A DNA stretch of 64,000 nt from Capsulimonas corticalis. Lineage in GTDB: Bacteria > Armatimonadota > Armatimonadia > Armatimonadales > Capsulimonadaceae. The stretch spans positions 3,720,001 to 3,784,000 of the forward strand of contig NZ_AP025739.1 of assembly GCF_003574315.2 (NCBI RefSeq). Direction: 5' to 3'. The translations under genes were made by a program, and so were the position numbers. The notes below the pieces were generated by a model. It was not told the DNA's origin. It saw only the letters and a program-made list of their open reading frames with translations, and searched no databases. Within the stretch, counting starts at the first letter, position 1, and every line of letters begins with the position of its first letter. This document shows positions 1-64,000 of this stretch, piece by piece.

Positions 1-267
1 CGGGAAGCGGGACTGGACGGAAAAAAAGTTTTAGACGCCGTGAATCGCGGCGTGTATCAAGCGCAGGTGGACGCGGACTCGAAGTTTTGCGACGATCTTG
101 GCATTGAATCGACGCCCACGGTTGTCATTCGCGATAACAAGACGGGCGCGATCAATGTGGCGCCTGGACCGGCCGATATTCAGGCGCTATTCGCCAATTT
201 ACCCTGGAAGACGGCCCGCGCCGCGCTTGCCGTGAGCCGCCCGGGGGCGGCGTCGGCAAAGTCATGA
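1..267 (+). CDS. Thioredoxin-fold (DsbA-like) protein, C-terminal fragment
   Basis: This is the 3' end of a gene that begins before the window; frame 1 is open from the first base. The visible 88 residues contain a stretch ending GIESTPTVVI, which matches the cis-proline region of DsbA/thioredoxin-like proteins (family knowledge: the cis-Pro follows a Thr and packs against the CxxC site). The CxxC itself would lie upstream and cannot be seen. The stop codon overlaps an ATG of the next reading frame. Its role, thiol-disulfide oxidoreductase or related chaperone, is inferred from the fold only. Confidence 0.6.
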   Translation, partial: REAGLDGKKVLDAVNRGVYQAQVDADSKFCDDLGIESTPTVVIRDNKTGAINVAPGPADIQALFANLPWKTARAALAVSRPGAASAKS

Positions 268-290
268 CCATTCCCGAAAGGAACGCGCCT

Positions 291-1883
291 ATGTCGGCTG
301 TGGATACGGAATTGGAGACGCTGATCCGCGCTCGTTACCCGATCATCTATGTGGTGTCGTGGGAGGAAAAGCGCGTCGAGGACGCGCTGCGCGCGATCTG
401 TCAGTCCCGCAATAAGAAAATGCTTCAATGGACGGTGACGCAGGGGATCGTGCAGAACTCCTCGAACCGTGACGACGCCACGCGCGATCCGCTGGCCGCG
501 CTGGACCATGTCATGGAGTCGCGCGATCAGGCTGTTTATGTCTTCAAGGATCTGCACCCGTTTTTGAACGACACGGCGTTGGTGCGGCGTCTGCGCGATC
601 TGACCTATGCCCTCAAGACGTCGTACAAGACGATCGTGATGGTTTCTCCCGTGCTGCGCCTGCCGCCGGAGCTGGAAAAAGAGATCACCGTCGTCGATTA
701 CGCGCTGCCGACTCTCAAGGACCTGGACGAGCTTCTGGAAGGGATCATCCAGTCGGTCAAGTCGAACCCGCAGATCACCACGGAGATGGCGGAGGACGAG
801 CGCGAGCAAGTGCTTCAGGCGGCCCTGGGCCTGACAGGGAACGAGGCGGAGAATGTCTTCGCGAAGTCTCTGGTGGAGAAGCACAAGTTCGATGTCCATG
901 TGATCCTTTCCGAAAAGGAGCAGATCATCCGTAAGTCCGCCATTCTGGAGTACTATCCGGCGACGGACGCCTTCGCGGATGTCGGCGGCCTGGATCTGCT
1001 CAAGGATTGGATGGGCAAGCGAACCGTCGCGTTCAGTGAAAAGGCCCGCGATTTCGGTCTGCCCGCTCCCAAGGGCATTTTGATGCTGGGCGTGCAGGGC
1101 GGCGGAAAATCGCTCTCCGCCCGCGCGATCGCCTCCCTCTGGAATCTGCCGCTGCTGCGCCTGGATGTGGGCAAGATCTTCGGCGGCATCGTGGGGCAAA
1201 GCGAAGAGAATATCCGCAAGGCCATTCGTATCGCCGAAAGCACCGCGCCGAACGTCGTGTGGATCGATGAGATGGAAAAAGGCTTCTCCGGGACACAGTC
1301 CTCGGGCATCAGCGACGGCGGCACGACCGCCCGCGTCTTCAGCACCTTCCTGACCTGGCTCGCCGACAAGACCGCCCCGTGTTTCGTCGTCGCCACCGCC
1401 AACGATGTCTCGGCGCTGCCTCCCGAACTGCTGCGCAAGGGGCGATTCGATGAGATCTTCTTTATCGATCTTCCGGGCGAAAGCGAGCGCGTGGAGATCT
1501 TCGCGATCCACATCAAGAAGCGCAAGCGCGATCCGGCGAACTTCGATCTGAACCGTCTCGCCGAGGCGTCGCATGGCTACTCCGGCGCCGAGATCGAGCA
1601 ATCGGTCGTCGCGGCCCTCTTCGACGCCTTTGACCTGGGCCGGGATCTGACCACCGACGATATCCTCAAAGTCGTGCGCGAGTCGATCCCGCTGTCGCAG
1701 ACCATGAAGGAAAAGATCGACATCTTGCGCGAATGGTCGGAAAGCCGCGCGCGCCCCGCCTCGTCCGTCAATAACGCAAAGATCCTCCGGACCATGGAGA
1801 TCATGGACGACGACTCGTTCGAGTTCGGCGATATCCTGGTGGACAACAGCGATGGACCATTGGCTCACGACCTTTCTGAATAA
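291..1883 (+). CDS. Ycf46-like AAA+ ATPase
   Basis: A 530-residue AAA+ ATPase resembling the cyanobacterial/plastid Ycf46 family. The N-terminal about 230 residues form the family-specific domain. The AAA module has Walker A GVQGGGKS (about residue 266), Walker B VVWIDEMEK (about 322) and the sensor/arginine-finger stretch ATANDVSALPPELLRKGRF. An upstream in-frame ATG at 264 overlaps the previous stop, but the ATG at 291 is preceded by GAAAGGA at a good distance, so I chose it. In cyanobacteria Ycf46 is linked to photosynthesis regulation and CO2 uptake; in a heterotroph the substrate is unknown. The 3' end overlaps xerD by 32 bases, so the two are probably co-transcribed. Confidence 0.85.
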   Translation: MSAVDTELETLIRARYPIIYVVSWEEKRVEDALRAICQSRNKKMLQWTVTQGIVQNSSNRDDATRDPLAALDHVMESRDQAVYVFKDLHPFLNDTALVRRLRDLTYALKTSYKTIVMVSPVLRLPPELEKEITVVDYALPTLKDLDELLEGIIQSVKSNPQITTEMAEDEREQVLQAALGLTGNEAENVFAKSLVEKHKFDVHVILSEKEQIIRKSAILEYYPATDAFADVGGLDLLKDWMGKRTVAFSEKARDFGLPAPKGILMLGVQGGGKSLSARAIASLWNLPLLRLDVGKIFGGIVGQSEENIRKAIRIAESTAPNVVWIDEMEKGFSGTQSSGISDGGTTARVFSTFLTWLADKTAPCFVVATANDVSALPPELLRKGRFDEIFFIDLPGESERVEIFAIHIKKRKRDPANFDLNRLAEASHGYSGAEIEQSVVAALFDAFDLGRDLTTDDILKVVRESIPLSQTMKEKIDILREWSESRARPASSVNNAKILRTMEIMDDDSFEFGDILVDNSDGPLAHDLSE

Positions 1884-2745
1884 CCTGAACGGCGAGCGCG
1901 GCCTCTCTCCGCACACGCTGACCGCGTACGACAATGACCTGCGCCAGTTTATCGACTTCCTGGCCGCGCGTCGTATCGCCGATCCACGCCTTATCCAAAC
2001 CGAGGACGCCGCCGCCTTTATCGCGATCCATCGCAAAGGCGGCGTCGCCCCCGCCACCATTAAGCGCCGCCTCAGCGCGCTGCGCATGTTCGCCCAGTTC
2101 CTCGTGCGCGAAGAAGCCCGCGCCGACGATTTTACGCTCACCCTCGATCCCGGCAAATCCCGCTCCGCGCGTCTTCCCAAAACGCTCTCCGTGCGCGAAA
2201 TGGAGCGCCTGCTCGTCGCGCCCGAGGAAACAACGCCCGAAGGCCGGCGCGACGGCGCGATGCTGGAGCTGATGTACGGCAGCGGCCTGCGCGTCTCCGA
2301 ACTCGTCGCCCTCAAAACCGACGCGCTCGACCTGCGCGCCGAACTCGTCCGCCCCCTGGGCAAGGGCAACAAAGAGCGCCAAATCCCATTGACGCCCCAG
2401 GCGCGCCTCCGCATCGAATCCTATCTCAAAGACGCGCGTCCCAAACTGATGGGCTCGAAAGCGCCGTCGCCGTTTCTCTTCGTCACCGACCAGGGAACAT
2501 GCATGACGCGCGAACATTTCTACACGCGCATTCAAGAACACGGCCGCGCCGCCGGAATTTTGCAGCCGGTCACGCCCCACATGCTGCGCCACTCCTTCGC
2601 CACGCACCTCCTCGCCGGCGGCGCCGATGTCCGCGCCATTCAGGAGATGATGGGCCACGCGAGCGTCGAGACGACCCAGCGATATACGAAAGTCGATGTC
2701 GCGCGCTTGAGGCAAGTGTACGACAAGGCGCACCCGCGGGCGTAG
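1852..2745 (+). CDS. xerD: Site-specific tyrosine recombinase XerC/XerD
   Basis: A 297-residue tyrosine recombinase of the length typical for XerC/XerD. The N-terminal SAM-like core-binding domain (residues 1-90) is followed by the catalytic domain. That domain carries the Arg in SGLRVSELVAL, the Lys in GKGNKERQIPL, the HxxR in HMLRHSFATHLL, the second His in GHASVETTQ and the nucleophile Tyr in RYTKV. It should act at dif to resolve chromosome dimers with a partner recombinase and FtsK. XerC and XerD cannot be told apart with certainty here; the N-terminus resembles XerD. The start overlaps the AAA gene by 32 bases, so translation is probably coupled. Confidence 0.85.
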   Translation: MDHWLTTFLNNLNGERGLSPHTLTAYDNDLRQFIDFLAARRIADPRLIQTEDAAAFIAIHRKGGVAPATIKRRLSALRMFAQFLVREEARADDFTLTLDPGKSRSARLPKTLSVREMERLLVAPEETTPEGRRDGAMLELMYGSGLRVSELVALKTDALDLRAELVRPLGKGNKERQIPLTPQARLRIESYLKDARPKLMGSKAPSPFLFVTDQGTCMTREHFYTRIQEHGRAAGILQPVTPHMLRHSFATHLLAGGADVRAIQEMMGHASVETTQRYTKVDVARLRQVYDKAHPRA

Positions 2746-2753
2746 GAGAGGAC

Positions 2754-2890
2754 GGCCCTCACCCGGCCCTCCGGGCCACCCTCTCCCAATTCTAGGAGAG
2801 GGTTAAGAGTTGGATCAAAGATCCAAAAAACTCAAAAACTCTGACTCCCCTTCTCCCAAAATTGGGAGAAGGGGCTGGGGGATGAGGGCC
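2754..2890. repeat. Intergenic palindromic repeat family A, copy 1
   Basis: About 137 bases between xerD and deoB. The ends read GGCCCTCACCC... and ...GGTGAGGGCC-like, each end carries a CTCTCCCA/TGGGAGAG hairpin, and the centre has the palindrome TTGGATCAAAGATCCAA. Six copies occur in this window. CCTCACCC starts 11 bases after the xerD stop. Confidence 0.9.
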
Positions 2891-2915
2891 TTCCGCCTCT
2901 TGTCGAAAACACGAA

Positions 2916-2933
2916 TGCGTTGGGGGAATAGGG
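2916..2933. repeat. Fragment of intergenic repeat family B
   Basis: The 16 bases GTTGGGGGAATAGGG plus a neighbour match one terminus of the longer inverted element at 33431-33532. It lies between repeat copy A1 and the ribosome binding site of deoB and looks like a solo end. Confidence 0.55.
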
Positions 2934-2963
2934 TCTAACGCTTTTCCAAGGAGACAGGAATTC

Positions 2964-4133
2964 ATGAACCGAGTCATCCTCATCGTCCTCGACGGCTGCG
3001 GAGTCGGCGCGATGCCGGACGCCGCGCGGTATGGGGCGGACGATCCCCAGAGCGCCACGCTGCCCCATGTCGCCGAAGCCATGGGCAAGCTCACGTTGCC
3101 GACGCTGGAGGCGCTGGGCCTGGGCAATATCGCGACGATTGCGGGCGTTGCTCCTCTGGAAACGGCGCGCGGCGCGTGGGGGAAGGCGGCTGTTCTGTCG
3201 AAGGGCAAGGACAGCGTGACGGGCCATTGGGAGATGATGGGCGTGGTGACCAAGACGCCCGCGCCCACCTATCCTCTGGGCTTTCCTCCCGATGTCATCG
3301 CGGCGTTTGAGGCGGCGATCGGACGGCGTACGATAGGCAATGTCGCCGCGTCCGGCACGGAAATCTTGACGCGTTTGGGCGCGGAGCATGTTCGCACGGG
3401 ATATCCGATCGTCTACACCTCTGCCGACAGCGTCTTTCAGATCGCTGCGCATGAAGAAGTGATTCCGATCGACGCGCTTTACGAGATGTGCCTGACCGCG
3501 CGGCGAATGCTGACCGGTCCGCACGGCGTCCAGCGCGTCATCGCCCGGCCGTTTGTCGGCGACGCGCAGCGCGGCTGGACGCGCACCGAGCGCCGCCGGG
3601 ATTACCCGCTCGCCCCGCCGGATCATAATCTATTGCGCGCTCTGCAAACGCAAGGCGTCGCGGCGCACGCCATTGGCGTCGTCGCTGACTTATTTCCCGC
3701 CAGCCTCTTCGCCCGCCGTGAGCGAACCCAATCCAATCCCGCCCACCTGAAGGCGATCCTGCGCGCCATCCAAGAGGGCGAGGAGCCGTTCGTCTTCGCC
3801 AACTGTGAAGACTTCGACATGCTCTACGGCCATCGGAACGACCCCGCTGGCTTCGCCCGCGCCCTCGCCGAGTTCGACGCCGCCCTCATCGGAATATGGA
3901 GCGCGCTCAAACCCGGCGACTTATGCCTCCTGACCGCCGATCACGGCAACGACCCGACCACGCCCTCCACGGACCACTCGCGCGAGTATGTTCCGCTATT
4001 GATCTTCGGAGCGAATGTGAGAGGAGGAATGGACCTGGGGACGCGCGCGACGCTGGGCGATGTGGCGCACACGGTGGCGGAGTGGCTGGGGGTGACGTGG
4101 GATGGGGTGGGGAGTGGGGCTTTTGCTCTGTAG
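2964..4133 (+). CDS. deoB: Phosphopentomutase
   Basis: A 389-residue DeoB that interconverts (deoxy)ribose 1-phosphate and 5-phosphate in nucleoside salvage. It is an alkaline-phosphatase superfamily metalloenzyme. The first metal motif is VLDGCGVGAMPDA near the N-terminus. The phosphorylated Thr lies in SVTGHWEMMG (about residue 91), followed by FDMLYGHRNDP and the C-terminal metal ligands LTADHGNDPTT and STDHSREYVP. The length is normal. AAGGAG at about 2948 supports the ATG start. No other deo genes are adjacent; the gene stands between two family A repeats. Confidence 0.95.
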   Translation: MNRVILIVLDGCGVGAMPDAARYGADDPQSATLPHVAEAMGKLTLPTLEALGLGNIATIAGVAPLETARGAWGKAAVLSKGKDSVTGHWEMMGVVTKTPAPTYPLGFPPDVIAAFEAAIGRRTIGNVAASGTEILTRLGAEHVRTGYPIVYTSADSVFQIAAHEEVIPIDALYEMCLTARRMLTGPHGVQRVIARPFVGDAQRGWTRTERRRDYPLAPPDHNLLRALQTQGVAAHAIGVVADLFPASLFARRERTQSNPAHLKAILRAIQEGEEPFVFANCEDFDMLYGHRNDPAGFARALAEFDAALIGIWSALKPGDLCLLTADHGNDPTTPSTDHSREYVPLLIFGANVRGGMDLGTRATLGDVAHTVAEWLGVTWDGVGSGAFAL

Positions 4134-4150
4134 CTTGTGAGAGGGGGAGA

Positions 4151-4292
4151 GGCCCTCACCCCCCGGCCCCCTCTCCCAAAATTGGGAGAGGGGGAGGCTG
4201 AGGAATTCTTTATTTGGATCTTTGATCCAAATCTTACTCCTAACCCTCTCCTAGAATTGGGAGAGGGTGGCCCGGAGGGCCGGGTGAGGGCC
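4151..4292. repeat. Intergenic palindromic repeat family A, copy 2 (inverted)
   Basis: Same element as at 2754 but in opposite orientation, ending ...CCGGAGGGCCGGGTGAGGG. It fills the gap between the convergent stops of deoB and the DUF1501 gene. Its CCTCACCC end is 11 bases from the DUF1501 stop. The central palindrome TTGGATCTTTGATCCAA is intact. Confidence 0.9.
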
Positions 4293-4300
4293 TCTTCCGC

Positions 4301-5560
4301 CTACACAAACGCCAGATGCGGGAACGCGCCCGACAGCACTGCGCTGGATTTGCATCCCAGCCAGTTGTCCAGAAGCGTGGCGTAGACGCTGCGGAAGTCG
4401 GTGTGGAAGCGGACATCGCCGTCGTCGAGGTCGCCCAGGTTCGGCGCTTCGCCGTAGAGGCCGCCTTTGACGCCCGCGCCGGCGAGGAACATGACGCTGC
4501 CGGCGCCGTGGTCCGTGCCGGCGGAGCCGTTTTCCTTGGCGCGGCGGCCGAATTCGGAGAAGGTCATCACGATCACGTCGTTCGCGCGGCCTTGCAGGGC
4601 GAGGTCGTCGAAGAAGGCGCTCAAACCGTCGGCGAGCTGGCCGAGAAGCTGGCCGTGCTGGTAGGGCTGATTGGCGTGCGTATCGAAGCCGCCGATGCTG
4701 TGATAGTAAACGCGTGTGCCCAGCCCGCCCGAGATCAGTTTGGCGATCGTTTGCAGGCCCTCGGCGAAGCCGTTGTAGCGTGGGTACTTGGCGGCGTCGC
4801 CGGCTTTCGTATCGTAGTGATCGAGCGCCTGCTGCAATTGGAGGGAGCTGGAGTACGCTTCGCTGCCGACATTGCGGATGAACTCGGCGTTGCCGCCCGC
4901 GACCGTACCTTCGGCGTAGAGCGCCTTGAGCGCGGAAAGCTGGGCGTCGCGGTCGCCGGCGTCCACGCGGAAACCGTAATCGCGGCCATTGCCGACCGCC
5001 GAGACCGGCGCGTGCTCGGAGAACAGCGTCAGCGGCAGGGAAGAACCGAGGGTGACGCCGGACAGCGGGTTAGACTTCAAGTGGCCGTCGTCGTCAAAGT
5101 AGCGCGCGAGCCAGCCGACGCGGTCTTTGATGTCGAGATCGGGATTGCCAAGCTGCCAGATGTCCATGGACTGGAAGTGGCTGCGGTTGGGATTGGGGTA
5201 GCCGACGCTGTTGACGACCGCCAGATGTCCCTTCTCATAGAGATTTCCGAACGCTTTGAGGCGCGGGTGCAGCCCCAGGTTGCCGTCGATCTTCACCACA
5301 TCGCTTGCCTTGATCCCAATATTCGGACGCAGCTTCGCATAGTTCGGATCGGTGTAGGGGATGACGGTGTTCAGCCCGTCGTTGCCGCCGGACATCTCGA
5401 TCACCACCAGGATCTTGCCGGCCGGGATCGCGGGAACGCCCGGGATCGCCGCGCCCATGGGGTCGGCGGCGGCCGCCTGCATCAAAAAATGCGGCATCGC
5501 GAGACCCAGCGATACAAAGGCCAGGCCGTTATGGATAAATTCGCGTCGCGTCGTCGCCAT
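4301..5560 (-). CDS. DUF1501 family exported protein
   Basis: A 419-residue DUF1501 protein, a sulfatase/alkaline-phosphatase-like exported family of unknown substrate. The N-terminus TTRREFIHNGLAFVSLGL is a Tat-type signal followed by a hydrophobic stretch. The family signature SGGNDGLNTVIPY appears at about residue 58, with later SIGGFDTHANQ and TFSEFGRRAKENGSAGTDHG stretches typical of the fold. It sits directly downstream of a DUF1800 gene on the same strand, and this pair is common in Planctomycetes, Armatimonadota and Proteobacteria. The two products probably work together outside the cytoplasm; their reaction is not known. Confidence 0.9.
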   Translation of the reverse strand: MATTRREFIHNGLAFVSLGLAMPHFLMQAAAADPMGAAIPGVPAIPAGKILVVIEMSGGNDGLNTVIPYTDPNYAKLRPNIGIKASDVVKIDGNLGLHPRLKAFGNLYEKGHLAVVNSVGYPNPNRSHFQSMDIWQLGNPDLDIKDRVGWLARYFDDDGHLKSNPLSGVTLGSSLPLTLFSEHAPVSAVGNGRDYGFRVDAGDRDAQLSALKALYAEGTVAGGNAEFIRNVGSEAYSSSLQLQQALDHYDTKAGDAAKYPRYNGFAEGLQTIAKLISGGLGTRVYYHSIGGFDTHANQPYQHGQLLGQLADGLSAFFDDLALQGRANDVIVMTFSEFGRRAKENGSAGTDHGAGSVMFLAGAGVKGGLYGEAPNLGDLDDGDVRFHTDFRSVYATLLDNWLGCKSSAVLSGAFPHLAFV

Positions 5561-5588
5561 CGTGCTGTTCTCCTGCGGTTGCTGTGGA

Positions 5589-5731
5589 GGCCCTCACCCC
5601 CCGGCCCCCTCTCCCAATTTTGGGAGAGGGGGAGTCAGAGTTTAAGTCTTAAGATCTTTTGGATCTTTGATCCAACTCTTAACCCTCTCCTAGAATTGGG
5701 AGAGGGTGGCCCGGAGGGCCGGGTGAGGGCC
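5589..5731. repeat. Intergenic palindromic repeat family A, copy 3 (inverted)
   Basis: Located between the DUF1800 stop and the DUF1501 start. The orientation again places the CCTCACCC end 11 bases after a stop codon (DUF1800, minus strand). If it forms hairpins in RNA it would lie inside the likely DUF1800-DUF1501 transcript. Confidence 0.9.
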
Positions 5732-5739
5732 GTTCTCTC

Positions 5740-7083
5740 CTACGCCAACTGATACTCCGGCGCGCTCAAAATCAGCCGCACCAGTCCCGATGATTTGTTC
5801 TCGAAGCGCGCCTCGCCGGGTTTCCAGCCGTTGGATGCGTAGGCGGTCAGGGCGGCGCGGGTTTGGACGGAGGGCTGGCGGCCGGGCATGAATGTTGTCC
5901 AAAGGGCGTTTACGGCGGCTTCGGGAGTGTTGACGGGCATGCCGGCGCGGGCGATGGCGCCGTGCAGCTTGTCCGAAAACTCGCCGCGATTGCCCATCTC
6001 GCGCACGACTTGATTGATGAAGTTCACGCGCTCCATCAGGGTCATGGTGTTCATCCAGGATTGACCCTCGGTCCAGCCCTTCACATTGGGCGGATTGAAG
6101 AGGTCTTGCCCCATTGAGCGCAGCGTGCCGGGCAGGTAGTTCAGGGCGCTCATGGGGACATCGAGCGTGCGGACGGTCGTCATCACCATCTCGACCGGGC
6201 TCTTGATCTTGGAGTACATCGCCGCCGGGGCGTAGAAGGCGCCGGATGTCAGCATCGCGCCGACCACGGCGCGCACATCGTAACCGGAGTTGAAGTAGAC
6301 GCGCTCGAACGGCGCAGTGTCCGCCGGAGTGGGCGTATCGCTGATGAAAAACTTAAAAAGTTTCGTGCAGAGAAAGTGGGCCGTGGAGGGATGGCGCGCG
6401 ACAATATCGATAATGTCGTCGCCGTTGAAGTTGCCTGTCTGGCCCAGGAATGTTTTCGGGCCATCGTCGTGCTGGCCGGCGTCGAAGGAGAATGTGGACG
6501 AGTCGCGGTCGAAGCGCCAGCCGGTGAAGGCGCGCGCGGCTTCCTTCACGTCCTGCTCCGTGTATCCGCCATGGACGCCCATCGTGAACAGCTCCAGCAG
6601 CTCGCGCCCGTAGTTCTCGTTCGGTCGGCCCTTGCGGTTATCGGCGCCGTCAAGCCAGACCAGCATCGCGGGGTCGCGCGAGACGGCCTTGAGCATTGTC
6701 CGGAAATTACCCAGGGCATTGGCCCGGAACGTCTCGTTCTGGCCCCACATCCAAGCGGGGTTATCGACTTTGTAATTCGCCGTCGCGAAGTGGTTGTGCC
6801 AGAAGAGCGTCATCTTCTCTTCCAGCGGCCGCTGCGTGTGCGCGATACGGTACAGCCACCACATCTTCACGCTGTCCATGTTGTGGAAATCGACGAAGTC
6901 GCCGTCGATATCCTTGAGCACGGAGCCAAGATGATCCGGAGCGCGCTCGGGATGCAGCAGCGCGTCCGTCGTCCCCGCGACGCCCAAACGCGCGTAGGCG
7001 TCCCATTCCTCCGGCCGCGCCCCAAAGCCCGCGCGCCGCAGCAAATGTCCCAGCTTGGCCGATTCGATCTGTGATAAGGCCAT
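5740..7083 (-). CDS. DUF1800 family protein
   Basis: A 447-residue DUF1800 protein. The N-terminus HLLRRAGFGARPEEW is the family hallmark, followed by MTLFWHNHFATANYKV, NYGRELLELFTMGVHGGYTEQDVKEAARAFTGW (split here only for description) and PPNVKGWTEGQSWMNT. A TTG nine bases upstream is possible, but GGAGGT lies correctly before the ATG at 7083, so I used that. There is no clear signal peptide. It is the upstream partner of the DUF1501 gene. The biochemical function of the family is not established. Confidence 0.9.
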   Translation of the reverse strand: MALSQIESAKLGHLLRRAGFGARPEEWDAYARLGVAGTTDALLHPERAPDHLGSVLKDIDGDFVDFHNMDSVKMWWLYRIAHTQRPLEEKMTLFWHNHFATANYKVDNPAWMWGQNETFRANALGNFRTMLKAVSRDPAMLVWLDGADNRKGRPNENYGRELLELFTMGVHGGYTEQDVKEAARAFTGWRFDRDSSTFSFDAGQHDDGPKTFLGQTGNFNGDDIIDIVARHPSTAHFLCTKLFKFFISDTPTPADTAPFERVYFNSGYDVRAVVGAMLTSGAFYAPAAMYSKIKSPVEMVMTTVRTLDVPMSALNYLPGTLRSMGQDLFNPPNVKGWTEGQSWMNTMTLMERVNFINQVVREMGNRGEFSDKLHGAIARAGMPVNTPEAAVNALWTTFMPGRQPSVQTRAALTAYASNGWKPGEARFENKSSGLVRLILSAPEYQLA

Positions 7084-7221
7084 GACCAGCAACCTCCGGT
7101 CTTAATTGACGTGTCTGTTCGGTAATATGTTCTACAGCGTCCGAAAACGCTTGATTGTTCCATTATAAGGCATAAGTCGCAAACAGGCAATAACTAATGA
7201 TTGCAGGCGTAAGCTCGCGAA

Positions 7222-7327
7222 GAAACGCGGATGTAAAATCCACGTCTGGGAAGCGAAACGCTAACTGTCCGTGCCGGACGGACAATTAGCCGAAGGCTTC
7301 CCAGGCGTGGATTTTACATTCGCGTTC
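7222..7327. repeat. Long imperfect hairpin (about 106 bases)
   Basis: Arms at 7222-7254 and 7296-7327 are near-perfect inverted copies centred on ATGTAAAATCCACG. An inner pair, CTAACTGTCCG and CGGACGGACAATTAG, extends the fold almost to the tip. No T-run follows, so it is not an ordinary terminator. It lies between the DUF1800 start and the promoter of the flavoprotein operon. Confidence 0.8.
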
Positions 7328-7380
7328 CTCTTGCCTTGTGAACTGCGCCTTGGACTGAACCTGCGCCCTGGGAGAGAGAC

Positions 7381-7410
7381 TTGACAATCGCGCTCCGTCA
7401 CGTCTATAAT
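7381..7410 (+). promoter_or_regulatory. Strong sigma-70 promoter of flavoprotein operon
   Basis: TTGACA at 7381-7386 and TATAAT at 7405-7410 with an 18-base spacer. Both boxes are consensus. Transcription should start near 7417, leaving a leader of about 120 bases before the ATG at 7538. Confidence 0.85.
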
Positions 7411-7504
7411 TTGTTAAATTCACTAGTAAGGCTAGTGATAAAATAGTGAAATGTGCAGCCGACTAGCAAACTGGAGGCCGCCGCGTATACGCGGCGGCTT
7501 TTTT
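7411..7504 (+). promoter_or_regulatory. Structured 5' leader with candidate pseudoknot and attenuator
   Basis: After the promoter, TTCACTA (7419-7425) can pair with TAGTGAA (7444-7450). GCTAGT (7431-7436), inside that loop, can pair with ACTAGC (7462-7467), giving an H-type pseudoknot. A competing hairpin CACTAG-TAAGG-CTAGTG is also possible. The leader ends in a full intrinsic terminator, all upstream of the flavoprotein start. This layout is that of a riboswitch or attenuator. It matches no class I can name. Confidence 0.6.
7477..7504 (+). terminator. Intrinsic terminator inside the 5' leader
   Basis: A perfect 22-base palindrome (GCCGCCGCGTA and its complement) followed by TTTTTT. It lies about 33 bases before the flavoprotein ATG, so it must be conditionally bypassed for the operon to be expressed. 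Confidence 0.85.
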
Positions 7505-7537
7505 GATTGTTATAAGAACTGAGAAAGGCGTGAGAAG

Positions 7538-9214
7538 ATGAGTGAAGTGGGGCGAGTGAATGGACAGCGCAGTCCGTCGTCGGAGCCGATCCGGGCAGAC
7601 GATCCGATCAAGTTCGATACCGATGTGCTGGTGCTGGGCGGCGGGCCGGCGGGCGCCTGGGCGGCGTACGGAGCGGCGAGCCGCGGGGCGCGCGTGACGC
7701 TGGTGGACAAGGGATATCTGGGAAGCAGCGGGGCGACGGCGCCGGGCGGCAATAACGTGCTTTATGTCGAGCCGGATCAGAAGCTGCGTGATGAAGCCGT
7801 TGCGTCGCGCATGGCGCAGGGCGGGTATCTGTCCGAGGCGCGCTGGATCCATCGGATTCTGGACAATGTCTACGAGCAGCTAAAGTTGGTCGAACAGTGG
7901 GGATATCCGTTTCCCAAAGATGAGTATGGGAACTCCCAGCGCAGTCACTTGCAGGGGCCGGAGTATATGAAGCTGATGCGTAACGTCGTCAAAAAGGCGG
8001 GCGTGCGCATTCTGGATCAATCGCCGGCGCTGGAGCTGCTGGTAGACTCGCACGGAGTCGGCGGCGCGCGCGGCGTGTCGAGGCTGGAAGGGCTCCCATG
8101 GGAGATCCGGGCCAGTGCGGTCGTGATCGCGACCGGCGGATGCGCGTTTCTCGCCGGCGGTCTGGGCTGCAATGTGCTGACGGGCGAGGGACTGTTGATG
8201 GCCGCCGAGCTTGGCGCGGAGCTGTCCGGAATGGAGTTTGCGCGTCATTATGCGCCGAGCGCCGGCGGCGGAACGGTGACGCGCGGGCGGACGCTGGGCT
8301 GGGGGACATTCAGCCGCGAAGATGGAACGGTGGTGGACCGACGGGGTGATCCCGACGCCTTAGCGCGCGCCCTGCTGGACGGGCCGGTCTACGCCGTGCT
8401 GGACAAGGCCGACACGCCGGAGAAGCGCCGGATCCTGCGCGGCGCCCACGCGATCTTCTTCCTGCCGCTGGACCGGGCGGGCTTCGATCCATTCACGCAG
8501 CGCTTCCCGGTGACTTTGCGCTATGAAGGCACCGTGCGCGGCGTCGGCGGGATTCGCATTACCGGCGACGACTGCTCGACGACGATCCCCGGCCTTTACG
8601 CGGCCGGCGACGCCGCCTCGCGCCAGCTGGTCACGGGCGCAAGCTCGGGAGGAGGCGCCTTTAACGCCGCCTGGGCGCTGTCTTCGGGCGGCTGGTCCGG
8701 CGAAGCGGCCGCGCAGTATGCGCTGTCGCTGGGGCGTAAGCCTCACGAGCGCACGCTTCAGGCGGCCGGACGCGCCGGTGTCCAGAGCGCCTCGACGGGA
8801 TCGGCGAGCATTGAAACGGCGGCCGTGATCAAAGCCGTGCAAAGCGAGGTTTTCCCCTTGGAAATCAACTATTTCCGGAGTGTCCCGGTCCTCGAACAAT
8901 CGCTCCGCCGGCTCAATGCGCTGTGGCCGGCGGTGAACGGCGCCCCGGGAACGAGCGCCGATGAACTGCTGCGTTCGCGCGAGGCGGCGGCGATGGTTCA
9001 GACGGCGCGCTGGTCGCACACCGCCGCGCTCGCCCGAACGGAGACGCGGGGGATGCATACGTTTGCGGAGTATCCTGACACCGATCCCCGCCAGCAGCGC
9101 CGCCTGACCACGGCCGGCGTCGAAACGATCCGCGTGCGCCCGGAAGGTCTCGCGCCGGCGTCCGCGCACCCCGAACCGCATCCGATCTCCTGGCGAAAGG
9201 CGGTGGCCGCATGA
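7538..9214 (+). CDS. FAD-dependent oxidoreductase, fumarate reductase/AprA-like flavoprotein
   Basis: A 558-residue flavoprotein of the fumarate reductase/succinate dehydrogenase/adenylylsulfate reductase superfamily. The dinucleotide-binding motif VLGGGPAGAWAA is at about residues 31-42. SSGATAPGGNNV follows, and the C-terminal FAD contact region is GLYAAGDAASRQLVTGASSGGGAF (about 355-378). The stop overlaps the start of a two-cluster ferredoxin, so the pair probably forms an electron-transfer enzyme. Similar flavoprotein-ferredoxin pairs occur beside sulfonate transporters in other bacteria, but no transporter is present here, so the substrate is open. Expression is likely gated by the attenuator upstream. 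Confidence 0.8.
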   Translation: MSEVGRVNGQRSPSSEPIRADDPIKFDTDVLVLGGGPAGAWAAYGAASRGARVTLVDKGYLGSSGATAPGGNNVLYVEPDQKLRDEAVASRMAQGGYLSEARWIHRILDNVYEQLKLVEQWGYPFPKDEYGNSQRSHLQGPEYMKLMRNVVKKAGVRILDQSPALELLVDSHGVGGARGVSRLEGLPWEIRASAVVIATGGCAFLAGGLGCNVLTGEGLLMAAELGAELSGMEFARHYAPSAGGGTVTRGRTLGWGTFSREDGTVVDRRGDPDALARALLDGPVYAVLDKADTPEKRRILRGAHAIFFLPLDRAGFDPFTQRFPVTLRYEGTVRGVGGIRITGDDCSTTIPGLYAAGDAASRQLVTGASSGGGAFNAAWALSSGGWSGEAAAQYALSLGRKPHERTLQAAGRAGVQSASTGSASIETAAVIKAVQSEVFPLEINYFRSVPVLEQSLRRLNALWPAVNGAPGTSADELLRSREAAAMVQTARWSHTAALARTETRGMHTFAEYPDTDPRQQRRLTTAGVETIRVRPEGLAPASAHPEPHPISWRKAVAA

Positions 9215-9552
9215 TCGAGTTAGTAAGCGTTTCACGCTGTATCGAATGCAATCTCTGCGTGAAAGTCTGCCCCACGCATGTCTTCGACGAAGTCGAGGGC
9301 GCCGCGCCGGTGATCGCCCGGCAAAGCGACTGCCAGACCTGCTTCATCTGCGAAGCCTACTGCCCCGTCGACGCGCTTTACGTCGCGCCCTTCGCCGACC
9401 GGTCTGTCCCGGTCAGCGAGGACGATCTCGAAGAATCCGGAGCGCTTGGCGGCTGGCGGGCCACCATCGGCTGGGGCCCCGGCCGCACGCCCATCGCGAA
9501 GACCGACTCCACGCCTCTGCTGGAGAGCATCAGTCCGAGGCGGAGAGGATAA
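9211..9552 (+). CDS. 2x[4Fe-4S] ferredoxin-type protein
   Basis: A 113-residue protein with two cysteine clusters, CIECNLCVKVCP (residues about 9-20) and CQTCFICEAYCP (about 41-52), each the CxxCxxCxxxCP pattern for a [4Fe-4S] cluster. The C-terminal 50 residues have no recognised motif. ATG overlaps the flavoprotein stop as ATGA, which implies coupled translation and a 1:1 complex. It most likely carries electrons to or from the flavoprotein, as AprB does for AprA; the physiological donor is unknown. Confidence 0.9.
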   Translation: MIELVSVSRCIECNLCVKVCPTHVFDEVEGAAPVIARQSDCQTCFICEAYCPVDALYVAPFADRSVPVSEDDLEESGALGGWRATIGWGPGRTPIAKTDSTPLLESISPRRRG

Positions 9553-9558
9553 ATTGGG

Positions 9559-9700
9559 ATCCTCACCCGGCCCTTCGGGGCACCCTCTCCCAAAGGTCTG
9601 GGCGAGGGTTAGGAATAAGATGAGGATCAAAGATCCTCAAAACAAAAACTCTGACTCCCCCTCTCCCAGAATTGGGAGAGGGGGCTGGGGGGTGAGGGCC
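9559..9700. repeat. Intergenic palindromic repeat family A, copy 4
   Basis: Begins 8 bases after the ferredoxin stop. The central palindrome has changed to GAGGATCAAAGATCCTC, with both half-sites altered together, so the hairpin is kept. The outer CTCTCCCA/TGGGAGAG stem of the right end is perfect. Confidence 0.9.
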
Positions 9701-9799
9701 CTCCTTATCTCAATAACATGGTAAAATAAAGACGATATCGGCCGGCTGGCGAGTCTTTGTGACTTGCGTTCTGGGCGCGATGGGGCAAGCAGGACACCA

Positions 9800-11680
9800 T
9801 TGAGCAGAACCAGCGCACAAATTCAGTCGGAGATCGTCGATCGATTTGGTTTCTTTCCTCCCTTTTTCGAACCCGCCTTGCCGTCTCCCGCCGTACTGGA
9901 AAACCTCTGGTCGCAGACCGTCTCAGCGTATCTTGAGAACCCCTTTCCCGCGCTTTTTAAGGAAAAACTAAACGCTTATCTGTCGCGTTTCTGTGCTGTT
10001 CCCTATTGCATGGTTTGCCATTCGTCCACACTGCGGCCACTGGGCATGTCGCCGGGCGAGGTGCTGGCGCTGCTTGAGTCTCCCGCGCCTGTGGACTCCG
10101 ATTTCGATTCCGAGCTGGAGCGGCTGGCGCAATGGCCGGCGCTGGATGGCGGATTCCCGGATGCGGGCTCCCCGATGGAGGAAAGCCTGTTCTCCTGCGC
10201 GACGGCGGTGTTCCTGGAGGCCGGCCGGGCGCAGCGCTGCCAATCGGAGATGCTGCGCGTCCTGGGAGCGGACAATTACAACCATTTGACGGCCTATCTG
10301 GCGTATATCAAGACGTGCCATCTCTGGATGTCCATGCACCCCGAAGTCCTGTATGAAGCCGATCTGCGCGCTAAGGAGAATTTGGGACCGATGCTGGCGC
10401 AGGAGCCCGCGCTGGCGGAGTTCTTTCGCGACTACCGGACTCGCGTGTCTTCGGAACGCGATCATCATGCGATGCAGGAGGTGCTTGTCGCGGAGCGGAC
10501 TCGGGCGGACCGGGCGATCCGTGAGAGCGAGGAGAAGCTGCGGCTGCTCGTCGAAGGCGCCAAAGATTACGCGATGATCATGCTGGATGTCGAAGGCCGG
10601 ATCGCGAGCTGGAACGCGGGCGCTGAGCGTATCTTGGGATACAATGACGAGGAAGTTTTAGGCCAGTCGATCGCGGAGATTTTCACGGAGGAAGATCGGG
10701 CCGTCGGCGTTCCCGAGCGCGAGATAGCGAAGGCGCTGGAGGCCGGGAAAGCCAACGATGAGCGCTGGCACCTGCGCAAAAACGGCTCGCGATTTTGGGC
10801 GGACGGTGTGATGGAATCGCTCTGGGACGAGGACGGATCGCTGCGTGGTTATGCGAAGATCCTGCGTGACGCCACCGACCGAAAGCGCCTGGAAGAGGCC
10901 GCCGACGCCGTGCATATGCGCGAACATCGAATCGCGGCCACGCTCCAGCAGTCGCTTCTGATGTCCGTTCCCGAGAACGCGTTTGAAGGGATCGACGTCA
11001 AAACGTTCTATGAGCCGGCGTCTGCGGAAGCGCTGGTCGGCGGCGACTTCTACGATGTCTTTGCGCTGGGCAGGGGCGAAATCGCCCTGGTCGTCGGCGA
11101 TGTCATCGGGAAGGGCCTGCGCGCGGCGGCGCATACGGCCGAGATCAAATACGCCCTGCGCGCGTTTCTGCGGGAATATCCGCAGCCGGCCATCGCTTTG
11201 GACCGACTGAATAACTACCTCTGCGAGTCCCATCGACTGGAGCGTCCCGACGACATGGATATGCTCGTCGTGCTTTCCCTGGTCGTGCTGGACACTGCGA
11301 CCGGCGCGGCCAGCTTCAGCGTCGCCGGGACCGAGCCTCCGCTCATTATCCGCGCGGACGGAACCACCGAGCAGGTCGAAACCAACGGCGTCCCCCTCGG
11401 GATTCGCCTCAAGGAAAGCTTCTCGGCCACCGGTGGGCAACTGCGTCCAGGCGACGTCCTCCTCATGGCGACGGACGGAGTCACGGAAGCGCGCAATGGC
11501 CGCGATTTCCTCGAATACGAAGGTATGGTCGCGCTCGCGACCGAAGCGCTGCCGTTGGAAAAGCTGTCGCTGATCGGCGGCGCCATCGTCGACGGCGCCC
11601 GCGCCTTCGCCGGCGGCAAGTTCCAGGACGACGTCTGCCTCCTCCTCGCTCGCTACCACGGCGCGACGCCCACACAATAA
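9800..11680 (+). CDS. AhpD-like / PAS / SpoIIE-type PP2C phosphatase fusion
   Basis: About 626 residues in three parts. Residues 1-230 resemble the AhpD/carboxymuconolactone decarboxylase fold, with PYCMVCHS at 68-75 matching the redox CxxC-x-x motif of that family. Residues about 240-365 form a PAS domain (WNAGAERILGYNDEEVLGQS). Residues about 385-625 form a SpoIIE/RsbU-type PP2C phosphatase with VGGDFYDVF, VVGDVIGKG, LLMATDGVTEARN and a C-terminal DDVCLLL. RsbU-type enzymes dephosphorylate anti-anti-sigma factors. I chose the TTG at 9800, preceded by AGGA; an upstream TTG at 9764 is the alternative. No anti-sigma or STAS partner is adjacent. A redox-sensing role for the N-terminus is inference. 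Confidence 0.85.
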   Translation: MSRTSAQIQSEIVDRFGFFPPFFEPALPSPAVLENLWSQTVSAYLENPFPALFKEKLNAYLSRFCAVPYCMVCHSSTLRPLGMSPGEVLALLESPAPVDSDFDSELERLAQWPALDGGFPDAGSPMEESLFSCATAVFLEAGRAQRCQSEMLRVLGADNYNHLTAYLAYIKTCHLWMSMHPEVLYEADLRAKENLGPMLAQEPALAEFFRDYRTRVSSERDHHAMQEVLVAERTRADRAIRESEEKLRLLVEGAKDYAMIMLDVEGRIASWNAGAERILGYNDEEVLGQSIAEIFTEEDRAVGVPEREIAKALEAGKANDERWHLRKNGSRFWADGVMESLWDEDGSLRGYAKILRDATDRKRLEEAADAVHMREHRIAATLQQSLLMSVPENAFEGIDVKTFYEPASAEALVGGDFYDVFALGRGEIALVVGDVIGKGLRAAAHTAEIKYALRAFLREYPQPAIALDRLNNYLCESHRLERPDDMDMLVVLSLVVLDTATGAASFSVAGTEPPLIIRADGTTEQVETNGVPLGIRLKESFSATGGQLRPGDVLLMATDGVTEARNGRDFLEYEGMVALATEALPLEKLSLIGGAIVDGARAFAGGKFQDDVCLLLARYHGATPTQ

Positions 11681-11738
11681 ATTTCCCCTGAACAGCGACA
11701 AAGGCGTCGTCACGCCTTCGGAAATATATCGACACTAC

Positions 11739-11767
11739 TTGACACTGTCGTATTTCTCGCGTATAAT
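11739..11767 (+). promoter_or_regulatory. Consensus promoter of the MerR gene, leaderless
   Basis: TTGACA 11739-11744, 17-base spacer, TATAAT 11762-11767. The ATG at 11774 lies only six bases after the -10 box, so the mRNA probably begins at or next to the start codon. Around the -35, GAAATA-x3-CGACA and TGTCG-TATTTC form a split inverted repeat that could be the autoregulatory operator. Confidence 0.8.
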
Positions 11768-11773
11768 AGGCGC

Positions 11774-12163
11774 ATGGAGAACACCGAATGGACGCTGTCG
11801 GAACTCGCGGCGGAGACGGGGCTGACGCCGCGTACGATCCGTTACTACATCAGCCGCGGCTTGATGGACGGGCCGCGCGGGGCGGGGCGCGCGGCGACGT
11901 ATGATGCTCGGCATCGGGAGCGGCTGCGCGAAATTCAGCAGCTCCAGAGCGAAGGACGGATGCTGGCGGAGCTGGCGCAGGGCGCGGGCGGCGGCGCTCC
12001 CGCGCCGGAGGCGTGGTGGCGGTATCCCATCGCGGACGGCGTGGTGATGGAAGTTCGGGCCGATCTTGCGCCATGGCGCTTAAAACATATCCATCGGGTG
12101 ATCTCGGAAGCGGCGAATGCGCTCAAACAGGAGGACAGGAACGATGCAGAGCACGGGATTTGA
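11774..12163 (+). CDS. MerR family transcriptional regulator
   Basis: A 129-residue regulator with an N-terminal MerR winged helix (WTLSELAAETGLTPRTIRYY, then ISRGLM, residues 6-31) followed by a short helical region. The C-terminal part lacks the Cys or ligand pocket of metal-sensing MerR proteins and is enriched in Gly/Ala/Pro, then ends in a helix. No Shine-Dalgarno is present, consistent with the leaderless promoter. It overlaps the VIT/VWA gene by 20 bases, so the two form a unit. The promoter spacer is 17 bases rather than the 19-20 of classic MerR targets, so repression is more likely than MerR-type activation here. Confidence 0.85.
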   Translation: MENTEWTLSELAAETGLTPRTIRYYISRGLMDGPRGAGRAATYDARHRERLREIQQLQSEGRMLAELAQGAGGGAPAPEAWWRYPIADGVVMEVRADLAPWRLKHIHRVISEAANALKQEDRNDAEHGI

Positions 12164-14480
12164 GTTACGATACGCGGATCGCGACGAGCCGGTCACGCTC
12201 GCCATGCAGAGGCTGTGGCTTACGGGGCAGATACTGCCCGTCGGCGCCCGCCTCTTCGTGCGGCACGATTTCCGCCACGACGAGGATCAGAATTTAGAAG
12301 TCATCTACAGCTTCATGCTGCCGCGCGACGCCGCGCTGCGCAAATTTGAAGTGGTGGGCGACGGCTTCGAGGCCCATTCCGAGCTGCGCCGCGTGGAGGA
12401 GGCCGTTCGCGAATACGAAGAGGGATTGGAGGCCGGCCATCTGGCGACGCTGGCGCGCAGCTATCGTGACGGCGTGGTCAATCTCTCGCTCGGCAACCTG
12501 CGCAAAGGGCAGGATGTCCGCGTGACTCTGGAGATCATGGCCGGCGTCGAGCTGACTGATGAGGGCCTGCGCTTTCGCTTTCCGTTCACCATCGCGCCGG
12601 GCTACCATGCGCAGGCTCGGATGATCGATACGGGGGAGGGCGGCGAAATCGAACTCCCGTCTTCGGAGTTTGGTGATGTGATCCTGCCGACCTTCCAGCG
12701 GAGCGCCGCGGGGCTGCACGATGTCGGCTTCGATCTGGGGCTGAGGCTTGGCGGGGAAGTGGCGGAAATCTCCTCACCATCGCACGCCGTCCGGATGCGG
12801 AAGGAGAACGGCGCCTGGCGCGTTTCGCTCAGTCCCGCCGGCGACCTGCCGAACCGCGACCTCGTGCTGGATGTGCGCCTGGAGCAGGCGGGCGCGCAGG
12901 TGCTGTCCGGCGAGAAACGGTTCGCGCTCGCCGTCCCGTCCAGCCTGTTCGGCAAGAGCGAAAATGGCCCGCGCAAGATCGCCTTTGTGGTGGATCGCTC
13001 CGGCTCGATGCAGGGCGTCCCCATGACACAGGCCAAGCGCGCCGTCGAAGCCTGCCTCGCCGCCCTGGCGCCCGAGGATAAGTTCGCGCTGGTCGCCTTC
13101 GACGATCGTGTCGAGACATCCAACGATCGCCTGGTCGCGCCTACGGCTTCGGAGCGCGCGAAAGCGGCGAAATTTCTTAGCCATGTCCATGCGCGCGGCG
13201 GCACGGAGCTGGCGGCGGGCTTCGCGGCGGGCGCGAAGATCGTGGGCGAAGGCGGCTTTGTCCTGGTGGTGACCGATGGGCAGGTGATGGGAACCGAGGA
13301 GATCCTGGCGCAGGCGCGTAAGCAGAACGTCCGAATCTTCTGCCTCGGCATCGGCTCGGCCAGTCAGGATCGATTTCTCGCGCTGCTGGCGGAGGCCACG
13401 GGCGGCGTGAGCCGATTTGTGACGCCCAAGGAGCGTGTGGATATCGCCGCCGTCGATCTCTTTGCGTCGATTGCCCCGCCGGTCGCCGCCGGCGTGGAGC
13501 TGACCGGCGCCGATTTCGCCGTTCTGCCCCCAGTGACGGTGCATGCCGGCGTTCCCTGGGTCGCCTTTGGCGAGCGGGACGCTCCCGGCGAAGTCGTCGC
13601 CTCGTGGCCCGGCGGGCGCATCGCGTTCGATATTCCGGCGCCCGACCCGGCGGTTGCCGACGCCGTCCGGCTGCTTGAAGGTTCGCGCCGCATCACCGAT
13701 CTGGAAAGCCGAATGACGCCCGGCGCCGAAAAATCTCTGACCGATCAGCTTGTTGCTTTGAGCGAAGAGTACGGCCTGGCGAGCCGCGCCTGCTCGCTGG
13801 TGGCCGTCATCAAGCAAGAAGGCGACCAGGCCGGCGCGCTGCCGGCGACGCGTGTCATCCCTGTCGGGATGCCCGACGACACCGAGTTCGATAGCTACTT
13901 CGGCGCCCCCGTGATGGCGGGAGGACCTGTCATGATGTCCGCGCCGGCGGCCCCAGGAATTGTGCGTCGGCGTTTGGCCGATCTGAGTGGAGAGACCAAC
14001 GCGAAGATGACCCGATCGACTCTGCCCAAGACGTCTCGTCCCTCGCTCATGCGCAAGGCGATGGACTTCGTGGAAGGAATCACCGCGCCACCGGCTTCGA
14101 AGTCGGCTCCCATCAAGGAATTGGTCATGGAAGCGGATTCCGCGTCCATGTACGGCGATGAAGATCGGCTGCTCGCCCTCGCATCGTCCCTGGAGACGGA
14201 CGGCGGCGTGCCTGGAAGTACACCGGACGACCGAGCGCTCAAGACAATCGCCGCGCTGATCCAGTTCCACGCGGCGGGCCACACGCCGACACAGGGCGTG
14301 TTCCGGGCGCATGTCAAACGAATGGCGGCCTTCCTGGAGGCGCTGACGGGACTGCCGGGCGATCGCAGTCAAATTGTCGCTTGGGTGATTGACGCGCTGC
14401 GCGGGGATGGCGGGAAGCTCGCGGCTGCCCCGGACGGCGCGGTGACATGGGAGGAGTTGGAGCGGTTGGCGGACGGGTAA
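12144..14480 (+). CDS. VIT and von Willebrand factor A domain protein
   Basis: A 778-residue protein. Residues about 10-145 form a VIT (inter-alpha-trypsin inhibitor) domain. Residues about 280-450 form a VWA domain with the MIDAS motif DRSGS in VVDRSGSMQG and a second metal residue region TDGQVMG. The remainder has a Ser/Pro-rich linker and a helical C-terminal domain from about 690. No signal peptide or membrane segment is seen, so it is probably cytoplasmic. GGAGG at 12130 supports the ATG inside the MerR gene. VIT/VWA proteins are thought to act as metal-dependent adaptors; the partner is unknown. Confidence 0.85.
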   Translation: MQSTGFELRYADRDEPVTLAMQRLWLTGQILPVGARLFVRHDFRHDEDQNLEVIYSFMLPRDAALRKFEVVGDGFEAHSELRRVEEAVREYEEGLEAGHLATLARSYRDGVVNLSLGNLRKGQDVRVTLEIMAGVELTDEGLRFRFPFTIAPGYHAQARMIDTGEGGEIELPSSEFGDVILPTFQRSAAGLHDVGFDLGLRLGGEVAEISSPSHAVRMRKENGAWRVSLSPAGDLPNRDLVLDVRLEQAGAQVLSGEKRFALAVPSSLFGKSENGPRKIAFVVDRSGSMQGVPMTQAKRAVEACLAALAPEDKFALVAFDDRVETSNDRLVAPTASERAKAAKFLSHVHARGGTELAAGFAAGAKIVGEGGFVLVVTDGQVMGTEEILAQARKQNVRIFCLGIGSASQDRFLALLAEATGGVSRFVTPKERVDIAAVDLFASIAPPVAAGVELTGADFAVLPPVTVHAGVPWVAFGERDAPGEVVASWPGGRIAFDIPAPDPAVADAVRLLEGSRRITDLESRMTPGAEKSLTDQLVALSEEYGLASRACSLVAVIKQEGDQAGALPATRVIPVGMPDDTEFDSYFGAPVMAGGPVMMSAPAAPGIVRRRLADLSGETNAKMTRSTLPKTSRPSLMRKAMDFVEGITAPPASKSAPIKELVMEADSASMYGDEDRLLALASSLETDGGVPGSTPDDRALKTIAALIQFHAAGHTPTQGVFRAHVKRMAAFLEALTGLPGDRSQIVAWVIDALRGDGGKLAAAPDGAVTWEELERLADG

Positions 14481-14485
14481 TTCAA

Positions 14486-14520
14486 GATGCCCCCCGGCCC
14501 CAGTGGGGACCGGGGGCATC
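14486..14520. terminator. Bidirectional hairpin between convergent genes
   Basis: GATGCCCCCGG and CCGGGGGCATC pair around a CCCC/GGGG inner stem. It lies 6 bases after the VIT/VWA stop and 5 bases from the stop of the opposing gene, followed by CTATTT. It can serve both strands. Confidence 0.7.
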
Positions 14521-14524
14521 CTAT

Positions 14525-17500
14525 TTACTCGTCGCCTTCCTCCGGCGTCGGCGCTTTTGGCGTCGGGACGCGTCGGGGCGGCAGGCCGGGGAGGACGGTG
14601 GCCATGTCCATCGGGGCGGCGGGAGTTCCATCGGCGCCTTCGGCGGGTTTGGCGGCGCGCTCGGCTTCGCGGCGGGCGCGGGCGGCGGCGCGGCGGCGCT
14701 GCCAGCGGCTCCGCGGGGCGGCGGGTGCGTCCTCGTCCGTGGGCGCGGTCATGTCCTCATCGTCGCCTTCCCCTTCCGGCAGGGCTTCAATGTCGTCCAG
14801 GCCGGGGATCGACCGGGTGGCGGCGCTTGGCGGGGGAGTTTGCCTCGGGGCGTTCTCCTGCTTGGGCCGCGCGTTTTCCTGAGCCCGGGGCTTTGTGGGC
14901 TCGGGCTTGAACTGCGGCGTGGCGCCGGGCGCCGGCGCTTCGGCGCCGAGCAGCTCCTCTTCGTTGGCGGTGCTCTGCGGGTCGCGCGGCGGCTGCTGCG
15001 GAGCGATGATCTCCAGGCCGCTGATCGCCGCGATCTCGTCCGCCGATCCCCAGAGGAACAGACGCGTCGTTCGGGCGCGGATGAAGGCGCGGAACGAGCG
15101 GCCATCCACCAGGCAGATACGGTTCTCCATCACGTCCCACACCGTGGCGCGGCGCGGCAGCTGGATCGTCCGCTGGCCGGTGTACTGCGTGTGGACGTTC
15201 AGCACGCCGTCATCGGAGGCGAACACTACATCGTCCTGCGTATCGTAGAGCGGCACGCCGGCGTAGGCGAAGAGGCCGCGCAGAAGCTCGACCGTCAGAT
15301 GCGGATCGCCGAAGAAGACCGACTTCCAGCCGCTTTGATGCTCGCGCACGGCGAGTGACGGAGCGCCGGTCACGCCATACTCGGCGAGCACGGTAGCCTG
15401 TGGATCGCTGACGGCGAAGGACGGGTTGAGGACATCCTCCTGGCCGATGCGCTTGCCGCTGCGCAGACGCTCCGTGATCGGGTGGCGCTGCTCGGAGATC
15501 TGGCTGCCGACGCGGGAGTTCCAAGGCTGCTGGCGCAGGGACATTCCGACAACATCGCCGACTTCCAGAGTCGCCGGGCCGTTCTCATCGTACACGCCGG
15601 GGGCGTAGAGCCAGGCGAGGGTTTTGCCGGCGCGCTGAAGGTTCGTGCGGATCGCTTCGCGCTCAGCCGTTGTAATGCGGAAGGCGTTCAGGAAGAGATA
15701 CAGCGTCGCGTCCGGGAAGTTATCCTTGGTGATGTCGCTCTGAAGATAGAAGCCGACCGAGGCGCCTGAGCGCAGGAGCAGCTCGCGCGTCTTGCCGATC
15801 AGGTGCATGCCCAGACCGTTCGGATCGTTCTTCAGGTAGGCCAGCGAGGCTTCGTCGATGATCGCGGCGACATCGGGCGCGGGCGTCTCGCTCTTGCGGG
15901 TCTTCCCCCACTGATGCGCGAGCTTGCCCAGGCCGCCGAGTTCTTCCCAGATCTCAGCGTTGTTGAGCCATCCCTGACCCCACAGGTCCATCCAGGTGAC
16001 GCCGGCCCCGTGGGCGAGGGCGCCGCCGAACTGGCGCTGATGCGCGGCGCGCGTATCGGCGCCGCCGTTGATCTTTGGATTATAGGAATCCTCGGTGTCG
16101 TTTTCGGCCAGGAACGTCTTGGTGTCGTCCTCGACGATCCACAGCTTGCCGTGCAGCGCGACCGAGTCGATCGGCGCGCCGAAGGCCGCCGCGTTGCCCG
16201 CGCCGCGCCCCGTGTAGGAGTTGGGGCCGGCGACGATATCGACATCCGGCGACGCCAGCACCTGCGTCAGGGCAAGGTGTCCCGAGTCGTTTCGGTGCGC
16301 GAACTCCAGCGTGTAGCCGTAGGATGTTCCCACGAGAAGCTGGCCGCCCGAGAGCGTTTTGATCGCGGCGGCGAGGCCGGTGATCGCCTGCGCGGCGATC
16401 TCGGAGGAGTACTGGCAGTAATCGACCCAGCGCGTTTCGCGGCGCGTGCCGTAGAACGCGGTTTCCGTCTTCTTGGTGACGGCGGTTTGGCCGTCCCAGC
16501 GCGGAATGGCCGCCGTCTCGAAGGTGACGGAGCCATCGTACCAGGCGGCGCGCAGCAAGTAGGGGAGCTGATACTTCGCGTGCAGCCAGTCGCGGAAGAC
16601 CGTGACGTTCGGTTCGGAGACGTCGTGGCCGGCGGCGGGATCGTTGAACCACTCGCCCCGATCCAGATGGAAGCCGATGATGCGGTCGCCGCCCTTGGTG
16701 GCCGGGTCGGAGAAGTGGGCGATCAGCGATTCGATGGCGTCGACGCAGTCCGACCAGAATTCCCTGGACGCCAGCGAGACATCGCCCTCGGAGCCATCGG
16801 CGTACTGCGCCATTTGGTCGGGATGGGTGCGGACCCAGTAGTTGGTCGGCACGAACTGAAGGCGCGGCATGATGTGCGCGTGCGGATCGGCGGCCAGGAT
16901 CTGCTGGACGAGCGAATCGATGCGGCCGAACGAGCGCTCGCCGTAGGCGTTGCGCAGCGGGAGGTACATCACGGCCGAGTAGAGATGCACGCCGTGAGTC
17001 GCCGCGTGGCGGATCTGCGCGTCCACCACTTCGCCGTCCTCCGCCGTTTCGGCGTTGACGAAGAAGAAGTAGGGCGCATGCTCGGCGCCGTTGATCACGA
17101 TGCTGGCCGGGCTGCACGGCGCGGAGCGATGAATCGCGGTGTGGACGCGCGGCAGGGGGGCGCCGGCGGGAAGCGCGGCGACCGGCGGAACGAGCGGCGG
17201 CGGGATGTAGGTGGGCGGAGCGGCGGCGAGCGCCAGGAACTGGACTTCCTCTTCCTCCGGCTCGGCGGCCTCTTCCTCGGCGAGCGGTTCGCCGCCGACG
17301 AGAAGCTCGGTGGATTCCGTGATCTCGACGGCCTCGTCGCCATTACGGCGGCGTCGTCCGCCGCGTCGGCGGCGCGACTTCTTGCCGCCTTCGTCGGTCT
17401 CTTCGCTTTCCGTTTCCGATGCATCGGCGGGAGCGGCCTTTGCTTCCGTGGCGGCCGGCGTTTCGGCGAGCGGGTTCTTGGTGCGGCGGCTGCGGCGGCG

Positions 17501-18460
17501 GCGTACGGGGAGCGGCAGTCCATCCGGTCCGAGCAGGACTTCCTCTTCGGGCTCTTCGACGATGGCGGCGGCTTCGACGGTTTCCGGCGCGATCGATGTC
17601 ACTTCTTCCGCGATCGGGGCGGTCGCGAGCTCGCCGGGGCTGCGGCGGCGGGAGTTCTTGCGTCGCGCGGGCTGCGGCAGATCCTCGGCAGCCGCTTTAG
17701 CCGCCGCCTTCGCGGCGGCGCGGTTTTCGGCCCGGGTTTTCTGCTGGCTGGTCGCGGGGGCGGGCGCGGCGTCGGCGGCGGGCGCTTCCGCCGTCTCCGC
17801 CGCTGCCTGGCGCGAGCCTCGCCGCCTTGAGCGGTTGCGGCGGTTGCGGCGCGATGCGCCGCCTTCCGACGCCGTTTCGCCGGCGACGACTTCCGCCTCG
17901 CCCTCGGCGTCGCCATAGATCTCTTCAGTCGCGGCTTCGTCGCCGGTCGTGTCGATGACATCCGCGATCACGGCCTCATCGCCGGCCAGCCCTTCGGGAC
18001 CTTCGATCACCGCGATGGCGTCGGTCTCCGGAGCGACGGCCGCTGTCGTTTCCGATTCGGCGGCTTCGGCGTCCACGACAATCGCCGCTTCCGTGACTTC
18101 CACGGGAGCGGCTACGGTCTTGGCGGCGGGAGTGCGTCGGCGGCGCGGGGCGCGCGCGGGCGCTTCCGTCACCTCCGCCGGCGCGGCCTCCACGGGAGCG
18201 ACAGCGGCGCCGTCGGCGACCGTCTGCGCTTCGGAGGCGTTGAAAAGAGACTCCGTTGTATCGGAAGCCGGGATTTCCGCTTCGGCGGCCGGCTCGGCTT
18301 TGCGTCGTGGGGCGCGCCGGCGAATCGGCTTCGCGGGCGCTTCCGCCGCGCCTTCAGCGGCGGGCTGGGTGTCGTTATCAGGGCTTGCGGCCGTCTGTCC
18401 GGCAGCCGTTTCGTCGATCGAAGCGGCGTCCGGCGCGGCGACGCGTCGTATCCTGGCCAT
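14525..18460 (-). CDS. Large protein with glycosidase-like core and disordered Ala/Glu/Arg-rich arms
   Basis: 1311 residues. Residues 1-440 are Ala/Glu/Pro-rich with repeated basic clusters such as RRRRGGRRRR and KNSRRRS. Residues about 445-1115 form a globular TIM-barrel-like region resembling GH42-type beta-galactosidases, with GFHLDRGEWFND and GKLWIVEDDTKTF as candidate acid residues and AHGAGVTWMDLWGQGW later. Residues about 1120-1311 are again disordered and end with RWQRRRAAARARREAE. No signal peptide is present. The long basic/acidic arms are like those of RNase E-type scaffolds rather than of secreted glycosidases. A minus-strand consensus promoter lies 110 bases upstream. The glycosidase assignment is tentative; activity may have been lost. 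Confidence 0.6.
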   Translation of the reverse strand: MARIRRVAAPDAASIDETAAGQTAASPDNDTQPAAEGAAEAPAKPIRRRAPRRKAEPAAEAEIPASDTTESLFNASEAQTVADGAAVAPVEAAPAEVTEAPARAPRRRRTPAAKTVAAPVEVTEAAIVVDAEAAESETTAAVAPETDAIAVIEGPEGLAGDEAVIADVIDTTGDEAATEEIYGDAEGEAEVVAGETASEGGASRRNRRNRSRRRGSRQAAAETAEAPAADAAPAPATSQQKTRAENRAAAKAAAKAAAEDLPQPARRKNSRRRSPGELATAPIAEEVTSIAPETVEAAAIVEEPEEEVLLGPDGLPLPVRRRRSRRTKNPLAETPAATEAKAAPADASETESEETDEGGKKSRRRRGGRRRRNGDEAVEITESTELLVGGEPLAEEEAAEPEEEEVQFLALAAAPPTYIPPPLVPPVAALPAGAPLPRVHTAIHRSAPCSPASIVINGAEHAPYFFFVNAETAEDGEVVDAQIRHAATHGVHLYSAVMYLPLRNAYGERSFGRIDSLVQQILAADPHAHIMPRLQFVPTNYWVRTHPDQMAQYADGSEGDVSLASREFWSDCVDAIESLIAHFSDPATKGGDRIIGFHLDRGEWFNDPAAGHDVSEPNVTVFRDWLHAKYQLPYLLRAAWYDGSVTFETAAIPRWDGQTAVTKKTETAFYGTRRETRWVDYCQYSSEIAAQAITGLAAAIKTLSGGQLLVGTSYGYTLEFAHRNDSGHLALTQVLASPDVDIVAGPNSYTGRGAGNAAAFGAPIDSVALHGKLWIVEDDTKTFLAENDTEDSYNPKINGGADTRAAHQRQFGGALAHGAGVTWMDLWGQGWLNNAEIWEELGGLGKLAHQWGKTRKSETPAPDVAAIIDEASLAYLKNDPNGLGMHLIGKTRELLLRSGASVGFYLQSDITKDNFPDATLYLFLNAFRITTAEREAIRTNLQRAGKTLAWLYAPGVYDENGPATLEVGDVVGMSLRQQPWNSRVGSQISEQRHPITERLRSGKRIGQEDVLNPSFAVSDPQATVLAEYGVTGAPSLAVREHQSGWKSVFFGDPHLTVELLRGLFAYAGVPLYDTQDDVVFASDDGVLNVHTQYTGQRTIQLPRRATVWDVMENRICLVDGRSFRAFIRARTTRLFLWGSADEIAAISGLEIIAPQQPPRDPQSTANEEELLGAEAPAPGATPQFKPEPTKPRAQENARPKQENAPRQTPPPSAATRSIPGLDDIEALPEGEGDDEDMTAPTDEDAPAAPRSRWQRRRAAARARREAERAAKPAEGADGTPAAPMDMATVLPGLPPRRVPTPKAPTPEEGDE

Positions 18461-18575
18461 AGTAAATTATTCTCCGTACTGGTAAATTGGTGAAACTTGG
18501 GCGGCGGCCACCGGGATCCCCGGTAAAAACGGCCTCGCCTCGTGAAATCTTAGCGTCGCTGCCGACGCTGCGCTC

Positions 18576-18605
18576 ATTATACTGGATGGGGAGGGATTGT
18601 GTCAA
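18576..18605 (-). promoter_or_regulatory. Sigma-70 promoter of the 1311-residue protein gene
   Basis: On the minus strand TTGACA (18605-18600) and TATAAT (18581-18576) with an 18-base spacer. The resulting leader of about 108 bases contains AGCGTC/GACGCT and ACCGGGGATCCCGGT hairpins, and GGAGAA before the ATG. Confidence 0.8.
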
Positions 18606-18733
18606 AGTTCGGTGGACGCGCCGAGCGTCCGAAGCCCCGAAAAGTATTGATATTATTTCCCAAAACACCCGTGCAACTTTTCACGAAGTCATGGGTCAGA
18701 CTATTCGACAGGCAGGCGAGGAGGCCCGGGCCA

Positions 18734-19444
18734 ATGAATGGCAATGAGTTAGCGCAGTGGTATTACTTGATTTATTTGATCCCGGGAGGAACGGCGCTGT
18801 TCCTTCTGATGGCGTCCTCGGCCGGCGGCGGCCGGCATCACAAGGGCGGAGGCGCCCGGCATCATAGCGGCGGCGGTCCTCGGGCGTCGCACAGCGGCGC
18901 GCGCCATGGCGGCGGGCCGAAGCATCAGGGCGCGAAGGCGTCGGCGAAGGGCGGCGCGAAAGTCGTGAACTCCCAGCCGACGATCGGCGAGCAGGTCCTG
19001 GGCTTCTTCGGGGTCGGGCGCGTGCCGGGGCCATTCGTTTGGGGCAGCCTGCTGCTGGGATGGGGACTGTTCGGATTTTGGGGGACACAGTATTTCGAGG
19101 AGAAGCTGCATAACCCCGCGCTGTTCGCCCTCCCCGCGCTGGCGGTCGCCTGCACGGGAGCGCTTGTCACCGCGAAGATCACCGGGGAAGCCGGCGCGCG
19201 TTTGATGCCGCAAACCGAGAGTTTTGCGACCGACACCATCGACCTCTGCGGCCAGATCGGAACGGCGGCGTTCCCCGTGGACGAAACCCGAGGCCGCGTG
19301 CATGTCTACGACGCGCACGGCACAATGCACGACTGCACCGCGCGCATCGCGCCGGGACATTCGCCGCTAGCGCGCGGCAGCCGCGTGCTGGTGGTGGATT
19401 ATGATGAGAAGAAGGGGCAATTGGTGGTGGAGGAAGCGCCGTAG
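18734..19444 (+). CDS. YqiJ-like membrane protein with C-terminal OB-fold region, paralogue 1
   Basis: 236 residues. It has an N-terminal membrane segment (YYLIYLIPGGTALFLLMA), a His/Gly-rich low-complexity loop (residues about 30-75, with HHKGGG and GARHHSGGG), two further hydrophobic segments (WGSLLLGWGLFGFWG and ALFALPALAVACTGALV) and a C-terminal soluble domain with GQIGTAAFPVDETRGR like the OB-fold of NfeD/YqiJ. The ATG at 18734 follows GGAGG. The next gene is a clear paralogue and a YqiK-like flotillin follows, which is the usual YqiJ-YqiK arrangement. The His-rich loop could bind metal; that is inference. Confidence 0.7.
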   Translation: MNGNELAQWYYLIYLIPGGTALFLLMASSAGGGRHHKGGGARHHSGGGPRASHSGARHGGGPKHQGAKASAKGGAKVVNSQPTIGEQVLGFFGVGRVPGPFVWGSLLLGWGLFGFWGTQYFEEKLHNPALFALPALAVACTGALVTAKITGEAGARLMPQTESFATDTIDLCGQIGTAAFPVDETRGRVHVYDAHGTMHDCTARIAPGHSPLARGSRVLVVDYDEKKGQLVVEEAP

Positions 19445-19448
19445 AGAT

Positions 19449-19602
19449 GGCCCTCACCCCCCTCCACCCGCAAGCGGGTACCCGGCTCTCCCAAAATTGG
19501 GAGAGGGGGAGTCAGAGTTTTTAAGTTCTTTGGATCTTTGATCCAACTCTTAACCCTCTCCTAGAATTGGGAGAGGGTGGCCCGGAGGGCCGGGTGAGGG
19601 CC
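19449..19602. repeat. Intergenic palindromic repeat family A, copy 5 (inverted)
   Basis: Lies between the two YqiJ-like genes. It is the one copy whose CCTCACCC end points at a start codon (19613) rather than at a stop. The left end contains an extra hairpin CACCCGCAAGCGGGTA not seen in the other copies. Confidence 0.9.
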
Positions 19603-19612
19603 GATCTACACA

Positions 19613-20275
19613 ATGAACGCAACAATCCTGCTGAACTGGTACTACCTGATCTTCTTACTGCCGGCGGGCGTCGCCGTCGTCCTTTTGCTCCTCTCCACGG
19701 TGATGAGCGTTGGCGATGGCGGCGCGGACGCGGAGACCGACGCCGATGTGGACGCGGATGTTGAGGCTGACGCGGACGGTGAGAGCGAGTCTGAGGGCGG
19801 TGGTCTGGGCGGCGCGCTGGGATGGATTGGCGTTGGGCATGCGCCGCTGACATTGGTGATGGGATCGCTGCTGCTGGGATGGGGATTTACGGGGTTTTGG
19901 GCAGTGCGTCTGCTGTCGATGAAGATCGAATCGCCGGGGGCGTTTATCGGGCCGGCGGTGTTGATCGCGGCGGTTTTCGCTGTGCTGATTGCGCGCGCCG
20001 TGGCGAAGATTTCGGCGTATATCGTACCGAAGATTCAAACTGCGGCGGTATCGCGCGAGTCGCTTGTGGGGCAGGAAGCGAGCGTTGTCTATCCGGTGAG
20101 TGTGAACGGAGGACGCGCCTTTTATTACGACAGTAATGCAGTGCTGCATGATGTCACTTGCCGGGTGCGCCCCGGCGAGCCGGAAATCGGCAAAGGGCGC
20201 AAAGTAATTTTGGGAGCATATGATGAGGCGACCGGACGCTTTTATGCGGAGCCGTCGCCATTTGACCAGGGATAA
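19613..20275 (+). CDS. YqiJ-like membrane protein with C-terminal OB-fold region, paralogue 2
   Basis: 220 residues with the same plan as the preceding gene: WYYLIFLLPAGVAVVLLL at the N-terminus, MGSLLLGWGFTGFWAV, a hydrophobic GPAVLIAAVFAVLIARAV and a soluble C-terminal domain with GQEASVVYPVSVNGGRAF and LHDVTCRVRPGEPEIGKG. In place of the His-rich loop it has a very acidic Asp/Glu repeat (DAETDADVDADVEADADG). The neighbouring flotillin suggests a membrane microdomain or envelope-stress function. A family A repeat ends 10 bases before its start, so it has no ordinary Shine-Dalgarno. Confidence 0.7.
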   Translation: MNATILLNWYYLIFLLPAGVAVVLLLLSTVMSVGDGGADAETDADVDADVEADADGESESEGGGLGGALGWIGVGHAPLTLVMGSLLLGWGFTGFWAVRLLSMKIESPGAFIGPAVLIAAVFAVLIARAVAKISAYIVPKIQTAAVSRESLVGQEASVVYPVSVNGGRAFYYDSNAVLHDVTCRVRPGEPEIGKGRKVILGAYDEATGRFYAEPSPFDQG

Positions 20276-20338
20276 GTGACTTTCACGTTGAGGAAACGGT
20301 CTCAAGGGAGACATACGCCTACGGGCAAGGAGACTACG

Positions 20339-22411
20339 ATGGGGTTTGGATTGATGGCGGTGGGAGTCCTGCTGATGGCGGGGCCGCTGTTTGTACCGAC
20401 ATTTTCACACAATCTAGCGGCGCAAGCCGCACTCGGGATCGTTGGATTGGTTCTGTTTCTTTTAGGATTGGGAATCACGATTGTGACCTCCCTTTACCGC
20501 AAGACATCGGCCGATCAAGCCTTCGTCATGACCGGCGCGGGCGGTTCGAAGGTTGTTTTGGACGGCGGCGCGCTGGTGATTCCCGTAATGCACCGCATCA
20601 CGGAAGTCAACCTGCGGACGATGAAGCTGGGAGTTAACCCGCGCGGCGCGAATGCGCTGATTACCAAGGATAACCTGCGGTCGAATATTCTGGCGCAGTT
20701 TTATATCCGGGTGCAGGCGGATCGCGAGCATATTCTGAACGCCGCCCGCTCACTGGGCGTCAACTCCGTGGACGCTGAGAACGTCGAGCAATTGGTCAGT
20801 GAGAAGCTGGTCTCGGCGCTGCGCGCCATTGCCTCGCAGATGGAGCTGTTCGAGATTCATACCAAGCGCGACGAGTTCGCCGAGCGCGTCAAAGAGCACG
20901 TCAAGTCGGACTTGGAAGCGAACGGCTTGCTTTTAGAAAGCGTGACGATCTCTGAACTGGACCAGACCGATCCGGGCGAGCTGTCGGACAACAACGTCTT
21001 TGACGCGCAGGGTAAGAAGAAGATCACCGAAATCACGGCGGCCGCCATGGTCGAGCGCAACAACTTAGAGCGCGAGGCGGAGCGGGCGCGTAAGATCCAG
21101 GACGTCGCGACGCGTCAGAAGATCCTGGAGCTGGAGCGCCAGCAGGCCGAGGCCGAGGCGGGACAGCGTACGGAGATTGCGAAGATTCAGGCGGAGAAGT
21201 CCCGCGAAGCGCAGGAAGCCGTGATCGCGCAGGAGAGGTCGGTCGAGATCGCCCGTATCGAGAAGGATACGGCGCTCCAGGCGGCGGAAATCGAGCGGCA
21301 GAAGACGGTCGAGACGGCCCGTGTCGGTCAGGAAAAGACGGTCCAGGCGGCGACCATTGCCCGCGAGCAGGAACTGCAGCGCGCAGGCGTCGAGCGCGAT
21401 CAGGCGGTGGAGCTCGCGCAGCGGATCAAGCAGATCGCGATCGCGAATAAGGAAACCGAGCGGGCGACCGCCGAAGAGGGCGCCCTCGTGGCGCAGGCCG
21501 CGCAGGAAAAGGCGCGCCAGCAAGTCCTGACCGTCACGCAGATCGCGGAAGCCGACCGCGACGCCAGCAAGAAGCTGATCGCCGCGCGTCAGGAAATCGA
21601 GCGCGACAAGATCAAACAGCAGACCGAAGCCGAAGTGGCGGCTTTCACCCGAGTGACGGTGGCGCAGGCCGAACAGGACGCCGCGACCAAGCAGGCCGCC
21701 GCCAAACTCCAATTGGCGCAGGCGGACGCGCAGGCCAAAGAGCAGGTGGCGCGCGGCGACAAGGCCCAGCAGATGGTTGCGGTCGAAGTTTCGCGGGAAA
21801 ACGTCAGCGTCGAGCAGGCGAAGGTCGATGTCGAGCGCAAGCAGCTGGAAAACCGGCAGGAGTTCGCCGAAGCCGGTATCCGATTGGAAGTCGAGAAACT
21901 GCGTATTCAGGCCGACAAAGAGGTGCAGCAGGAGTTCGCCCGGGCGCTGGGCCAGTTCCTCTCCAAGGGCAACATGACGCTGTACGGCACGCCCGAAACG
22001 GCGCAGAAGATGATGGACAACATGGCGAAGGGCTTCGGGATCCGCGCCATGGCCGACGGCTTCCTCGGCGGCGCCAATCCAGTGAACGGCGCCAACGGCC
22101 ACACCCCGAACGGCAACGGCGCGAGCCCCGTCGATAATCTGATCGGCAGCCTCGGCAAGCTCGTCGGCCCCGTGGTCGAAAAGCTCACCGGCCAGCCGCT
22201 CGACAACGAAGCCCAGGCCGACGCCATCGCGAAGGCCCTCGCCGGCAACCCCGCCGCGCTCAAAGCCATCGCCGACGCGCTCGCGACGCCTGAAGCGGCT
22301 CCCGCGCCCAAGCCCTCGGAGCCGATTGTCGTGAAGTCCGTCGCGGCTAACGGCGCCGTCAGCGAAAAGCCGGCGGTGATTGTTACTTCGGCGGGGACGG
22401 ACGCGAAGTAA
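20339..22411 (+). CDS. YqiK-like flotillin / SPFH-domain protein
   Basis: 690 residues. Two N-terminal hydrophobic segments (residues 1-50) are followed by an SPFH/band-7 domain (about 55-240, TSADQAFVMTGAGGSKVVLDG). A very long coiled coil of about 300 residues, rich in Ala/Glu/Gln/Arg, follows, as in flotillins, then a Gly/Asn linker and a helical tail. AAGGAG before the ATG at 20339 sets the start, 63 bases after the YqiJ-like stop. Flotillins assemble as membrane-attached oligomers that organise microdomains; YqiJ-like partners modulate them. The three genes are likely one operon. Confidence 0.85.
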   Translation: MGFGLMAVGVLLMAGPLFVPTFSHNLAAQAALGIVGLVLFLLGLGITIVTSLYRKTSADQAFVMTGAGGSKVVLDGGALVIPVMHRITEVNLRTMKLGVNPRGANALITKDNLRSNILAQFYIRVQADREHILNAARSLGVNSVDAENVEQLVSEKLVSALRAIASQMELFEIHTKRDEFAERVKEHVKSDLEANGLLLESVTISELDQTDPGELSDNNVFDAQGKKKITEITAAAMVERNNLEREAERARKIQDVATRQKILELERQQAEAEAGQRTEIAKIQAEKSREAQEAVIAQERSVEIARIEKDTALQAAEIERQKTVETARVGQEKTVQAATIAREQELQRAGVERDQAVELAQRIKQIAIANKETERATAEEGALVAQAAQEKARQQVLTVTQIAEADRDASKKLIAARQEIERDKIKQQTEAEVAAFTRVTVAQAEQDAATKQAAAKLQLAQADAQAKEQVARGDKAQQMVAVEVSRENVSVEQAKVDVERKQLENRQEFAEAGIRLEVEKLRIQADKEVQQEFARALGQFLSKGNMTLYGTPETAQKMMDNMAKGFGIRAMADGFLGGANPVNGANGHTPNGNGASPVDNLIGSLGKLVGPVVEKLTGQPLDNEAQADAIAKALAGNPAALKAIADALATPEAAPAPKPSEPIVVKSVAANGAVSEKPAVIVTSAGTDAK

Positions 22412-22418
22412 GAGGAGA

Positions 22419-22564
22419 GGCCCTCACCCGGCGCTCCGCGCCACCCTCTCCCAATTCTGGGAGAGGGTTAAGATTTGGATCTTTGATCCAAAAGAATTAA
22501 AATCCCAATCTTCTCTGACTCCCCCTCTCCCAGAATTGGGAGAGGGGCCGGGGGGGTGAGGGCC
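22419..22564. repeat. Intergenic palindromic repeat family A, copy 6
   Basis: Lies between the convergent flotillin and AraC genes. CCTCACCC starts 10 bases after the flotillin stop and the far end is 8 bases from the AraC stop, so the element fills the whole gap and may terminate both transcripts. Confidence 0.9.
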
Positions 22565-22572
22565 ATCCCCCT

Positions 22573-23598
22573 TCACTCCACCCCATCCCGCCGCCGCAGC
22601 GGCTCGGGGAGGGCGATGCTGCCGTGCTGGCGGAATTCGCTGGGTGTCATCTTGGTCATCGATCGGAAGGCGCGGATGAAGTTGGTGTAGTCGGAGTAGC
22701 CTAATCTCGTCGCGATCTCTTTGATGGAGGTGTCCGTGTCCTTGAGCAGGAAGCTCGCGCGGCGCATCTTCATCTCCAGCAGGATCTCCTTGGGCGAGCG
22801 CTGGAGGCATTTTTGGAACGCGCGCGACAGATACTCCCGGTTGACGCCCATTCGGCGCGCGAGCGTTCCCACGTTCAGATCCAGCTCGATGTCGCTGTCG
22901 ATGATTTCCAAGGCGCGCTTGATCAGGTCCATGGCCGGGTCGGGCTCTTCATGGGCGCGGGCGCTGGCGGCGAGCGCGAGGAGCAGCTCCAAGACGATCT
23001 CGGCGCCGTCGAGCGCGTGGGGGTGGGTGGTGGTGTACGCGGAGGATTCGAAGCCGAGCAGCCGCTTGATGATCGGCGACTGCGGACTCAGATGGTAGAT
23101 CGATCCATAGTTTTCCACCAACTCCCGCACCATCGCCCGAGCGGCCAGTCCTCGGAAGTTGAACGCCAAAAATTCCCAGCGATGGCGGTCGACGCCAGGA
23201 TAGAAGTAGCTGGTGTCCGGGGCCGCGATCTCGGTCAAAAAGGCGTCACCTTCCGAGAGGTAATGGACGCCGTGCTTGTCCGAGAACCCACCGGTGCCGG
23301 CGAGAGTATAGCAGAAATAGCAATAATCCTGGCTTCCGCGCAATCGCCCTTCCGCCCGGTAACGCGGATCGTTCGTTTCCTGCGCGCCGATCGACATTGG
23401 ATAGAGAAACAGCGGCATTTCGGGCAGCGGCACGATATCCACATGCCAGAGCATCCGATAAGTCTGCCGATGGGTTGCGTTCCAATACGCGAACTGGGGC
23501 GTCTGCTTCGGCCCGAGGTTGATCTCCGAAAGCTCGATTGCTGGCACCGTGTCGCCGCTTCGTCCGTCCGTCTCCGAAATTTCTTCGTTATCGCTCAC
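22573..23598 (-). CDS. AraC family transcriptional regulator
   Basis: 341 residues. An N-terminal cupin-like ligand domain (about 45-190) precedes a C-terminal double HTH of the AraC/XylS type (about 240-325: LNVGTLARRMGVNREYLSR and SIKEIATRLGYSDYTNFIRA). The GTG start at 23598 is supported by GGGAG five bases upstream. It is divergent from a secreted glycosidase gene, with 199 bases between them, so it probably regulates carbohydrate use, most simply that glycosidase. The effector is not visible from sequence. Confidence 0.9.
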   Translation of the reverse strand: MSDNEEISETDGRSGDTVPAIELSEINLGPKQTPQFAYWNATHRQTYRMLWHVDIVPLPEMPLFLYPMSIGAQETNDPRYRAEGRLRGSQDYCYFCYTLAGTGGFSDKHGVHYLSEGDAFLTEIAAPDTSYFYPGVDRHRWEFLAFNFRGLAARAMVRELVENYGSIYHLSPQSPIIKRLLGFESSAYTTTHPHALDGAEIVLELLLALAASARAHEEPDPAMDLIKRALEIIDSDIELDLNVGTLARRMGVNREYLSRAFQKCLQRSPKEILLEMKMRRASFLLKDTDTSIKEIATRLGYSDYTNFIRAFRSMTKMTPSEFRQHGSIALPEPLRRRDGVE

Positions 23599-23797
23599 TC
23601 GTACTCCCGCACAGGAAAATCACAAAATGACATTGGAAAGCACGCTTTCACCATTGACGCCGCGCCGCGATTATTGTACCCTTGTAATGCGCCACGCTGA
23701 CGACCTGCAAGACGCCAAAGTCTCCCCGTGAAAATTCAAGCCGTCGTATCCCAGCGCTCGTCTCTTTTTCGAGGCGTTTCCCAAACAGTTATTTACC

Positions 23798-25372
23798 ATG
23801 TCACTTCTCAAAACTATTCGGCCATCACGAGTTTGCTCCCGATTCCTCGCTTTGAGCGCGATCGGCTTGTCGAGCGCAGTCTGCGGACGCGGTGAGCCGG
23901 CGCCGTCCGCCGCCCCGGATCCCGTGGTCCGCGCGCCCGTCCTGACGTTTCAGGACCGGATGGCGCAAAGCACTCTTGGCGACGCCTACCAGAACGCGCT
24001 GGACAATCTGCTGCGCATCAATACCGTCCCGGATACCGAAAAGGCGCACAATAAGGCGGGGATGATGACCGGCGATCCGGGAATGTTTGTGCGCGCGGGC
24101 GGCGGATACAACGAGCCGTGGACGCGGGACGCGTCGCTCAATAGCTGGAACGCGGCGTCGCTCTTGGAGCCCGTCGCGGCGCGCAACACGCTGTGGGCGG
24201 TGTGCGAGCGGCATCCCGACGGAACAGTCACCATTCAGCAGGACAATCAGTGGTGGGATAAAGTCATCTGGATCACGGGCGCCTGGTCGCACTACACGGT
24301 CACCGGCGACCGCGAATTTTTGGCGTCGGCGTACCAGGTGACGCAAGATGAGCTCGCTCGGATGGAGCGCGACCATTACAGCAAGGAGTTTGGGCTTTTC
24401 CAGGGACCGGCGTTCTTTACCGACGGCATTGCCGGCTATCCCGAGCCGCCCTACGATCCGGCCAACAGCAGCAGCTTCGTCCTCGATCATCACTACACCC
24501 AGGAGCTGATGCCGCTCAGCACGAACTGCGTGTACTACAACGCCTACAAATGCGCGGCGCGGATGGCGGCGGAACTGGGGCGTCCCGCATCCGAAGCGCG
24601 GCAATACGACAGGGCGGCCGCGGCGCTGAAAACCGCGATCAATACGCATCTCTGGATGCCGGACAAATCGACGTACGGCTATTTCATCCATGGCGCCGGA
24701 CCGCTGCAAGGAAAGCTGGATCCGACGCAGGAAGGGATCGGAATCTCCTACGCCATACTCTTCGGCGTCGCCAGCCCCGCGCAGGCGAAGAGCATCCTGG
24801 AGAACGCGCATCGCTCGGCGCATGGGATTACGTCGTCGTGGCCGCACTTCGCCCGCTATGACGACGCGCATCCCGGCCGGCACAACGGGATCGTCTGGCC
24901 GCTGGTGAACGGCATGTTCGCCTGCGCCGCCGCGCAGGCCGGGCGAACCGATCTGTACCGGGACGAAGCCGAAAACGCCGCGCTGCTCGCGGCGGGCAGC
25001 GGGCGTCACTTTTTCGAAATTTATAATGGAATCTCGGGCGCCCCCGATGGAGGGTGGCAAACGGGGTCGCACTGGCCGTCGCAGCCCGATCAAACCTGGT
25101 CCGCGACGGCTTACCTGCGAATGATCTATTCGGGACTGTTCGGCATGACGTTCCAGCCAAACGCCCTCACCTTCGCGCCCACGCTTCCGGCGCAGTGGGG
25201 GAGCGTCCAACTGACGGGCCTGCGCTATCGCTCGGCGGTGCTCAACATCACCCTGAACGGAAGCGGACATCGCATTTCGCGTTTTCTCTACGACGGCAAG
25301 CCGCGCGCTCAGCCCGCCGCGCCGAGCGACGCGACGGGAAGCCACGAGATCGTCATCACGATGAAGTCCTAA
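23798..25372 (+). CDS. Exported six-hairpin glycoside hydrolase
   Basis: 524 residues with an N-terminal export signal (about 1-30, ALSAIGLSSAVCG). The Cys context is not a strict lipobox. The body is an (alpha/alpha)6-barrel resembling GH63/MGH1-like or related six-hairpin glycosidases, with NEPWTRDASLNSW (a candidate acid residue), QDNQWWDKVIWITGAW, QEGIGISYAILFG, RHNGIVWPLVNGMFA and a small beta C-terminal domain. Family assignment within the clan is uncertain and so is the substrate. The AraC regulator diverges from it and the fructan locus lies 2 kb downstream. Confidence 0.7.
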   Translation: MSLLKTIRPSRVCSRFLALSAIGLSSAVCGRGEPAPSAAPDPVVRAPVLTFQDRMAQSTLGDAYQNALDNLLRINTVPDTEKAHNKAGMMTGDPGMFVRAGGGYNEPWTRDASLNSWNAASLLEPVAARNTLWAVCERHPDGTVTIQQDNQWWDKVIWITGAWSHYTVTGDREFLASAYQVTQDELARMERDHYSKEFGLFQGPAFFTDGIAGYPEPPYDPANSSSFVLDHHYTQELMPLSTNCVYYNAYKCAARMAAELGRPASEARQYDRAAAALKTAINTHLWMPDKSTYGYFIHGAGPLQGKLDPTQEGIGISYAILFGVASPAQAKSILENAHRSAHGITSSWPHFARYDDAHPGRHNGIVWPLVNGMFACAAAQAGRTDLYRDEAENAALLAAGSGRHFFEIYNGISGAPDGGWQTGSHWPSQPDQTWSATAYLRMIYSGLFGMTFQPNALTFAPTLPAQWGSVQLTGLRYRSAVLNITLNGSGHRISRFLYDGKPRAQPAAPSDATGSHEIVITMKS

Positions 25373-25399
25373 GAAATGTTGTTCGCGGGTACGGGCGGT

Positions 25400-25690
25400 T
25401 TAAGCCACTCGTACCTGCGCCCCGCCGCGCATCGCCTGGACGATTACCCGTCCACGGCGCGATACGCGAAACGTCTCCCCAGTAATCAGCCGGTAATCCC
25501 CGGCGTCTCCTTCTTGAGTAATCCAGCAGTCGCCTTGAAGGCAAAGGATTGCGGCGCCGGCGCGGCGGACGTCCATTCGGAACAGGCCGCCGGAAATCAA
25601 CGAAATCTCATCCGTCTCCCTGGGCGATAGATCCGTGTCGGTTCGGATAGGAGCGGGCACTCGATCGACATTGAGAGTTTGCGCTTTCAT
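25400..25690 (-). CDS. DUF2917 family protein
   Basis: A 96-residue protein with the DUF2917 core ILCLQGDCWITQEGDAGDYR, then LITGETFRVSRRGRVIVQA; this is a small cupin-like beta fold. The ATG at 25690 was chosen because the upstream extension has no family similarity and would cross the promoter region. It converges with the glycosidase (27 bases apart) and diverges from a MocR-type gene, with a palindrome between them. Pairing of DUF2917 with a MocR gene is also seen in Proteobacteria, suggesting a functional link; the function itself is unknown. Confidence 0.75.
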   Translation of the reverse strand: MKAQTLNVDRVPAPIRTDTDLSPRETDEISLISGGLFRMDVRRAGAAILCLQGDCWITQEGDAGDYRLITGETFRVSRRGRVIVQAMRGGAQVRVA

Positions 25691-25746
25691 GACTCTATTA
25701 TGAAGATTCGCGCACGGCAATAACAGAGGTAAATTCTGGAAATTGT

Positions 25747-25784
25747 GACCGATACAGAATGGTATAATTTGAACTGTACTGGTC
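25747..25784. promoter_or_regulatory. Candidate operator/promoter palindrome between DUF2917 and MocR genes
   Basis: GACCGATACAG (25747-25757) and CTGTACTGGTC (25774-25784) are inverted repeats with 9 of 11 matches and a 15-base gap. They flank TATAAT at 25763-25768. A second possible promoter for the MocR gene is TTGGCG (25806) - 17 bases - TATCAT (25829), five bases before the ATG. Confidence 0.5.
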
Positions 25785-25839
25785 GCGAAGACAGGCAATT
25801 GTCCCTTGGCGGAATGGAGCCGGGCAGGTATCATGTAGC

Positions 25840-27285
25840 ATGAATACCACGGAAGACAATGGCGTCCGGTCCGGGACGCTTTATGAAGAGGTCGCGGCGC
25901 GAGTGACGCGTCTCATCGATGAGGGGACGTTCCAGCCCGGCGACCGTCTTTCGTCGGTGCGCAAGCTCAGTCAGCAGCTGCGCGTGAGCATCTCCACGGT
26001 GATGGAGGCGTATCGCGTGCTGGAAGACCGGGGCTTGATCGAGGCGCGCCCGCAGTCGGGCTACTATGTGCGGCTGGCCCGGCAGGACGTTCCTGCTGAG
26101 CCGGCCGTCTCGCACCCATCCCCCATCCCCACCGCCGTTCGAATCAGCGATTTCCATGGGATGCTGATGCGCGACATTGGCGATCCCAAACTTCTGCATC
26201 TGGGCGCCGCCATTCCGAACCCCGAACTGCTGCCGATCGGAAAGCTCAGCCGGACAATCGCGGCGGTCACGCGTCGGCATGGCGTGCTGAGCGTGGCGTA
26301 CAACGGTCCGCTTGGGGCGGAGGCGCTGCGCGTCCAGATCGCGCGCCGGGCGCTGAGCGCCGGATGCACGCTGGCGCCCGATCAAATCCTCACGACATGC
26401 GGAAGCCAGGAGGCAATCAGCCTGGCCCTGCGCGCCGTTTGCAGTCCGGGCGACACGGTGGCGATTGAATCGCCGATTTACTACGGCATTCTGCAATGTA
26501 TCGAGCAGCTGGGGCTGCGCGCGCTGGAGATCCCCACATCGCCGCGCACCGGGATCAGTCTGGAGGCGCTGCGCTACGCGCTCGACGAAAACAAGGTGAG
26601 CGCCTGCGTCGTCGTCAGCAACTTCAGCAACCCGCTCGGCGGCTGCATGCCCGACGACCACAAGCGCCAGCTAGCCGAGATGCTCGCGGAGCGGGAAATC
26701 CCGCTGATTGAAGATGACATCTACGGCGACCTCGGATTCGCCGACGAGCGGCCGAAGACCTGCAAGGCGTTCGACCGCGACGGGTGGGTGATCCTGTGCT
26801 CATCCTATTCGAAGACGCTCGCCCCCGGATACCGGGTGGGGTGGGCGGCGCCGGGGCGCTTCCTCGACAAGATGACGCGCCTGAAGCTGACGAGCAGCCT
26901 CGCCTGCGCGTCCCCGACTCAGCTTGCGGTCGCGGATTTCCTCGCGAATGGCGGCTACGATCACCACTTGCGCAAGACCCGCAAAGTCTATGCGCGGCAG
27001 GTGCAGCTGATGGGGCAGGCGGTCGGCCGCGCCTTCCCCGCCGGCTCGTGCGTCACGCGCCCCGAGGGCGGCTACGTGCTCTGGGTGGAATGCCCGCCGC
27101 GCGTCGACTCCCTCAAACTATACGAATGGGCGCTGACGGCGGGTGTGACCATCGCTCCCGGACCGCTCTTTTCCGCCAAGCAAAAATACCGCAACTGCAT
27201 CCGGCTCAACGCCGCCTTCTGGTCCGACGATGTCGAGCGCGCCATCATGCGCCTGGGGCAAACGGCGGACGCCATGGGCAAATAA
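25840..27285 (+). CDS. MocR-type regulator: GntR HTH fused to PLP aminotransferase-like domain
   Basis: 481 residues. An N-terminal GntR winged helix (about 15-80, RLSSVRKLSQQLRVSISTVM) is followed by a fold-type I aminotransferase-like domain (about 115-475). The PLP lysine lies in SSYSKTLAPGYRVGW, with the Asp in LIEDDIYGDLGF and the phosphate-binding TTCGSQEAISLAL. MocR proteins sense amino compounds through PLP and regulate a divergent gene, here DUF2917. The start lies five bases downstream of a possible -10 box, with no clear Shine-Dalgarno. Confidence 0.9.
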   Translation: MNTTEDNGVRSGTLYEEVAARVTRLIDEGTFQPGDRLSSVRKLSQQLRVSISTVMEAYRVLEDRGLIEARPQSGYYVRLARQDVPAEPAVSHPSPIPTAVRISDFHGMLMRDIGDPKLLHLGAAIPNPELLPIGKLSRTIAAVTRRHGVLSVAYNGPLGAEALRVQIARRALSAGCTLAPDQILTTCGSQEAISLALRAVCSPGDTVAIESPIYYGILQCIEQLGLRALEIPTSPRTGISLEALRYALDENKVSACVVVSNFSNPLGGCMPDDHKRQLAEMLAEREIPLIEDDIYGDLGFADERPKTCKAFDRDGWVILCSSYSKTLAPGYRVGWAAPGRFLDKMTRLKLTSSLACASPTQLAVADFLANGGYDHHLRKTRKVYARQVQLMGQAVGRAFPAGSCVTRPEGGYVLWVECPPRVDSLKLYEWALTAGVTIAPGPLFSAKQKYRNCIRLNAAFWSDDVERAIMRLGQTADAMGK

Positions 27286-27339
27286 AGCGTCTCCGCACTT
27301 CAACTTCGACAGGGTTAAAAGCACAGAAGCAAAATTCTC

Positions 27340-27368
27340 TTGACATGCAATACTAGTAGTGCTATACT
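27340..27368 (+). promoter_or_regulatory. Promoter of the LacI/fructan locus with operator-like palindrome
   Basis: TTGACA 27340-27345, 17-base spacer, TATACT 27363-27368. The spacer holds GCA-AT-ACTAGT-AG-TGC, a partly symmetric sequence centred on ACTAGT, placed where a LacI-type repressor would block both boxes. Confidence 0.7.
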
Positions 27369-27466
27369 CAGTAACGCCGCCGACGCCGCGTTTGCGGGAA
27401 ATGCGAGCGTCCCGCGCTTTCCTCGGAAAACCACGAATATGCTTTATCACGCGCCATAATTCATTC

Positions 27467-28465
27467 ATGCGAATATCAATCAAAGATGTGGCGCTGCGCG
27501 CGAATGTGTCACGTGGGACCGTATCGCATGTGCTGAACGGCAATGTCGAGGCGAGAATCGCGCCGGAGACGCAGGAGCGGGTCCGGAAGGCGGCCACCGA
27601 GCTTGGATACATTCCCAACCAGATGGCGAAGTCGCTCTTTCGCGGCAAGACCCAGCTGATCGGCGTTTTGATGACCGGGATCGAAAATCCGTTCTTTACC
27701 GAGCTGCTCGGCGCCAGCGAAACGGCGATTGCGGAGGCGGGATATCGGCGGCTGGTGGACGCCTCCATTCCCTATATCGCGAAGGCGCGCCCGGAAATTC
27801 TTTCCGTGTGGCCGGTGGATGGAATTCTGATGCATGCGGCCATTGGCCGTGTTTCGGAGGGTGTTTTGGGCGCGCCGGTGTCTCATGTGCCGGTGGTATA
27901 TCTGGACTCTCCCGTTGACGCCCACCGCGACACGGTGCAGTTCGATTTGCGGCCCGGCATGGCGGCGGCGGCGGACCATCTTCTTTCCCGCGGGCACAGG
28001 CTCATCGGGATTGTCAGCCCTTACGATCCGTTCGATCTTTTTATGAAGCAGCGGCATCAGGCGCTGAACGCCGCCGCACAGGAACTGGGCGCGCGGATCG
28101 TCTCGCTGAAGCTGGATGAGAACAGCCGGCGCGGCGCGTTAAATCTTGGCCTGCGGATCGCGGCCATGCCTTCGTCCGAGCGCCCGACGGCGCTGCTGTG
28201 CCACAACGATCACCTCGCCATCGGGGTTTATCATGGAGTGCGCCGCGCCGGGCTGCGCGTGCCCGAGGAGATCGCGATCGTGGGGGTGGATGGGATCGAA
28301 GAGGCGGATTGCCTGGATAAGCCGCTGTCGACGATTAAAACCCCGGTCGAGGAGCTCTGCCGGATTGCGGTGACCATGCTTCGCGAGCGGATCGAAGGCG
28401 CCGTGGACTGTCCGCCACGCCATAGGACCGTGGCGAGTGTTTTTCAGCCGAAGGGAACGACGTAA
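27467..28465 (+). CDS. LacI family transcriptional regulator
   Basis: 332 residues. The LacI HTH is at the very N-terminus (ISIKDVALRANVSRGTVSHV, residues 3-22), followed by the hinge helix and a periplasmic-binding-protein-like sensor domain (about 60-330). The ATG at 27467 was chosen because the HTH starts there; upstream in-frame codons overlap the promoter. It heads a locus with a sugar porter and two GH32 enzymes, so it most likely represses sucrose or fructan use and itself. The leader of about 92 bases has no obvious structure. Confidence 0.9.
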   Translation: MRISIKDVALRANVSRGTVSHVLNGNVEARIAPETQERVRKAATELGYIPNQMAKSLFRGKTQLIGVLMTGIENPFFTELLGASETAIAEAGYRRLVDASIPYIAKARPEILSVWPVDGILMHAAIGRVSEGVLGAPVSHVPVVYLDSPVDAHRDTVQFDLRPGMAAAADHLLSRGHRLIGIVSPYDPFDLFMKQRHQALNAAAQELGARIVSLKLDENSRRGALNLGLRIAAMPSSERPTALLCHNDHLAIGVYHGVRRAGLRVPEEIAIVGVDGIEEADCLDKPLSTIKTPVEELCRIAVTMLRERIEGAVDCPPRHRTVASVFQPKGTT

Positions 28466-28559
28466 GGATTCGGTTGTGCAAAATGTAAATGCGCCTATTG
28501 CAATCTTGATCCGCAAATATGGACGGACGGATGGTAGAAAATAAAGAGGAATACACGGT

Positions 28560-29957
28560 ATGCTGGTGAATGAACAGGGGCGGGACATGGGCGTCGCGTC
28601 TTCGGGCGCAGGCCAGGAAAACTCCAAAATCAATGGCGTGGTGATTGGCGCGGCGATCGTCGCCGCGCTCGGCGGCCTGCTCTTCGGTTTCGATACGGCG
28701 GTCATCTCCGGCGCCACGGATTGGCTGACCCGAGTGTATTCGCTTTCGACGGGCATGCTGGGGTTTACGGTGTCCAGCGCGCTCATCGGCACGCTGCTTG
28801 GGTCGATCGGAGTTGGCAAGCCGGCGGATAAGTTCGGGCGGCGCGAGATCCTCTTCCTGCTCGCCGTGATGTACTTCGTGACGGCGATCGGCTGCGCGCT
28901 CGCCACGAATCTCTGGGTCTTTATCGCGTTCCGGTTTTTGGGAGGGCTTGCGGTCGGCGGCGCATCGGTGGTGTCGCCTATGTACATTGCCGAGATCTCG
29001 CCGGCGAAATTTCGGGGACGGCTGGTCGCGGTCACGCAGTTCAATATCGTCTTTGGGATCCTGCTCGCGTATCTCTCAAATTATGTGATCAGCAGCCTCA
29101 GCCTTGGGGAAGTCCAATATCGCTGGATGTTCGGCGTGCAGGCCGTACCCGCGCTGGCGTTCTTCGCGCTGCTCTTCACGACCCCGCAAAGCCCGCGCTG
29201 GCTGATCGCCAAGGGCCGCGTCGATGAGGGCCGCGACGTGCTGCTGCGCTGCGGGACGAACGCCGGCAATGTCGACGCTCTTGTGACGGAAATCCAGGAG
29301 TCGCTGGATATCGAGCATCATTCGGTCGCCGAGCCGTTTTTCACGCGCAAATACGCCAAACCGATCCTGCTGGCGGTGGCGATCGCGATGTTCAACCAGC
29401 TTTCGGGGATCAACGCCCTGATCTATTACACGGCGCAGATCTTCAAGATGGCGGGCGCGGGAACGCAGTCGGCGTATTTGCAGTCGGTGATTGTCGGCGT
29501 GGTAAATTTAGTCTTTACGATGGCGGCGATGACCGTGATCGACAAGATCGGGCGGCGCAAGCTGATGCTGGTCGGCTCCGTCGGGTACATCGTCAGCCTC
29601 AGCGCGGCCGCTTACTTCTTCTACACCCATACCGGCGGACTGCTGGTGCTCGCAAGCCTGCTCGTCTTTATCGCCGCCCACGCCTTTGGTCAGGGCGCGG
29701 TCATCTGGGTCTTCATCAGCGAGATCTTTCCCAACCGTGTCCGATCGCAAGGGCAGGCGCTGGGCAGCTTCACGCACTGGGTCATGGCCGCCGCGATCTC
29801 ATGGACATTCCCGATCATCGCGGCCTACGCCGGCTGGATGACCTTCGCCTTCTACGCGCTGTGCAGCGTCGGCCAGCTCGTCTGGGTGCTGACGCAAATG
29901 CCGGAGACGAAGGGCGTGTCGCTGGAGAAAATCCAGCAGCAATTAGGGATTGAGTAA
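28560..29957 (+). CDS. MFS sugar porter (major facilitator, sugar/H+ symporter type)
   Basis: 465 residues with twelve predicted hydrophobic segments. Sugar-porter signatures are present: GGLLFGFDTAVISGA in the first helix, GKPADKFGRREILF between helices 2 and 3, RFLGGLAVGGASVVSPMYIA, PQSPRWLIAKGR in the central loop, QLSGINALIYY in helix 7 and the C-terminal PETKGVSLE. AGAGGA precedes the ATG. It sits between the LacI regulator and two GH32 genes and probably imports sucrose, fructo-oligosaccharide or fructose. Exact substrate cannot be read from sequence. Confidence 0.9.
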   Translation: MLVNEQGRDMGVASSGAGQENSKINGVVIGAAIVAALGGLLFGFDTAVISGATDWLTRVYSLSTGMLGFTVSSALIGTLLGSIGVGKPADKFGRREILFLLAVMYFVTAIGCALATNLWVFIAFRFLGGLAVGGASVVSPMYIAEISPAKFRGRLVAVTQFNIVFGILLAYLSNYVISSLSLGEVQYRWMFGVQAVPALAFFALLFTTPQSPRWLIAKGRVDEGRDVLLRCGTNAGNVDALVTEIQESLDIEHHSVAEPFFTRKYAKPILLAVAIAMFNQLSGINALIYYTAQIFKMAGAGTQSAYLQSVIVGVVNLVFTMAAMTVIDKIGRRKLMLVGSVGYIVSLSAAAYFFYTHTGGLLVLASLLVFIAAHAFGQGAVIWVFISEIFPNRVRSQGQALGSFTHWVMAAAISWTFPIIAAYAGWMTFAFYALCSVGQLVWVLTQMPETKGVSLEKIQQQLGIE

Positions 29958-29971
29958 AAGCTAGGAAATCT

Positions 29972-31378
29972 ATGACGATCGATGGGCATCACAATCGGGC
30001 GGCCGGGGAGGAGACGCTCTATCATGAGAGCGGCCGGCCGCAGTTTCACTTTACGGCGCGGCGCCACTGGCTGAACGATCCGAATGGCCTTGTCTACTTC
30101 GCGGGCGAGTACCATCTGTTCTTTCAGCATAATCCCAGCGGCAATAACTGGGGCAATATGACCTGGGGACACGCCGTGAGCGCGGATCTGGTGTCGTGGA
30201 GGCAGCTCGACGACGCGATCGCGCCGGACCGACTGGGTACGATTTATTCGGGATCCGCCGTGGTCGATTATGACAACACATCGGGGTTTGGCGACGGTTC
30301 GGAGCCGCCGATCATCGCCATGTACACCGCCGCCGGCGGCTCGTCGCCGGAATCCGAGGGGCAGCCGTTCACCCAGTGCCTTGCATACAGCAATGACCGG
30401 GGGCGCACCTGGATAAAGTACGCGCAAAATCCCGTCCTGCCGCACGTCGTCGGCGAGAACCGAGATCCCAAGGTCATCTGGTATGCGCCCGGTCAATTCT
30501 GGGTGATGGCGCTGTTTCTGGATGTCGGGAACTTCGCGCTTTTCACATCGCCGAATCTCAAGCGCTGGACGCGGATCCAGACCATCGGCTTGCCGGCCTC
30601 CAGCGAGTGCCCGGACTTTTTTCCGATGACCGTGGAGGGATCGCCGGCCGATGAGCGCTGGATTATCGCCGCCGCCAACGGGCATTATCTGGTCGGGCGT
30701 TTCGATGGTCGCGAGCTCACGGATATCCTCGGTCCATATGTGATGGACTTCGGGGCGAACTTTTACGCCGCGCAGACCTTCAGCGACATCCCGCCCGCCG
30801 ACGGCCGGCGGATCCAGATGGCCTGGATGGCGGGCGGCGTTTATCCCGGAATGCCGTTCAATCAGCAGATGAGCTTCCCGACCGTGATGACCCTGCACGA
30901 AACCTCCGACGGCCCCAGGATCTTCCGCAATCCCGTCGCCGAAATCGAGACGCTCGTCGCCGGCGTTCGTGAATGGCGCGATCTTACGGTCGCTCCGGGC
31001 GAGAATCCCATGGACGAGATCACGTCGGATCTTCTCGACATCAATGCGGAGATTCTGTCGGGGCCCGAAGCCGTCTTTGGATTTCGGATCGGCGGCGTGG
31101 AAATCCGTTACTCCGGCGCGGACCGCACTCTCTCGTGCCTGGGACGCTCCGCGCGCCGGGAAAGCAGCGGCGGCGCCTTGCCAATACGGATTTTAGCGGA
31201 TCGCACGTCGATCGAAATCTTTGCCGACGGCGGCCGCACGGTGCTCTCATTCTGCATCACGCCATCGGATCCCCGGCCGCCGCTGGAGTTCTTTGCCGAA
31301 GGCGATCCCGTCCGCGTTTCTTCACTGAAAGTTCGGACACTGCGTTCTTCGTGGCCCAATTCGCCCATCCACTCTTGA
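29972..31378 (+). CDS. GH32 glycoside hydrolase, cytoplasmic (sucrose/fructan hydrolase)
   Basis: 468 residues of GH32. The nucleophile Asp lies in HWLNDPNGLVYF (about residue 34), the transition-state-stabilising Asp in ENRDPKVIWY, and the acid/base Glu in SSECPDFF. The C-terminal beta-sandwich is shorter than in secreted levanases. No signal peptide is present, so it acts inside the cell on imported sugar. It lies 14 bases after the porter and is preceded by AGGAAA, so the genes are co-transcribed. Retaining beta-fructosidase chemistry is known for the family; sucrose versus inulin-type oligosaccharide is undecided. Confidence 0.9.
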   Translation: MTIDGHHNRAAGEETLYHESGRPQFHFTARRHWLNDPNGLVYFAGEYHLFFQHNPSGNNWGNMTWGHAVSADLVSWRQLDDAIAPDRLGTIYSGSAVVDYDNTSGFGDGSEPPIIAMYTAAGGSSPESEGQPFTQCLAYSNDRGRTWIKYAQNPVLPHVVGENRDPKVIWYAPGQFWVMALFLDVGNFALFTSPNLKRWTRIQTIGLPASSECPDFFPMTVEGSPADERWIIAAANGHYLVGRFDGRELTDILGPYVMDFGANFYAAQTFSDIPPADGRRIQMAWMAGGVYPGMPFNQQMSFPTVMTLHETSDGPRIFRNPVAEIETLVAGVREWRDLTVAPGENPMDEITSDLLDINAEILSGPEAVFGFRIGGVEIRYSGADRTLSCLGRSARRESSGGALPIRILADRTSIEIFADGGRTVLSFCITPSDPRPPLEFFAEGDPVRVSSLKVRTLRSSWPNSPIHS

Positions 31379-31395
31379 GTCAGAAAGCCCCGTCC

Positions 31396-33429
31396 ATGAT
31401 CTTCATTGCTTCGCCCTCGTCCTCACGCCATCGAGTGTTGGGACGCCGGGTGCTTCTCGTGTCTTCGTTCATCGGCGTTCTGATTTCCGCAAACACCAGC
31501 TGCGCGGCGCTTGCCGCGAGACTGCCCCGTTCCGTCGCCTCTGTCAAAGCGCATACGCCCGGGAATAAGGACGACATCACCATCGCCGATTTCGAAGGAG
31601 CGCGCTACCCGGACGGCTGGACGACCACGGGAACCGCATTCGGCCTCGGTCCTGCGCACGGCGCGATCGGCGGCCAGCAGGCGGTGACCGGTTTCGTCGG
31701 GCAGGGGTTGGTGAATAGTTACTTTGGCGCCGCCGACGGCGCCACCGGAACTCTCACCTCGCCGCCGTTCGTCATCGGGCGGAAATACTTGTCATTTCTC
31801 ATCGGCGGCGGGCGTCATCCCGCGCAGACTCGGATTGATTTGCTGGTAAACGGCGTTTCCCAGCGAACGGCGACGGGCGGCGATAGCGAGCAGCTCGCGC
31901 GGATGCAGTGGGACGTCGGGGATCTCAAGGGCAAGACGGCGCAGATCCAGATCACGGACAGCGCCACGGGACAATGGGGGCATATCAACATCGACGCCAT
32001 CACACTTACCGACCACAAACTGCCGGATGAACGCACGCGCCTTTTGGCCTCGGCCATGGAAGCGATCCGCGCCGCCGTTCCTACAGCCGAAGCGGACGCG
32101 CGCCGTCCGGCCTACCACTTTCACGCGCCCGCTCAGTGGATGAACGATCCCAACGGTCCCATCTACGACAAAGGCTGGCATCACATCTTCTACCAGTTTA
32201 ACCCGTACGGCGCGAAATGGGGCAATATGCACTGGGGCCACGCGCGCAGCAAGGACATGGTGAACTGGGAGCAGATGTCGGCGGCGCTTTGGCCGTCCAA
32301 AAGCGCGGGCGAAGACCATGTCTACTCGGGTTCCGTATTCCCGCGCGCCGACGGAACCCCCATGGCCTTCTACACGAGCATCGGCGACCGCGAGCCGGAG
32401 CAGTGGGGCGCCGTCGCCGCCTCGGGGGATCTGGCGACATGGCGCAAATCCGCCGAAAACCCTCTGGTGTCCGGCGTGACCAACGGCGCCGACAAGATCG
32501 CGGAGTGGCGCGATCCGTTCCTCTTCTCCGAGAACGGGGCAACCTACATGGTTACCGGCGGCGGGCTGAACGGCCGGGGCGTTGTCTTGATGTACCAGGC
32601 CATCAATCCCAATCTGACGTCATGGCAGTATCTTGGTCCGATCTTCCACCATCCCGACGCAGCCATCTCCAATATCGAATGCCCGAATATCGCCCGCCTC
32701 GACGGCAAATGGCTGCTGCTGACATCGACGTATGGCAAGGTCGAATCGTTTGTGGGCCAGCTGGATCTCAAGACGCATCTGTTCACCACGGAGAAACGCG
32801 GCGTGCTCGCAGACGGCTCCTACGCCAGCCAATTGACGCATGACGCCGCCGGTGATCTCATCTACTATGGCTGGATGCATACGGAGCAGGGCTCGGGCTG
32901 GAACGGCTATCTGACCCTGCCGAGCACCCTTCGCATTGCGCCCGACGGAACGGTGATCCGCAAGCCGATCGCCAAGTTTGAAAGCCTGCGCGGCAAGCAC
33001 ATCCATCTCGCCGACCACTCTCTCGCGAGCGCCCTGGACCTCACCGGGCAGCTTTCGGGCAAGTCTCTGGAACTGATTGCCGATATCGATCCCGGAACCG
33101 CGACAAGCGTCACCATTCACCTGCGCCCCGGCTCGGCGGCGGACATCCATTACGACGCCGCGTCGCGCGCGCTCACCATTCCCCATCGCGATCCAGTGAC
33201 GCTGCCAGCAGACTCCGACCTGAAATTGCGGATCTTCGTGGACAACGGCGCGCTCGATGTCTACGCCGCCGACGGCGCCGTCACGCTGGCCGCGTTTCTC
33301 GACGAACCGCTGACGCCCGACGCCGGCGTGCGGATTACCTCCGACGGCGGCGCGGCGACCGTCAAGAATCTGGATGCTTATGAGATGAAGCCGGCGGTGA
33401 TCGACGATCGGGTGTTTGGGGGACGGTAG
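31396..33429 (+). CDS. Secreted GH32 levanase/inulinase-like enzyme
   Basis: 677 residues. The signal peptide is at about 1-40 (VLLVSSFIGVLISANTSCAA). An N-terminal beta-sandwich of the DUF4980/levanase type (about 55-225) comes before the GH32 catalytic domain. There the nucleophile Asp is in QWMNDPNGPIY, RDP is in EWRDPFLFS and the Glu is in SNIECPNIA. A C-terminal beta-sandwich completes it. It follows the cytoplasmic GH32 by 17 bases. The pair suggests outside cleavage of a fructan such as levan or inulin, import by the porter and inside hydrolysis. The start is the first ATG after the previous stop; the Shine-Dalgarno is weak. Confidence 0.9.
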   Translation: MIFIASPSSSRHRVLGRRVLLVSSFIGVLISANTSCAALAARLPRSVASVKAHTPGNKDDITIADFEGARYPDGWTTTGTAFGLGPAHGAIGGQQAVTGFVGQGLVNSYFGAADGATGTLTSPPFVIGRKYLSFLIGGGRHPAQTRIDLLVNGVSQRTATGGDSEQLARMQWDVGDLKGKTAQIQITDSATGQWGHINIDAITLTDHKLPDERTRLLASAMEAIRAAVPTAEADARRPAYHFHAPAQWMNDPNGPIYDKGWHHIFYQFNPYGAKWGNMHWGHARSKDMVNWEQMSAALWPSKSAGEDHVYSGSVFPRADGTPMAFYTSIGDREPEQWGAVAASGDLATWRKSAENPLVSGVTNGADKIAEWRDPFLFSENGATYMVTGGGLNGRGVVLMYQAINPNLTSWQYLGPIFHHPDAAISNIECPNIARLDGKWLLLTSTYGKVESFVGQLDLKTHLFTTEKRGVLADGSYASQLTHDAAGDLIYYGWMHTEQGSGWNGYLTLPSTLRIAPDGTVIRKPIAKFESLRGKHIHLADHSLASALDLTGQLSGKSLELIADIDPGTATSVTIHLRPGSAADIHYDAASRALTIPHRDPVTLPADSDLKLRIFVDNGALDVYAADGAVTLAAFLDEPLTPDAGVRITSDGGAATVKNLDAYEMKPAVIDDRVFGGR

Positions 33430-33430
33430 G

Positions 33431-33532
33431 CCCTATTCCCCCAACTCGCTTAGGCTCGTCTTCCCCCTTTTTCCGCCCGAAAGGCCTTGCTGGGAAAAAG
33501 GGGAAAACGCGATAAAGCGCGGGGGAATAGGG
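33431..33532. repeat. Intergenic inverted repeat family B, full copy
   Basis: Ends CCCTATTCCCCC (33431-33442) and GGGGGAATAGGG (33521-33532) are exact inverted copies. An inner pair TTCCCCCTTTTTCC and GGGAAAAAGGGGAA folds too. It spans the entire gap between the convergent stops of the secreted GH32 and DUF5682 genes. A solo end occurs at 2916-2933. Confidence 0.85.
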
Positions 33533-33533
33533 A

Positions 33534-35822
33534 TTAAATCCCCAGCAGCATCCTTACCAGCGGCAGCGTCGCTTCCCCTCGCTCTCTATCAAACTCCACA
33601 TCGAGGCTGGTGTGCGTCGTCGAGGGTGCGGCGCCGTCGCGGACGCGTTCGCCCATTTGGCGGCGTTCGGGCGGGGTGAAGGTGGCGAAGGTGCGGCGCA
33701 GTAGCGGAAGAAGCTGCGTGAAGGCGTCGGGAGTGAGGCTGGATACCCATTCGTCCAGCACGCGCCAGAGGGTTTCGTCGTGCAGCAAAATAACGCCGCT
33801 GCCTTTTAAAAAGCCTTCGACCCAGGCGGCGGCCAGGGTGGGGTCGGACGCAGTGGAGAGGGCCAGGCCCATCCGGCGCGCGCATTCGTCGGCGGTGAGC
33901 GCGCCGCTGTCGAGCAGGAGGCGGGCGCTGCGGCCGGCGATCAGGCCGTGCAGGTTAGTCTGCAAGGACAGACGGGTCAGGGTATCGCGCCAGAGGCCGG
34001 CGTGGGCGTCGTTTTGCAGCAGCGCGATGGCGGCGTGGGTGGCGTTGATGCGGTCGGCCATCTCATTCGCGGCGTCGTCGTTCAGTGAGGCGCAGGCGGC
34101 GGGGAGGCCGACGGCGATGCGCGCGACAAGGCCGTCGAGCACGTGGGCGACGACGGACAGGCTCGACCCGCGTACGTCGCCGTAGCGCTGGACGCTGGCG
34201 AGCGGGGGCAGGGCGTCCATGAGATGTCCGACATCGCTCGCCAGCGCGGCGGCTTCCTCGAGACGAGCCATCAGTTTGCGCGCGGCGTCGGGAAGGTTGG
34301 CGATCAGGATCTTGTCCAGCAGCGATGTGAGCGCGGGAAGGTCGGGCGCTTTTTCCGCGGCGTCGGAGGCGAACGCGGCGGCGGCGTCGCGCACGGTGTT
34401 GCCCCAAACGCCTTTTTCGATCAGCACGACCTCAAACTCAGGCTTCCATTGGATACGCCACGGCTCGCGGAAGGTGCCTTTGGCTCCGTGGGCGCGGCTG
34501 GTTTCGCCCCAGGGAACGCCCAGCAGAGCCAGGCGGTGCAGCAGCTCGCTGCGCTCCAAGTCGCTGGGCTTGCGTAGGTCCAGATCGTAGTCGCGCCATC
34601 CCGCTTCGGCGGGCAGGCGCAGGCGTTTTTGCAGCTTCTGGAGATCCTGCTGTAAGGGAACGGCGGGCGTTTCCGGCGGCACGGCGCCGAGCGCTTCGCC
34701 GACGATCAGATCGCGCTCGATCAGCTTCATCGGGAGATCGCTGCCGAAACAAAGCACCGTTTGCGTCGCCTCATTCATCTCCGGCAGGCCGGGGAGCGGC
34801 CTGCCGCGCATTGTCGCCAGACAGTCGGCGAGGCGAATCGCTTCAATCACACTGGCCGGCGAGGCGTCCAGGTCCTGCGCGCGCAGCAGATGCGCCACGC
34901 GTGTCAGCCAGCGCGCCGTGACGTGCGAGGGCGGTGTGGACCAGAGATGGTGATACCAGCCCGGCGACTCAACGCCCGCGCCGTAGCCGCTCGCAAATGA
35001 CAAACGCCCATTGGTCCATGGGATCCAGGTCGCCGCGATCTTGACCTTGGGCAAGCCGTCCAGAATCGCCTTATCGGACTTCGCCGGCGGCATCTCGGCG
35101 AGCGCGGGCGCGTGCCACGCGCCGCAGACGACGGCGATCTTCGTGAAGCCTTCGCGCTGGGCCGTGCGGATCGTCTGCCGCATGTACGCCTCCCGCGCCT
35201 CCTCCAACTGATCGCGCACCGCCGGCGCTTCTTCGCGCAGCGCTCCCATCGCCTCGGTAATTCCCTCGAACAGATCCTGACCCTCGGGCTGCTGCTCGAC
35301 GAGATGCTCCCACCACCGCTCGCTGTCGCTATATCCCGCCGCCTCGGCGAGGAGACGCAGAGGATCGCGCCGCAGGATTTCCTCCCGCTCACTGCGCGCG
35401 TTCTCGGGCGCCGGAGGCGTTTCCGCCTCGTCCTCATTCTCGGCTGTAGTCTCCTCGTCCGCCTTTTCCTCGATCACGCGCTCCATCGCCATTTGGTGCG
35501 TCTGCGGCAGATCCATAAAGCGTACGGGGATCTCGTGCGTCAAGCCGTAATGGATCGCCTGCCATTCGGGAGAATACTCCGCGAATGGATAGTACACCGA
35601 CCGCCGGGGCAGGTCGGGATCGTAAAGCAGCAGCGCGACCGGCGGCCGCATTTCGGCGTGAGCGAGCAACGGCAGGACCGACGCGGCGTCCGGCGGCCCT
35701 TCGACGAGAATGACATCCGGGACAAGCGCCGTCAGCGCCCGCAGAACGCTGCGCGCCGAGCCGGGGCCGTGGTGCCGGATGCCGAAGATGTGTGGTGCAT
35801 TTGCCGATTGAGTAGATGGCAT
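33534..35822 (-). CDS. DUF5682 family protein
   Basis: 762 residues. The N-terminal region has FGIRHHGPGSARS (about 13-25), DVILVEGPPDA (about 36-46), VRFMDLPQTH and VVCGAWHAPAL (about 229-239). These conserved Gly/His/Glu motifs recall the TIKI/TraB/EreA-like fold, in which such residues form a metal or catalytic site; that relation is my inference. The C-terminal half is helical. A Glu/Asp-rich loop is at about 125-150. It is the last gene of the SWIM-DUF5691-MoxR-DUF5682 block, 138 bases after the MoxR stop. In Actinobacteria such blocks usually also include a VWA gene, which is missing here. Confidence 0.8.
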   Translation of the reverse strand: MPSTQSANAPHIFGIRHHGPGSARSVLRALTALVPDVILVEGPPDAASVLPLLAHAEMRPPVALLLYDPDLPRRSVYYPFAEYSPEWQAIHYGLTHEIPVRFMDLPQTHQMAMERVIEEKADEETTAENEDEAETPPAPENARSEREEILRRDPLRLLAEAAGYSDSERWWEHLVEQQPEGQDLFEGITEAMGALREEAPAVRDQLEEAREAYMRQTIRTAQREGFTKIAVVCGAWHAPALAEMPPAKSDKAILDGLPKVKIAATWIPWTNGRLSFASGYGAGVESPGWYHHLWSTPPSHVTARWLTRVAHLLRAQDLDASPASVIEAIRLADCLATMRGRPLPGLPEMNEATQTVLCFGSDLPMKLIERDLIVGEALGAVPPETPAVPLQQDLQKLQKRLRLPAEAGWRDYDLDLRKPSDLERSELLHRLALLGVPWGETSRAHGAKGTFREPWRIQWKPEFEVVLIEKGVWGNTVRDAAAAFASDAAEKAPDLPALTSLLDKILIANLPDAARKLMARLEEAAALASDVGHLMDALPPLASVQRYGDVRGSSLSVVAHVLDGLVARIAVGLPAACASLNDDAANEMADRINATHAAIALLQNDAHAGLWRDTLTRLSLQTNLHGLIAGRSARLLLDSGALTADECARRMGLALSTASDPTLAAAWVEGFLKGSGVILLHDETLWRVLDEWVSSLTPDAFTQLLPLLRRTFATFTPPERRQMGERVRDGAAPSTTHTSLDVEFDRERGEATLPLVRMLLGI

Positions 35823-35960
35823 GGGTATTCCGTGAAATGTTTGACTGCTATCGAAAATATACGATCAAAATCAGAGCGGGCGGTTTAACCGCCCGCTCCT
35901 AAAACCGCCATCATCTCTCTATCGTGAACGGACGCAGACTGTTCCAATGGAAATCAATCC

Positions 35961-37046
35961 CTAATCCGTAATCTCCCGGCAAGCGCGGTACAGATCTTTC
36001 CAGCCGTCGCGCTCCTTCAAAACCGTTTCCAAATACTCGCGCCACACAAGCCGATCCTGTACCGGATCCTTCACGACCGCTCCGAGAAGACCGGAGGCGA
36101 TGTCGCTGGCGCTCAGGGTTCCGTCGCCGAAGTGGGCGGCGAGGGCGAGGCCGTTGTTGACGACGGAGATGGCTTCGGCGGTGCTGAGGGTGGAGGTGGG
36201 GGACTTGAGTTTGGTCTTGCCGTCCTCGGTGACGCCGCCGCGCAGTTCGCGGAAGATGGTGACGATGCGGCGGATTTCGGCGAGCGACGCCGGTTCGGCG
36301 GGCAGCTCCAGGGCGCGTCCGAGGCTGGCGGAGCGCTGCTGGACGATCTGGACTTCTTCCTCGGGCGTCGCGGGCAGCGGCAGCACGACAGTGTTAAAGC
36401 GGCGCTTGAGCGCGCTGGAGAGGTCGTTGACGCCCTTGTCGCGGTCGTTGGCGGTGGCGATGATGCTGAAGCCTTTGGTCGCCTGCACTTCGGCGCCGAG
36501 TTCGGGAATGGGGAGCGTCTTCTCGGAGAGGACGGTAATCAGCGAATCCTGCACGTCGGCGGGAATGCGCGTCAGCTCCTCCACGCGGGCGATCTTGCCG
36601 TCCTGCATGGCGCGCATCATAGGGCTTGGGACCAGGGCTTGCAGTGAGGGACCGTCGGCCAGAAGCCTGGCGTAGTTCCAGCCGTAGCGAATGGACTCTT
36701 CGCTCGTGCCCGCCGTGCCCTGGATGAGCAGCGTCGAGTCGCCGCTGATGGCGGCGGCGAGATGTTCGGAGACCCAGGTCTTCGCGGTGCCGGGGACGCC
36801 GAGCAGCAATAGAGCGCGATCGGTGGTCAGGGTGGCGACGGCGATTTCGACGATGCGGCGCGGGCCGATGTACTTGGGCGTGATCGTCACGCCGTTTTCC
36901 AGCGCTCCGCCGAGCAGATACGTGGCGACGGCCCAGGGCGAGAGCTTCCACTGGGGCGGCCGCTGGCGATTGTCCACGGACGCCAGCGCGTCGAGCTCCT
37001 GGGCGTACTGGTGTTCGGCGTGCTCACGGAGCAATGTCGTCGTCAT
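35961..37046 (-). CDS. MoxR-type AAA+ ATPase
   Basis: 361 residues. Walker A is LLGVPGTAKTW (about 80-90), the Walker B/Glu region is GKIARVEELTRIPADVQ (about 150), sensor 1 is FSIIATANDRD, and SALKRRFNTVVLPLP carries the arginine finger. The lid domain is at the C-terminus. MoxR ATPases act as chaperones that insert cofactors or remodel complexes, usually with a VWA partner. The ATG overlaps the DUF5691 stop as ATGA, so the proteins are made in stoichiometric amounts. No VWA gene lies next to it; the nearest one in the window is the VIT/VWA protein at 12.1 kb. Confidence 0.9.
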   Translation of the reverse strand: MTTTLLREHAEHQYAQELDALASVDNRQRPPQWKLSPWAVATYLLGGALENGVTITPKYIGPRRIVEIAVATLTTDRALLLLGVPGTAKTWVSEHLAAAISGDSTLLIQGTAGTSEESIRYGWNYARLLADGPSLQALVPSPMMRAMQDGKIARVEELTRIPADVQDSLITVLSEKTLPIPELGAEVQATKGFSIIATANDRDKGVNDLSSALKRRFNTVVLPLPATPEEEVQIVQQRSASLGRALELPAEPASLAEIRRIVTIFRELRGGVTEDGKTKLKSPTSTLSTAEAISVVNNGLALAAHFGDGTLSASDIASGLLGAVVKDPVQDRLVWREYLETVLKERDGWKDLYRACREITD

Positions 37047-38578
37047 AACGGGGAGTTCTCCTCGGAAATAGCGATATGTAAAGCGTTGCGGAAAGACAGG
37101 ATTTGCGTGATTTCATCGACGCTCTTGCCCCAGACGTGAAAATCTTTGTGATCTCGGGGCCAAAGCGACAGAAATTCCTCGGCGAATTGAGGCGGCGCAT
37201 TCCGCCCAATCTCCGAGAGCAAATTCGTATAGGACCACCAGGTCGAGGAATGGATTTTCTTTTTTACCGCCGCGCCAGCAATTGTCCTGGCGATCAAACG
37301 CGAGAACTCCAGCGACCATGCGCCGTCATGGCTTGCGGCCCAAGTCAGTACAGGATGCATTGGCGATAGTGGAATGTTTTCGATCAACGAAGTGAAAAGC
37401 GCCTCAAAATCGTCGGGCAACAGGCTTGACATCATCCCCGGAATTGAGCCGCTGGCGGCGGGATCGTTATCTAGGATGTCCTGAATAAGTACAGTGAGCC
37501 AATCTTTGTTTTGGCTGAACCGCGCCGCCCAGCGCCAGCCGGCCCGCAGCGATCCCCCCCAATCATTTTGGCGTGAGAGCGCGATCAAGTTGGAAGGGCT
37601 CTGTCGATAGTGCTCTGTCCAGAATTCGATAGGGACGGCGATGACAATTTGGCGGAGCCAAAACGCCTTCTCGCCTTCGCCCTGCGGGGGCTTCTTTTCG
37701 ATTCCGTCACGCTCCATGGCGGCGTCGCAGGATTCGGGAGGAGCAACCTCCAAATGCGCTTTGCCGAGCAACGACTTGTGAACGGACAGCAATGGCTCGG
37801 CGCGCGCAATCATGCGCTGTGCGCGGCGGGAGTCGGGGAGGCGCGTGAGCAGATTTGCCGCGATTTTGCGCACTTCCTTCGAGCGGTCATCGAGCGCATT
37901 TTCCAGGAACGGCTCATCTTCGAGCGTAAGATTATCCTCCCACGCGCCAAGAAACGCCGCGCGGTCGCTCGCGCCTTCCTGCGACCAGGACTCCGCGAGC
38001 AATGTGCGAGCGCGCTCAGCGTCACGAGCGCGTATTATTGTGTAGTAGGCAAGGCGTGAGGCTCCCACGCCGTCCGTCCAGAGGCTCCCCGTGTCTTCCG
38101 GGACAAGATAAGCCCATTCAGGGTTCTGAGCGGCCAACCAGACGCCCCGGCGATCCGCGACGGTCTGCACCCAGGAGCGGATCGCGCGGCTACGGCGTCC
38201 AGCGTCCAGAAGCTCCGGCAGTAAGATTGCAGGCAGGCGGCGTTTGGCGGACGCCAGCAGATTGAGCGCTTCGGGGAGTGTGGCGGCGTATTGCTTGCCC
38301 AGCGTCATGGAGATCAGGTGCGCTGTTTGAGGGCGGCATTCGGGCTGGACGTCCGGCGGGCATTCCGAAGGGGGAGGAGCGCTAGCCGCGCCGGGAAGCC
38401 GTCCCGCGCGGCGATAGGCGCCCAGCAGGGCGGCGGCGCTCAGGATGGCCTGCTCGCGGTCGTCCGGCGCGATCCGCGCCAGATGTTCGCCGAGAAGGCC
38501 GTCCATTGCCGGCAGAGTGGGGGCGGCGCGCTCCGCGCCGAGCAGGGCGCTGGTGACGAGGTCTGTCCAGGCTTTCAT
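37043..38578 (-). CDS. DUF5691 family helical-repeat protein
   Basis: 511 residues beginning MKAWTDLVTSALLGAERA. The sequence is strongly helical with Leu/Ala/Arg-rich repeats (for example about 220-260, KEVRKIAANLLTRLPDSRRA), like HEAT-type scaffolds. A much longer open frame extends upstream but there it only mirrors the SWIM gene in another frame, so the ATG at 38578, which overlaps the SWIM stop by four bases, is the true start. It also overlaps the MoxR ATG at its 3' end. DUF5691 proteins are found with SWIM, MoxR and DUF5682 in other phyla; the biochemical role is unknown, probably a scaffold. Confidence 0.8.
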   Translation of the reverse strand: MKAWTDLVTSALLGAERAAPTLPAMDGLLGEHLARIAPDDREQAILSAAALLGAYRRAGRLPGAASAPPPSECPPDVQPECRPQTAHLISMTLGKQYAATLPEALNLLASAKRRLPAILLPELLDAGRRSRAIRSWVQTVADRRGVWLAAQNPEWAYLVPEDTGSLWTDGVGASRLAYYTIIRARDAERARTLLAESWSQEGASDRAAFLGAWEDNLTLEDEPFLENALDDRSKEVRKIAANLLTRLPDSRRAQRMIARAEPLLSVHKSLLGKAHLEVAPPESCDAAMERDGIEKKPPQGEGEKAFWLRQIVIAVPIEFWTEHYRQSPSNLIALSRQNDWGGSLRAGWRWAARFSQNKDWLTVLIQDILDNDPAASGSIPGMMSSLLPDDFEALFTSLIENIPLSPMHPVLTWAASHDGAWSLEFSRLIARTIAGAAVKKKIHSSTWWSYTNLLSEIGRNAPPQFAEEFLSLWPRDHKDFHVWGKSVDEITQILSFRNALHIAISEENSPL

Positions 38579-39927
38579 TTTTCGGCTCCCGAAAGGGCGT
38601 AAAAGTGTCCCTCCGCCCAGACGCTGAGCGGCAGGAACGCGAGTCCGTTCCATTCGCCCCAGACGGTGACGGGGCGGCCGCCGGTGACGCCCAGCAGGCG
38701 CCAGCCTTGCGTGAACGCCGCCGCGATGGGCAGGGCCTGCCCTGCGGCGTCCTGGACTTCCCAGCGCTCGTCGCCGGGCGACAGACAGACCTCGCGCAGG
38801 GCGAACGGATAACGGTCCAGCCAGGGCGAACGGGCGAGGGCGGCGGCGTAAGCCGCCGTCGCCGCGTGAATGGTCCGATGGCCGTGTTCGGGAATGTCCG
38901 AAAGGGAAGGGACGGCGTCGCGGCGGGTTTTGACCAGAGCCCGCAGTGGGACGGCGCCGGGGAAGAAGACGAGATCGGCGTCGAGCACGGAGCCGGAAAC
39001 GAGGCTGACGTCGAGCGGCTGGCTGGCGTGGGCGAAGTTCAGAATGAGGGCGAGCGCGCCGGATTGGCTTCCCCAGAGCCACGTGCGCTGGACGCGCAGC
39101 GTATCTTCCTCTTCTACACGCTGCGCGGCGACGAACCAGCGATCCGTAACACCGGTCTCGGCCAGGACTTGCTCCTGCGCGACTGTAAAGCCCATGGCGG
39201 CTTTGATATCGGCCTGCGTTTCGGCGGGAAGGCTTTCGAGGCGACCGTAACCTTGCAGCAGCAGGTGCAGCCGGCCAAGACGCTCCAGAAGGCGCTCCCG
39301 CCATCCCGCGCCCGTTGCGGGAACGCCCGCCATGTCGCGCACCATGCGCGCCAGGCCCGGCGCCTGGGCGTCCACCATGCGTTTGGCGGGCGTGTCCCAG
39401 TAGGAGTAGGGGCGCGAGGCGATCTCGGCCAGGCCGCCGCGCACGAGGTCGCGCAGCCAGCGGTCCAGTTCCTGGACGCCGCCGGCGACTTTGGCGTCGC
39501 GCTGCGCGGCCCGTTTGGCCTGCGCCGCCGTATCGACGGGCTTTTCCGGCTCGGCCGCCTTCTTTTCTTTTTTCTCCGCGCGCTCGGTGCGGCTGGCGAG
39601 CCATTCGGCGACCCAATCGGGCGGGGCGGCGTCGGGTAGCGCGCCCGGATCGGCGGCGAGGATCAGCATCAGGCCCAGGCCGTGCTTGCAGGGGAATTTG
39701 CGGCTGGGGCAGCTGCATCGAAAGGCGGGCTCGCTCAGATCCACCTGCGTTCGATAGGGTTTGGAGCCGCTGCCCTGGCATTCGCCCCAAATCGCGGTTT
39801 CCCGCTGTCCCAGCGTCACCCACTTGGCTTTATTCGAAAGATCGCGTCCCGATTTGGCGGAGCTGGCGTCCGGGGCGAGGGCCAGCACTTGATCCGTTGT
39901 CCATGAAGTGGTCATCAGAACATCCAT
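38575..39927 (-). CDS. SWIM zinc-finger protein
   Basis: 450 residues. The SWIM motif CxCx(n)CxH is present as FRCSCPSRKFPCKHGLGL at about residues 69-86, which should bind one zinc and contact nucleic acid or protein. A charged Lys/Glu linker (about 112-135) leads to a long C-terminal domain without recognised motifs. Two ATG codons four residues apart (39927 and 39915) are possible; neither has a strong Shine-Dalgarno. It is the first gene of the four-gene block, so the promoter should lie between 39928 and about 40080. Confidence 0.85.
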   Translation of the reverse strand: MDVLMTTSWTTDQVLALAPDASSAKSGRDLSNKAKWVTLGQRETAIWGECQGSGSKPYRTQVDLSEPAFRCSCPSRKFPCKHGLGLMLILAADPGALPDAAPPDWVAEWLASRTERAEKKEKKAAEPEKPVDTAAQAKRAAQRDAKVAGGVQELDRWLRDLVRGGLAEIASRPYSYWDTPAKRMVDAQAPGLARMVRDMAGVPATGAGWRERLLERLGRLHLLLQGYGRLESLPAETQADIKAAMGFTVAQEQVLAETGVTDRWFVAAQRVEEEDTLRVQRTWLWGSQSGALALILNFAHASQPLDVSLVSGSVLDADLVFFPGAVPLRALVKTRRDAVPSLSDIPEHGHRTIHAATAAYAAALARSPWLDRYPFALREVCLSPGDERWEVQDAAGQALPIAAAFTQGWRLLGVTGGRPVTVWGEWNGLAFLPLSVWAEGHFYALSGAEK

Positions 39928-40695
39928 TCGTTTTACAATCCAAAAATCCTTCTTTCCGGCCGCAATTTTTTCCCGTACGATTTGCCGGTTTTTCGTGTAA
40001 AATATATATCTTAACGCTCTGCTGCTATTGCTTCATGAAAACCGAAAAAAAAAGTAACCCAGTGTGCGATTCTAGAGGCACTTGGCACGGGAATTGCTAC
40101 AGTATTATTACGAGGATGGTGCCGCGAAACGGCGCTTCTTTGCGGCGGACCAAGAGACACAACAGTTGAGCCGTATCGGATTTCGGAGCACGACCCATGG
40201 TATACCCTTCAGTACATCGTAATTGCCCGGCCTCGCTCGTCGCCTCTTGCTTGTGTTCTGTCGCTTGTTGCGATCAATACAATGTTGAGCGGTCCTGCGT
40301 CGTTTCTTACCGTCTCACCCTGACCGCCCTTTCACCTTGACCGAATATTATCTTTCGGAGCGTTTGCGCCAATCGGAAGGCGGAGCGTTTCACCTGATTT
40401 TATATTCCGGCGGTTGATCCGCCGGGAGCAGATTTCGGTCCTATCCCGCTGTCTGGATCGGGGCCGATTCGGGGGACGATGAGCGGGAGACAGGTAACTT
40501 CTTTCGATCGGTAATTCTCTTGATAATCCAGCAGGCCCACGGCGGCCATCTTTAAACCGCCGCGTCTGTATCAGACGACAGCAATTTTCGATTAAGCCGT
40601 ATCAGCGTAAGGTCGGACAGTCGCCAGCCATTTCAGGGTGTTGGGGCGTGGCCTTTGCGGAACGTAGCGAGCGAAGGAAAGAGGAGATCACGACA
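39928..40695. other. Gene-free 768-base region upstream of the SWIM and cold shock genes
   Basis: No credible coding region. It holds the outgoing promoter region of the SWIM block, a sigma-54-like promoter at 40083-40098, and a long stretch that may be the leader of the cold shock gene. Small hairpins include CGGCGG/CCGCCG near 40540-40565 and GTCTGTATCAGAC near 40565. A 17-codon open frame at 40116 has no support. Confidence 0.6.
40083..40098 (+). promoter_or_regulatory. Sigma-54 (-24/-12) promoter
   Basis: TTGGCACGGGAATTGCT fits the consensus TGGCACG-N4-TTGCW. The GG and GC elements are 12 bases apart, exactly as RpoN needs. It reads toward the cold shock gene (600 bases away) and the SLBB export gene (about 1 kb away). 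Confidence 0.7.
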
Positions 40696-40899
40696 ATGCC
40701 AACAGGCAAGATCAAATGGTTCAGCGACGCCAAGGGGTACGGATTCATCGATACCGGCGAAGGCAAGGACTTATTCGTACACTTTTCGGCCATTCAAGCG
40801 GAAGGCTACAAGTCTTTGCGCGAGGGGCAAGAGGTGGAATACCAGGTCGCCGACGGTCCGAAAGGCCCGCAGGCGGAAAACGTCGTCCCGCAAGCTTAA
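40696..40899 (+). CDS. Cold shock protein (CspA family)
   Basis: 67 residues, a single cold-shock OB fold. RNP1 is KGYGFI and RNP2 is DLFVHFSAI, with the N-terminal GKIKWFSD. The ATG at 40696 is preceded by GAGGAG; an upstream in-frame ATG at 40648 would add a non-conserved tail. Csp proteins bind single-stranded RNA and act as RNA chaperones. A long upstream gene-free region is compatible with a structured csp leader that controls its own translation, as in E. coli cspA; that is inference. Confidence 0.95.
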
Positions 40900-40978
40900 T
40901 CCCAGCCTGTTTATCGCAGGCGGGACGGCGCGGGCCGCACATGATTTTCAACACGCCGTATTAAACGGTATAATGAGG

Positions 40979-41025
40979 CCAGCCGCCTCGCCGTGAGCAA
41001 GCGCTCTCAGCAGCGGCTGGTTTTG
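40979..41025 (+). terminator. Terminator after the cold shock gene
   Basis: CCAGCCGC (40979-40986) and GCGGCTGG (41013-41020) followed by TTTTGTTATT. A TATAAT at 40969-40974 lies just before it but has no good -35, so I read this as a terminator rather than a promoter-proximal hairpin. Confidence 0.65.
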
Positions 41026-41131
41026 TTATTCGGCGCCCGGCGCCAATGCTCCTGACGTCCATCCCGCTAGAACGCCTTCGGCTTCCCGTCTAGCCCGCGT
41101 TTGCGACACCGCAGAGGAAATCAACACAAAT

Positions 41132-42337
41132 ATGATGCGTACTCCAAGATTTTTCGCCGTCGGCAGGGCTGTTTTCGCCCTCGCTCTCTTTGGGATGGCG
41201 TTCGCCGTGACCGAAGGGATCGGGGCGCGTCCCGCCTGCGCGCAAGCCGCCGACACGCTCGACACAAACGCCAAGGTCAACATTACCGTCGCCGGCGAGC
41301 CTGACATTACCGGGGATTACGTGGTGGACGCCGCCGGCAACATCACAATGCTGTATGTCAATCAGATCTACGTCAAGGGCCTCACCGTCGCCCAGGCGCA
41401 GACCGCGATCACGAAAGCGCTCCATAAGATCTACCGGAATCCTCAGGTTCTCGTGCGCCTGATCAGCCTCGGCGGCATCAGCGTGACCGTGACCGGCGCG
41501 GTCGCCACGCCCGGCGACCGGGTGATGCGCGCCGACGCGCGCCTGAACGATCTCCTGCAGACCGACGCCCCCACGCCTCAGGCGGACCTGTCGAATGTTG
41601 AGATCACCCACGGCCTTCCGGGTGAAGTTCACAGCAAAGATGTCATCAATTATGCGTCTTACCTCAACAACCAGGTCACGGCCGGCAATCCGCAGCTGCG
41701 CAACGGCGACGTTGTCTTCGTTCGCCAGAAAGACGCCGCTCCGATCCAGGTCAGTATTCGCGGTCAGGTCAACAAGCCCGGCTCGATCACACTTCCCACG
41801 AAGTCCACGCTGCTCGATGCGCTTCAGGCGGCCGGCGGTTTGACGGTGACGGCGGATCCGAAGACCGTGCAGATCCAGCACTCCGCGGAAGGCCCCGCCT
41901 CGACGTTCGATTACGATAAGATCCAGCTGAACCCGGCTGATTCGCTCATCAATCCCGTGCTGCGCGATGGGGACTCGGTGATCGTCAAAGGCGGCGACCG
42001 GCCGAATATCTTCACGGTCACCGGCGGCGTGGAGCATCCGGGCGAATATCCGCTGACGCAGTCGCAGACGACGCTGGCGGACGCCATTGCGAAGGCCGGC
42101 GGCGCCTCCCCGTACGCCAAGCTGGATCAGACCTCCATCGTACGCACCGCTCCGGATGGAACCACGAAGGTCATCCAGATCAATGCGGCGGATCTGAGCG
42201 TGCAGGCGAACACGATCGTTCAGGTCGGCGACAATATCACGGTCACGCGCGGCAACCCGCCGGCGCCGAAATTGAACCCGCTGTCGATCATCTCGGCGAT
42301 CGGAATTATCTACGGGATCTTCGGACGGCGCCACTAA
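41132..42337 (+). CDS. Polysaccharide biosynthesis/export protein with SLBB domains
   Basis: 401 residues. The signal peptide is at about 1-39 (ALALFGMAFAV...ACAQA). The Poly_export domain follows (about 45-125, YVVDAAGNITMLYVNQIYVKG), then two or three SLBB repeats (about 128-160, VTVTGAVATPGDRV; about 205-245, VSIRGQVNKPGSI; about 285-330, FTVTGGVEHPGEYPL) and a C-terminal hydrophobic helix (about 380-396). Wza-type proteins form outer membrane channels for exopolysaccharide. The absence of a Cys lipobox and of neighbouring wzc/wzx genes is unusual. The upstream sigma-54 promoter could control it. Confidence 0.9.
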   Translation: MMRTPRFFAVGRAVFALALFGMAFAVTEGIGARPACAQAADTLDTNAKVNITVAGEPDITGDYVVDAAGNITMLYVNQIYVKGLTVAQAQTAITKALHKIYRNPQVLVRLISLGGISVTVTGAVATPGDRVMRADARLNDLLQTDAPTPQADLSNVEITHGLPGEVHSKDVINYASYLNNQVTAGNPQLRNGDVVFVRQKDAAPIQVSIRGQVNKPGSITLPTKSTLLDALQAAGGLTVTADPKTVQIQHSAEGPASTFDYDKIQLNPADSLINPVLRDGDSVIVKGGDRPNIFTVTGGVEHPGEYPLTQSQTTLADAIAKAGGASPYAKLDQTSIVRTAPDGTTKVIQINAADLSVQANTIVQVGDNITVTRGNPPAPKLNPLSIISAIGIIYGIFGRRH

Positions 42338-42374
42338 TCACGGACTGATCCAGAGACGAACCGTTCACAAAATC

Positions 42375-42416
42375 GGGCCCCGCCTCGCGGAGAATATCTC
42401 TCCACGAAGCGGGGCC
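42375..42416. terminator. Terminator hairpin after the SLBB gene
   Basis: GGGCCCCGCCTCG and CGAAGCGGGGCCT pair with an inner GGAGA/TCTCC stem, followed by GATTTCTATTT. It lies 37 bases after the stop. Confidence 0.7.
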
Positions 42417-42485
42417 TGATTTCTATTTGCCGCCGCATTGCGATCTGCCCCCTGAGGCTATGGGCAATGCGATTGTGACAAAGGC

Positions 42486-42521
42486 AAAAAAGCGGCCGGG
42501 CGCCATGCCCGGCCGCTTTTT
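42486..42521 (-). terminator. Symmetric terminator of the cyanophycin-N-like gene
   Basis: AAAAAGCGGCCGGGC and GCCCGGCCGCTTTTT are exact complements. On the minus strand the stem is followed by a T-run, 16 bases after the stop of the gene that starts at 43182; it can also work on the plus strand. Confidence 0.85.
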
Positions 42522-42537
42522 CATGTCTCCGAGATAT

Positions 42538-43182
42538 TTATCCGTGCGCCAGGCCATCGGCAAACACTCGGTGCGTTTCTTTGGGCGTCGGCGCGCTTTG
42601 GGCGGCCTCATTGGCGCTGTAGGGCGCGGGTTCCGGCTCGGATGGCTCCGCAGGCTCTGGGGCCTCCTGTACGCCGCGCCAGCGCTCACGGGTGGCGGTG
42701 GGGATGAAGCGCCGGCTGAGCTTCGCCAGTTCACGCAGGCGGCCGATCTCCCGGGGCATATCGACCTGGGCGATTTCCTTGCTGTCCAGCGCATTGATGA
42801 CGCGCTCGGCGAGCCGAATGGCGCCCAGAGCGACGAGCTCGTTGTCGTAGTCCACGGTGACGTAAAAACGGCCTCGGGGATCGATCGTCCAGTTCCAATG
42901 CGTTTCGCCCGCAAACGGGGTTCCCACGCCGCGCCGGACCTGATCCTGAATCTCCAGGATCAAATGCTCCAGCAAGTGCGGGATCTCCGTCGCCTGGGCT
43001 TCGCGCCGGAAGGAATACCCTCCATCGTTGTAGCAGCGCTGCGTAGCCATGTGCGGGAAGAGCTTGAACAGGATGCGGGGGATGCGCGGAGCCTCGGAAG
43101 TCGTGTAAGCGTCAGTCTCGGGAATCTCCACGACAAGCTTCGCACGGTTAGTGCTGTAAAAGATAATTTCTGTGATCTTCAA
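42538..43182 (-). CDS. Stand-alone protein resembling the cyanophycin synthetase N-terminal domain
   Basis: 214 residues. IPHLLEHLILEIQDQVRRGVGTPFAGETHW (about 68-97, described in two parts: the HLLEHLILEIQ helix and the GTPFAGETHW loop) and FYVTVDYDNELVALGAIRLA match the pattern AHVxEHVALELQ...VFEY...AGRxAxRLA of the N-terminal domain of CphA. The ATP-grasp and Mur-ligase-like domains of CphA are absent. A Pro/Glu-rich tail (about 170-200) ends the protein. The TTG start at 43182 has AAGGAG at six bases; an upstream CTG/ATG extension lacks similarity. It has its own terminator. Function unknown, possibly a polyamino-acid binding module. Confidence 0.65.
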   Translation of the reverse strand: MKITEIIFYSTNRAKLVVEIPETDAYTTSEAPRIPRILFKLFPHMATQRCYNDGGYSFRREAQATEIPHLLEHLILEIQDQVRRGVGTPFAGETHWNWTIDPRGRFYVTVDYDNELVALGAIRLAERVINALDSKEIAQVDMPREIGRLRELAKLSRRFIPTATRERWRGVQEAPEPAEPSEPEPAPYSANEAAQSAPTPKETHRVFADGLAHG

Positions 43183-43214
43183 GGAAACTCCTTGGAAAAA
43201 TTTCCGGAAAACCC

Positions 43215-43244
43215 TTGACAAGTGGGCCGGCGTTGGGATATACT
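43215..43244 (+). promoter_or_regulatory. Promoter of tRNA-Asn
   Basis: TTGACA 43215-43220, 18-base spacer, TATACT 43239-43244, ending 14 bases before the mature tRNA. Confidence 0.8.
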
Positions 43245-43258
43245 ATTCGCGTAAATGT

Positions 43259-43334
43259 TCCCCGATAGCTCAATTGGCAGAGCGCTTGACTGTTAATCAG
43301 GATGTTACAGGTTCAAGTCCTGTTCGGGGAGCCA
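43259..43334 (+). tRNA. tRNA-Asn (GTT anticodon)
   Basis: A 76-base cloverleaf. The acceptor stem TCCCCGA pairs with TCGGGGA, the D arm contains AGCTCAATTGGCAGAGC, the anticodon stem CTTGA/TCAGG encloses CTGTTAA with GTT, and the T arm is ACAGG-TTCAAGT-CCTGT. The discriminator base is G and CCA is encoded. It is a single tRNA, not part of a cluster. Confidence 0.97.
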
Positions 43335-43381
43335 GATGTTTCAGTATAACATAGGTTTCTCGGAAACGCACGAAATCTAAC

Positions 43382-43412
43382 AAAAAACCCGCGATATTCG
43401 CGGGTTTTTTTA
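43382..43412 (+). terminator. Terminator of tRNA-Asn
   Basis: AAAAAACCCGCGA and TCGCGGGTTTTTTT form a perfect stem with a T-run, 48 bases after the CCA end. Confidence 0.9.
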
Positions 43413-43442
43413 TTGTATGAATGTCATAAATCCCATCCCGCA

Positions 43443-43483
43443 ACAAGAGGGGCCACTTCACCAAGAAGCGGCCCCTCGTTGAG
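43443..43483 (-). terminator. Terminator-like hairpin after the nitrite/sulfite reductase
   Basis: CAACGAGGGGCCGCTTCTTGG pairs with the complementary GAGGGGCC / GGCCCCTC arms at 43447-43454 and 43470-43477 on the minus strand, 20 bases after the reductase stop. Its T-run is short. Confidence 0.5.
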
Positions 43484-43502
43484 TTACTGGAACTGGCGGA
43501 TG

Positions 43503-45149
43503 TTAGGCCGGGACGGCTTCCGCGCGGCTCGGGAGTTCGGGCGCGCCGACGATCGTTTCCACGCCCAGGATCGCGTCGAGCTCTTCGTTGGTGTGACGGT
43601 GCGCCCAGGCCGCGAAGCGCTCGTTGTTCTCGCGCGTCGCCTGGAAGTTCTGAATCACGTTCGCCAGCGCGTACTTGACCAGGTGCGCCGGAACCTTGCG
43701 GTGGATCGCTTTGGTGAAGGTCGCGTCCTTGCCGAGGTCGCCGCCGACATGGATATCGAACGCTTCGACTTTGCTGCCGTCGCCCATGGTCGCCATGCAG
43801 CCTTGCAGGCCGATGTCGCCGACATGGTGCTGCGCGCAGGAGTTCGGGCATCCGTTCATGTTGATCTTGATGCCGCGCTCGTACGGCTCGGGAGTGACCA
43901 TTTCCAGGTGCGAGATCACATCCTTGATGCGCAGCTTCGTCTCCGTCAGGGCCAGGTTGCAGAACTCAATGCCGGTGCAGGACTGCGCTCCCCGGCGGAT
44001 GGTGGGCACTTCCCACGCAAATCCGGCGGCGGCCAGCTCCGCCTTGGCGGGCTCGAGATTCGCGGCCGGGATATTCGGGATCAGGCAGTTCTGAACGTTG
44101 GTGAGGCGGATATCGCCGTTGCCATACTTCTGGGCGACATCGGCGACGACGTTCATCTGCGCATCGGTCCAGCGGCCGGCCAGAATGCACAGGCCGATCC
44201 AGTAGAGACCTTCCTGCTTCTGCTCGTGAATGCCGACATGGTCGCGGAATGTCTCGTCCGAGAACTCAAAGCCGGGAGCGGCTGCGTCGGGCGACCAGTC
44301 CAGCTTCTTGCGGACTTCCTCGGTGAACTTCTCGGGACCCCATTCGGCCATCAGATACTTCAGGCGGGCGCGGGTGCGCTTTTTGCGCAGCTGGCTCGCG
44401 TCACGGTAGCATTCGGAGATGGCTCGCTGCACGTCGACGATCTTTTCGATCTCATCGGCGGGAACGAAGATGTCGAGCTGCTTGGCGATATGCGGCTGAA
44501 GCGAAAGGCCGCCGCCGACAAAGAAGTGATAGCCGACCACGCCGTCGCTCTGGCGGCGGTACGCCACCAGGGAAGCGTCGTTGATCTGCGGCACGGTGCT
44601 CTGGATCGGCGAGCCTTCCACGGCGATCTTGTACTTGCGCGGCAGGTCGCTGAAGTTTTTGTTGAGATGGAAAAAGTCTTGAATGGCGTCGGTCACCGGG
44701 CGCGTATCGACCAGCTCATCGGGATCGAAGCCGGCGGCGGGGGACGAGGTGACGTTGCGCGCGATGTCGCCGCACGCGCCGGCGCTGGTCAAACCGACTC
44801 CTTCGAGGCGCGCGAAGATGTCCGGAAACTGCTGGATCTCCAGCCAGTGCAGCTGGATCGTCTGGCGCGTCGTGATATCGCTGAAACCGCGGCCGTATTG
44901 CGTCGTCAGCTCCGTGATCGCGCGGAACTGCTCGTTGTTCAGGCGGCCGCCGGGCACTTTGATCCGCATCATGAAGTGGCCTTCGTTCGGCCGCTGCTGA
45001 TAAACGCCCCACCATTTGAAGCGCATGAAATCGCCGGAATCGATGGTGTCGAACCCGTCGACGGCGTAGCGGTAGATGTCCGCGCGCACGTCCAGACCGT
45101 CTTTTTCCCGCTTCAGGCGCTCCGCCTCAATGATCTTCTCTTCACTCAT
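43503..45149 (-). CDS. nirA: Ferredoxin-dependent nitrite/sulfite reductase
   Basis: 548 residues. Two tandem ferrodoxin-like/siroheme halves: the first half has YGRGFSDITTRQTIQLHWL and the second half has CTGIEFC and CPNSCAQ (about residues 395-440), the four Cys that ligate the siroheme-[4Fe-4S] centre. It reduces nitrite to ammonium or sulfite to sulfide with electrons from ferredoxin. NirA and Sir cannot be told apart by sequence reading alone; the TRQTIQLHW region is closer to NirA-type. The ATG at 45149 follows GAGGAAG; a longer start at 45185 lacks support. A consensus promoter lies about 90 bases upstream. No nitrate reductase is adjacent. Confidence 0.85.
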   Translation of the reverse strand: MSEEKIIEAERLKREKDGLDVRADIYRYAVDGFDTIDSGDFMRFKWWGVYQQRPNEGHFMMRIKVPGGRLNNEQFRAITELTTQYGRGFSDITTRQTIQLHWLEIQQFPDIFARLEGVGLTSAGACGDIARNVTSSPAAGFDPDELVDTRPVTDAIQDFFHLNKNFSDLPRKYKIAVEGSPIQSTVPQINDASLVAYRRQSDGVVGYHFFVGGGLSLQPHIAKQLDIFVPADEIEKIVDVQRAISECYRDASQLRKKRTRARLKYLMAEWGPEKFTEEVRKKLDWSPDAAAPGFEFSDETFRDHVGIHEQKQEGLYWIGLCILAGRWTDAQMNVVADVAQKYGNGDIRLTNVQNCLIPNIPAANLEPAKAELAAAGFAWEVPTIRRGAQSCTGIEFCNLALTETKLRIKDVISHLEMVTPEPYERGIKINMNGCPNSCAQHHVGDIGLQGCMATMGDGSKVEAFDIHVGGDLGKDATFTKAIHRKVPAHLVKYALANVIQNFQATRENNERFAAWAHRHTNEELDAILGVETIVGAPELPSRAEAVPA

Positions 45150-45238
45150 GATGCAAACTTCCTCAATGACCCAGCAAACTTCCAACGACCGCTTCGCCCT
45201 TGGCTTTGTTTACTAATTTTGGTTGACAATTAGGATTC

Positions 45239-45268
45239 ATTATACCGCTCCCGAAAATCTTTTTTCAA
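45239..45268 (-). promoter_or_regulatory. Promoter of the nitrite/sulfite reductase gene
   Basis: On the minus strand TTGAAA (45268-45263), 18-base spacer, TATAAT (45244-45239). The leader is about 85 bases. Confidence 0.7.
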
Positions 45269-45327
45269 GGCGCGAAGAAAACCCGGCAAAGCCAGGGCGG
45301 GAGAGGGGGCGTGGGTGAGAGCAAATG

Positions 45328-46191
45328 CTACGCGAAAGCGATGGAGGCTTCGCCGAGGCGTTTGTAGATCAGGCCGCGCAGGGCGAGCTGCGCTTCCGTC
45401 AAATGGGCGGGAGTGTCGACAAGGCAGGTGACGCGCAGGGTGATTTTCGCCGCGTCCATCGCGCCCAGGCCCTGGACTTTGGGCGCTTCTTTCAGATCGA
45501 GATCCGGGCGCTCGCGCATCAAGTCCGCGCCGGCGGACTCGATAATCTCCGTCGCTTTGGCGATGTCGGTCGCGGCGGCGACTCCAATCTCGATAAACGT
45601 GGCGACGGCGCCCCGGCTCTGGTTGCACACCTGGGTAATGTCGCCGTTGGAGAGGATATAAAGCTTGCCGACTTCGTCGCGGACCAGCGTCGTGCGCATG
45701 CCGACTGTCTCCACGACTCCGGTGACGGAGCCGATCGTGACGAAATCGCCGACCGAATACTGGTTCTCCAGAAGAATAAAAAAGCCGGAGATGACATCTT
45801 TGACGAGCTTTTGCGCGCCGAAGCCGACGGCGAGGCCGGCGACGCTGGCGGTGGTGAGCAGGGGCAGGGGATCGAGGTTGAACGCGCGCAGAAGCATCAC
45901 GCCGAAGACGAACATCAGCAGGTAGCTGACGATGCTGTTGAGCAGCCCGGCCAGGGTTTTGACGCGCGCGGCCTGCGCGGCGCTGGACGTGCGCTCGGTC
46001 TTCGCGGCCATGGGAACGATCACGCCGCCGATCAGGCGTCGCAGGGTGAAACGCAGCAGCGCGTACACCAGAAGAATCAATACGACATGGCCGGCGGTGT
46101 CGCGCGCGGTGATGAAGAAGCTGTCCCAAAATTGGGGATTGAAGAGCTTGGCGAATTCCGAAACAATCGATTTGGGCGAGGATGACGTCAC
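45328..46191 (-). CDS. MscS-type small-conductance mechanosensitive channel
   Basis: 287 residues. Three membrane segments (about 30-50, 80-105 and the pore helix at 110-140) come before the cytoplasmic MscS beta domain and alpha/beta domain. The TM3 region is LLTTASVAGLAVGFGAQKLVKDVISGFFI, a Gly/Ala-rich pore helix typical of MscS, followed by the conserved ENQYSVGDFVTIG. It releases solutes on hypo-osmotic shock. The GTG at 46191 lies six bases after a -10-like TAACAT, so the transcript is probably leaderless. The length matches E. coli MscS. Confidence 0.9.
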   Translation of the reverse strand: MTSSSPKSIVSEFAKLFNPQFWDSFFITARDTAGHVVLILLVYALLRFTLRRLIGGVIVPMAAKTERTSSAAQAARVKTLAGLLNSIVSYLLMFVFGVMLLRAFNLDPLPLLTTASVAGLAVGFGAQKLVKDVISGFFILLENQYSVGDFVTIGSVTGVVETVGMRTTLVRDEVGKLYILSNGDITQVCNQSRGAVATFIEIGVAAATDIAKATEIIESAGADLMRERPDLDLKEAPKVQGLGAMDAAKITLRVTCLVDTPAHLTEAQLALRGLIYKRLGEASIAFA

Positions 46192-46197
46192 GGCCGT

Positions 46198-46227
46198 ATG
46201 TTAGCACGCGGAGCGGCGCGCGGTCAA
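46198..46227 (-). promoter_or_regulatory. Leaderless-type promoter of the MscS gene
   Basis: On the minus strand TTGACC (46227-46222), 18-base spacer, TAACAT (46203-46198), then six bases to the GTG. The spacer overlaps a 12-base-pair stem, GCACGCGGAGCG with CGCTCCGCGTGC (46204-46242), which also follows the FliT-like stop. Confidence 0.55.
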
Positions 46228-46256
46228 GTCCGCTCCGCGTGCTTGCAGACGGTGTA

Positions 46257-46649
46257 TTATTGCTTTTGATCCATGAAGCGGGGCGCGCCGGGCGTGCTCA
46301 TCATCCGTTTTCTGGGCGGCAGAAGGGCGGTGGACGCGTAGGCCGCCCGCACTTTCGTCCGCTGGTTCAGGTCGTTCATCTCGCTGCGGATCTGACCGAT
46401 CTTGGCGGCGAGGATCCGCTGCGCCTTGTTCTCGGAGGCGTTGATCTGGGCCGCCAGGGCTTCGAGCGACGGATCCGCGTCGATCATGGCGCGGGCGTCG
46501 GCGAGCGACGCGATCACTTTCCGCTTTTCCACGGATATGCGGTCAAATACGGGCATATCATCGATTTCAAGCGCCGTGATCTGCGCGCCGGAAAGCGCCA
46601 GCAGTCGCTCGAACTTCGCGCGGTTTTGGGCTTGAACGGATAAAGACAT
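46257..46649 (-). CDS. FliT/FlgN-like flagellar chaperone (putative)
   Basis: 130 residues, mostly helical: a first helix (about 5-50) and a long amphipathic stretch (about 65-105, LAAQINASENKAQRILAAKI) ending QRTKVRAAYASTA. The pattern of a C-terminal helix with KAQR...RxxLxxL...KVRAAY is like FliT/FlgN export chaperones. The position directly after fliS and fliD supports that. Such chaperones deliver FliD or hook-associated proteins to the export gate. The ATG at 46649 was chosen because homology-like sequence begins there. Sequence similarity alone is weak. Confidence 0.55.
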   Translation of the reverse strand: MSLSVQAQNRAKFERLLALSGAQITALEIDDMPVFDRISVEKRKVIASLADARAMIDADPSLEALAAQINASENKAQRILAAKIGQIRSEMNDLNQRTKVRAAYASTALLPPRKRMMSTPGAPRFMDQKQ

Positions 46650-46713
46650 ATGCGGTTCTCTCTTCTTGATATTCTCTTTTCGACATTCCTTGGCGATTGG
46701 CCCAAGGAAGACG

Positions 46714-47163
46714 TTAGGCGGCGATCCGCCGCAGAGAAACGTCTTGAGAGCGCGTTTCCGTCGTGATGGACGCCGGCGCCTTGCTCGCCTGGCATTGCCG
46801 GTCGACTTCGACCCACGCTTCGCGCAGCTCGCGCAGCGCATAAATGACTTCCTCGATCTTCGCGGGGGCGTCCTGAAGATTGGCTTCCGTCAGCGTGTGG
46901 TACATCCGCGTATAGATATTGTCCAGCGATTTCGCGACCGAGCCGCCCGCCGTATGGTCGAGCGTATTTTGCAGATGCGCGACGATCATCTGCGCTTTGA
47001 CGATATAGATTCCCTTTTTCTCATAATCCTTGGCCTGAATCGCCGGGATCACTTGATTGAGAAAGCGGATCGCTCCATCGTAAAGCATAATCACGAGACG
47101 GGTTGGGTTCGCCGTTTCCACGGCGGTGCGCTGATATTGATTGTAAGGGCTGGATAAGCTCAT
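46714..47163 (-). CDS. fliS: Flagellin export chaperone FliS
   Basis: 149 residues with FliS signatures: an N-terminal YNQYQRTAVETANPTRLVIMLYDGAIRFL, KAQMIVAHLQNTLD, and NIYTRMYHTLTEANL near the middle. FliS binds the C-terminal D0 region of flagellin in the cytoplasm and stops premature polymerisation. It sits between fliD and the FliT-like gene, as in many bacteria. The C-terminal 25 residues are longer and more polar than in most FliS proteins. Confidence 0.95.
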   Translation of the reverse strand: MSLSSPYNQYQRTAVETANPTRLVIMLYDGAIRFLNQVIPAIQAKDYEKKGIYIVKAQMIVAHLQNTLDHTAGGSVAKSLDNIYTRMYHTLTEANLQDAPAKIEEVIYALRELREAWVEVDRQCQASKAPASITTETRSQDVSLRRIAA

Positions 47164-47203
47164 TATTGCTACTCTCCTGAATGTCAGTCGATATCGTCAG
47201 TGA

Positions 47204-49573
47204 TTAACCACTCTTGCTGCTGCTGCTGCTATAGGTCGGCAAGTTCGCCACCTGCGCCGCGAATGCGGTGCCTTCGGACTGGAGCGAGCTCATTCGCGTC
47301 TCCATATCGCTGAACTCCTGAGTCAGCTGAGCCTGATAGGCCGTCATCGCGTCATTTGCATCCGTGATCTGCTTTTCCACGTCCGTGCTCTCATTGGTGA
47401 GAGTCTTGGTGGCGTTCGTCACCGCGCCATTCTCGGGGTCGAGCATCTGCGTGATCATCGTGTTCAGTGAATCGGCGATCCCATGCGCCGTGGAAACGTG
47501 TCCGAAGGTCCCCGAAGTGGTCGCGCTCACGATCAGCTCCAAGCCGTCGGTATGCGCGTTGCCGGTGTTGCCCGTGAGGATCTGTCCGGATCCCGTCGCC
47601 GGTTCGCCGTTGATCGTGCCGTGAACGTCCTGCCCAGTCGTCATCGTTGGAACGGCGCCAAATCCGGTGTCCGTGGCGCTGGGCGGCTGGTTGGAGGCTA
47701 CGCTAAAGGCCGAAGTCACTCCGTAATGCAGCGAGGTGATCTTGAGCTTGTTCGTCGCCGGGTCGATGCTGGCGTTGATGGTGCTATTGAGGTTGCTGTT
47801 TCCATTGATCAGGTTGACGGTGTCTTGAGCGCTGCTGCCAATGGGAATCGTGAGCTTTACACTGTTCGTAAACGCCGCGCCGCTAAACGTCAGCGTCTCC
47901 GCCGTGGTGCTTACGCCGGTCTGAACCGTGGACCCGATCGCCGTCGACTGCGTCGCCGGCTGAGTGACGTTCACCGCGAATCCTGCTCCGGAGCTGGTGG
48001 TCGTCTTGGCTCCTCCAATGACAAACTGGACATTGGAGTTGTCCGTGTTGCCGGCCAGTCCAAAGAAGCCCGCCACCTGCGAGGGATCCGCCTGAAGCGC
48101 GGTCGTCAGCGTTCCGGAGTTCAGAGACAGCTTCCCGTCGGTTCCCATCGTGATGCCGATCGAGGAAAGAGTTGACTTTCCGCTGGTGATATTCAACGTT
48201 GAGGCAAGCTGCCGCTGGATCGATGTCAGGGTCGAGTCTCCGAACAGCGGCGCCGTGGCCGCCGTCGTGCCCGTGGCGCTGGTCGGCGGCGTGAATGCGT
48301 TTTGCGCGCTCACATAATCCTGGATCGCATTGTAGGCGGTCACAAAGCTGTTGACGGACGAGACGATGGTCGCCGTATCTTGAGTGACGCTGAGCGTGGA
48401 GTTCCCAGGCGTGGCGGATGTGCCGGAAAGCAGTTTGATCGATGCGCCTTGGATCGCGTCGGTCACCGTGTTGCTGGATCGCGTCAGGCTCAGTCCGTCG
48501 AGACTAAACTTCGCGTCCTTGGCGTCGGCGATTTTATTGGCGGGAGCGGCGACATCCTGCTGAACCACGCCCAGGTTTGCGAGCACATTGTTGGAGTCCG
48601 TGAACGTCGGGCTGGCGCCGGCTCCGACGATCTGGAGCTGCTGCTTGCTGTACTGCGTCACGGTTCCATTGGCGTCCGGAATTCCCACGATCTGCGCTTT
48701 GACGCCCGTGATCCCGGCCGCGTTGATCTTGTTGGCGACATCCGTCAGGGAATCGGTGTTGAGGTCGATCGCGATATCCGCGCCGTTGCTTGCGCCGGCG
48801 ATATGCACGGTTCCGGCGGCGGCTGTTCCCGCGGTCGCGCCCATCAGCGTTCCGACAATTCCCGTCGCGCCGCTCAGGGCCATCGAGGCGGCTCCGCTAT
48901 AGCTTGTCCCAGACTGAGTGTAGGTGATGGGCTGCCGCGTCGCTGCGGCGCCCGAAACCAGACCCAGGCTGGAGAGGACCGTTCCCGCGCCGGTATCGGA
49001 TGCGGAGATCGTGTTTGCGGTTCCCGTGGCGTTGCTGGTCAGCGTCATCCGATAATCATTGGCGCCGACGGTGACGATGGTGGCCGTCACGCCCGCCTTG
49101 GCCGCGTTGATGCGCGTGGCGACATCGTTGAGCGAACTCTGTGAATTGATGCTGATCGACTTGCCGTTTAGCGTGAAGGAGCCCGAGACGCCAAGCGCCG
49201 CCGACGAGGTAGAGTTGGAGTTCGAGACCAGGCTCTCCGACTGCGCGAGCTGGGTGACCGAAAGCTTATGATCGCCGACAGGGGTCGTGGAATAGCTGGA
49301 GATCGTCGCGACCGTCGTGTCCGAAGATGTCGACGCCGTTGCCGAATATGTGGACTTTTGGCCAAGCGCGATCGCCGACGCCTGCAATGCGGACAGCTGC
49401 GTATTGACGCTTTGCCACTGCGTGATTGCGGCGGTGTAGCCGTCATCCTTCGCAACAAGCAGCTGGATCGGCTTCTGGGCGGCCGTCACCATTTTTGAAA
49501 TGATGGAAGCCGTATCAATACCAGAAGAGAGTCCGGAAATTGTAATCGGAGCCGCGGAAGTCGTTGTAGCCAT
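47204..49573 (-). CDS. fliD: Flagellar hook-associated protein 2 (filament cap)
   Basis: 789 residues. The N-terminal FliD_N domain is at about 8-105 (ITISGLSSGIDTASIISKMV, then QWQSVNTQLSALQ) and the C-terminal FliD_C domain ends with AYQAQLTQEFSDMETRMSSL. Between them is a very Ser/Thr/Ala-rich region of about 500 residues, making the protein far longer than usual FliD. It caps the filament and helps flagellin to fold. The bulky middle parallels the enlarged flagellins of this locus. GAGGAACC stands before the ATG. It lies downstream of the flagellin array and upstream of fliS. Confidence 0.95.
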   Translation of the reverse strand: MATTTSAAPITISGLSSGIDTASIISKMVTAAQKPIQLLVAKDDGYTAAITQWQSVNTQLSALQASAIALGQKSTYSATASTSSDTTVATISSYSTTPVGDHKLSVTQLAQSESLVSNSNSTSSAALGVSGSFTLNGKSISINSQSSLNDVATRINAAKAGVTATIVTVGANDYRMTLTSNATGTANTISASDTGAGTVLSSLGLVSGAAATRQPITYTQSGTSYSGAASMALSGATGIVGTLMGATAGTAAAGTVHIAGASNGADIAIDLNTDSLTDVANKINAAGITGVKAQIVGIPDANGTVTQYSKQQLQIVGAGASPTFTDSNNVLANLGVVQQDVAAPANKIADAKDAKFSLDGLSLTRSSNTVTDAIQGASIKLLSGTSATPGNSTLSVTQDTATIVSSVNSFVTAYNAIQDYVSAQNAFTPPTSATGTTAATAPLFGDSTLTSIQRQLASTLNITSGKSTLSSIGITMGTDGKLSLNSGTLTTALQADPSQVAGFFGLAGNTDNSNVQFVIGGAKTTTSSGAGFAVNVTQPATQSTAIGSTVQTGVSTTAETLTFSGAAFTNSVKLTIPIGSSAQDTVNLINGNSNLNSTINASIDPATNKLKITSLHYGVTSAFSVASNQPPSATDTGFGAVPTMTTGQDVHGTINGEPATGSGQILTGNTGNAHTDGLELIVSATTSGTFGHVSTAHGIADSLNTMITQMLDPENGAVTNATKTLTNESTDVEKQITDANDAMTAYQAQLTQEFSDMETRMSSLQSEGTAFAAQVANLPTYSSSSSKSG

Positions 49574-49726
49574 GAGGTTCCTCTAAATGAGAGCAGTGAA
49601 AATCGTTGTTTTCGTGGCCGCGTTTTGTACGCGCTTGAACATTACTAGTATCGGTCTTGTTTCGCCGTATCTTTAGAGCAGAGCCTCTGTATCGAATTGG
49701 CGTGAAAGAGCATGCGAAAAAGAAAA

Positions 49727-49757
49727 TGGCGGAGCGGATTAATAATCCGCTCCGCCA
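49727..49757 (-). terminator. Terminator after flagellin 1
   Basis: TGGCGGAGCGGATTA and its complement around TAAT form a near-perfect stem, 34 bases after the stop of flagellin 1 (minus strand), followed by TTTTCTTTTTC on that strand. Confidence 0.85.
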
Positions 49758-49790
49758 GAGCAGCGGCTCCTCTCGGAGACCGGTTGCTAA

Positions 49791-51374
49791 TTATTGAAGG
49801 AGCTTCAGGATAGCCTGAGGCGCCTGGTTGGCCTGTCCCAGAGCCGACGTACCCGCCTGAACCAGGATCTGGTTCTTCGTGTAATCCACGATCTCAGAGC
49901 TCAGGTTCGTGTCCACGATCGTGGACATGGAAGCCTGAACGTTCTGGGAGGCGATGCCCAGCGAGGTGACGTTGGACTGCAGGATGTTCGACTGGAAGGC
50001 GCCGATCGAAGCGCGCTCGGCCGAGATGTCCGAGATCGCCTTGTCGATGACCGCGATCGCGTCCTGGGCGCCCTTGAAGGTCGTCAGGTCGATATTCTTG
50101 ATGCTGTCCGTGTACACCTGCTGCGAGGTCCCGTTCGCGTCCGTGTAGTTCGCCGCGTTCTTGCCCAGCTGATCCGTCGCTACGCTGTTAAGGCGCTGCG
50201 ACGCAGTCTGTCCTTCGTTGGCGCCGATCTGGAACTCCAGATCCTGACCCGTGGTGCTTGTGCCGGCCACCGTCTTGAAGGTGTTCGAGCCGGTCAGCAG
50301 GTTGGCGCTGGAGTTCGGCGTGGTCGCCGCGTTCGTCGAGGCCGAGGTCTCCGCCGCCACCGCCGCGACCGCCGTCGTCGAGGTGACGACCGTGCCGTTG
50401 GCGAAGGTGAACGAGGACGTGCCGTTCTGCGTGGAGCTGGCTACGCTCGTGATGCCCGAACCGCCGCCGATGTTCATCGTGGCGTCCGCGCCTCGGTAGT
50501 CCGTGCTCGTCAGGGTGCTGGACGCGGTGGCGGCGCCGGTGGCCAGGGCCGCCGTGCTCAGACCCGTCATGTCCACGACCGGAGCGGCTGCGCCGGCTCC
50601 CGCCGCGGTGGAGGTGAGGACCAGGTGACCGTTGGTGGCGTCGAGGCTGGCGGTGTATCCGCTGGCCTGGATGGCGTTGGTGATGCCGGCGGCGTTCAGG
50701 TTGTTGCCGGCGGAGCCGATCGTGTAGACCTGGCCGTTGATGGTCAGCGAGCCGTTGAAGAAGGCGTCGGCGCCGGAGTTGCCGGTGGCTCCCGAGATCG
50801 TGGTGGACTGAGTGGCGCCGGTGATGGTGGCCGTGCTGAACGTGTTGGCGGCGGACCAGGATCCCTGGGCGACGACGGTCAGTCCGGCGCTGTTTCCGGT
50901 TCCGGTGACGCTGGCCGCACCGCTGGTGGTGGTGGCGGCGGAGCTTGCGGATCCGTCGAGCAGCTTCTTGTTGCTGAACTGCGTGGTGGTCGAGATACGG
51001 TCGATGGACTGCAGGGCGGACGCGAGCTGTGTCTGGTCGGCGGCGACATCGGCGGCGGAGTTGACGCCGGCGTTGCTGGCGTGGACGGCGAGCTGTCGCA
51101 TGGACATCAGGAGCGACTGGACCTGGCTCATGGCGCCTTCCGCCGTCTTGGAGACGTTGATGGCGTCGTTCGTGTTGGAGGTCGCCTGGGTGAGACCGAC
51201 CGACTGAGCCTTCATGCTCTGGGAAATGACCAGACCGGCGGCGTCATCAGCGGCGGAGTTGATGCGCATACCGGACGAGAGCCGCTGGATGTTCAGAGCG
51301 AGCTTATCACTGTTGTTGCTCAGGTTCTGAGCGGCCATGAATGCAGTTGTGTTTGTGTTGATACGGGTAGACAT
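49791..51374 (-). CDS. fliC: Flagellin copy 1
   Basis: 527 residues. Canonical N-terminal D0/D1 (MSTRINTNTTAFMAAQNL, IQRLSSGMRINSAADDAAG) and C-terminal D1/D0 (NVQASMSTIVDTNLSSEIVD, ILKLLQ). Between them residues about 140-385 form a Ser/Thr/Ala/Gly-rich domain without Cys. It differs from the other copies at TAFM, NVSKTAEG, DRISTTTQ and DISAERASIG. With copy 4 it shares LEFQIGANEGQ. The gene has its own terminator, leader hairpin and promoter block. It is the copy nearest fliD. The Ser/Thr-rich surface is a likely target of the glycosyltransferases encoded upstream. Confidence 0.97.
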   Translation of the reverse strand: MSTRINTNTTAFMAAQNLSNNSDKLALNIQRLSSGMRINSAADDAAGLVISQSMKAQSVGLTQATSNTNDAINVSKTAEGAMSQVQSLLMSMRQLAVHASNAGVNSAADVAADQTQLASALQSIDRISTTTQFSNKKLLDGSASSAATTTSGAASVTGTGNSAGLTVVAQGSWSAANTFSTATITGATQSTTISGATGNSGADAFFNGSLTINGQVYTIGSAGNNLNAAGITNAIQASGYTASLDATNGHLVLTSTAAGAGAAAPVVDMTGLSTAALATGAATASSTLTSTDYRGADATMNIGGGSGITSVASSTQNGTSSFTFANGTVVTSTTAVAAVAAETSASTNAATTPNSSANLLTGSNTFKTVAGTSTTGQDLEFQIGANEGQTASQRLNSVATDQLGKNAANYTDANGTSQQVYTDSIKNIDLTTFKGAQDAIAVIDKAISDISAERASIGAFQSNILQSNVTSLGIASQNVQASMSTIVDTNLSSEIVDYTKNQILVQAGTSALGQANQAPQAILKLLQ

Positions 51375-51606
51375 TTAAATTTCCTCCATGATGTCCTTCG
51401 GGCGTCTGTTCCCTCGGACTGTTCGAACTAAGTGGCTTCCTGCCAAGTATTTGTTTGTACGTCGCATCTTGCTCGGTACACTCATATATTCGGAGCATCC
51501 TGGTATTTTATGTAGGGTGATCGGAAAGAATTTCCAGATAATTTTGCGAGGTTTTGCAAAGCGGCCGAGGCGCCGTGCGCGAAGCGCGAAGAGGAGGGCA
51601 AAAACG
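51375..51606 (-). promoter_or_regulatory. Promoter and leader of flagellin 1
   Basis: On the minus strand GGAGG (51387-51383) stands eight bases before the ATG. The hairpin TGGC-AGGAA-GCCA lies at 51445-51433 and the conserved block CCGAATATATGAGTGTACCGAGCAAG at 51493-51468. The block CCGAATAT resembles a sigma-28 -10 element. The CsrA-site reading of the hairpin is inference. Confidence 0.6.
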
Positions 51607-51638
51607 GAAAAAGCGCCGTCGACCGAAGTCGACGGCGC
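51607..51638 (-). terminator. Terminator after flagellin 2
   Basis: GCGCCGTCGAC-CGAA-GTCGACGGCGC, perfect 11-base-pair stem at 51613-51638 with a T-run on the minus strand, 41 bases after the stop. Confidence 0.95.
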
Positions 51639-51678
51639 CGAGATGGAGCTCTGGTTTCCCTGAGGAAATCGCTCCGAA

Positions 51679-53262
51679 TTATTGAAGGAGGCGCAGGATG
51701 GCCTGAGGCGCCTGGTTGGCCTGTCCCAGAGCCGACGTGCCCGCCTGAACCAGGATCTGGTTCTTCGTGTAGTCCACGATCTCCGAGCTCAGGTTCGTGT
51801 CCACGATCGAGGACATGGAAGCCTGAACGTTCTGGGAAGCGATGCTCAGCGACTGAACGTTGGACTGAAGCACGTTCGACTGGAAGGAGCCGACCGAAGC
51901 GCGAGCCGAGGAGATGTCCGAGATCGCCTTGTCGATGACCGCGATCGCATCCTGGGCGCCCTTGAAGGTCGTCAGGTCGATATTCTTGATGCTGTCCGTG
52001 TACACCTGCTGCGAGCTGCCGTTAGCGTCCGTGTAGTTCGATGCGTTCTTGCCCAGCTGATCCGTCGCCACGCTGGAGATCCGCGAAGAAGCCGTCTGGC
52101 CGCTGTTGGAGCCGATCTGGAACTGCAGGTCCTGGCCCGTGGTGCTTGTGCCGGCCACCGTCTTGAAGGTGTTCGAACCGGTCAGCAGGTTGGCGCTGGA
52201 GTTCGGCGTGGTCGCCGCGTTCGTCGAGGCCGAGGTCTCCGCCGCCACCGCCGCGACCGCCGTCGTCGAGGTGACGACCGTGCCGTTGGCGAAGGTGAAT
52301 GAGGACGTGCCGTTCTGCGTGGAGCTGGCCACGCTCGTGATACCCGAACCGCCGCCGATGTTCATCGTGGCGTCCGCGCCTCGGTAGTCCGTGCTCGTCA
52401 GGGTGCTGGACGCGGTGGCGGCGCCGGTGGCCAGGGCCGCCGTGCTCAGACCCGTCATGTCCACGACCGGAGCGGCTGCGCCGGCTCCCGCCGCGGTGGA
52501 GGTGAGGACCAGGTGTCCGTTGGTGGCGTCGAGGCTGGCGGTGTATCCGCTGGCCTGGATGGCGTTGGTGATGCCGGCGGCGTTCAGGTTGTTGCCGGCG
52601 GAGCCGATCGTGTAGGCCTGGCCGTTGATGGTCAGCGAGCCGTTGAAGAAGGCGTCGGCGCCGGAGTTGCCGGTGGCTCCCGAGATCGTGGTGGACTTGG
52701 TGGCGCCGGTGATGGTGGCCGTGCTGAACGTGTTGGCGGCGGACCAGGATCCCTGGGCGACGACGGTCAGCCCAGCGCTGTTTCCGGTTCCGGTGATGCT
52801 GGCCGCACCACTGGTGGTGGTGGCGGCGGAGCTTGCGGATCCGTCGAGCAGCTTCTTATTGCTGAACTGCGTGGTGGTCGCGATACGGTTGATGGACTGC
52901 AGGGCGGATGCGAGCTGTGTCTGGTCGGCGGCGACATCGGCGGCGGAGTTGACGCCGGCGTTGCTGGCGTGGACGGCGAGCTGTCGCATGGACATCAGGA
53001 GCGACTGGACCTGGCCCATGGCGCCTTCGGCCGTCTTGGCGACGTTGATGGCGTCGTTCGTGTTGGAGGTCGCCTGCTGCAAACCGATCGACTGCGCCTT
53101 CATGTTCTGGGAAATGACCAGACCGGCGGCGTCATCGGCGGCGGAGTTGATGCGCATACCGGACGAGAGGCGCTGGATGTTCTGGGAAAGCTTGTCACTG
53201 TTGTTGCTCAGGTTCTGAGCGGCCATGTACGCGGTGGTGTTTGTGTTGATACGAGTAGACAT
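51679..53262 (-). CDS. fliC: Flagellin copy 2
   Basis: 527 residues with the same domain plan. Differences from the other copies: KLSQNIQ, SQNMKAQSIGLQQATS, INRIATT, ASITGTG, ATKSTT, QLGKNASNYTD, SARASVGSFQ and a final ILRLLQ. It shares LQFQIGSNSGQ and the leader sequence type with copy 3, which argues for a recent common origin of 2 and 3. The central region (about 190-380) is essentially identical to the other copies. It is monocistronic with its own promoter block and terminator. Confidence 0.97.
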   Translation of the reverse strand: MSTRINTNTTAYMAAQNLSNNSDKLSQNIQRLSSGMRINSAADDAAGLVISQNMKAQSIGLQQATSNTNDAINVAKTAEGAMGQVQSLLMSMRQLAVHASNAGVNSAADVAADQTQLASALQSINRIATTTQFSNKKLLDGSASSAATTTSGAASITGTGNSAGLTVVAQGSWSAANTFSTATITGATKSTTISGATGNSGADAFFNGSLTINGQAYTIGSAGNNLNAAGITNAIQASGYTASLDATNGHLVLTSTAAGAGAAAPVVDMTGLSTAALATGAATASSTLTSTDYRGADATMNIGGGSGITSVASSTQNGTSSFTFANGTVVTSTTAVAAVAAETSASTNAATTPNSSANLLTGSNTFKTVAGTSTTGQDLQFQIGSNSGQTASSRISSVATDQLGKNASNYTDANGSSQQVYTDSIKNIDLTTFKGAQDAIAVIDKAISDISSARASVGSFQSNVLQSNVQSLSIASQNVQASMSSIVDTNLSSEIVDYTKNQILVQAGTSALGQANQAPQAILRLLQ

Positions 53263-53559
53263 CTAATTTCCTCCATGAATCTTTCGGGTGTCTCAGCCCT
53301 AGGATACGGTGTGGACTCCTGGCGTCCTGCCATTGATTTTCGTACGCCGCTTCTCGCTTTCCAGCTCCTTGCTTGGTACACTCATATATTCGGATGGATG
53401 AAACTATCAAGACACGGTCAATTTACTGGTTTCTGGACGAGCATTCGGTGGATTATGGAAAACACGTATTTTTAAGGGGCGGCAATCTGGGCGAGGAAAA
53501 GGGCGTCTTATCCGCTCAAGAAGAGGGGAGTTTGGCGTCGTGGGAGAGACAAAGAAAAA
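53263..53559 (-). promoter_or_regulatory. Promoter and leader of flagellin 2
   Basis: Shine-Dalgarno GGAGG, hairpin TGGC-AGGAC-GCCA at 53332-53320, and the conserved CCGAATATATGAGTGTACC block at 53393-53368. The hairpin loop has one change but keeps GGA. The spacer otherwise holds no coding sequence. Confidence 0.6.
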
Positions 53560-53590
53560 GGGCGGCGCGGACCGAAGTCCGCGCCGCCCT
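53560..53590 (-). terminator. Terminator after flagellin 3
   Basis: AGGGCGGCGCGGA and TCCGCGCCGCCCT with a CGAA loop region, followed by a T-rich run on the minus strand, 36 bases after the stop of copy 3. Confidence 0.95.
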
Positions 53591-53625
53591 GGCGATGTGA
53601 TCTCCCCATGGAGAACCGCTCCGAA

Positions 53626-55209
53626 TTATTGGAGAAGCTTCAGGATGGCCTGAGGCGCCTGGTTGGCCTGTCCCAGAGCCGACGTACCCGCCTGAACCAG
53701 GATCTGGTTCTTCGTGTAGTCCACGATTTCCGAGCTCAGGTTCGTGTCCACGATCGAGGACATGGAAGCCTGAACGTTCTGGGAAGCGATGCTCAGCGAG
53801 GTGACGTTGGACTGAAGCACGTTCGACTGGAACGCGCCGATCGAAGCGCGGGCCGTCGAGATATCCGAGATCGCCTTGTCGATGACCGCGATCGCGTCCT
53901 GAGCGCCCTTGAAGGTCGTCAGGTCGATATTCTTGATGCTGTCCGTGAAGACCTGCTGCGAGCTGCCGTTAGCGTCCGTGTAGTTCGCCGCGCTCTTGCC
54001 CAGCTGATCCGTCGCCACGCTGGAGATCCGCGAAGAAGCCGTCTGGCCGCTGTTGGAGCCGATCTGGAACTGCAGGTCCTGGCCCGTGGTGCTCGTGCCG
54101 GCCACCGTCTTGAAGGTGTTCGAACCGGTCAGCAGGTTGGCGCTGGAGTTCGGCGTGGTCGCCGCGTTCGTCGAGGCCGAGGTCTCCGCCGCCACCGCCG
54201 CGACCGCCGTCGTCGAGGTGACGACCGTGCCGTTGGCGAAGGTGAACGAGGACGTGCCGTTCTGCGTGGAGCTGGCCACGCTCGTGAGACCCGAACCGCC
54301 GCCGATGTTCATCGTGGCGTCCGCGCCTCGGTAGTCCGTGCTCGTCAGGGTGCTGGACGCGGTGGCGGCGCCGGTGGCCAGGGCCGCCGTGCTCAGACCC
54401 GTCATGTCCACGACCGGAGCGGCTGCGCCGGCTCCCGCCGCGGTGGAGGTGAGGACCAGGTGACCGTTGGTGGCGTCGAGGCTGGCGGTGTATCCGCTGG
54501 CCTGGATGGCGTTGGTGATGCCGGCGGCGTTCAGGTTGTTGCCGGCGGAGCCGATCGTGTAGGCCTGGCCGTTGATGGTCAGCGAGCCGTTGAAGAAGGC
54601 GTCGGCTCCGGAGTTGCCGGTGGCTCCCGAGATCGTGGTGGACTGAGTGGCGCCGGTGATGGTGGCCGTGCTGAACGTGTTAGCGGCGGACCAGGATCCC
54701 TGGGCGACGACGGTCAGTCCGGCGCTGTTTCCGGTTCCGGTGACGCTGGCCGCACCGCTGGTGGTGGTGGCGGCGGAGCTTGCGGATCCGTCGAGCAGCT
54801 TCTTATTGCTGAACTGCGTGGTGGTCGCGATACGGTCGATGGACTGCAGGGCGGATGCGAGCTGTGTCTGGTCGGCGGCGACATCGGCGGCGGAGTTGAC
54901 GCCGGCGTTGCTGGCGTGGACGGCGAGCTGTCGCATGGACATCAGGAGCGACTGGACCTGGCCCATGGCGCCTTCGGCCGTCTTGGCGACGTTGATGGCG
55001 TCGTTCGTGTTGGAGGTCGCTTGGCTGAGACCGATCGACTGCGCCTTCATGCTCTGGGAGATGACCAGACCGGCGGCGTCATCGGCGGCGGAGTTGATGC
55101 GCATGCCGGACGAAAGGCGCTGGATGTTCTGGGAAAGCTTGTCGCTGTTGTTGCTCAGGTTCTGAGCGGCCATGTACGCGGTGGTGTTTGTGTTGATACG
55201 GGTAGACAT
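53626..55209 (-). CDS. fliC: Flagellin copy 3
   Basis: 527 residues. Distinguishing residues: KLSQNIQ, SQSMKAQSIGLSQATS, SGLTSVASS (Ile to Leu in the central domain, the only change there), QLGKSAANYTD, SSQQVFTDS, DISTARASIGAF and NVTSLSIASQ. With copy 2 it shares LQFQIGSNSGQ and leader type. Domain plan and likely glycosylation are as for the others. Its terminator has nearly the same sequence as that of copy 4, a further sign of duplication. Confidence 0.97.
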   Translation of the reverse strand: MSTRINTNTTAYMAAQNLSNNSDKLSQNIQRLSSGMRINSAADDAAGLVISQSMKAQSIGLSQATSNTNDAINVAKTAEGAMGQVQSLLMSMRQLAVHASNAGVNSAADVAADQTQLASALQSIDRIATTTQFSNKKLLDGSASSAATTTSGAASVTGTGNSAGLTVVAQGSWSAANTFSTATITGATQSTTISGATGNSGADAFFNGSLTINGQAYTIGSAGNNLNAAGITNAIQASGYTASLDATNGHLVLTSTAAGAGAAAPVVDMTGLSTAALATGAATASSTLTSTDYRGADATMNIGGGSGLTSVASSTQNGTSSFTFANGTVVTSTTAVAAVAAETSASTNAATTPNSSANLLTGSNTFKTVAGTSTTGQDLQFQIGSNSGQTASSRISSVATDQLGKSAANYTDANGSSQQVFTDSIKNIDLTTFKGAQDAIAVIDKAISDISTARASIGAFQSNVLQSNVTSLSIASQNVQASMSSIVDTNLSSEIVDYTKNQILVQAGTSALGQANQAPQAILKLLQ

Positions 55210-55527
55210 TTAAATTTCCTCCATGAATCTTTCGGGTGTCTAAGCCCTAGGATACGGTGTGCGTGGTTGGCTTCCTGCCATTGATTTTTGTACGCCGCTT
55301 CTCGCTTTGCAGCTCCTTGCTTGGTACACTCATATGTTCGGGGTAATGCATCAATAAAGATAGGTTGGTTTACCGTGTTTTTGAATAACTTTTTATAAGC
55401 ATTATTGACTGGGAATCTACCTGGCGGAAATGCTGGAATTCGTTACTGGTAAATGTACCGTGATGTGCGGCGAAATCGGTGATTCGTGAAAACATTCCGC
55501 TTTGGCGCCCGAGGAGAGACAAAGAAA
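55210..55527 (-). promoter_or_regulatory. Promoter and leader of flagellin 3
   Basis: Shine-Dalgarno GGAGG, hairpin TGGC-AGGAA-GCCA at 55280-55268, and CCGAACATATGAGTGTACC at 55341-55316. Beyond it (55345-55500) is an AT-richer stretch of about 150 bases not shared with the other spacers; I see no gene in it. Confidence 0.6.
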
Positions 55528-55559
55528 AGGGCGGCGCGGACCGAAGTCCGCGCCGCCCT
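55528..55559 (-). terminator. Terminator after flagellin 4
   Basis: The same 13-base-pair GGGCGGCGCGGA/TCCGCGCCGCCC hairpin as after copy 3, T-run CTTTTCTTTG on the minus strand, 36 bases after the stop. Confidence 0.95.
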
Positions 55560-55594
55560 GGCGATGTGATCTCCCCATGGAGAACCGCTCCGAA

Positions 55595-57178
55595 TTATTG
55601 GAGAAGCTTCAGGATGGCCTGAGGCGCCTGGTTGGCCTGTCCCAGAGCCGACGTACCCGCCTGAACCAGGATCTGGTTCTTCGTGTAGTCCACGATTTCC
55701 GAGCTCAGGTTCGTGTCCACGATCGAGGACATGGAAGCCTGAACGTTCTGGGAAGCGATGCCCAGCGACTGAACGTTGGACTGAAGCACGTTCGACTGGA
55801 ACGCGCCGATCGAAGCGCGGGCCGTCGAGATATCCGAGATCGCCTTGTCGATGACCGCGATCGCGTCCTGGGCGCCCTTGAAGGTCGTCAGGTCGATATT
55901 CTTGATGCTGTCCGTGAAGACCTGCTGCGAGGTTCCGTTGGCGTCCGTGTAGTTCGCCGCGCTCTTGCCCAACTGATCTGTCGCCACGCTGGCGATCCGC
56001 GAAGAAGCGGTCTGTCCTTCGTTGGCGCCGATCTGGAACTCCAGATCCTGGCCCGTGGTGCTCGTGCCGGCCACCGTCTTGAAGGTGTTCGAGCCGGTCA
56101 GCAGGTTGGCGCTGGAGTTCGGCGTGGTCGCCGCGTTCGTCGAGGCCGAGGTCTCCGCCGCCACCGCCGCGACCGCCGTCGTCGAGGTGACGACCGTGCC
56201 GTTGGCGAAGGTGAACGAGGACGTGCCGTTCTGCGTGGAGCTGGCCACGCTCGTGATACCCGAACCGCCGCCGATGTTCATCGTGGCGTCCGCGCCTCGG
56301 TAGTCCGTGCTCGTCAGGGTGCTGGACGCGGTGGCGGCGCCGGTGGCCAGGGCCGCCGTGCTCAGACCCGTCATGTCCACGACCGGAGCGGCTGCGCCGG
56401 CTCCCGCCGCGGTGGAGGTGAGGACCAGGTGACCGTTGGTGGCGTCGAGGCTGGCGGTGTATCCGCTGGCCTGGATGGCGTTGGTGATGCCGGCGGCGTT
56501 CAGGTTGTTGCCGGCGGAGCCGATCGTGTAGGCCTGGCCGTTGATGGTCAGCGAGCCGTTGAAGAAGGCGTCGGCGCCGGAGTTGCCGGTGGCTCCCGAG
56601 ATCGTGGTGGACTGAGTGGCGCCGGTGATGGTGGCCGTGCTGAAGGTGTTGGCGGCGGACCAGGATCCCTGAGCGACGACGGTCAGTCCGGCGCTGTTTC
56701 CGGTTCCGGTGACGCTGGCCGCACCACTGGTGGTGGTGGCGGCGGAGCTTGCGGATCCGTCGAGCAGCTTCTTATTGCTGAACTGCGTGGTGGTCGCGAT
56801 ACGGTCGATGGACTGCAGGGCGGATGCGAGCTGTGTCTGGTCGGCGGCGACATCGGCGGCGGAGTTGACGCCGGCGTTGCTGGCGTGGACGGCGAGCTGT
56901 CGCATGGACATCAGGAGCGACTGGACCTGGCCCATGGCGCCTTCGGCCGTCTTGGCGACGTTGATGGCGTCGTTCGTGTTGGAGGTCGCCTGGGTGAGAC
57001 CGACCGACTGCGCCTTCATGTTCTGGGAAATGACCAGACCGGCGGCGTCATCGGCGGCGGAGTTGATGCGCATGCCGGACGAGAGGCGCTGGATGTTCAG
57101 AGAAAGCTTATCGCTGTTGTTGCTCAGGTTCTGAGCGGCCATGTACGCGGTGGTGTTTGTGTTGATACGAGTAGACAT
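55595..57178 (-). CDS. fliC: Flagellin copy 4
   Basis: 527 residues. Distinguishing residues: KLSLNIQ, SQNMKAQSVGLTQATS, LEFQIGANEGQTASSRIASVA, QLGKSAANYTDANGTSQQVF and NVQSLGIASQ. It shares the LEFQIGANEGQ block and leader type with copy 1, but C-terminal residues such as STARASIGAF with copy 3, so it is a mosaic. It is the first flagellin in the direction of transcription, directly after the glycosyltransferase genes. Unlike copies 1-3 it lacks the CCGAATATATGAG promoter block. Confidence 0.97.
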   Translation of the reverse strand: MSTRINTNTTAYMAAQNLSNNSDKLSLNIQRLSSGMRINSAADDAAGLVISQNMKAQSVGLTQATSNTNDAINVAKTAEGAMGQVQSLLMSMRQLAVHASNAGVNSAADVAADQTQLASALQSIDRIATTTQFSNKKLLDGSASSAATTTSGAASVTGTGNSAGLTVVAQGSWSAANTFSTATITGATQSTTISGATGNSGADAFFNGSLTINGQAYTIGSAGNNLNAAGITNAIQASGYTASLDATNGHLVLTSTAAGAGAAAPVVDMTGLSTAALATGAATASSTLTSTDYRGADATMNIGGGSGITSVASSTQNGTSSFTFANGTVVTSTTAVAAVAAETSASTNAATTPNSSANLLTGSNTFKTVAGTSTTGQDLEFQIGANEGQTASSRIASVATDQLGKSAANYTDANGTSQQVFTDSIKNIDLTTFKGAQDAIAVIDKAISDISTARASIGAFQSNVLQSNVQSLGIASQNVQASMSSIVDTNLSSEIVDYTKNQILVQAGTSALGQANQAPQAILKLLQ

Positions 57179-57489
57179 TTAAATTTCCTCCATGATGTCC
57201 TTTGAGTGTCTAATTTCTCTCTGGACCCTCGTGACTGAATGGCTTCCTGCCATGTTTTTTTGCAGCGAGATCGATTGACGGGGATGCGGCCGGCCTGACC
57301 TTTTAGCAGCTCGAGAAGCTTTCCCTGGGAAAAGCGGAGGCGGCTATTCGTGTATTTAGAGCTGCAGCCTTGAGAGCTTGCATTCCGTCCGACATAGCTT
57401 CTCCACCATCATTCGTTCGTTACATCCCTAATCTTCGGATGGCCTCGTTCTATTCTGTAGGGCTCGGTTACCAAAGAAATACCAGGTTT
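57179..57489 (-). promoter_or_regulatory. Leader of flagellin 4 and gene-free spacer
   Basis: GGAGG before the ATG and the hairpin TGGC-AGGAA-GCCA, here extended to five pairs (ATGGC/GCCAT), at 57252-57240. The promoter block of the other copies is absent; CCATCCGAAGATTAGG near 57440 is only partly similar. No terminator is evident after the gene ending at 57490. Confidence 0.5.
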
Positions 57490-59337
57490 TTACGCCGCGT
57501 TCGATACGGCGGGGATGGTGATCTGTGAAAGAAGGGCGGAGACTTCGGAGTCGCCTGGGTCCCGCGTCAGGTAGCTTCGGCAAAGCGCCTCGGCGTCGGG
57601 ATGCTGACCGAAAGCCAGAAAGACTTCCACACAGTTGAGCACGGTGTCCCGATGGGACGGATCAATCTCCAGAGCGGCCAGAAACGATTTCAGCGCCTCT
57701 TCGGTTTCTCCCTGATTCCAGCACACGACGCCAAGCGTGTTCAAGAGCCGTACGTTATTGGGCGCAAGCCGAATGATCTCCGTGAGCCGGCGGCGCGCCT
57801 CTTCCAGATCGCCGACGGCGACGATGCTTTCGATTCGCGCCAGCTGTTCCTCCACGGACCGGGCCGGCTCGGTCAGCCGCGCGGCCTCGGCGGCGACATA
57901 GCGCATCAGAGCGCTCCATCCGTTTCGGGTGGTCTGCCGGAACAGGCGCATGGCGGGATACCACGGGGTATCGCTCCGCTCGAGCAGCCAGCGCCAATCG
58001 GGAACCAGGGCGAGCAGAAGCCAGACGGGCTTGCCCATCGCCGCCGCGAGGTGAGCGACGGAGGTGTCGACCGCAATCACCAGATCGAGGTTCTCCACAA
58101 TCGCCGCCGTATCTTCAAAGTCCTGAATGCGGCTGCCCAGATCGACGACGCGCGCGCCGGCGGGAAGCTGGGACAATTGCCCGGCGGCGTCGCCCTTTTG
58201 CAGACTGAACAGGGTGACGCCGGGAGTGTCCAACAAAGGGGCGAACGACGCCAGGCTCATGGAGCGCGCCGCGTCGTTCTGATGCTCCGGGCTTCCCGCC
58301 CAAACAACGCCGACTTTGAGGCCGCCTTCGCCGGGTCGGCCCAGAACGCGGCTCCATTGCGCCGCGCGTGACGGATCGGCGGACAGGTAGGGGGTAGCGC
58401 CGGGAATTGTCTCAAGATTGGTCCCGGCCATCATCGGCAGGCTGAGCAATGGGATTTCAAAGTCACAGGGAGGCAGCGACGCGTTTCCCTCCGGCGAGCG
58501 TTCCATCACCCGATCTGCCAGGCCGGCGCGTGAGAGGATGCTTTCCAGCCCGACCTGGCATTCCAGCACGACATTCGCGCCGAGCGATTTGAGCCACGGC
58601 AGATACCGAACGAATTGGAACGTGTCTCCCAGACCCTGCTCCGCGCGGACCAGGATGGTTTTTCCCGGCAGCGGCTCGCCCTGCCAGCGCGGCGCGTGCG
58701 GCGGCCGGACCTGATTGGGGTGGGCGGCGAAGCGCCATTCATGCTCGGCCCATCCGTTCTCGAAATCGCCCTGTGTTAGCCGGAGCAGCGCGCGATTGGA
58801 ATGGGCGTCGGCGTGGTCGGGCATCAAGCGCAGGATCGCGTCGTACGTCTGCATCGCTTCGTCGATCCGTCCCTCCAGCGACAGCAGCGACGCCAGATTC
58901 CAATAAGCGGGATAGTAGGTGGGCCGCAGCTCGATCGCGCGGTACAGATTTTGGCGCGCGTCGTCGAACTCATTGACGAACAGCTGCGCGACGGCGAGAT
59001 TGCTGTACGCCTCCGCCATCTTCGGATCGAGCCGGATCGCTTCTTGATAGTGATGTGCGGCGTCGGCGAAGCGCTTGAGCTCTTTCAGTACGACGCCGTA
59101 GTTGTTGTGCGGCCCGGCCATGCTGGGATTGAGAGCGAGAGCGCGCTCGAAATATGGCGCGGCGCCCGCGAAGTCCGAGCGGTTCATCCGGATCGAACCG
59201 AGCTGACAGAGCGCCATGACATGCTGAGGATCATGGGTCAGCGCGAGTTCATAGCACGGCTGCGCGCCGAGAAAGTCGCCCTTGTGAAATTTCGTTTCGC
59301 CGGAGCGGAACAGTCGCTCCGCATCTTTATTGGTCAA
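57490..59337 (-). CDS. TPR-glycosyltransferase fusion, likely flagellin glycosyltransferase (FlmG-like)
   Basis: 615 residues. Residues about 5-200 contain five or more TPR repeats (AGPHNNYGVVLKELKRFADA, AEAYSNLAVAQLF). Residues about 225-505 form a GT-B-like domain of the heptosyltransferase/GT41-like kind, with AEQGLGDTFQFVRYLPWL, LKVGVVWAGSPEHQN and LDLVIAVDTSVAHLAAAMGKP. A second TPR block occupies about 510-610. Caulobacter FlmG has the same TPR plus transferase plan; its TPRs bind flagellin and its transferase adds sugar. Position next to four flagellins supports that role. I chose TTG at 59337 (AAGGAC upstream), since the longer frame overlaps the preceding gene. Confidence 0.75.
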   Translation of the reverse strand: MTNKDAERLFRSGETKFHKGDFLGAQPCYELALTHDPQHVMALCQLGSIRMNRSDFAGAAPYFERALALNPSMAGPHNNYGVVLKELKRFADAAHHYQEAIRLDPKMAEAYSNLAVAQLFVNEFDDARQNLYRAIELRPTYYPAYWNLASLLSLEGRIDEAMQTYDAILRLMPDHADAHSNRALLRLTQGDFENGWAEHEWRFAAHPNQVRPPHAPRWQGEPLPGKTILVRAEQGLGDTFQFVRYLPWLKSLGANVVLECQVGLESILSRAGLADRVMERSPEGNASLPPCDFEIPLLSLPMMAGTNLETIPGATPYLSADPSRAAQWSRVLGRPGEGGLKVGVVWAGSPEHQNDAARSMSLASFAPLLDTPGVTLFSLQKGDAAGQLSQLPAGARVVDLGSRIQDFEDTAAIVENLDLVIAVDTSVAHLAAAMGKPVWLLLALVPDWRWLLERSDTPWYPAMRLFRQTTRNGWSALMRYVAAEAARLTEPARSVEEQLARIESIVAVGDLEEARRRLTEIIRLAPNNVRLLNTLGVVCWNQGETEEALKSFLAALEIDPSHRDTVLNCVEVFLAFGQHPDAEALCRSYLTRDPGDSEVSALLSQITIPAVSNAA

Positions 59338-59348
59338 TGACGTGTCCT

Positions 59349-60725
59349 TTATGGCTTCGCTGAAGCCGCCGCTTCGGCAAGAAGATCCGCCGCTCGCCGG
59401 GCGACGGGAGCCCAGTCGCCCAGAATTTGCTGGCGCAGGAGGCGCATTGTGGGATACCAGGGCGAATCGTCGCGGTCCCGCATCCAGCGCCAGCAGGCGC
59501 GTTCGGACAGCAGCGTCCAGACGGGTTTTCCCATCGCTCCCGCCAGGTGCGCGACGGATGTACAAACGGAAATGACCAGATCCAGGTTCGCGATTGCGCC
59601 CGCCGTATCGGCGAAATCTTCGAGCTCCTGGGAAAGATCCCAGAGATTTGCGTGCGGGCAATCCGCGATCTGCCGCGCCGCCGGCCCGCGCTGCAAACTG
59701 AAAAATTGCGCGCCGTCCATCGCCAGCACTGGCGCGAGATCCGTCAAACGGCACGAACGGTTGGCGTCGTTTTTCTGGTTTGGGCTGCCTGCCCACACGA
59801 CGCCGACACGTATGGCGCCCCCGGCGATCTCCGTCAGGCGCTCCCCCCAATATTGTTCCTTACTCGCGTCAGCCTTTATATAAGAAATTTCCGCCGGGAT
59901 CGTGTTTGTCTCGGTCTGGGCGATTCCCGGAAGACTGAGCAGCGGAATCTGGCAATCGAGTTCTTCGAAGTGATCGTCAAACCAGTGCTCGGACCATTCC
60001 GTCAGCAGATCGAAACCGTCGCAGCCCGCGAGAACGGACTTCATTCCGTCGTGGCACTCAAAGACCACGCGCGCTCCCTGAGATTTGAGCCAGGGTAGGT
60101 AGCGCACGAAATGAAAGGTGTCGCCATACCCCTGCTCGGCGTGGACAAAAATCGTCTTCCCGGCAAGCGGTTCGCCGCGCCATTGCGGTGTGGAGAATTC
60201 GCGCCGGCGCGCGCCCGGGGCCGCGAACCGCCATTCAAAGTCCGGCCATCCGCCGGCGAAGTCGCCGCCTCGCAGCCGAATCAAGGCCCGATTCCAGTGG
60301 GCGTCGGCGTGATCGGGAGTTTGGGAAAGGACGTGGTCGTAGAGGCCAAGCGCCATTTCGTGATCTCCCAGCGTTTCGCGCAAGGCCGCAAGGTTGCACG
60401 CAAAGTCGGGATTGCCCGGCGCCAGCGTGAACGCGCGCGCATAGCTGTCCTGCGCCGCGTCCTTATCGCCCGCGTCCTCCAGCGTCCGCCCAAGATTATT
60501 GTGCGCCTCCGCAAGCAGGGGATCGAGCGCGACGGCGCGCCGCAGCATGGCGACCGCCAGATTGGTCTGCCGCCGCTGCGCGTAGAGCGAGCCCAGCAAA
60601 TAACAGACGCGCGCATTGCCCGGCTGGCTCTGGAGGAGTTTCTGATAGAGGCTTTCCGCCTTGCGCAGATCTCCGGCAAGATGCGCGTTCAGCGCGCTTT
60701 GCAGACGGTCCGTGGCGACGATCAT
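59349..60725 (-). CDS. TPR-glycosyltransferase fusion, paralogue 2
   Basis: 458 residues. TPR repeats at about 1-150 (AHNNLGRTLEDAGDKDAAQDS) and a GT-B-like domain at about 175-440 with EQGYGDTFHFVRYLPWLKS, IRVGVVWAGSPNQKND and LDLVISVCTSVAHLAGAMG. The Asp of the DTSVAH motif is Cys here, but the His stays. The C-terminal TPR block of its neighbour is absent. It starts at ATG 60725 (AAGGAC upstream) and ends 11 bases before the next gene, so the two are co-transcribed. It probably glycosylates flagellin too, or forms a heterodimer with its neighbour. Confidence 0.75.
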   Translation of the reverse strand: MIVATDRLQSALNAHLAGDLRKAESLYQKLLQSQPGNARVCYLLGSLYAQRRQTNLAVAMLRRAVALDPLLAEAHNNLGRTLEDAGDKDAAQDSYARAFTLAPGNPDFACNLAALRETLGDHEMALGLYDHVLSQTPDHADAHWNRALIRLRGGDFAGGWPDFEWRFAAPGARRREFSTPQWRGEPLAGKTIFVHAEQGYGDTFHFVRYLPWLKSQGARVVFECHDGMKSVLAGCDGFDLLTEWSEHWFDDHFEELDCQIPLLSLPGIAQTETNTIPAEISYIKADASKEQYWGERLTEIAGGAIRVGVVWAGSPNQKNDANRSCRLTDLAPVLAMDGAQFFSLQRGPAARQIADCPHANLWDLSQELEDFADTAGAIANLDLVISVCTSVAHLAGAMGKPVWTLLSERACWRWMRDRDDSPWYPTMRLLRQQILGDWAPVARRAADLLAEAAASAKP

Positions 60726-60854
60726 AGAAAGGTCCTTGATATTCGTGACGCGTTGTGATCCCGTTTCATTGCAGGCAAATTTAACTTCGGCCGCTTGGGG
60801 AACTCACCCTGGCCTTCGGTCGCCTTGGCAACTCCCTCCCGCGCTCCGTGTGCT

Positions 60855-61012
60855 CCCTTGCAAACCCACCCCCGGCCTTCGGCCGACCCCTCCGCGACGG
60901 GAAGGGTGATTTCAGAGCGTGTTATCGCAGGCCGCTTTCGTCAGAGGCAATCCTACCAACTCTTCTCGTCGCGGGAGGGGTCGGCCGAAGGCCGGGGGTG
61001 GGTTTGCAAGGG
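60855..61012. repeat. Long inverted repeat, 45-base arms
   Basis: Arms at 60855-60900 and 60967-61012 are complementary over about 45 bases with one single-base indel; the core is ACCCCCGGCCTTCGGCC. The loop is 66 bases. It lies in the 333-base gap between two glycosyltransferase-type genes, which holds no gene. Confidence 0.9.
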
Positions 61013-61058
61013 AATACGCGAACCACCGGGGTGGGTCACTCGGGAGCGCGCAAGCGTA

Positions 61059-61913
61059 TTAGGCGGTAACCCCAACCTTCGTCGCGGCGACGCATTCCTG
61101 GATCTGGCGCACTTCGACGTCGTCGGAGAATGCTTGCAAATAGTGGGCGTAGAGCGCCAGCGCGTCCTCATCGCGGCCGAGGGTTTGGAAGACATCGCCG
61201 CAGTTGAGTACGGTGTCGCGGTGCAGCGGGTCCTGCTCCAGCGCGGTGAGCAGCAGGGTCAGCGACTCTTCCGTGCGGCCGTCATGCCAGAGCAGCACGC
61301 CCAGGCTGTTGAGCACGCCGACGTTTTCGGGCGCTTCGCCCAGGAGCTGCCAGAGACGCTGCTCGGCGGCTTGCGGATTGCCCTGAAGCATCTGCTCGTC
61401 GGCCTGCGCGACGCAGATATCCACATCGCCCATGCGCGACCACTGCCGCAGCTCGTCCGCGATGCGCTTGAACATCACGGCGGGGTTTTCCGTGTTCGGA
61501 TGCACGATCCAGACCGGAACGCCCTGGGATTCGGCGAGGTTGGCGACGATGGGACAGACGGAGATCACTAGATCCAGGTTTTCGATGACGGCGATGTCGT
61601 CCGGGCTCTCCATCGAGCCTTCCAGACGGATCAGGGCCAGGCTGACGGGAGCGGCGGTGTGTTCTGCGGCGGCCGCGCCTTTTTGCAGGCTGAAGAAGAC
61701 GACGCCTCGGACGGCGCCCAGCGGCGCCCAATCAGTCAGCCGGCTGGACAGCGATTCGCGGCTTTCGGGACTGGAGGCCCAGGCGATCCCGACGCGCAGA
61801 TGGCCGTCGGCGCGCGGCGCAAGCGCCTCCATCCGCTCGCGCCATGTCTTGACGCGCTCACAGGGTACGGATATCGCCGCGTCGCCGCTCATCTGTTCGT
61901 TGATGTCGCTCAT
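61059..61913 (-). CDS. Half-length glycosyltransferase-like protein with C-terminal TPRs, likely non-catalytic
   Basis: 284 residues. Only the C-terminal Rossmann half of the GT-B fold remains (about 35-160, LRVGIAWASSPESRES, LDLVISVCPIVANLAESQG), followed by a TPR block (about 170-270, SLGVLLWHDGRTEESL) that is very similar to the C-terminal TPRs of the 615-residue paralogue. The conserved DTSVAH motif is CPIVAN, so the usual His is lost. AAGGAG precedes the ATG at 61913. It probably binds flagellin or the other transferases instead of acting alone. It is the first gene of the flagellar island. Confidence 0.65.
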   Translation of the reverse strand: MSDINEQMSGDAAISVPCERVKTWRERMEALAPRADGHLRVGIAWASSPESRESLSSRLTDWAPLGAVRGVVFFSLQKGAAAAEHTAAPVSLALIRLEGSMESPDDIAVIENLDLVISVCPIVANLAESQGVPVWIVHPNTENPAVMFKRIADELRQWSRMGDVDICVAQADEQMLQGNPQAAEQRLWQLLGEAPENVGVLNSLGVLLWHDGRTEESLTLLLTALEQDPLHRDTVLNCGDVFQTLGRDEDALALYAHYLQAFSDDVEVRQIQECVAATKVGVTA

Positions 61914-62036
61914 GAAATCTCCTTGCATTCGATACGATTGATAAAATTGCGGGCTGAGATAAAATCCCCGGTGTAAATACCGGGTTTCTATGTTAAGTAT
62001 CGGCGAATGCAGGCCCGTTCCACAGGGCGCCTCGCG

Positions 62037-62066
62037 TTGACTTTACCCGGCGGCTTTTGGTATAGT
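62037..62066 (+). promoter_or_regulatory. Leaderless-type promoter of the DUF1385 gene
   Basis: TTGACT 62037-62042, 18-base spacer, TATAGT 62061-62066, then six bases to the ATG at 62073. Confidence 0.75.
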
Positions 62067-62072
62067 AATTCG

Positions 62073-63092
62073 ATGGAGACCAGTGATCGGCCGGAAGATT
62101 TCACCTCGCCGCCGGGCCTGGGCGCGAGTGACGGGAAACCGGCCTTTGCGTCGTCGACGACCTTTGCCGAGGCCGCCGACGCGCTGCGTCAGGTTGGCGA
62201 ATCGACGCTTCCCGTATTTGATCCCGAGACCGGCGCCCTGATCGGCCACTTCGTCCGGCCGGTGGCGGAGCCGGCCGAGCCGCCGCGCCTGGGAGGCATG
62301 GCGACGCCGCTGGGGGTTTACCTGACCGACGGCGTGTCGTCGGGCGGCGCGGGCTTCTGGGGGCTGGTGCTTACCGGCGTTGTGCTCGGCCTCGTTTCGG
62401 TTTTTGTCCAGGCGCTGTGCAGCCGCATGGGGACATGGGCGGATCTGTCGCTGCCATTGCTGTTCCTTCGCTGGCCTCAGCTCTACCTCCACCTAACTCC
62501 GCTGATGGCCGGGATCGAGCAGCTGATCGGGTTTACCCCGCTGCTTCTGGTCTTCGTGGTGCTGCGGATGCTGCCGCTGGCCGGCACGCATGCGGCGGAG
62601 CATCAGGTGGTGCACTGTGTCGAGCGCGGCCAGCCGGTTGTTCCGGAGATGGTGCGGAGCATGCCGCGCGTCCATCCGCGCTGCGGCACCAACTTCTATG
62701 CGGCGATGATCCTGTTTTTGACGATCTTCGTGACGGTCTTCTCGGCGGCGATGGCGCATGCGTTCACCGTAGCGGATTCGGCGACATTCGGCGTGATCCT
62801 CGCCGCGCCGGTCGCGCTGCGCTACTGGCGCACGGTGGGGGGATTCCTCCAGTACTGGCTGGCGACTCGTCCCGCAACGGATAAGCAGATCGAAAGCGGG
62901 ATCCGCGCGGCGCGGGAAGTGCTGGAGCGCCGCGCCGTCGCGACCGTCCACCGGCTGCCGGCGATGCGGCTGGCGCGCCGGATTTGGAGCATGGGACTGG
63001 CGCAGGTGCTGATCGGATATGCGGCGCTCGCGGGCGTTGTCAGCTTTGTCGCGCGCCACTGGCCGCCGTTTGGCCGCTTGCTGGGTATTTAA
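62073..63092 (+). CDS. DUF1385 family membrane protein
   Basis: 339 residues. The DUF1385/YqhQ signature is present: an Arg/Gly start LGGMATPLGVYLTDGV, the central HAAEHQVVHCVERGQPV and SMPRVHPRCGTNFYAAMILF. About five hydrophobic segments are visible (about 95-115, 160-180, 220-245, 250-270, 315-330). The first 70 residues are an added soluble region with TTFAEAADALRQVGESTLPVFD, which reads like part of a CBS module. The family is thought to be metal-dependent and membrane-bound, function unknown. No Shine-Dalgarno is present. argS follows 26 bases later, so they may be co-transcribed. Confidence 0.8.
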   Translation: METSDRPEDFTSPPGLGASDGKPAFASSTTFAEAADALRQVGESTLPVFDPETGALIGHFVRPVAEPAEPPRLGGMATPLGVYLTDGVSSGGAGFWGLVLTGVVLGLVSVFVQALCSRMGTWADLSLPLLFLRWPQLYLHLTPLMAGIEQLIGFTPLLLVFVVLRMLPLAGTHAAEHQVVHCVERGQPVVPEMVRSMPRVHPRCGTNFYAAMILFLTIFVTVFSAAMAHAFTVADSATFGVILAAPVALRYWRTVGGFLQYWLATRPATDKQIESGIRAAREVLERRAVATVHRLPAMRLARRIWSMGLAQVLIGYAALAGVVSFVARHWPPFGRLLGI

Positions 63093-63118
63093 CACTTGCC
63101 GGAGAGATGAAGGAATTT

Positions 63119-64000
63119 ATGATCAAAGAACAGTTGGCGGCGACGGTCGCCGCCGCGCTGCAGAAGGCGAAGGACAGCGGGGATTTGGCTCCAGAGATGG
63201 TTCCCGACGTGGTGCTGGAGGCGCCGAAGAGCCGCGAGCATGGAGATTGGGCGACCAATGTGGCGCTCACCCTTTCGAAATCGCTCGGGCTGCCGCCGCA
63301 GGAAGTCGCCGCGAAGATCGTCGCCCATCTGCCCATCGGCGGCGGCTTGATCGAGAAGGCCGAAGTTGCGGGGCCGGGCTTTATCAATCTCACCCTGCGC
63401 CCTGACTGGCTGTTCGACGTGCTGCGCCGGATCGAGACCGAAGGCGACGCTTACGGCCGATCTCAGGCGGGCGCCGGCAAGACAGTCCTAGTGGAGTTCG
63501 TCTCCACCAATCCGAACGGCCCAATCACCGTGGCCGGCGGGCGCAACGCCGCGATCGGCGACGTGATGGCGTCCCTGCTGGACGCCGCCGGATACGTCGT
63601 CACGCGTGAGTATTACATCAACGACGCGCTGAACTCCGTGCAGATGATCAACTTCGGCAAGTCCGTCTTCTACCGATACCTGGAGCTGCTGGGCGATAAG
63701 CCGCCCGTGGAAGGCGATGAGCCGCCGGACTGGCTTTACCAAGGCGATTACGTGGCGGACATCGCCCGGGAGATCATCCAGGTCCATGGGCGCGAGTTTG
63801 AAGGCGCGGACCTCGACGATCCTCAAACAACTCAGACCTTCCGCGCTTTGTCGCAGGACGGCATGATCGCGCAGCAGAAGGCGGATCTAGACGCCTTCGG
63901 CGTGCGCTTCGACAACTGGTTCAGCGAATCGTCGCTGCACGACGACGGCCGGGTGGACGCCGCCGTGAAGGAACTGACGGCGCGCGGCCATACCTTCGAG
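63119..64000 (+). CDS. argS: Arginyl-tRNA synthetase, 5' part
   Basis: The first 294 residues are visible; the gene runs off the window. The N-terminal Add-1 domain (about 1-95) with APKSREHGDWATNVALTLSK is typical, followed by LVEFVSTNPNGPITVAGGRN and REYYINDALNSVQM of the class I catalytic domain. The position normally holding HVGHGR, the HIGH motif, reads TVAGGR, so both catalytic His residues are replaced. The KMSKS region lies beyond the window. ATG 63119 was chosen; ATG 63107 in frame is possible. The start follows the DUF1385 gene closely. Confidence 0.9.
   Translation, partial: MIKEQLAATVAAALQKAKDSGDLAPEMVPDVVLEAPKSREHGDWATNVALTLSKSLGLPPQEVAAKIVAHLPIGGGLIEKAEVAGPGFINLTLRPDWLFDVLRRIETEGDAYGRSQAGAGKTVLVEFVSTNPNGPITVAGGRNAAIGDVMASLLDAAGYVVTREYYINDALNSVQMINFGKSVFYRYLELLGDKPPVEGDEPPDWLYQGDYVADIAREIIQVHGREFEGADLDDPQTTQTFRALSQDGMIAQQKADLDAFGVRFDNWFSESSLHDDGRVDAAVKELTARGHTFE

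Follow-up and report, generated by a model that had tools for sequence, protein, structure and literature searches.

Several regulatory systems described in bacteria resemble the leader that we report here. In the RAT sequences bound by antiterminators of the BglG/LicT type, a protein stabilises a short hairpin that contains an asymmetric internal loop and overlaps a terminator. In ANTAR-domain systems (EutV, NasR and AmiR), an antiterminator hairpin lies at the 5' base of the terminator, and the targets are dual hairpins with hexaloops that carry A1 and G4 (PMC3369931). Leaders of sulfur genes also contain SAM-II and S-box riboswitches, and an attenuator called the ABC-leader was described in bacilli 5' of an operon for alkanesulfonate transport (Naville and Gautheret 2010, PMC2965389). 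The small proteins OscA and YezD occur widely and are tied to sulfur starvation. The oscA gene of Pseudomonas corrugata has been reported in the sulfur starvation response and forms one unit with a gene for sulfate binding (PMC3596284, citing Viti 2009); the published work on OscA deals with sulfur starvation and with resistance to chromate (PMC3596284). A literature search on OscA/YezD found no molecular mechanism.

The genome of Capsulimonas corticalis is a single 7.6-Mb contig. We analysed a stretch of 64,000 nucleotides from it, here called the window, in which the leader of a flavoprotein gene has the following features.

7381..7410, + strand: sigma-70 promoter, TTGACA-18-TATAAT, matching the consensus at 12/12 positions and found at the same position in paralogue leaders
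7419..7450, + strand: accessory 5' stem-loop or stem-loops (P1), inverted repeats TTCACTA/TAGTGAA or TCACTAG/CTAGTGA
7458..7478, + strand: predicted antiterminator hairpin (P2), GCC-GA-CTAG-CAAA-CTGG-A-GGC, with covariation in 47 sequences
7477..7504, + strand: intrinsic terminator, stem 7477-7498 and U-tract 7499-7504, its 5' arm overlapping P2
7538..9214, + strand: controlled gene, an aprA/fumarate-reductase-like flavoprotein (Pfam FAD_binding_2 5e-24, Succ_DH_flav_C 7e-6)
9211..9552, + strand: 4Fe-4S ferredoxin gene (Pfam Fer4 9.7e-9), overlapping the stop of the flavoprotein gene

The initial annotation had correctly recognised the consensus promoter and a perfect GC-rich terminator, which consists of an 11-bp palindrome followed by six T, all 5' of the ATG at 7538. 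The flavoprotein-ferredoxin pair that it had named was confirmed by Pfam, but the element described below is not specific to that operon and marks a sulfur-assimilation regulon. Just 5' of the promoter and between divergent genes lies a 52-nt inverted repeat (7221-7329, 83%, 5-nt loop) that is possibly a mobile element or a bidirectional terminator. A second perfect 12/12 sigma-70 promoter is found at 11739-11767, just 5' of a MerR-type regulator gene (11774).

This genome encodes three paralogues of the flavoprotein (L005, L007 and L008), and the nearest relative encodes two. All four flavoprotein genes here, and one of the two in the nearest relative, share a leader in which the promoter is followed by a short variable stretch, then by GCCGACTNG-NNNN-CNRGAGGCC or a close variant that runs into a terminator of unrelated sequence. 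By searching with a pattern we found this leader 5' of unrelated genes as well, and models of P2 were built from the paralogue leaders together with those from the pattern search. P2 is 21 nt long, with an outer helix of 3 bp, a GA/A internal loop, an inner helix of 4 bp and a tetraloop that is present in all 47 sequences. These align without gaps to the consensus RCY - SA - CNNG - NCNA - CNNG - A - RGY, in which 99.1% of cells keep the pairing and unpaired positions of the internal loop and the tetraloop are conserved. Double changes were counted in 52 cells, compared with 10.4 +/- 5.4 after shuffling, and the covariation score was 0.527 compared with 0.223, a signal that was lost when the register was slid by one column; related sequences inflate such shuffle tests, but paired changes are found repeatedly among unrelated leaders and in two phyla. 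A held-out model made without the window and without the paralogue leaders scored the P2 of the window at 22.9 bits, the next best of the 128,000 positions in the 64 kb reaching 11.5 bits. The covariation among homologous leaders that the initial annotation had proposed to look for is thus present before both orthologous and paralogous operons. It lies in P2, which that annotation had overlooked. Nothing else is conserved in the leaders outside P2. Matches to P2 in coding sequence (L125-L130, L204) and in 23S rRNA (L032, L036, L043) were discarded as chance.

In almost all of the leaders that we inspected, the 5' arm of the terminator starts within P2, in its 3' arm; therefore P2 and the terminator are mutually exclusive. 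At a few sites (L082, L083, L120, L131), P2 has no obvious terminator. When the growing transcript of the window was simulated, P2 stayed folded up to 7494 and the terminator won at 7498, where its 3' arm is complete. Folding of the leader was stronger than that of shuffled sequences (z -4.1) because of the terminator, without which z was only -1.35. Sharing of bases and mutual exclusion, both seen here, are what define an attenuator with an intrinsic terminator and an antiterminator, and as modelled this arrangement is the anatomy of an antiterminator. Very probably, P2 is a real and conserved antiterminator of a sulfur regulon, and the earlier proposal that termination here would be conditional agrees with the covariation of P2 and its overlap with the terminator.

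The upstream repeats behave differently from P2. The perfect inverted repeats TTCACTA (7419-7425) with TAGTGAA (7444-7450) and TCACTAG (7420-7426) with CTAGTGA (7432-7438) are present as the initial annotation had noted, and so are the halves of its H-type pseudoknot, GCTAGT at 7431 and ACTAGC at 7462. However, these pairings and the pseudoknot are shared only with the paralogue leader L007 and are missing from the other paralogues and most homologous leaders, which speaks against the alternative pairings as a conserved switch and against a conserved function of the pseudoknot. In L121, P2 starts a few nucleotides past the predicted transcription start, leaving no space for P1. P1 is not conserved and possibly dispensable. 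Perfect inverted repeats just past a start site resemble an operator, and the terminator might simply end a short leader RNA constitutively while a repressor at the TTCACTA repeats controls the gene at the DNA level. We regard this as highly improbable; P2 covaries and its overlap with the terminator is conserved, whereas the repeats show no conservation across P2 leaders.

P2 recurs across two phyla, Armatimonadota and Bacillota. This genome has about 16 P2 leaders, the sister species has about nine, and most genomes of the order have one to four. Among 398 Bacillota genomes, 47 had a match at E <= 0.005, where about two are expected by chance. Most copies precede sulfur genes (ssu, sat, cysK, metY, cysH and the aprA-like family), although most target identities come from translations read by eye and not from profile matches. 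The genes behind P2 include ssuD, ssuE, ssuA-like and ssuC-like genes, with metY (L111, L123), cysK (L121) and TauE-like plus cysH-like genes (L131) in Armatimonadota. The Bacillota targets comprise ATP sulfurylase (L181, L192, L193), cysK and an ssuC-like gene (L184, L185), an aprA-like gene (L186) and sulfonate ABC genes (L182, L187; L175-L177, L179), and some copies there stand before genes that have no evident part in sulfur metabolism (phage-like, nicotinate phosphoribosyltransferase-like and nitrogenase-like). We rejected the idea that P2 marks the flavoprotein alone, as most copies stand before other sulfur genes and an Azoarcus genome has a flavoprotein homologue without P2. Two P2 hairpins in tandem within 30-400 nt were observed at L117 and L221 (G231), L227 (G212) and L216 (G004).

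Neither the leader nor P2 matched Rfam at gathering or permissive thresholds, in agreement with the earlier statement that no known riboswitch class is recognisable. The SAM-II covariance model did not match the leader even at E 10, and the pseudoknot is not conserved. At the Bacillota loci, the only Rfam riboswitch or leader families found were S-box and cobalamin elements, separate from P2 and lying near some copies: an S-box SAM riboswitch lies ~100 nt 5' of P2 in a sulfonate-transporter leader (L187, G388:C4), and cobalamin riboswitches lie near P2 in L197, L200 and L207. P2 thus differs from the SAM-II and S-box elements with which it shares sulfur-gene leaders, and it marks out, in Armatimonadota and in part of the Bacillota, a sulfur regulon whose P2 sites use neither an S-box nor a T-box. 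Like P2, the ABC-leader is an attenuator 5' of a sulfonate operon in Bacilli, and, judged by description, the two are possibly the same element (PMC2965389). In contrast to the present case, the passages of that paper describing the ABC-leader name no factor and mention neither Armatimonadota nor other sulfur genes (PMC2965389).

In many loci of both phyla, an open reading frame of roughly 55 residues belonging to Pfam DUF2292 (PF10055) lies directly 5' of P2. It matches the NCBIfam model 'sulfur starvation response protein OscA' below the equivalog cut-off, and YezD is a member of the same family, so the small protein beside P2 and the OscA/YezD proteins share one Pfam family. The single DUF2292 gene of this genome, at G000 554387-554494, is directly 5' of another P2 leader. 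In antitermination systems, a regulator gene often has its own attenuator behind it. Among 291 Armatimonadota genomes, DUF2292 is present in 19 of the 23 with a strong P2 and in 6 of the 268 others (Fisher 5e-21, not corrected for kinship). Outside the order of this genome, eight genomes have both, two have P2 only and five have DUF2292 only; three of these five contain weak family matches, and one (G081) has a P2 on closer search. P2 follows within about 250 nt 3' of the gene at 16 of 25 DUF2292 loci in Armatimonadota, and in Bacillota a DUF2292 gene adjoins P2 upstream in 9 of 28 loci. DUF2292 was not found in G011 and G230 despite their P2 leaders, nor in G001, which is 69% complete.

As an independent test, we searched plasmids for DUF2292 by protein, a set that had not been used to build the hypothesis. 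A yezD gene on a Niallia (Bacillaceae) plasmid, found by protein only, has a P2 13 nt past its stop codon (E 3e-6). Among genomes outside those that defined the association, P2 lies close behind DUF2292 on this plasmid and in G081 but not at two Novosphingobium loci from the plasmid search, which had no P2. A search of phages returned no DUF2292, and no solved structure of the family was found.

Since P2 usually stands beside DUF2292/OscA/YezD, this protein is the leading candidate for the switch reading P2. The chance that DUF2292 is the trans-acting factor on P2 is slightly better than even, and it could instead be a co-regulated sulfur-starvation protein and not a regulator. The initial annotation had left open a riboswitch or an attenuator. 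The layout is that of an attenuator, and the genetic association with DUF2292 makes a protein-dependent antiterminator likelier than a classic riboswitch.

We therefore moderately favour a model, drawn from sequence comparison, in which the leader would belong to a new family of sulfur-responsive antitermination leaders, with P2 competing against the terminator and DUF2292 as the most likely factor. RNA polymerase would first make P2, a small hairpin with its GA/A internal loop. If nothing held it, the 3' arm (AGGC) would be captured by the terminator that follows and transcription would stop. If a factor, most likely DUF2292, bound and stabilised P2, the base of the terminator would stay incomplete and the downstream sulfonate and sulfur genes would be read. 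On this view DUF2292 would bind P2, its binding would produce read-through, and sulfur starvation is the condition in which read-through would be expected. Such a model would give OscA/YezD, of which oscA is also linked to chromate resistance, a concrete and testable mechanism, the binding of a defined 21-nt RNA hairpin. P2 can also be used as a probe for unknown genes of sulfur economy.

The main rival is direct metabolite sensing, in which P2 is an aptamer, or part of one, for a sulfur metabolite and serves as a mini-riboswitch with the same competition against the terminator. The wide distribution of P2, the conservation of unpaired bases in both of its loops, and the P2 leaders of G011 and G230, where DUF2292 was not detected, fit such an aptamer. 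We nevertheless consider it unlikely, given that P2 is only 21 nt long with one small internal loop, that the rest of the leader is not conserved, and that P2 and a single family of small proteins are tightly linked physically. The P2-like hairpins that are repeated in a 3' region, described below, also resemble binding sites.

Other proteins could bind P2 in place of DUF2292. An ANTAR-domain response regulator would act as it does in the antitermination of nas, eut and ami; in L120 (G080:C335), the genes behind a P2 leader are that of an ANTAR response regulator and then an ssuE-like gene, and among 61 genomes searched an ANTAR gene is present in all 15 that have P2. It is also present in 32 of the 46 without a strong P2. 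Moreover, P2 is a single hairpin with a tetraloop in place of A1/G4 hexaloops, its P1 companion is not conserved, and this genome's two ANTAR genes adjoin GAF-type sensor-like and ammonium-transporter-like genes, not sulfur genes. An ANTAR factor is quite improbable and was rejected, the RNA features being absent, although one ANTAR gene itself stands behind P2. A BglG/LicT/GlcT-type antiterminator would follow the same logic of a hairpin overlapping a terminator as in RAT, and a Paenibacillus open reading frame just 5' of a P2-ssu operon reads like a PRD/GlcT-type antiterminator. P2 differs from RAT in sequence and loops, however, and CAT_RBD (PF03123) was found in 0 of 61 Armatimonadota genomes, while the positive control detected it in B. 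subtilis and E. coli. This absence refutes a BglG-type protein as the general factor and leaves that reading scarcely conceivable. DUF2292 is the candidate that we retain.

Some proteins encoded at P2 sites have unusual contents of sulfur amino acids. DUF1559 pilin-like proteins linked to P2 (whose genes include L055 and L074) have a median Cys+Met content of 1.2%, compared with 3.7% in unlinked ones (18 vs 5, P 0.001, the unlinked controls being few). Two of the linked proteins have no Cys or Met in about 270 residues, and one linked pilin, L058, is an exception. From their composition, the P2-linked pilins are possibly sulfur-sparing.

On the minus strand of L101 (G000:C1 2766000-2776000), at about 5061-5550, a gene encodes a protein of about 160 residues with 46% Met+Cys, and G004 has a counterpart with 45% (L102, 3674-4159, minus strand). 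Their composition suggests that they are probably a sulfur store. Directly 3' of this gene, in both genomes, are 2-4 P2-like hairpins. We propose tentatively, with rather less than an even chance, that DUF2292/OscA/YezD is a new family of RNA-binding antitermination proteins of about 55 residues that would control a cross-phylum sulfur-starvation regulon through P2, including replacement pilins free of or poor in Cys/Met, and that the 3' hairpins of the storage-like gene would be decoys titrating the protein at sulfur plenty. In G004, a DUF2292 gene lies a few hundred nucleotides from the Met+Cys-rich gene, in convergent orientation.
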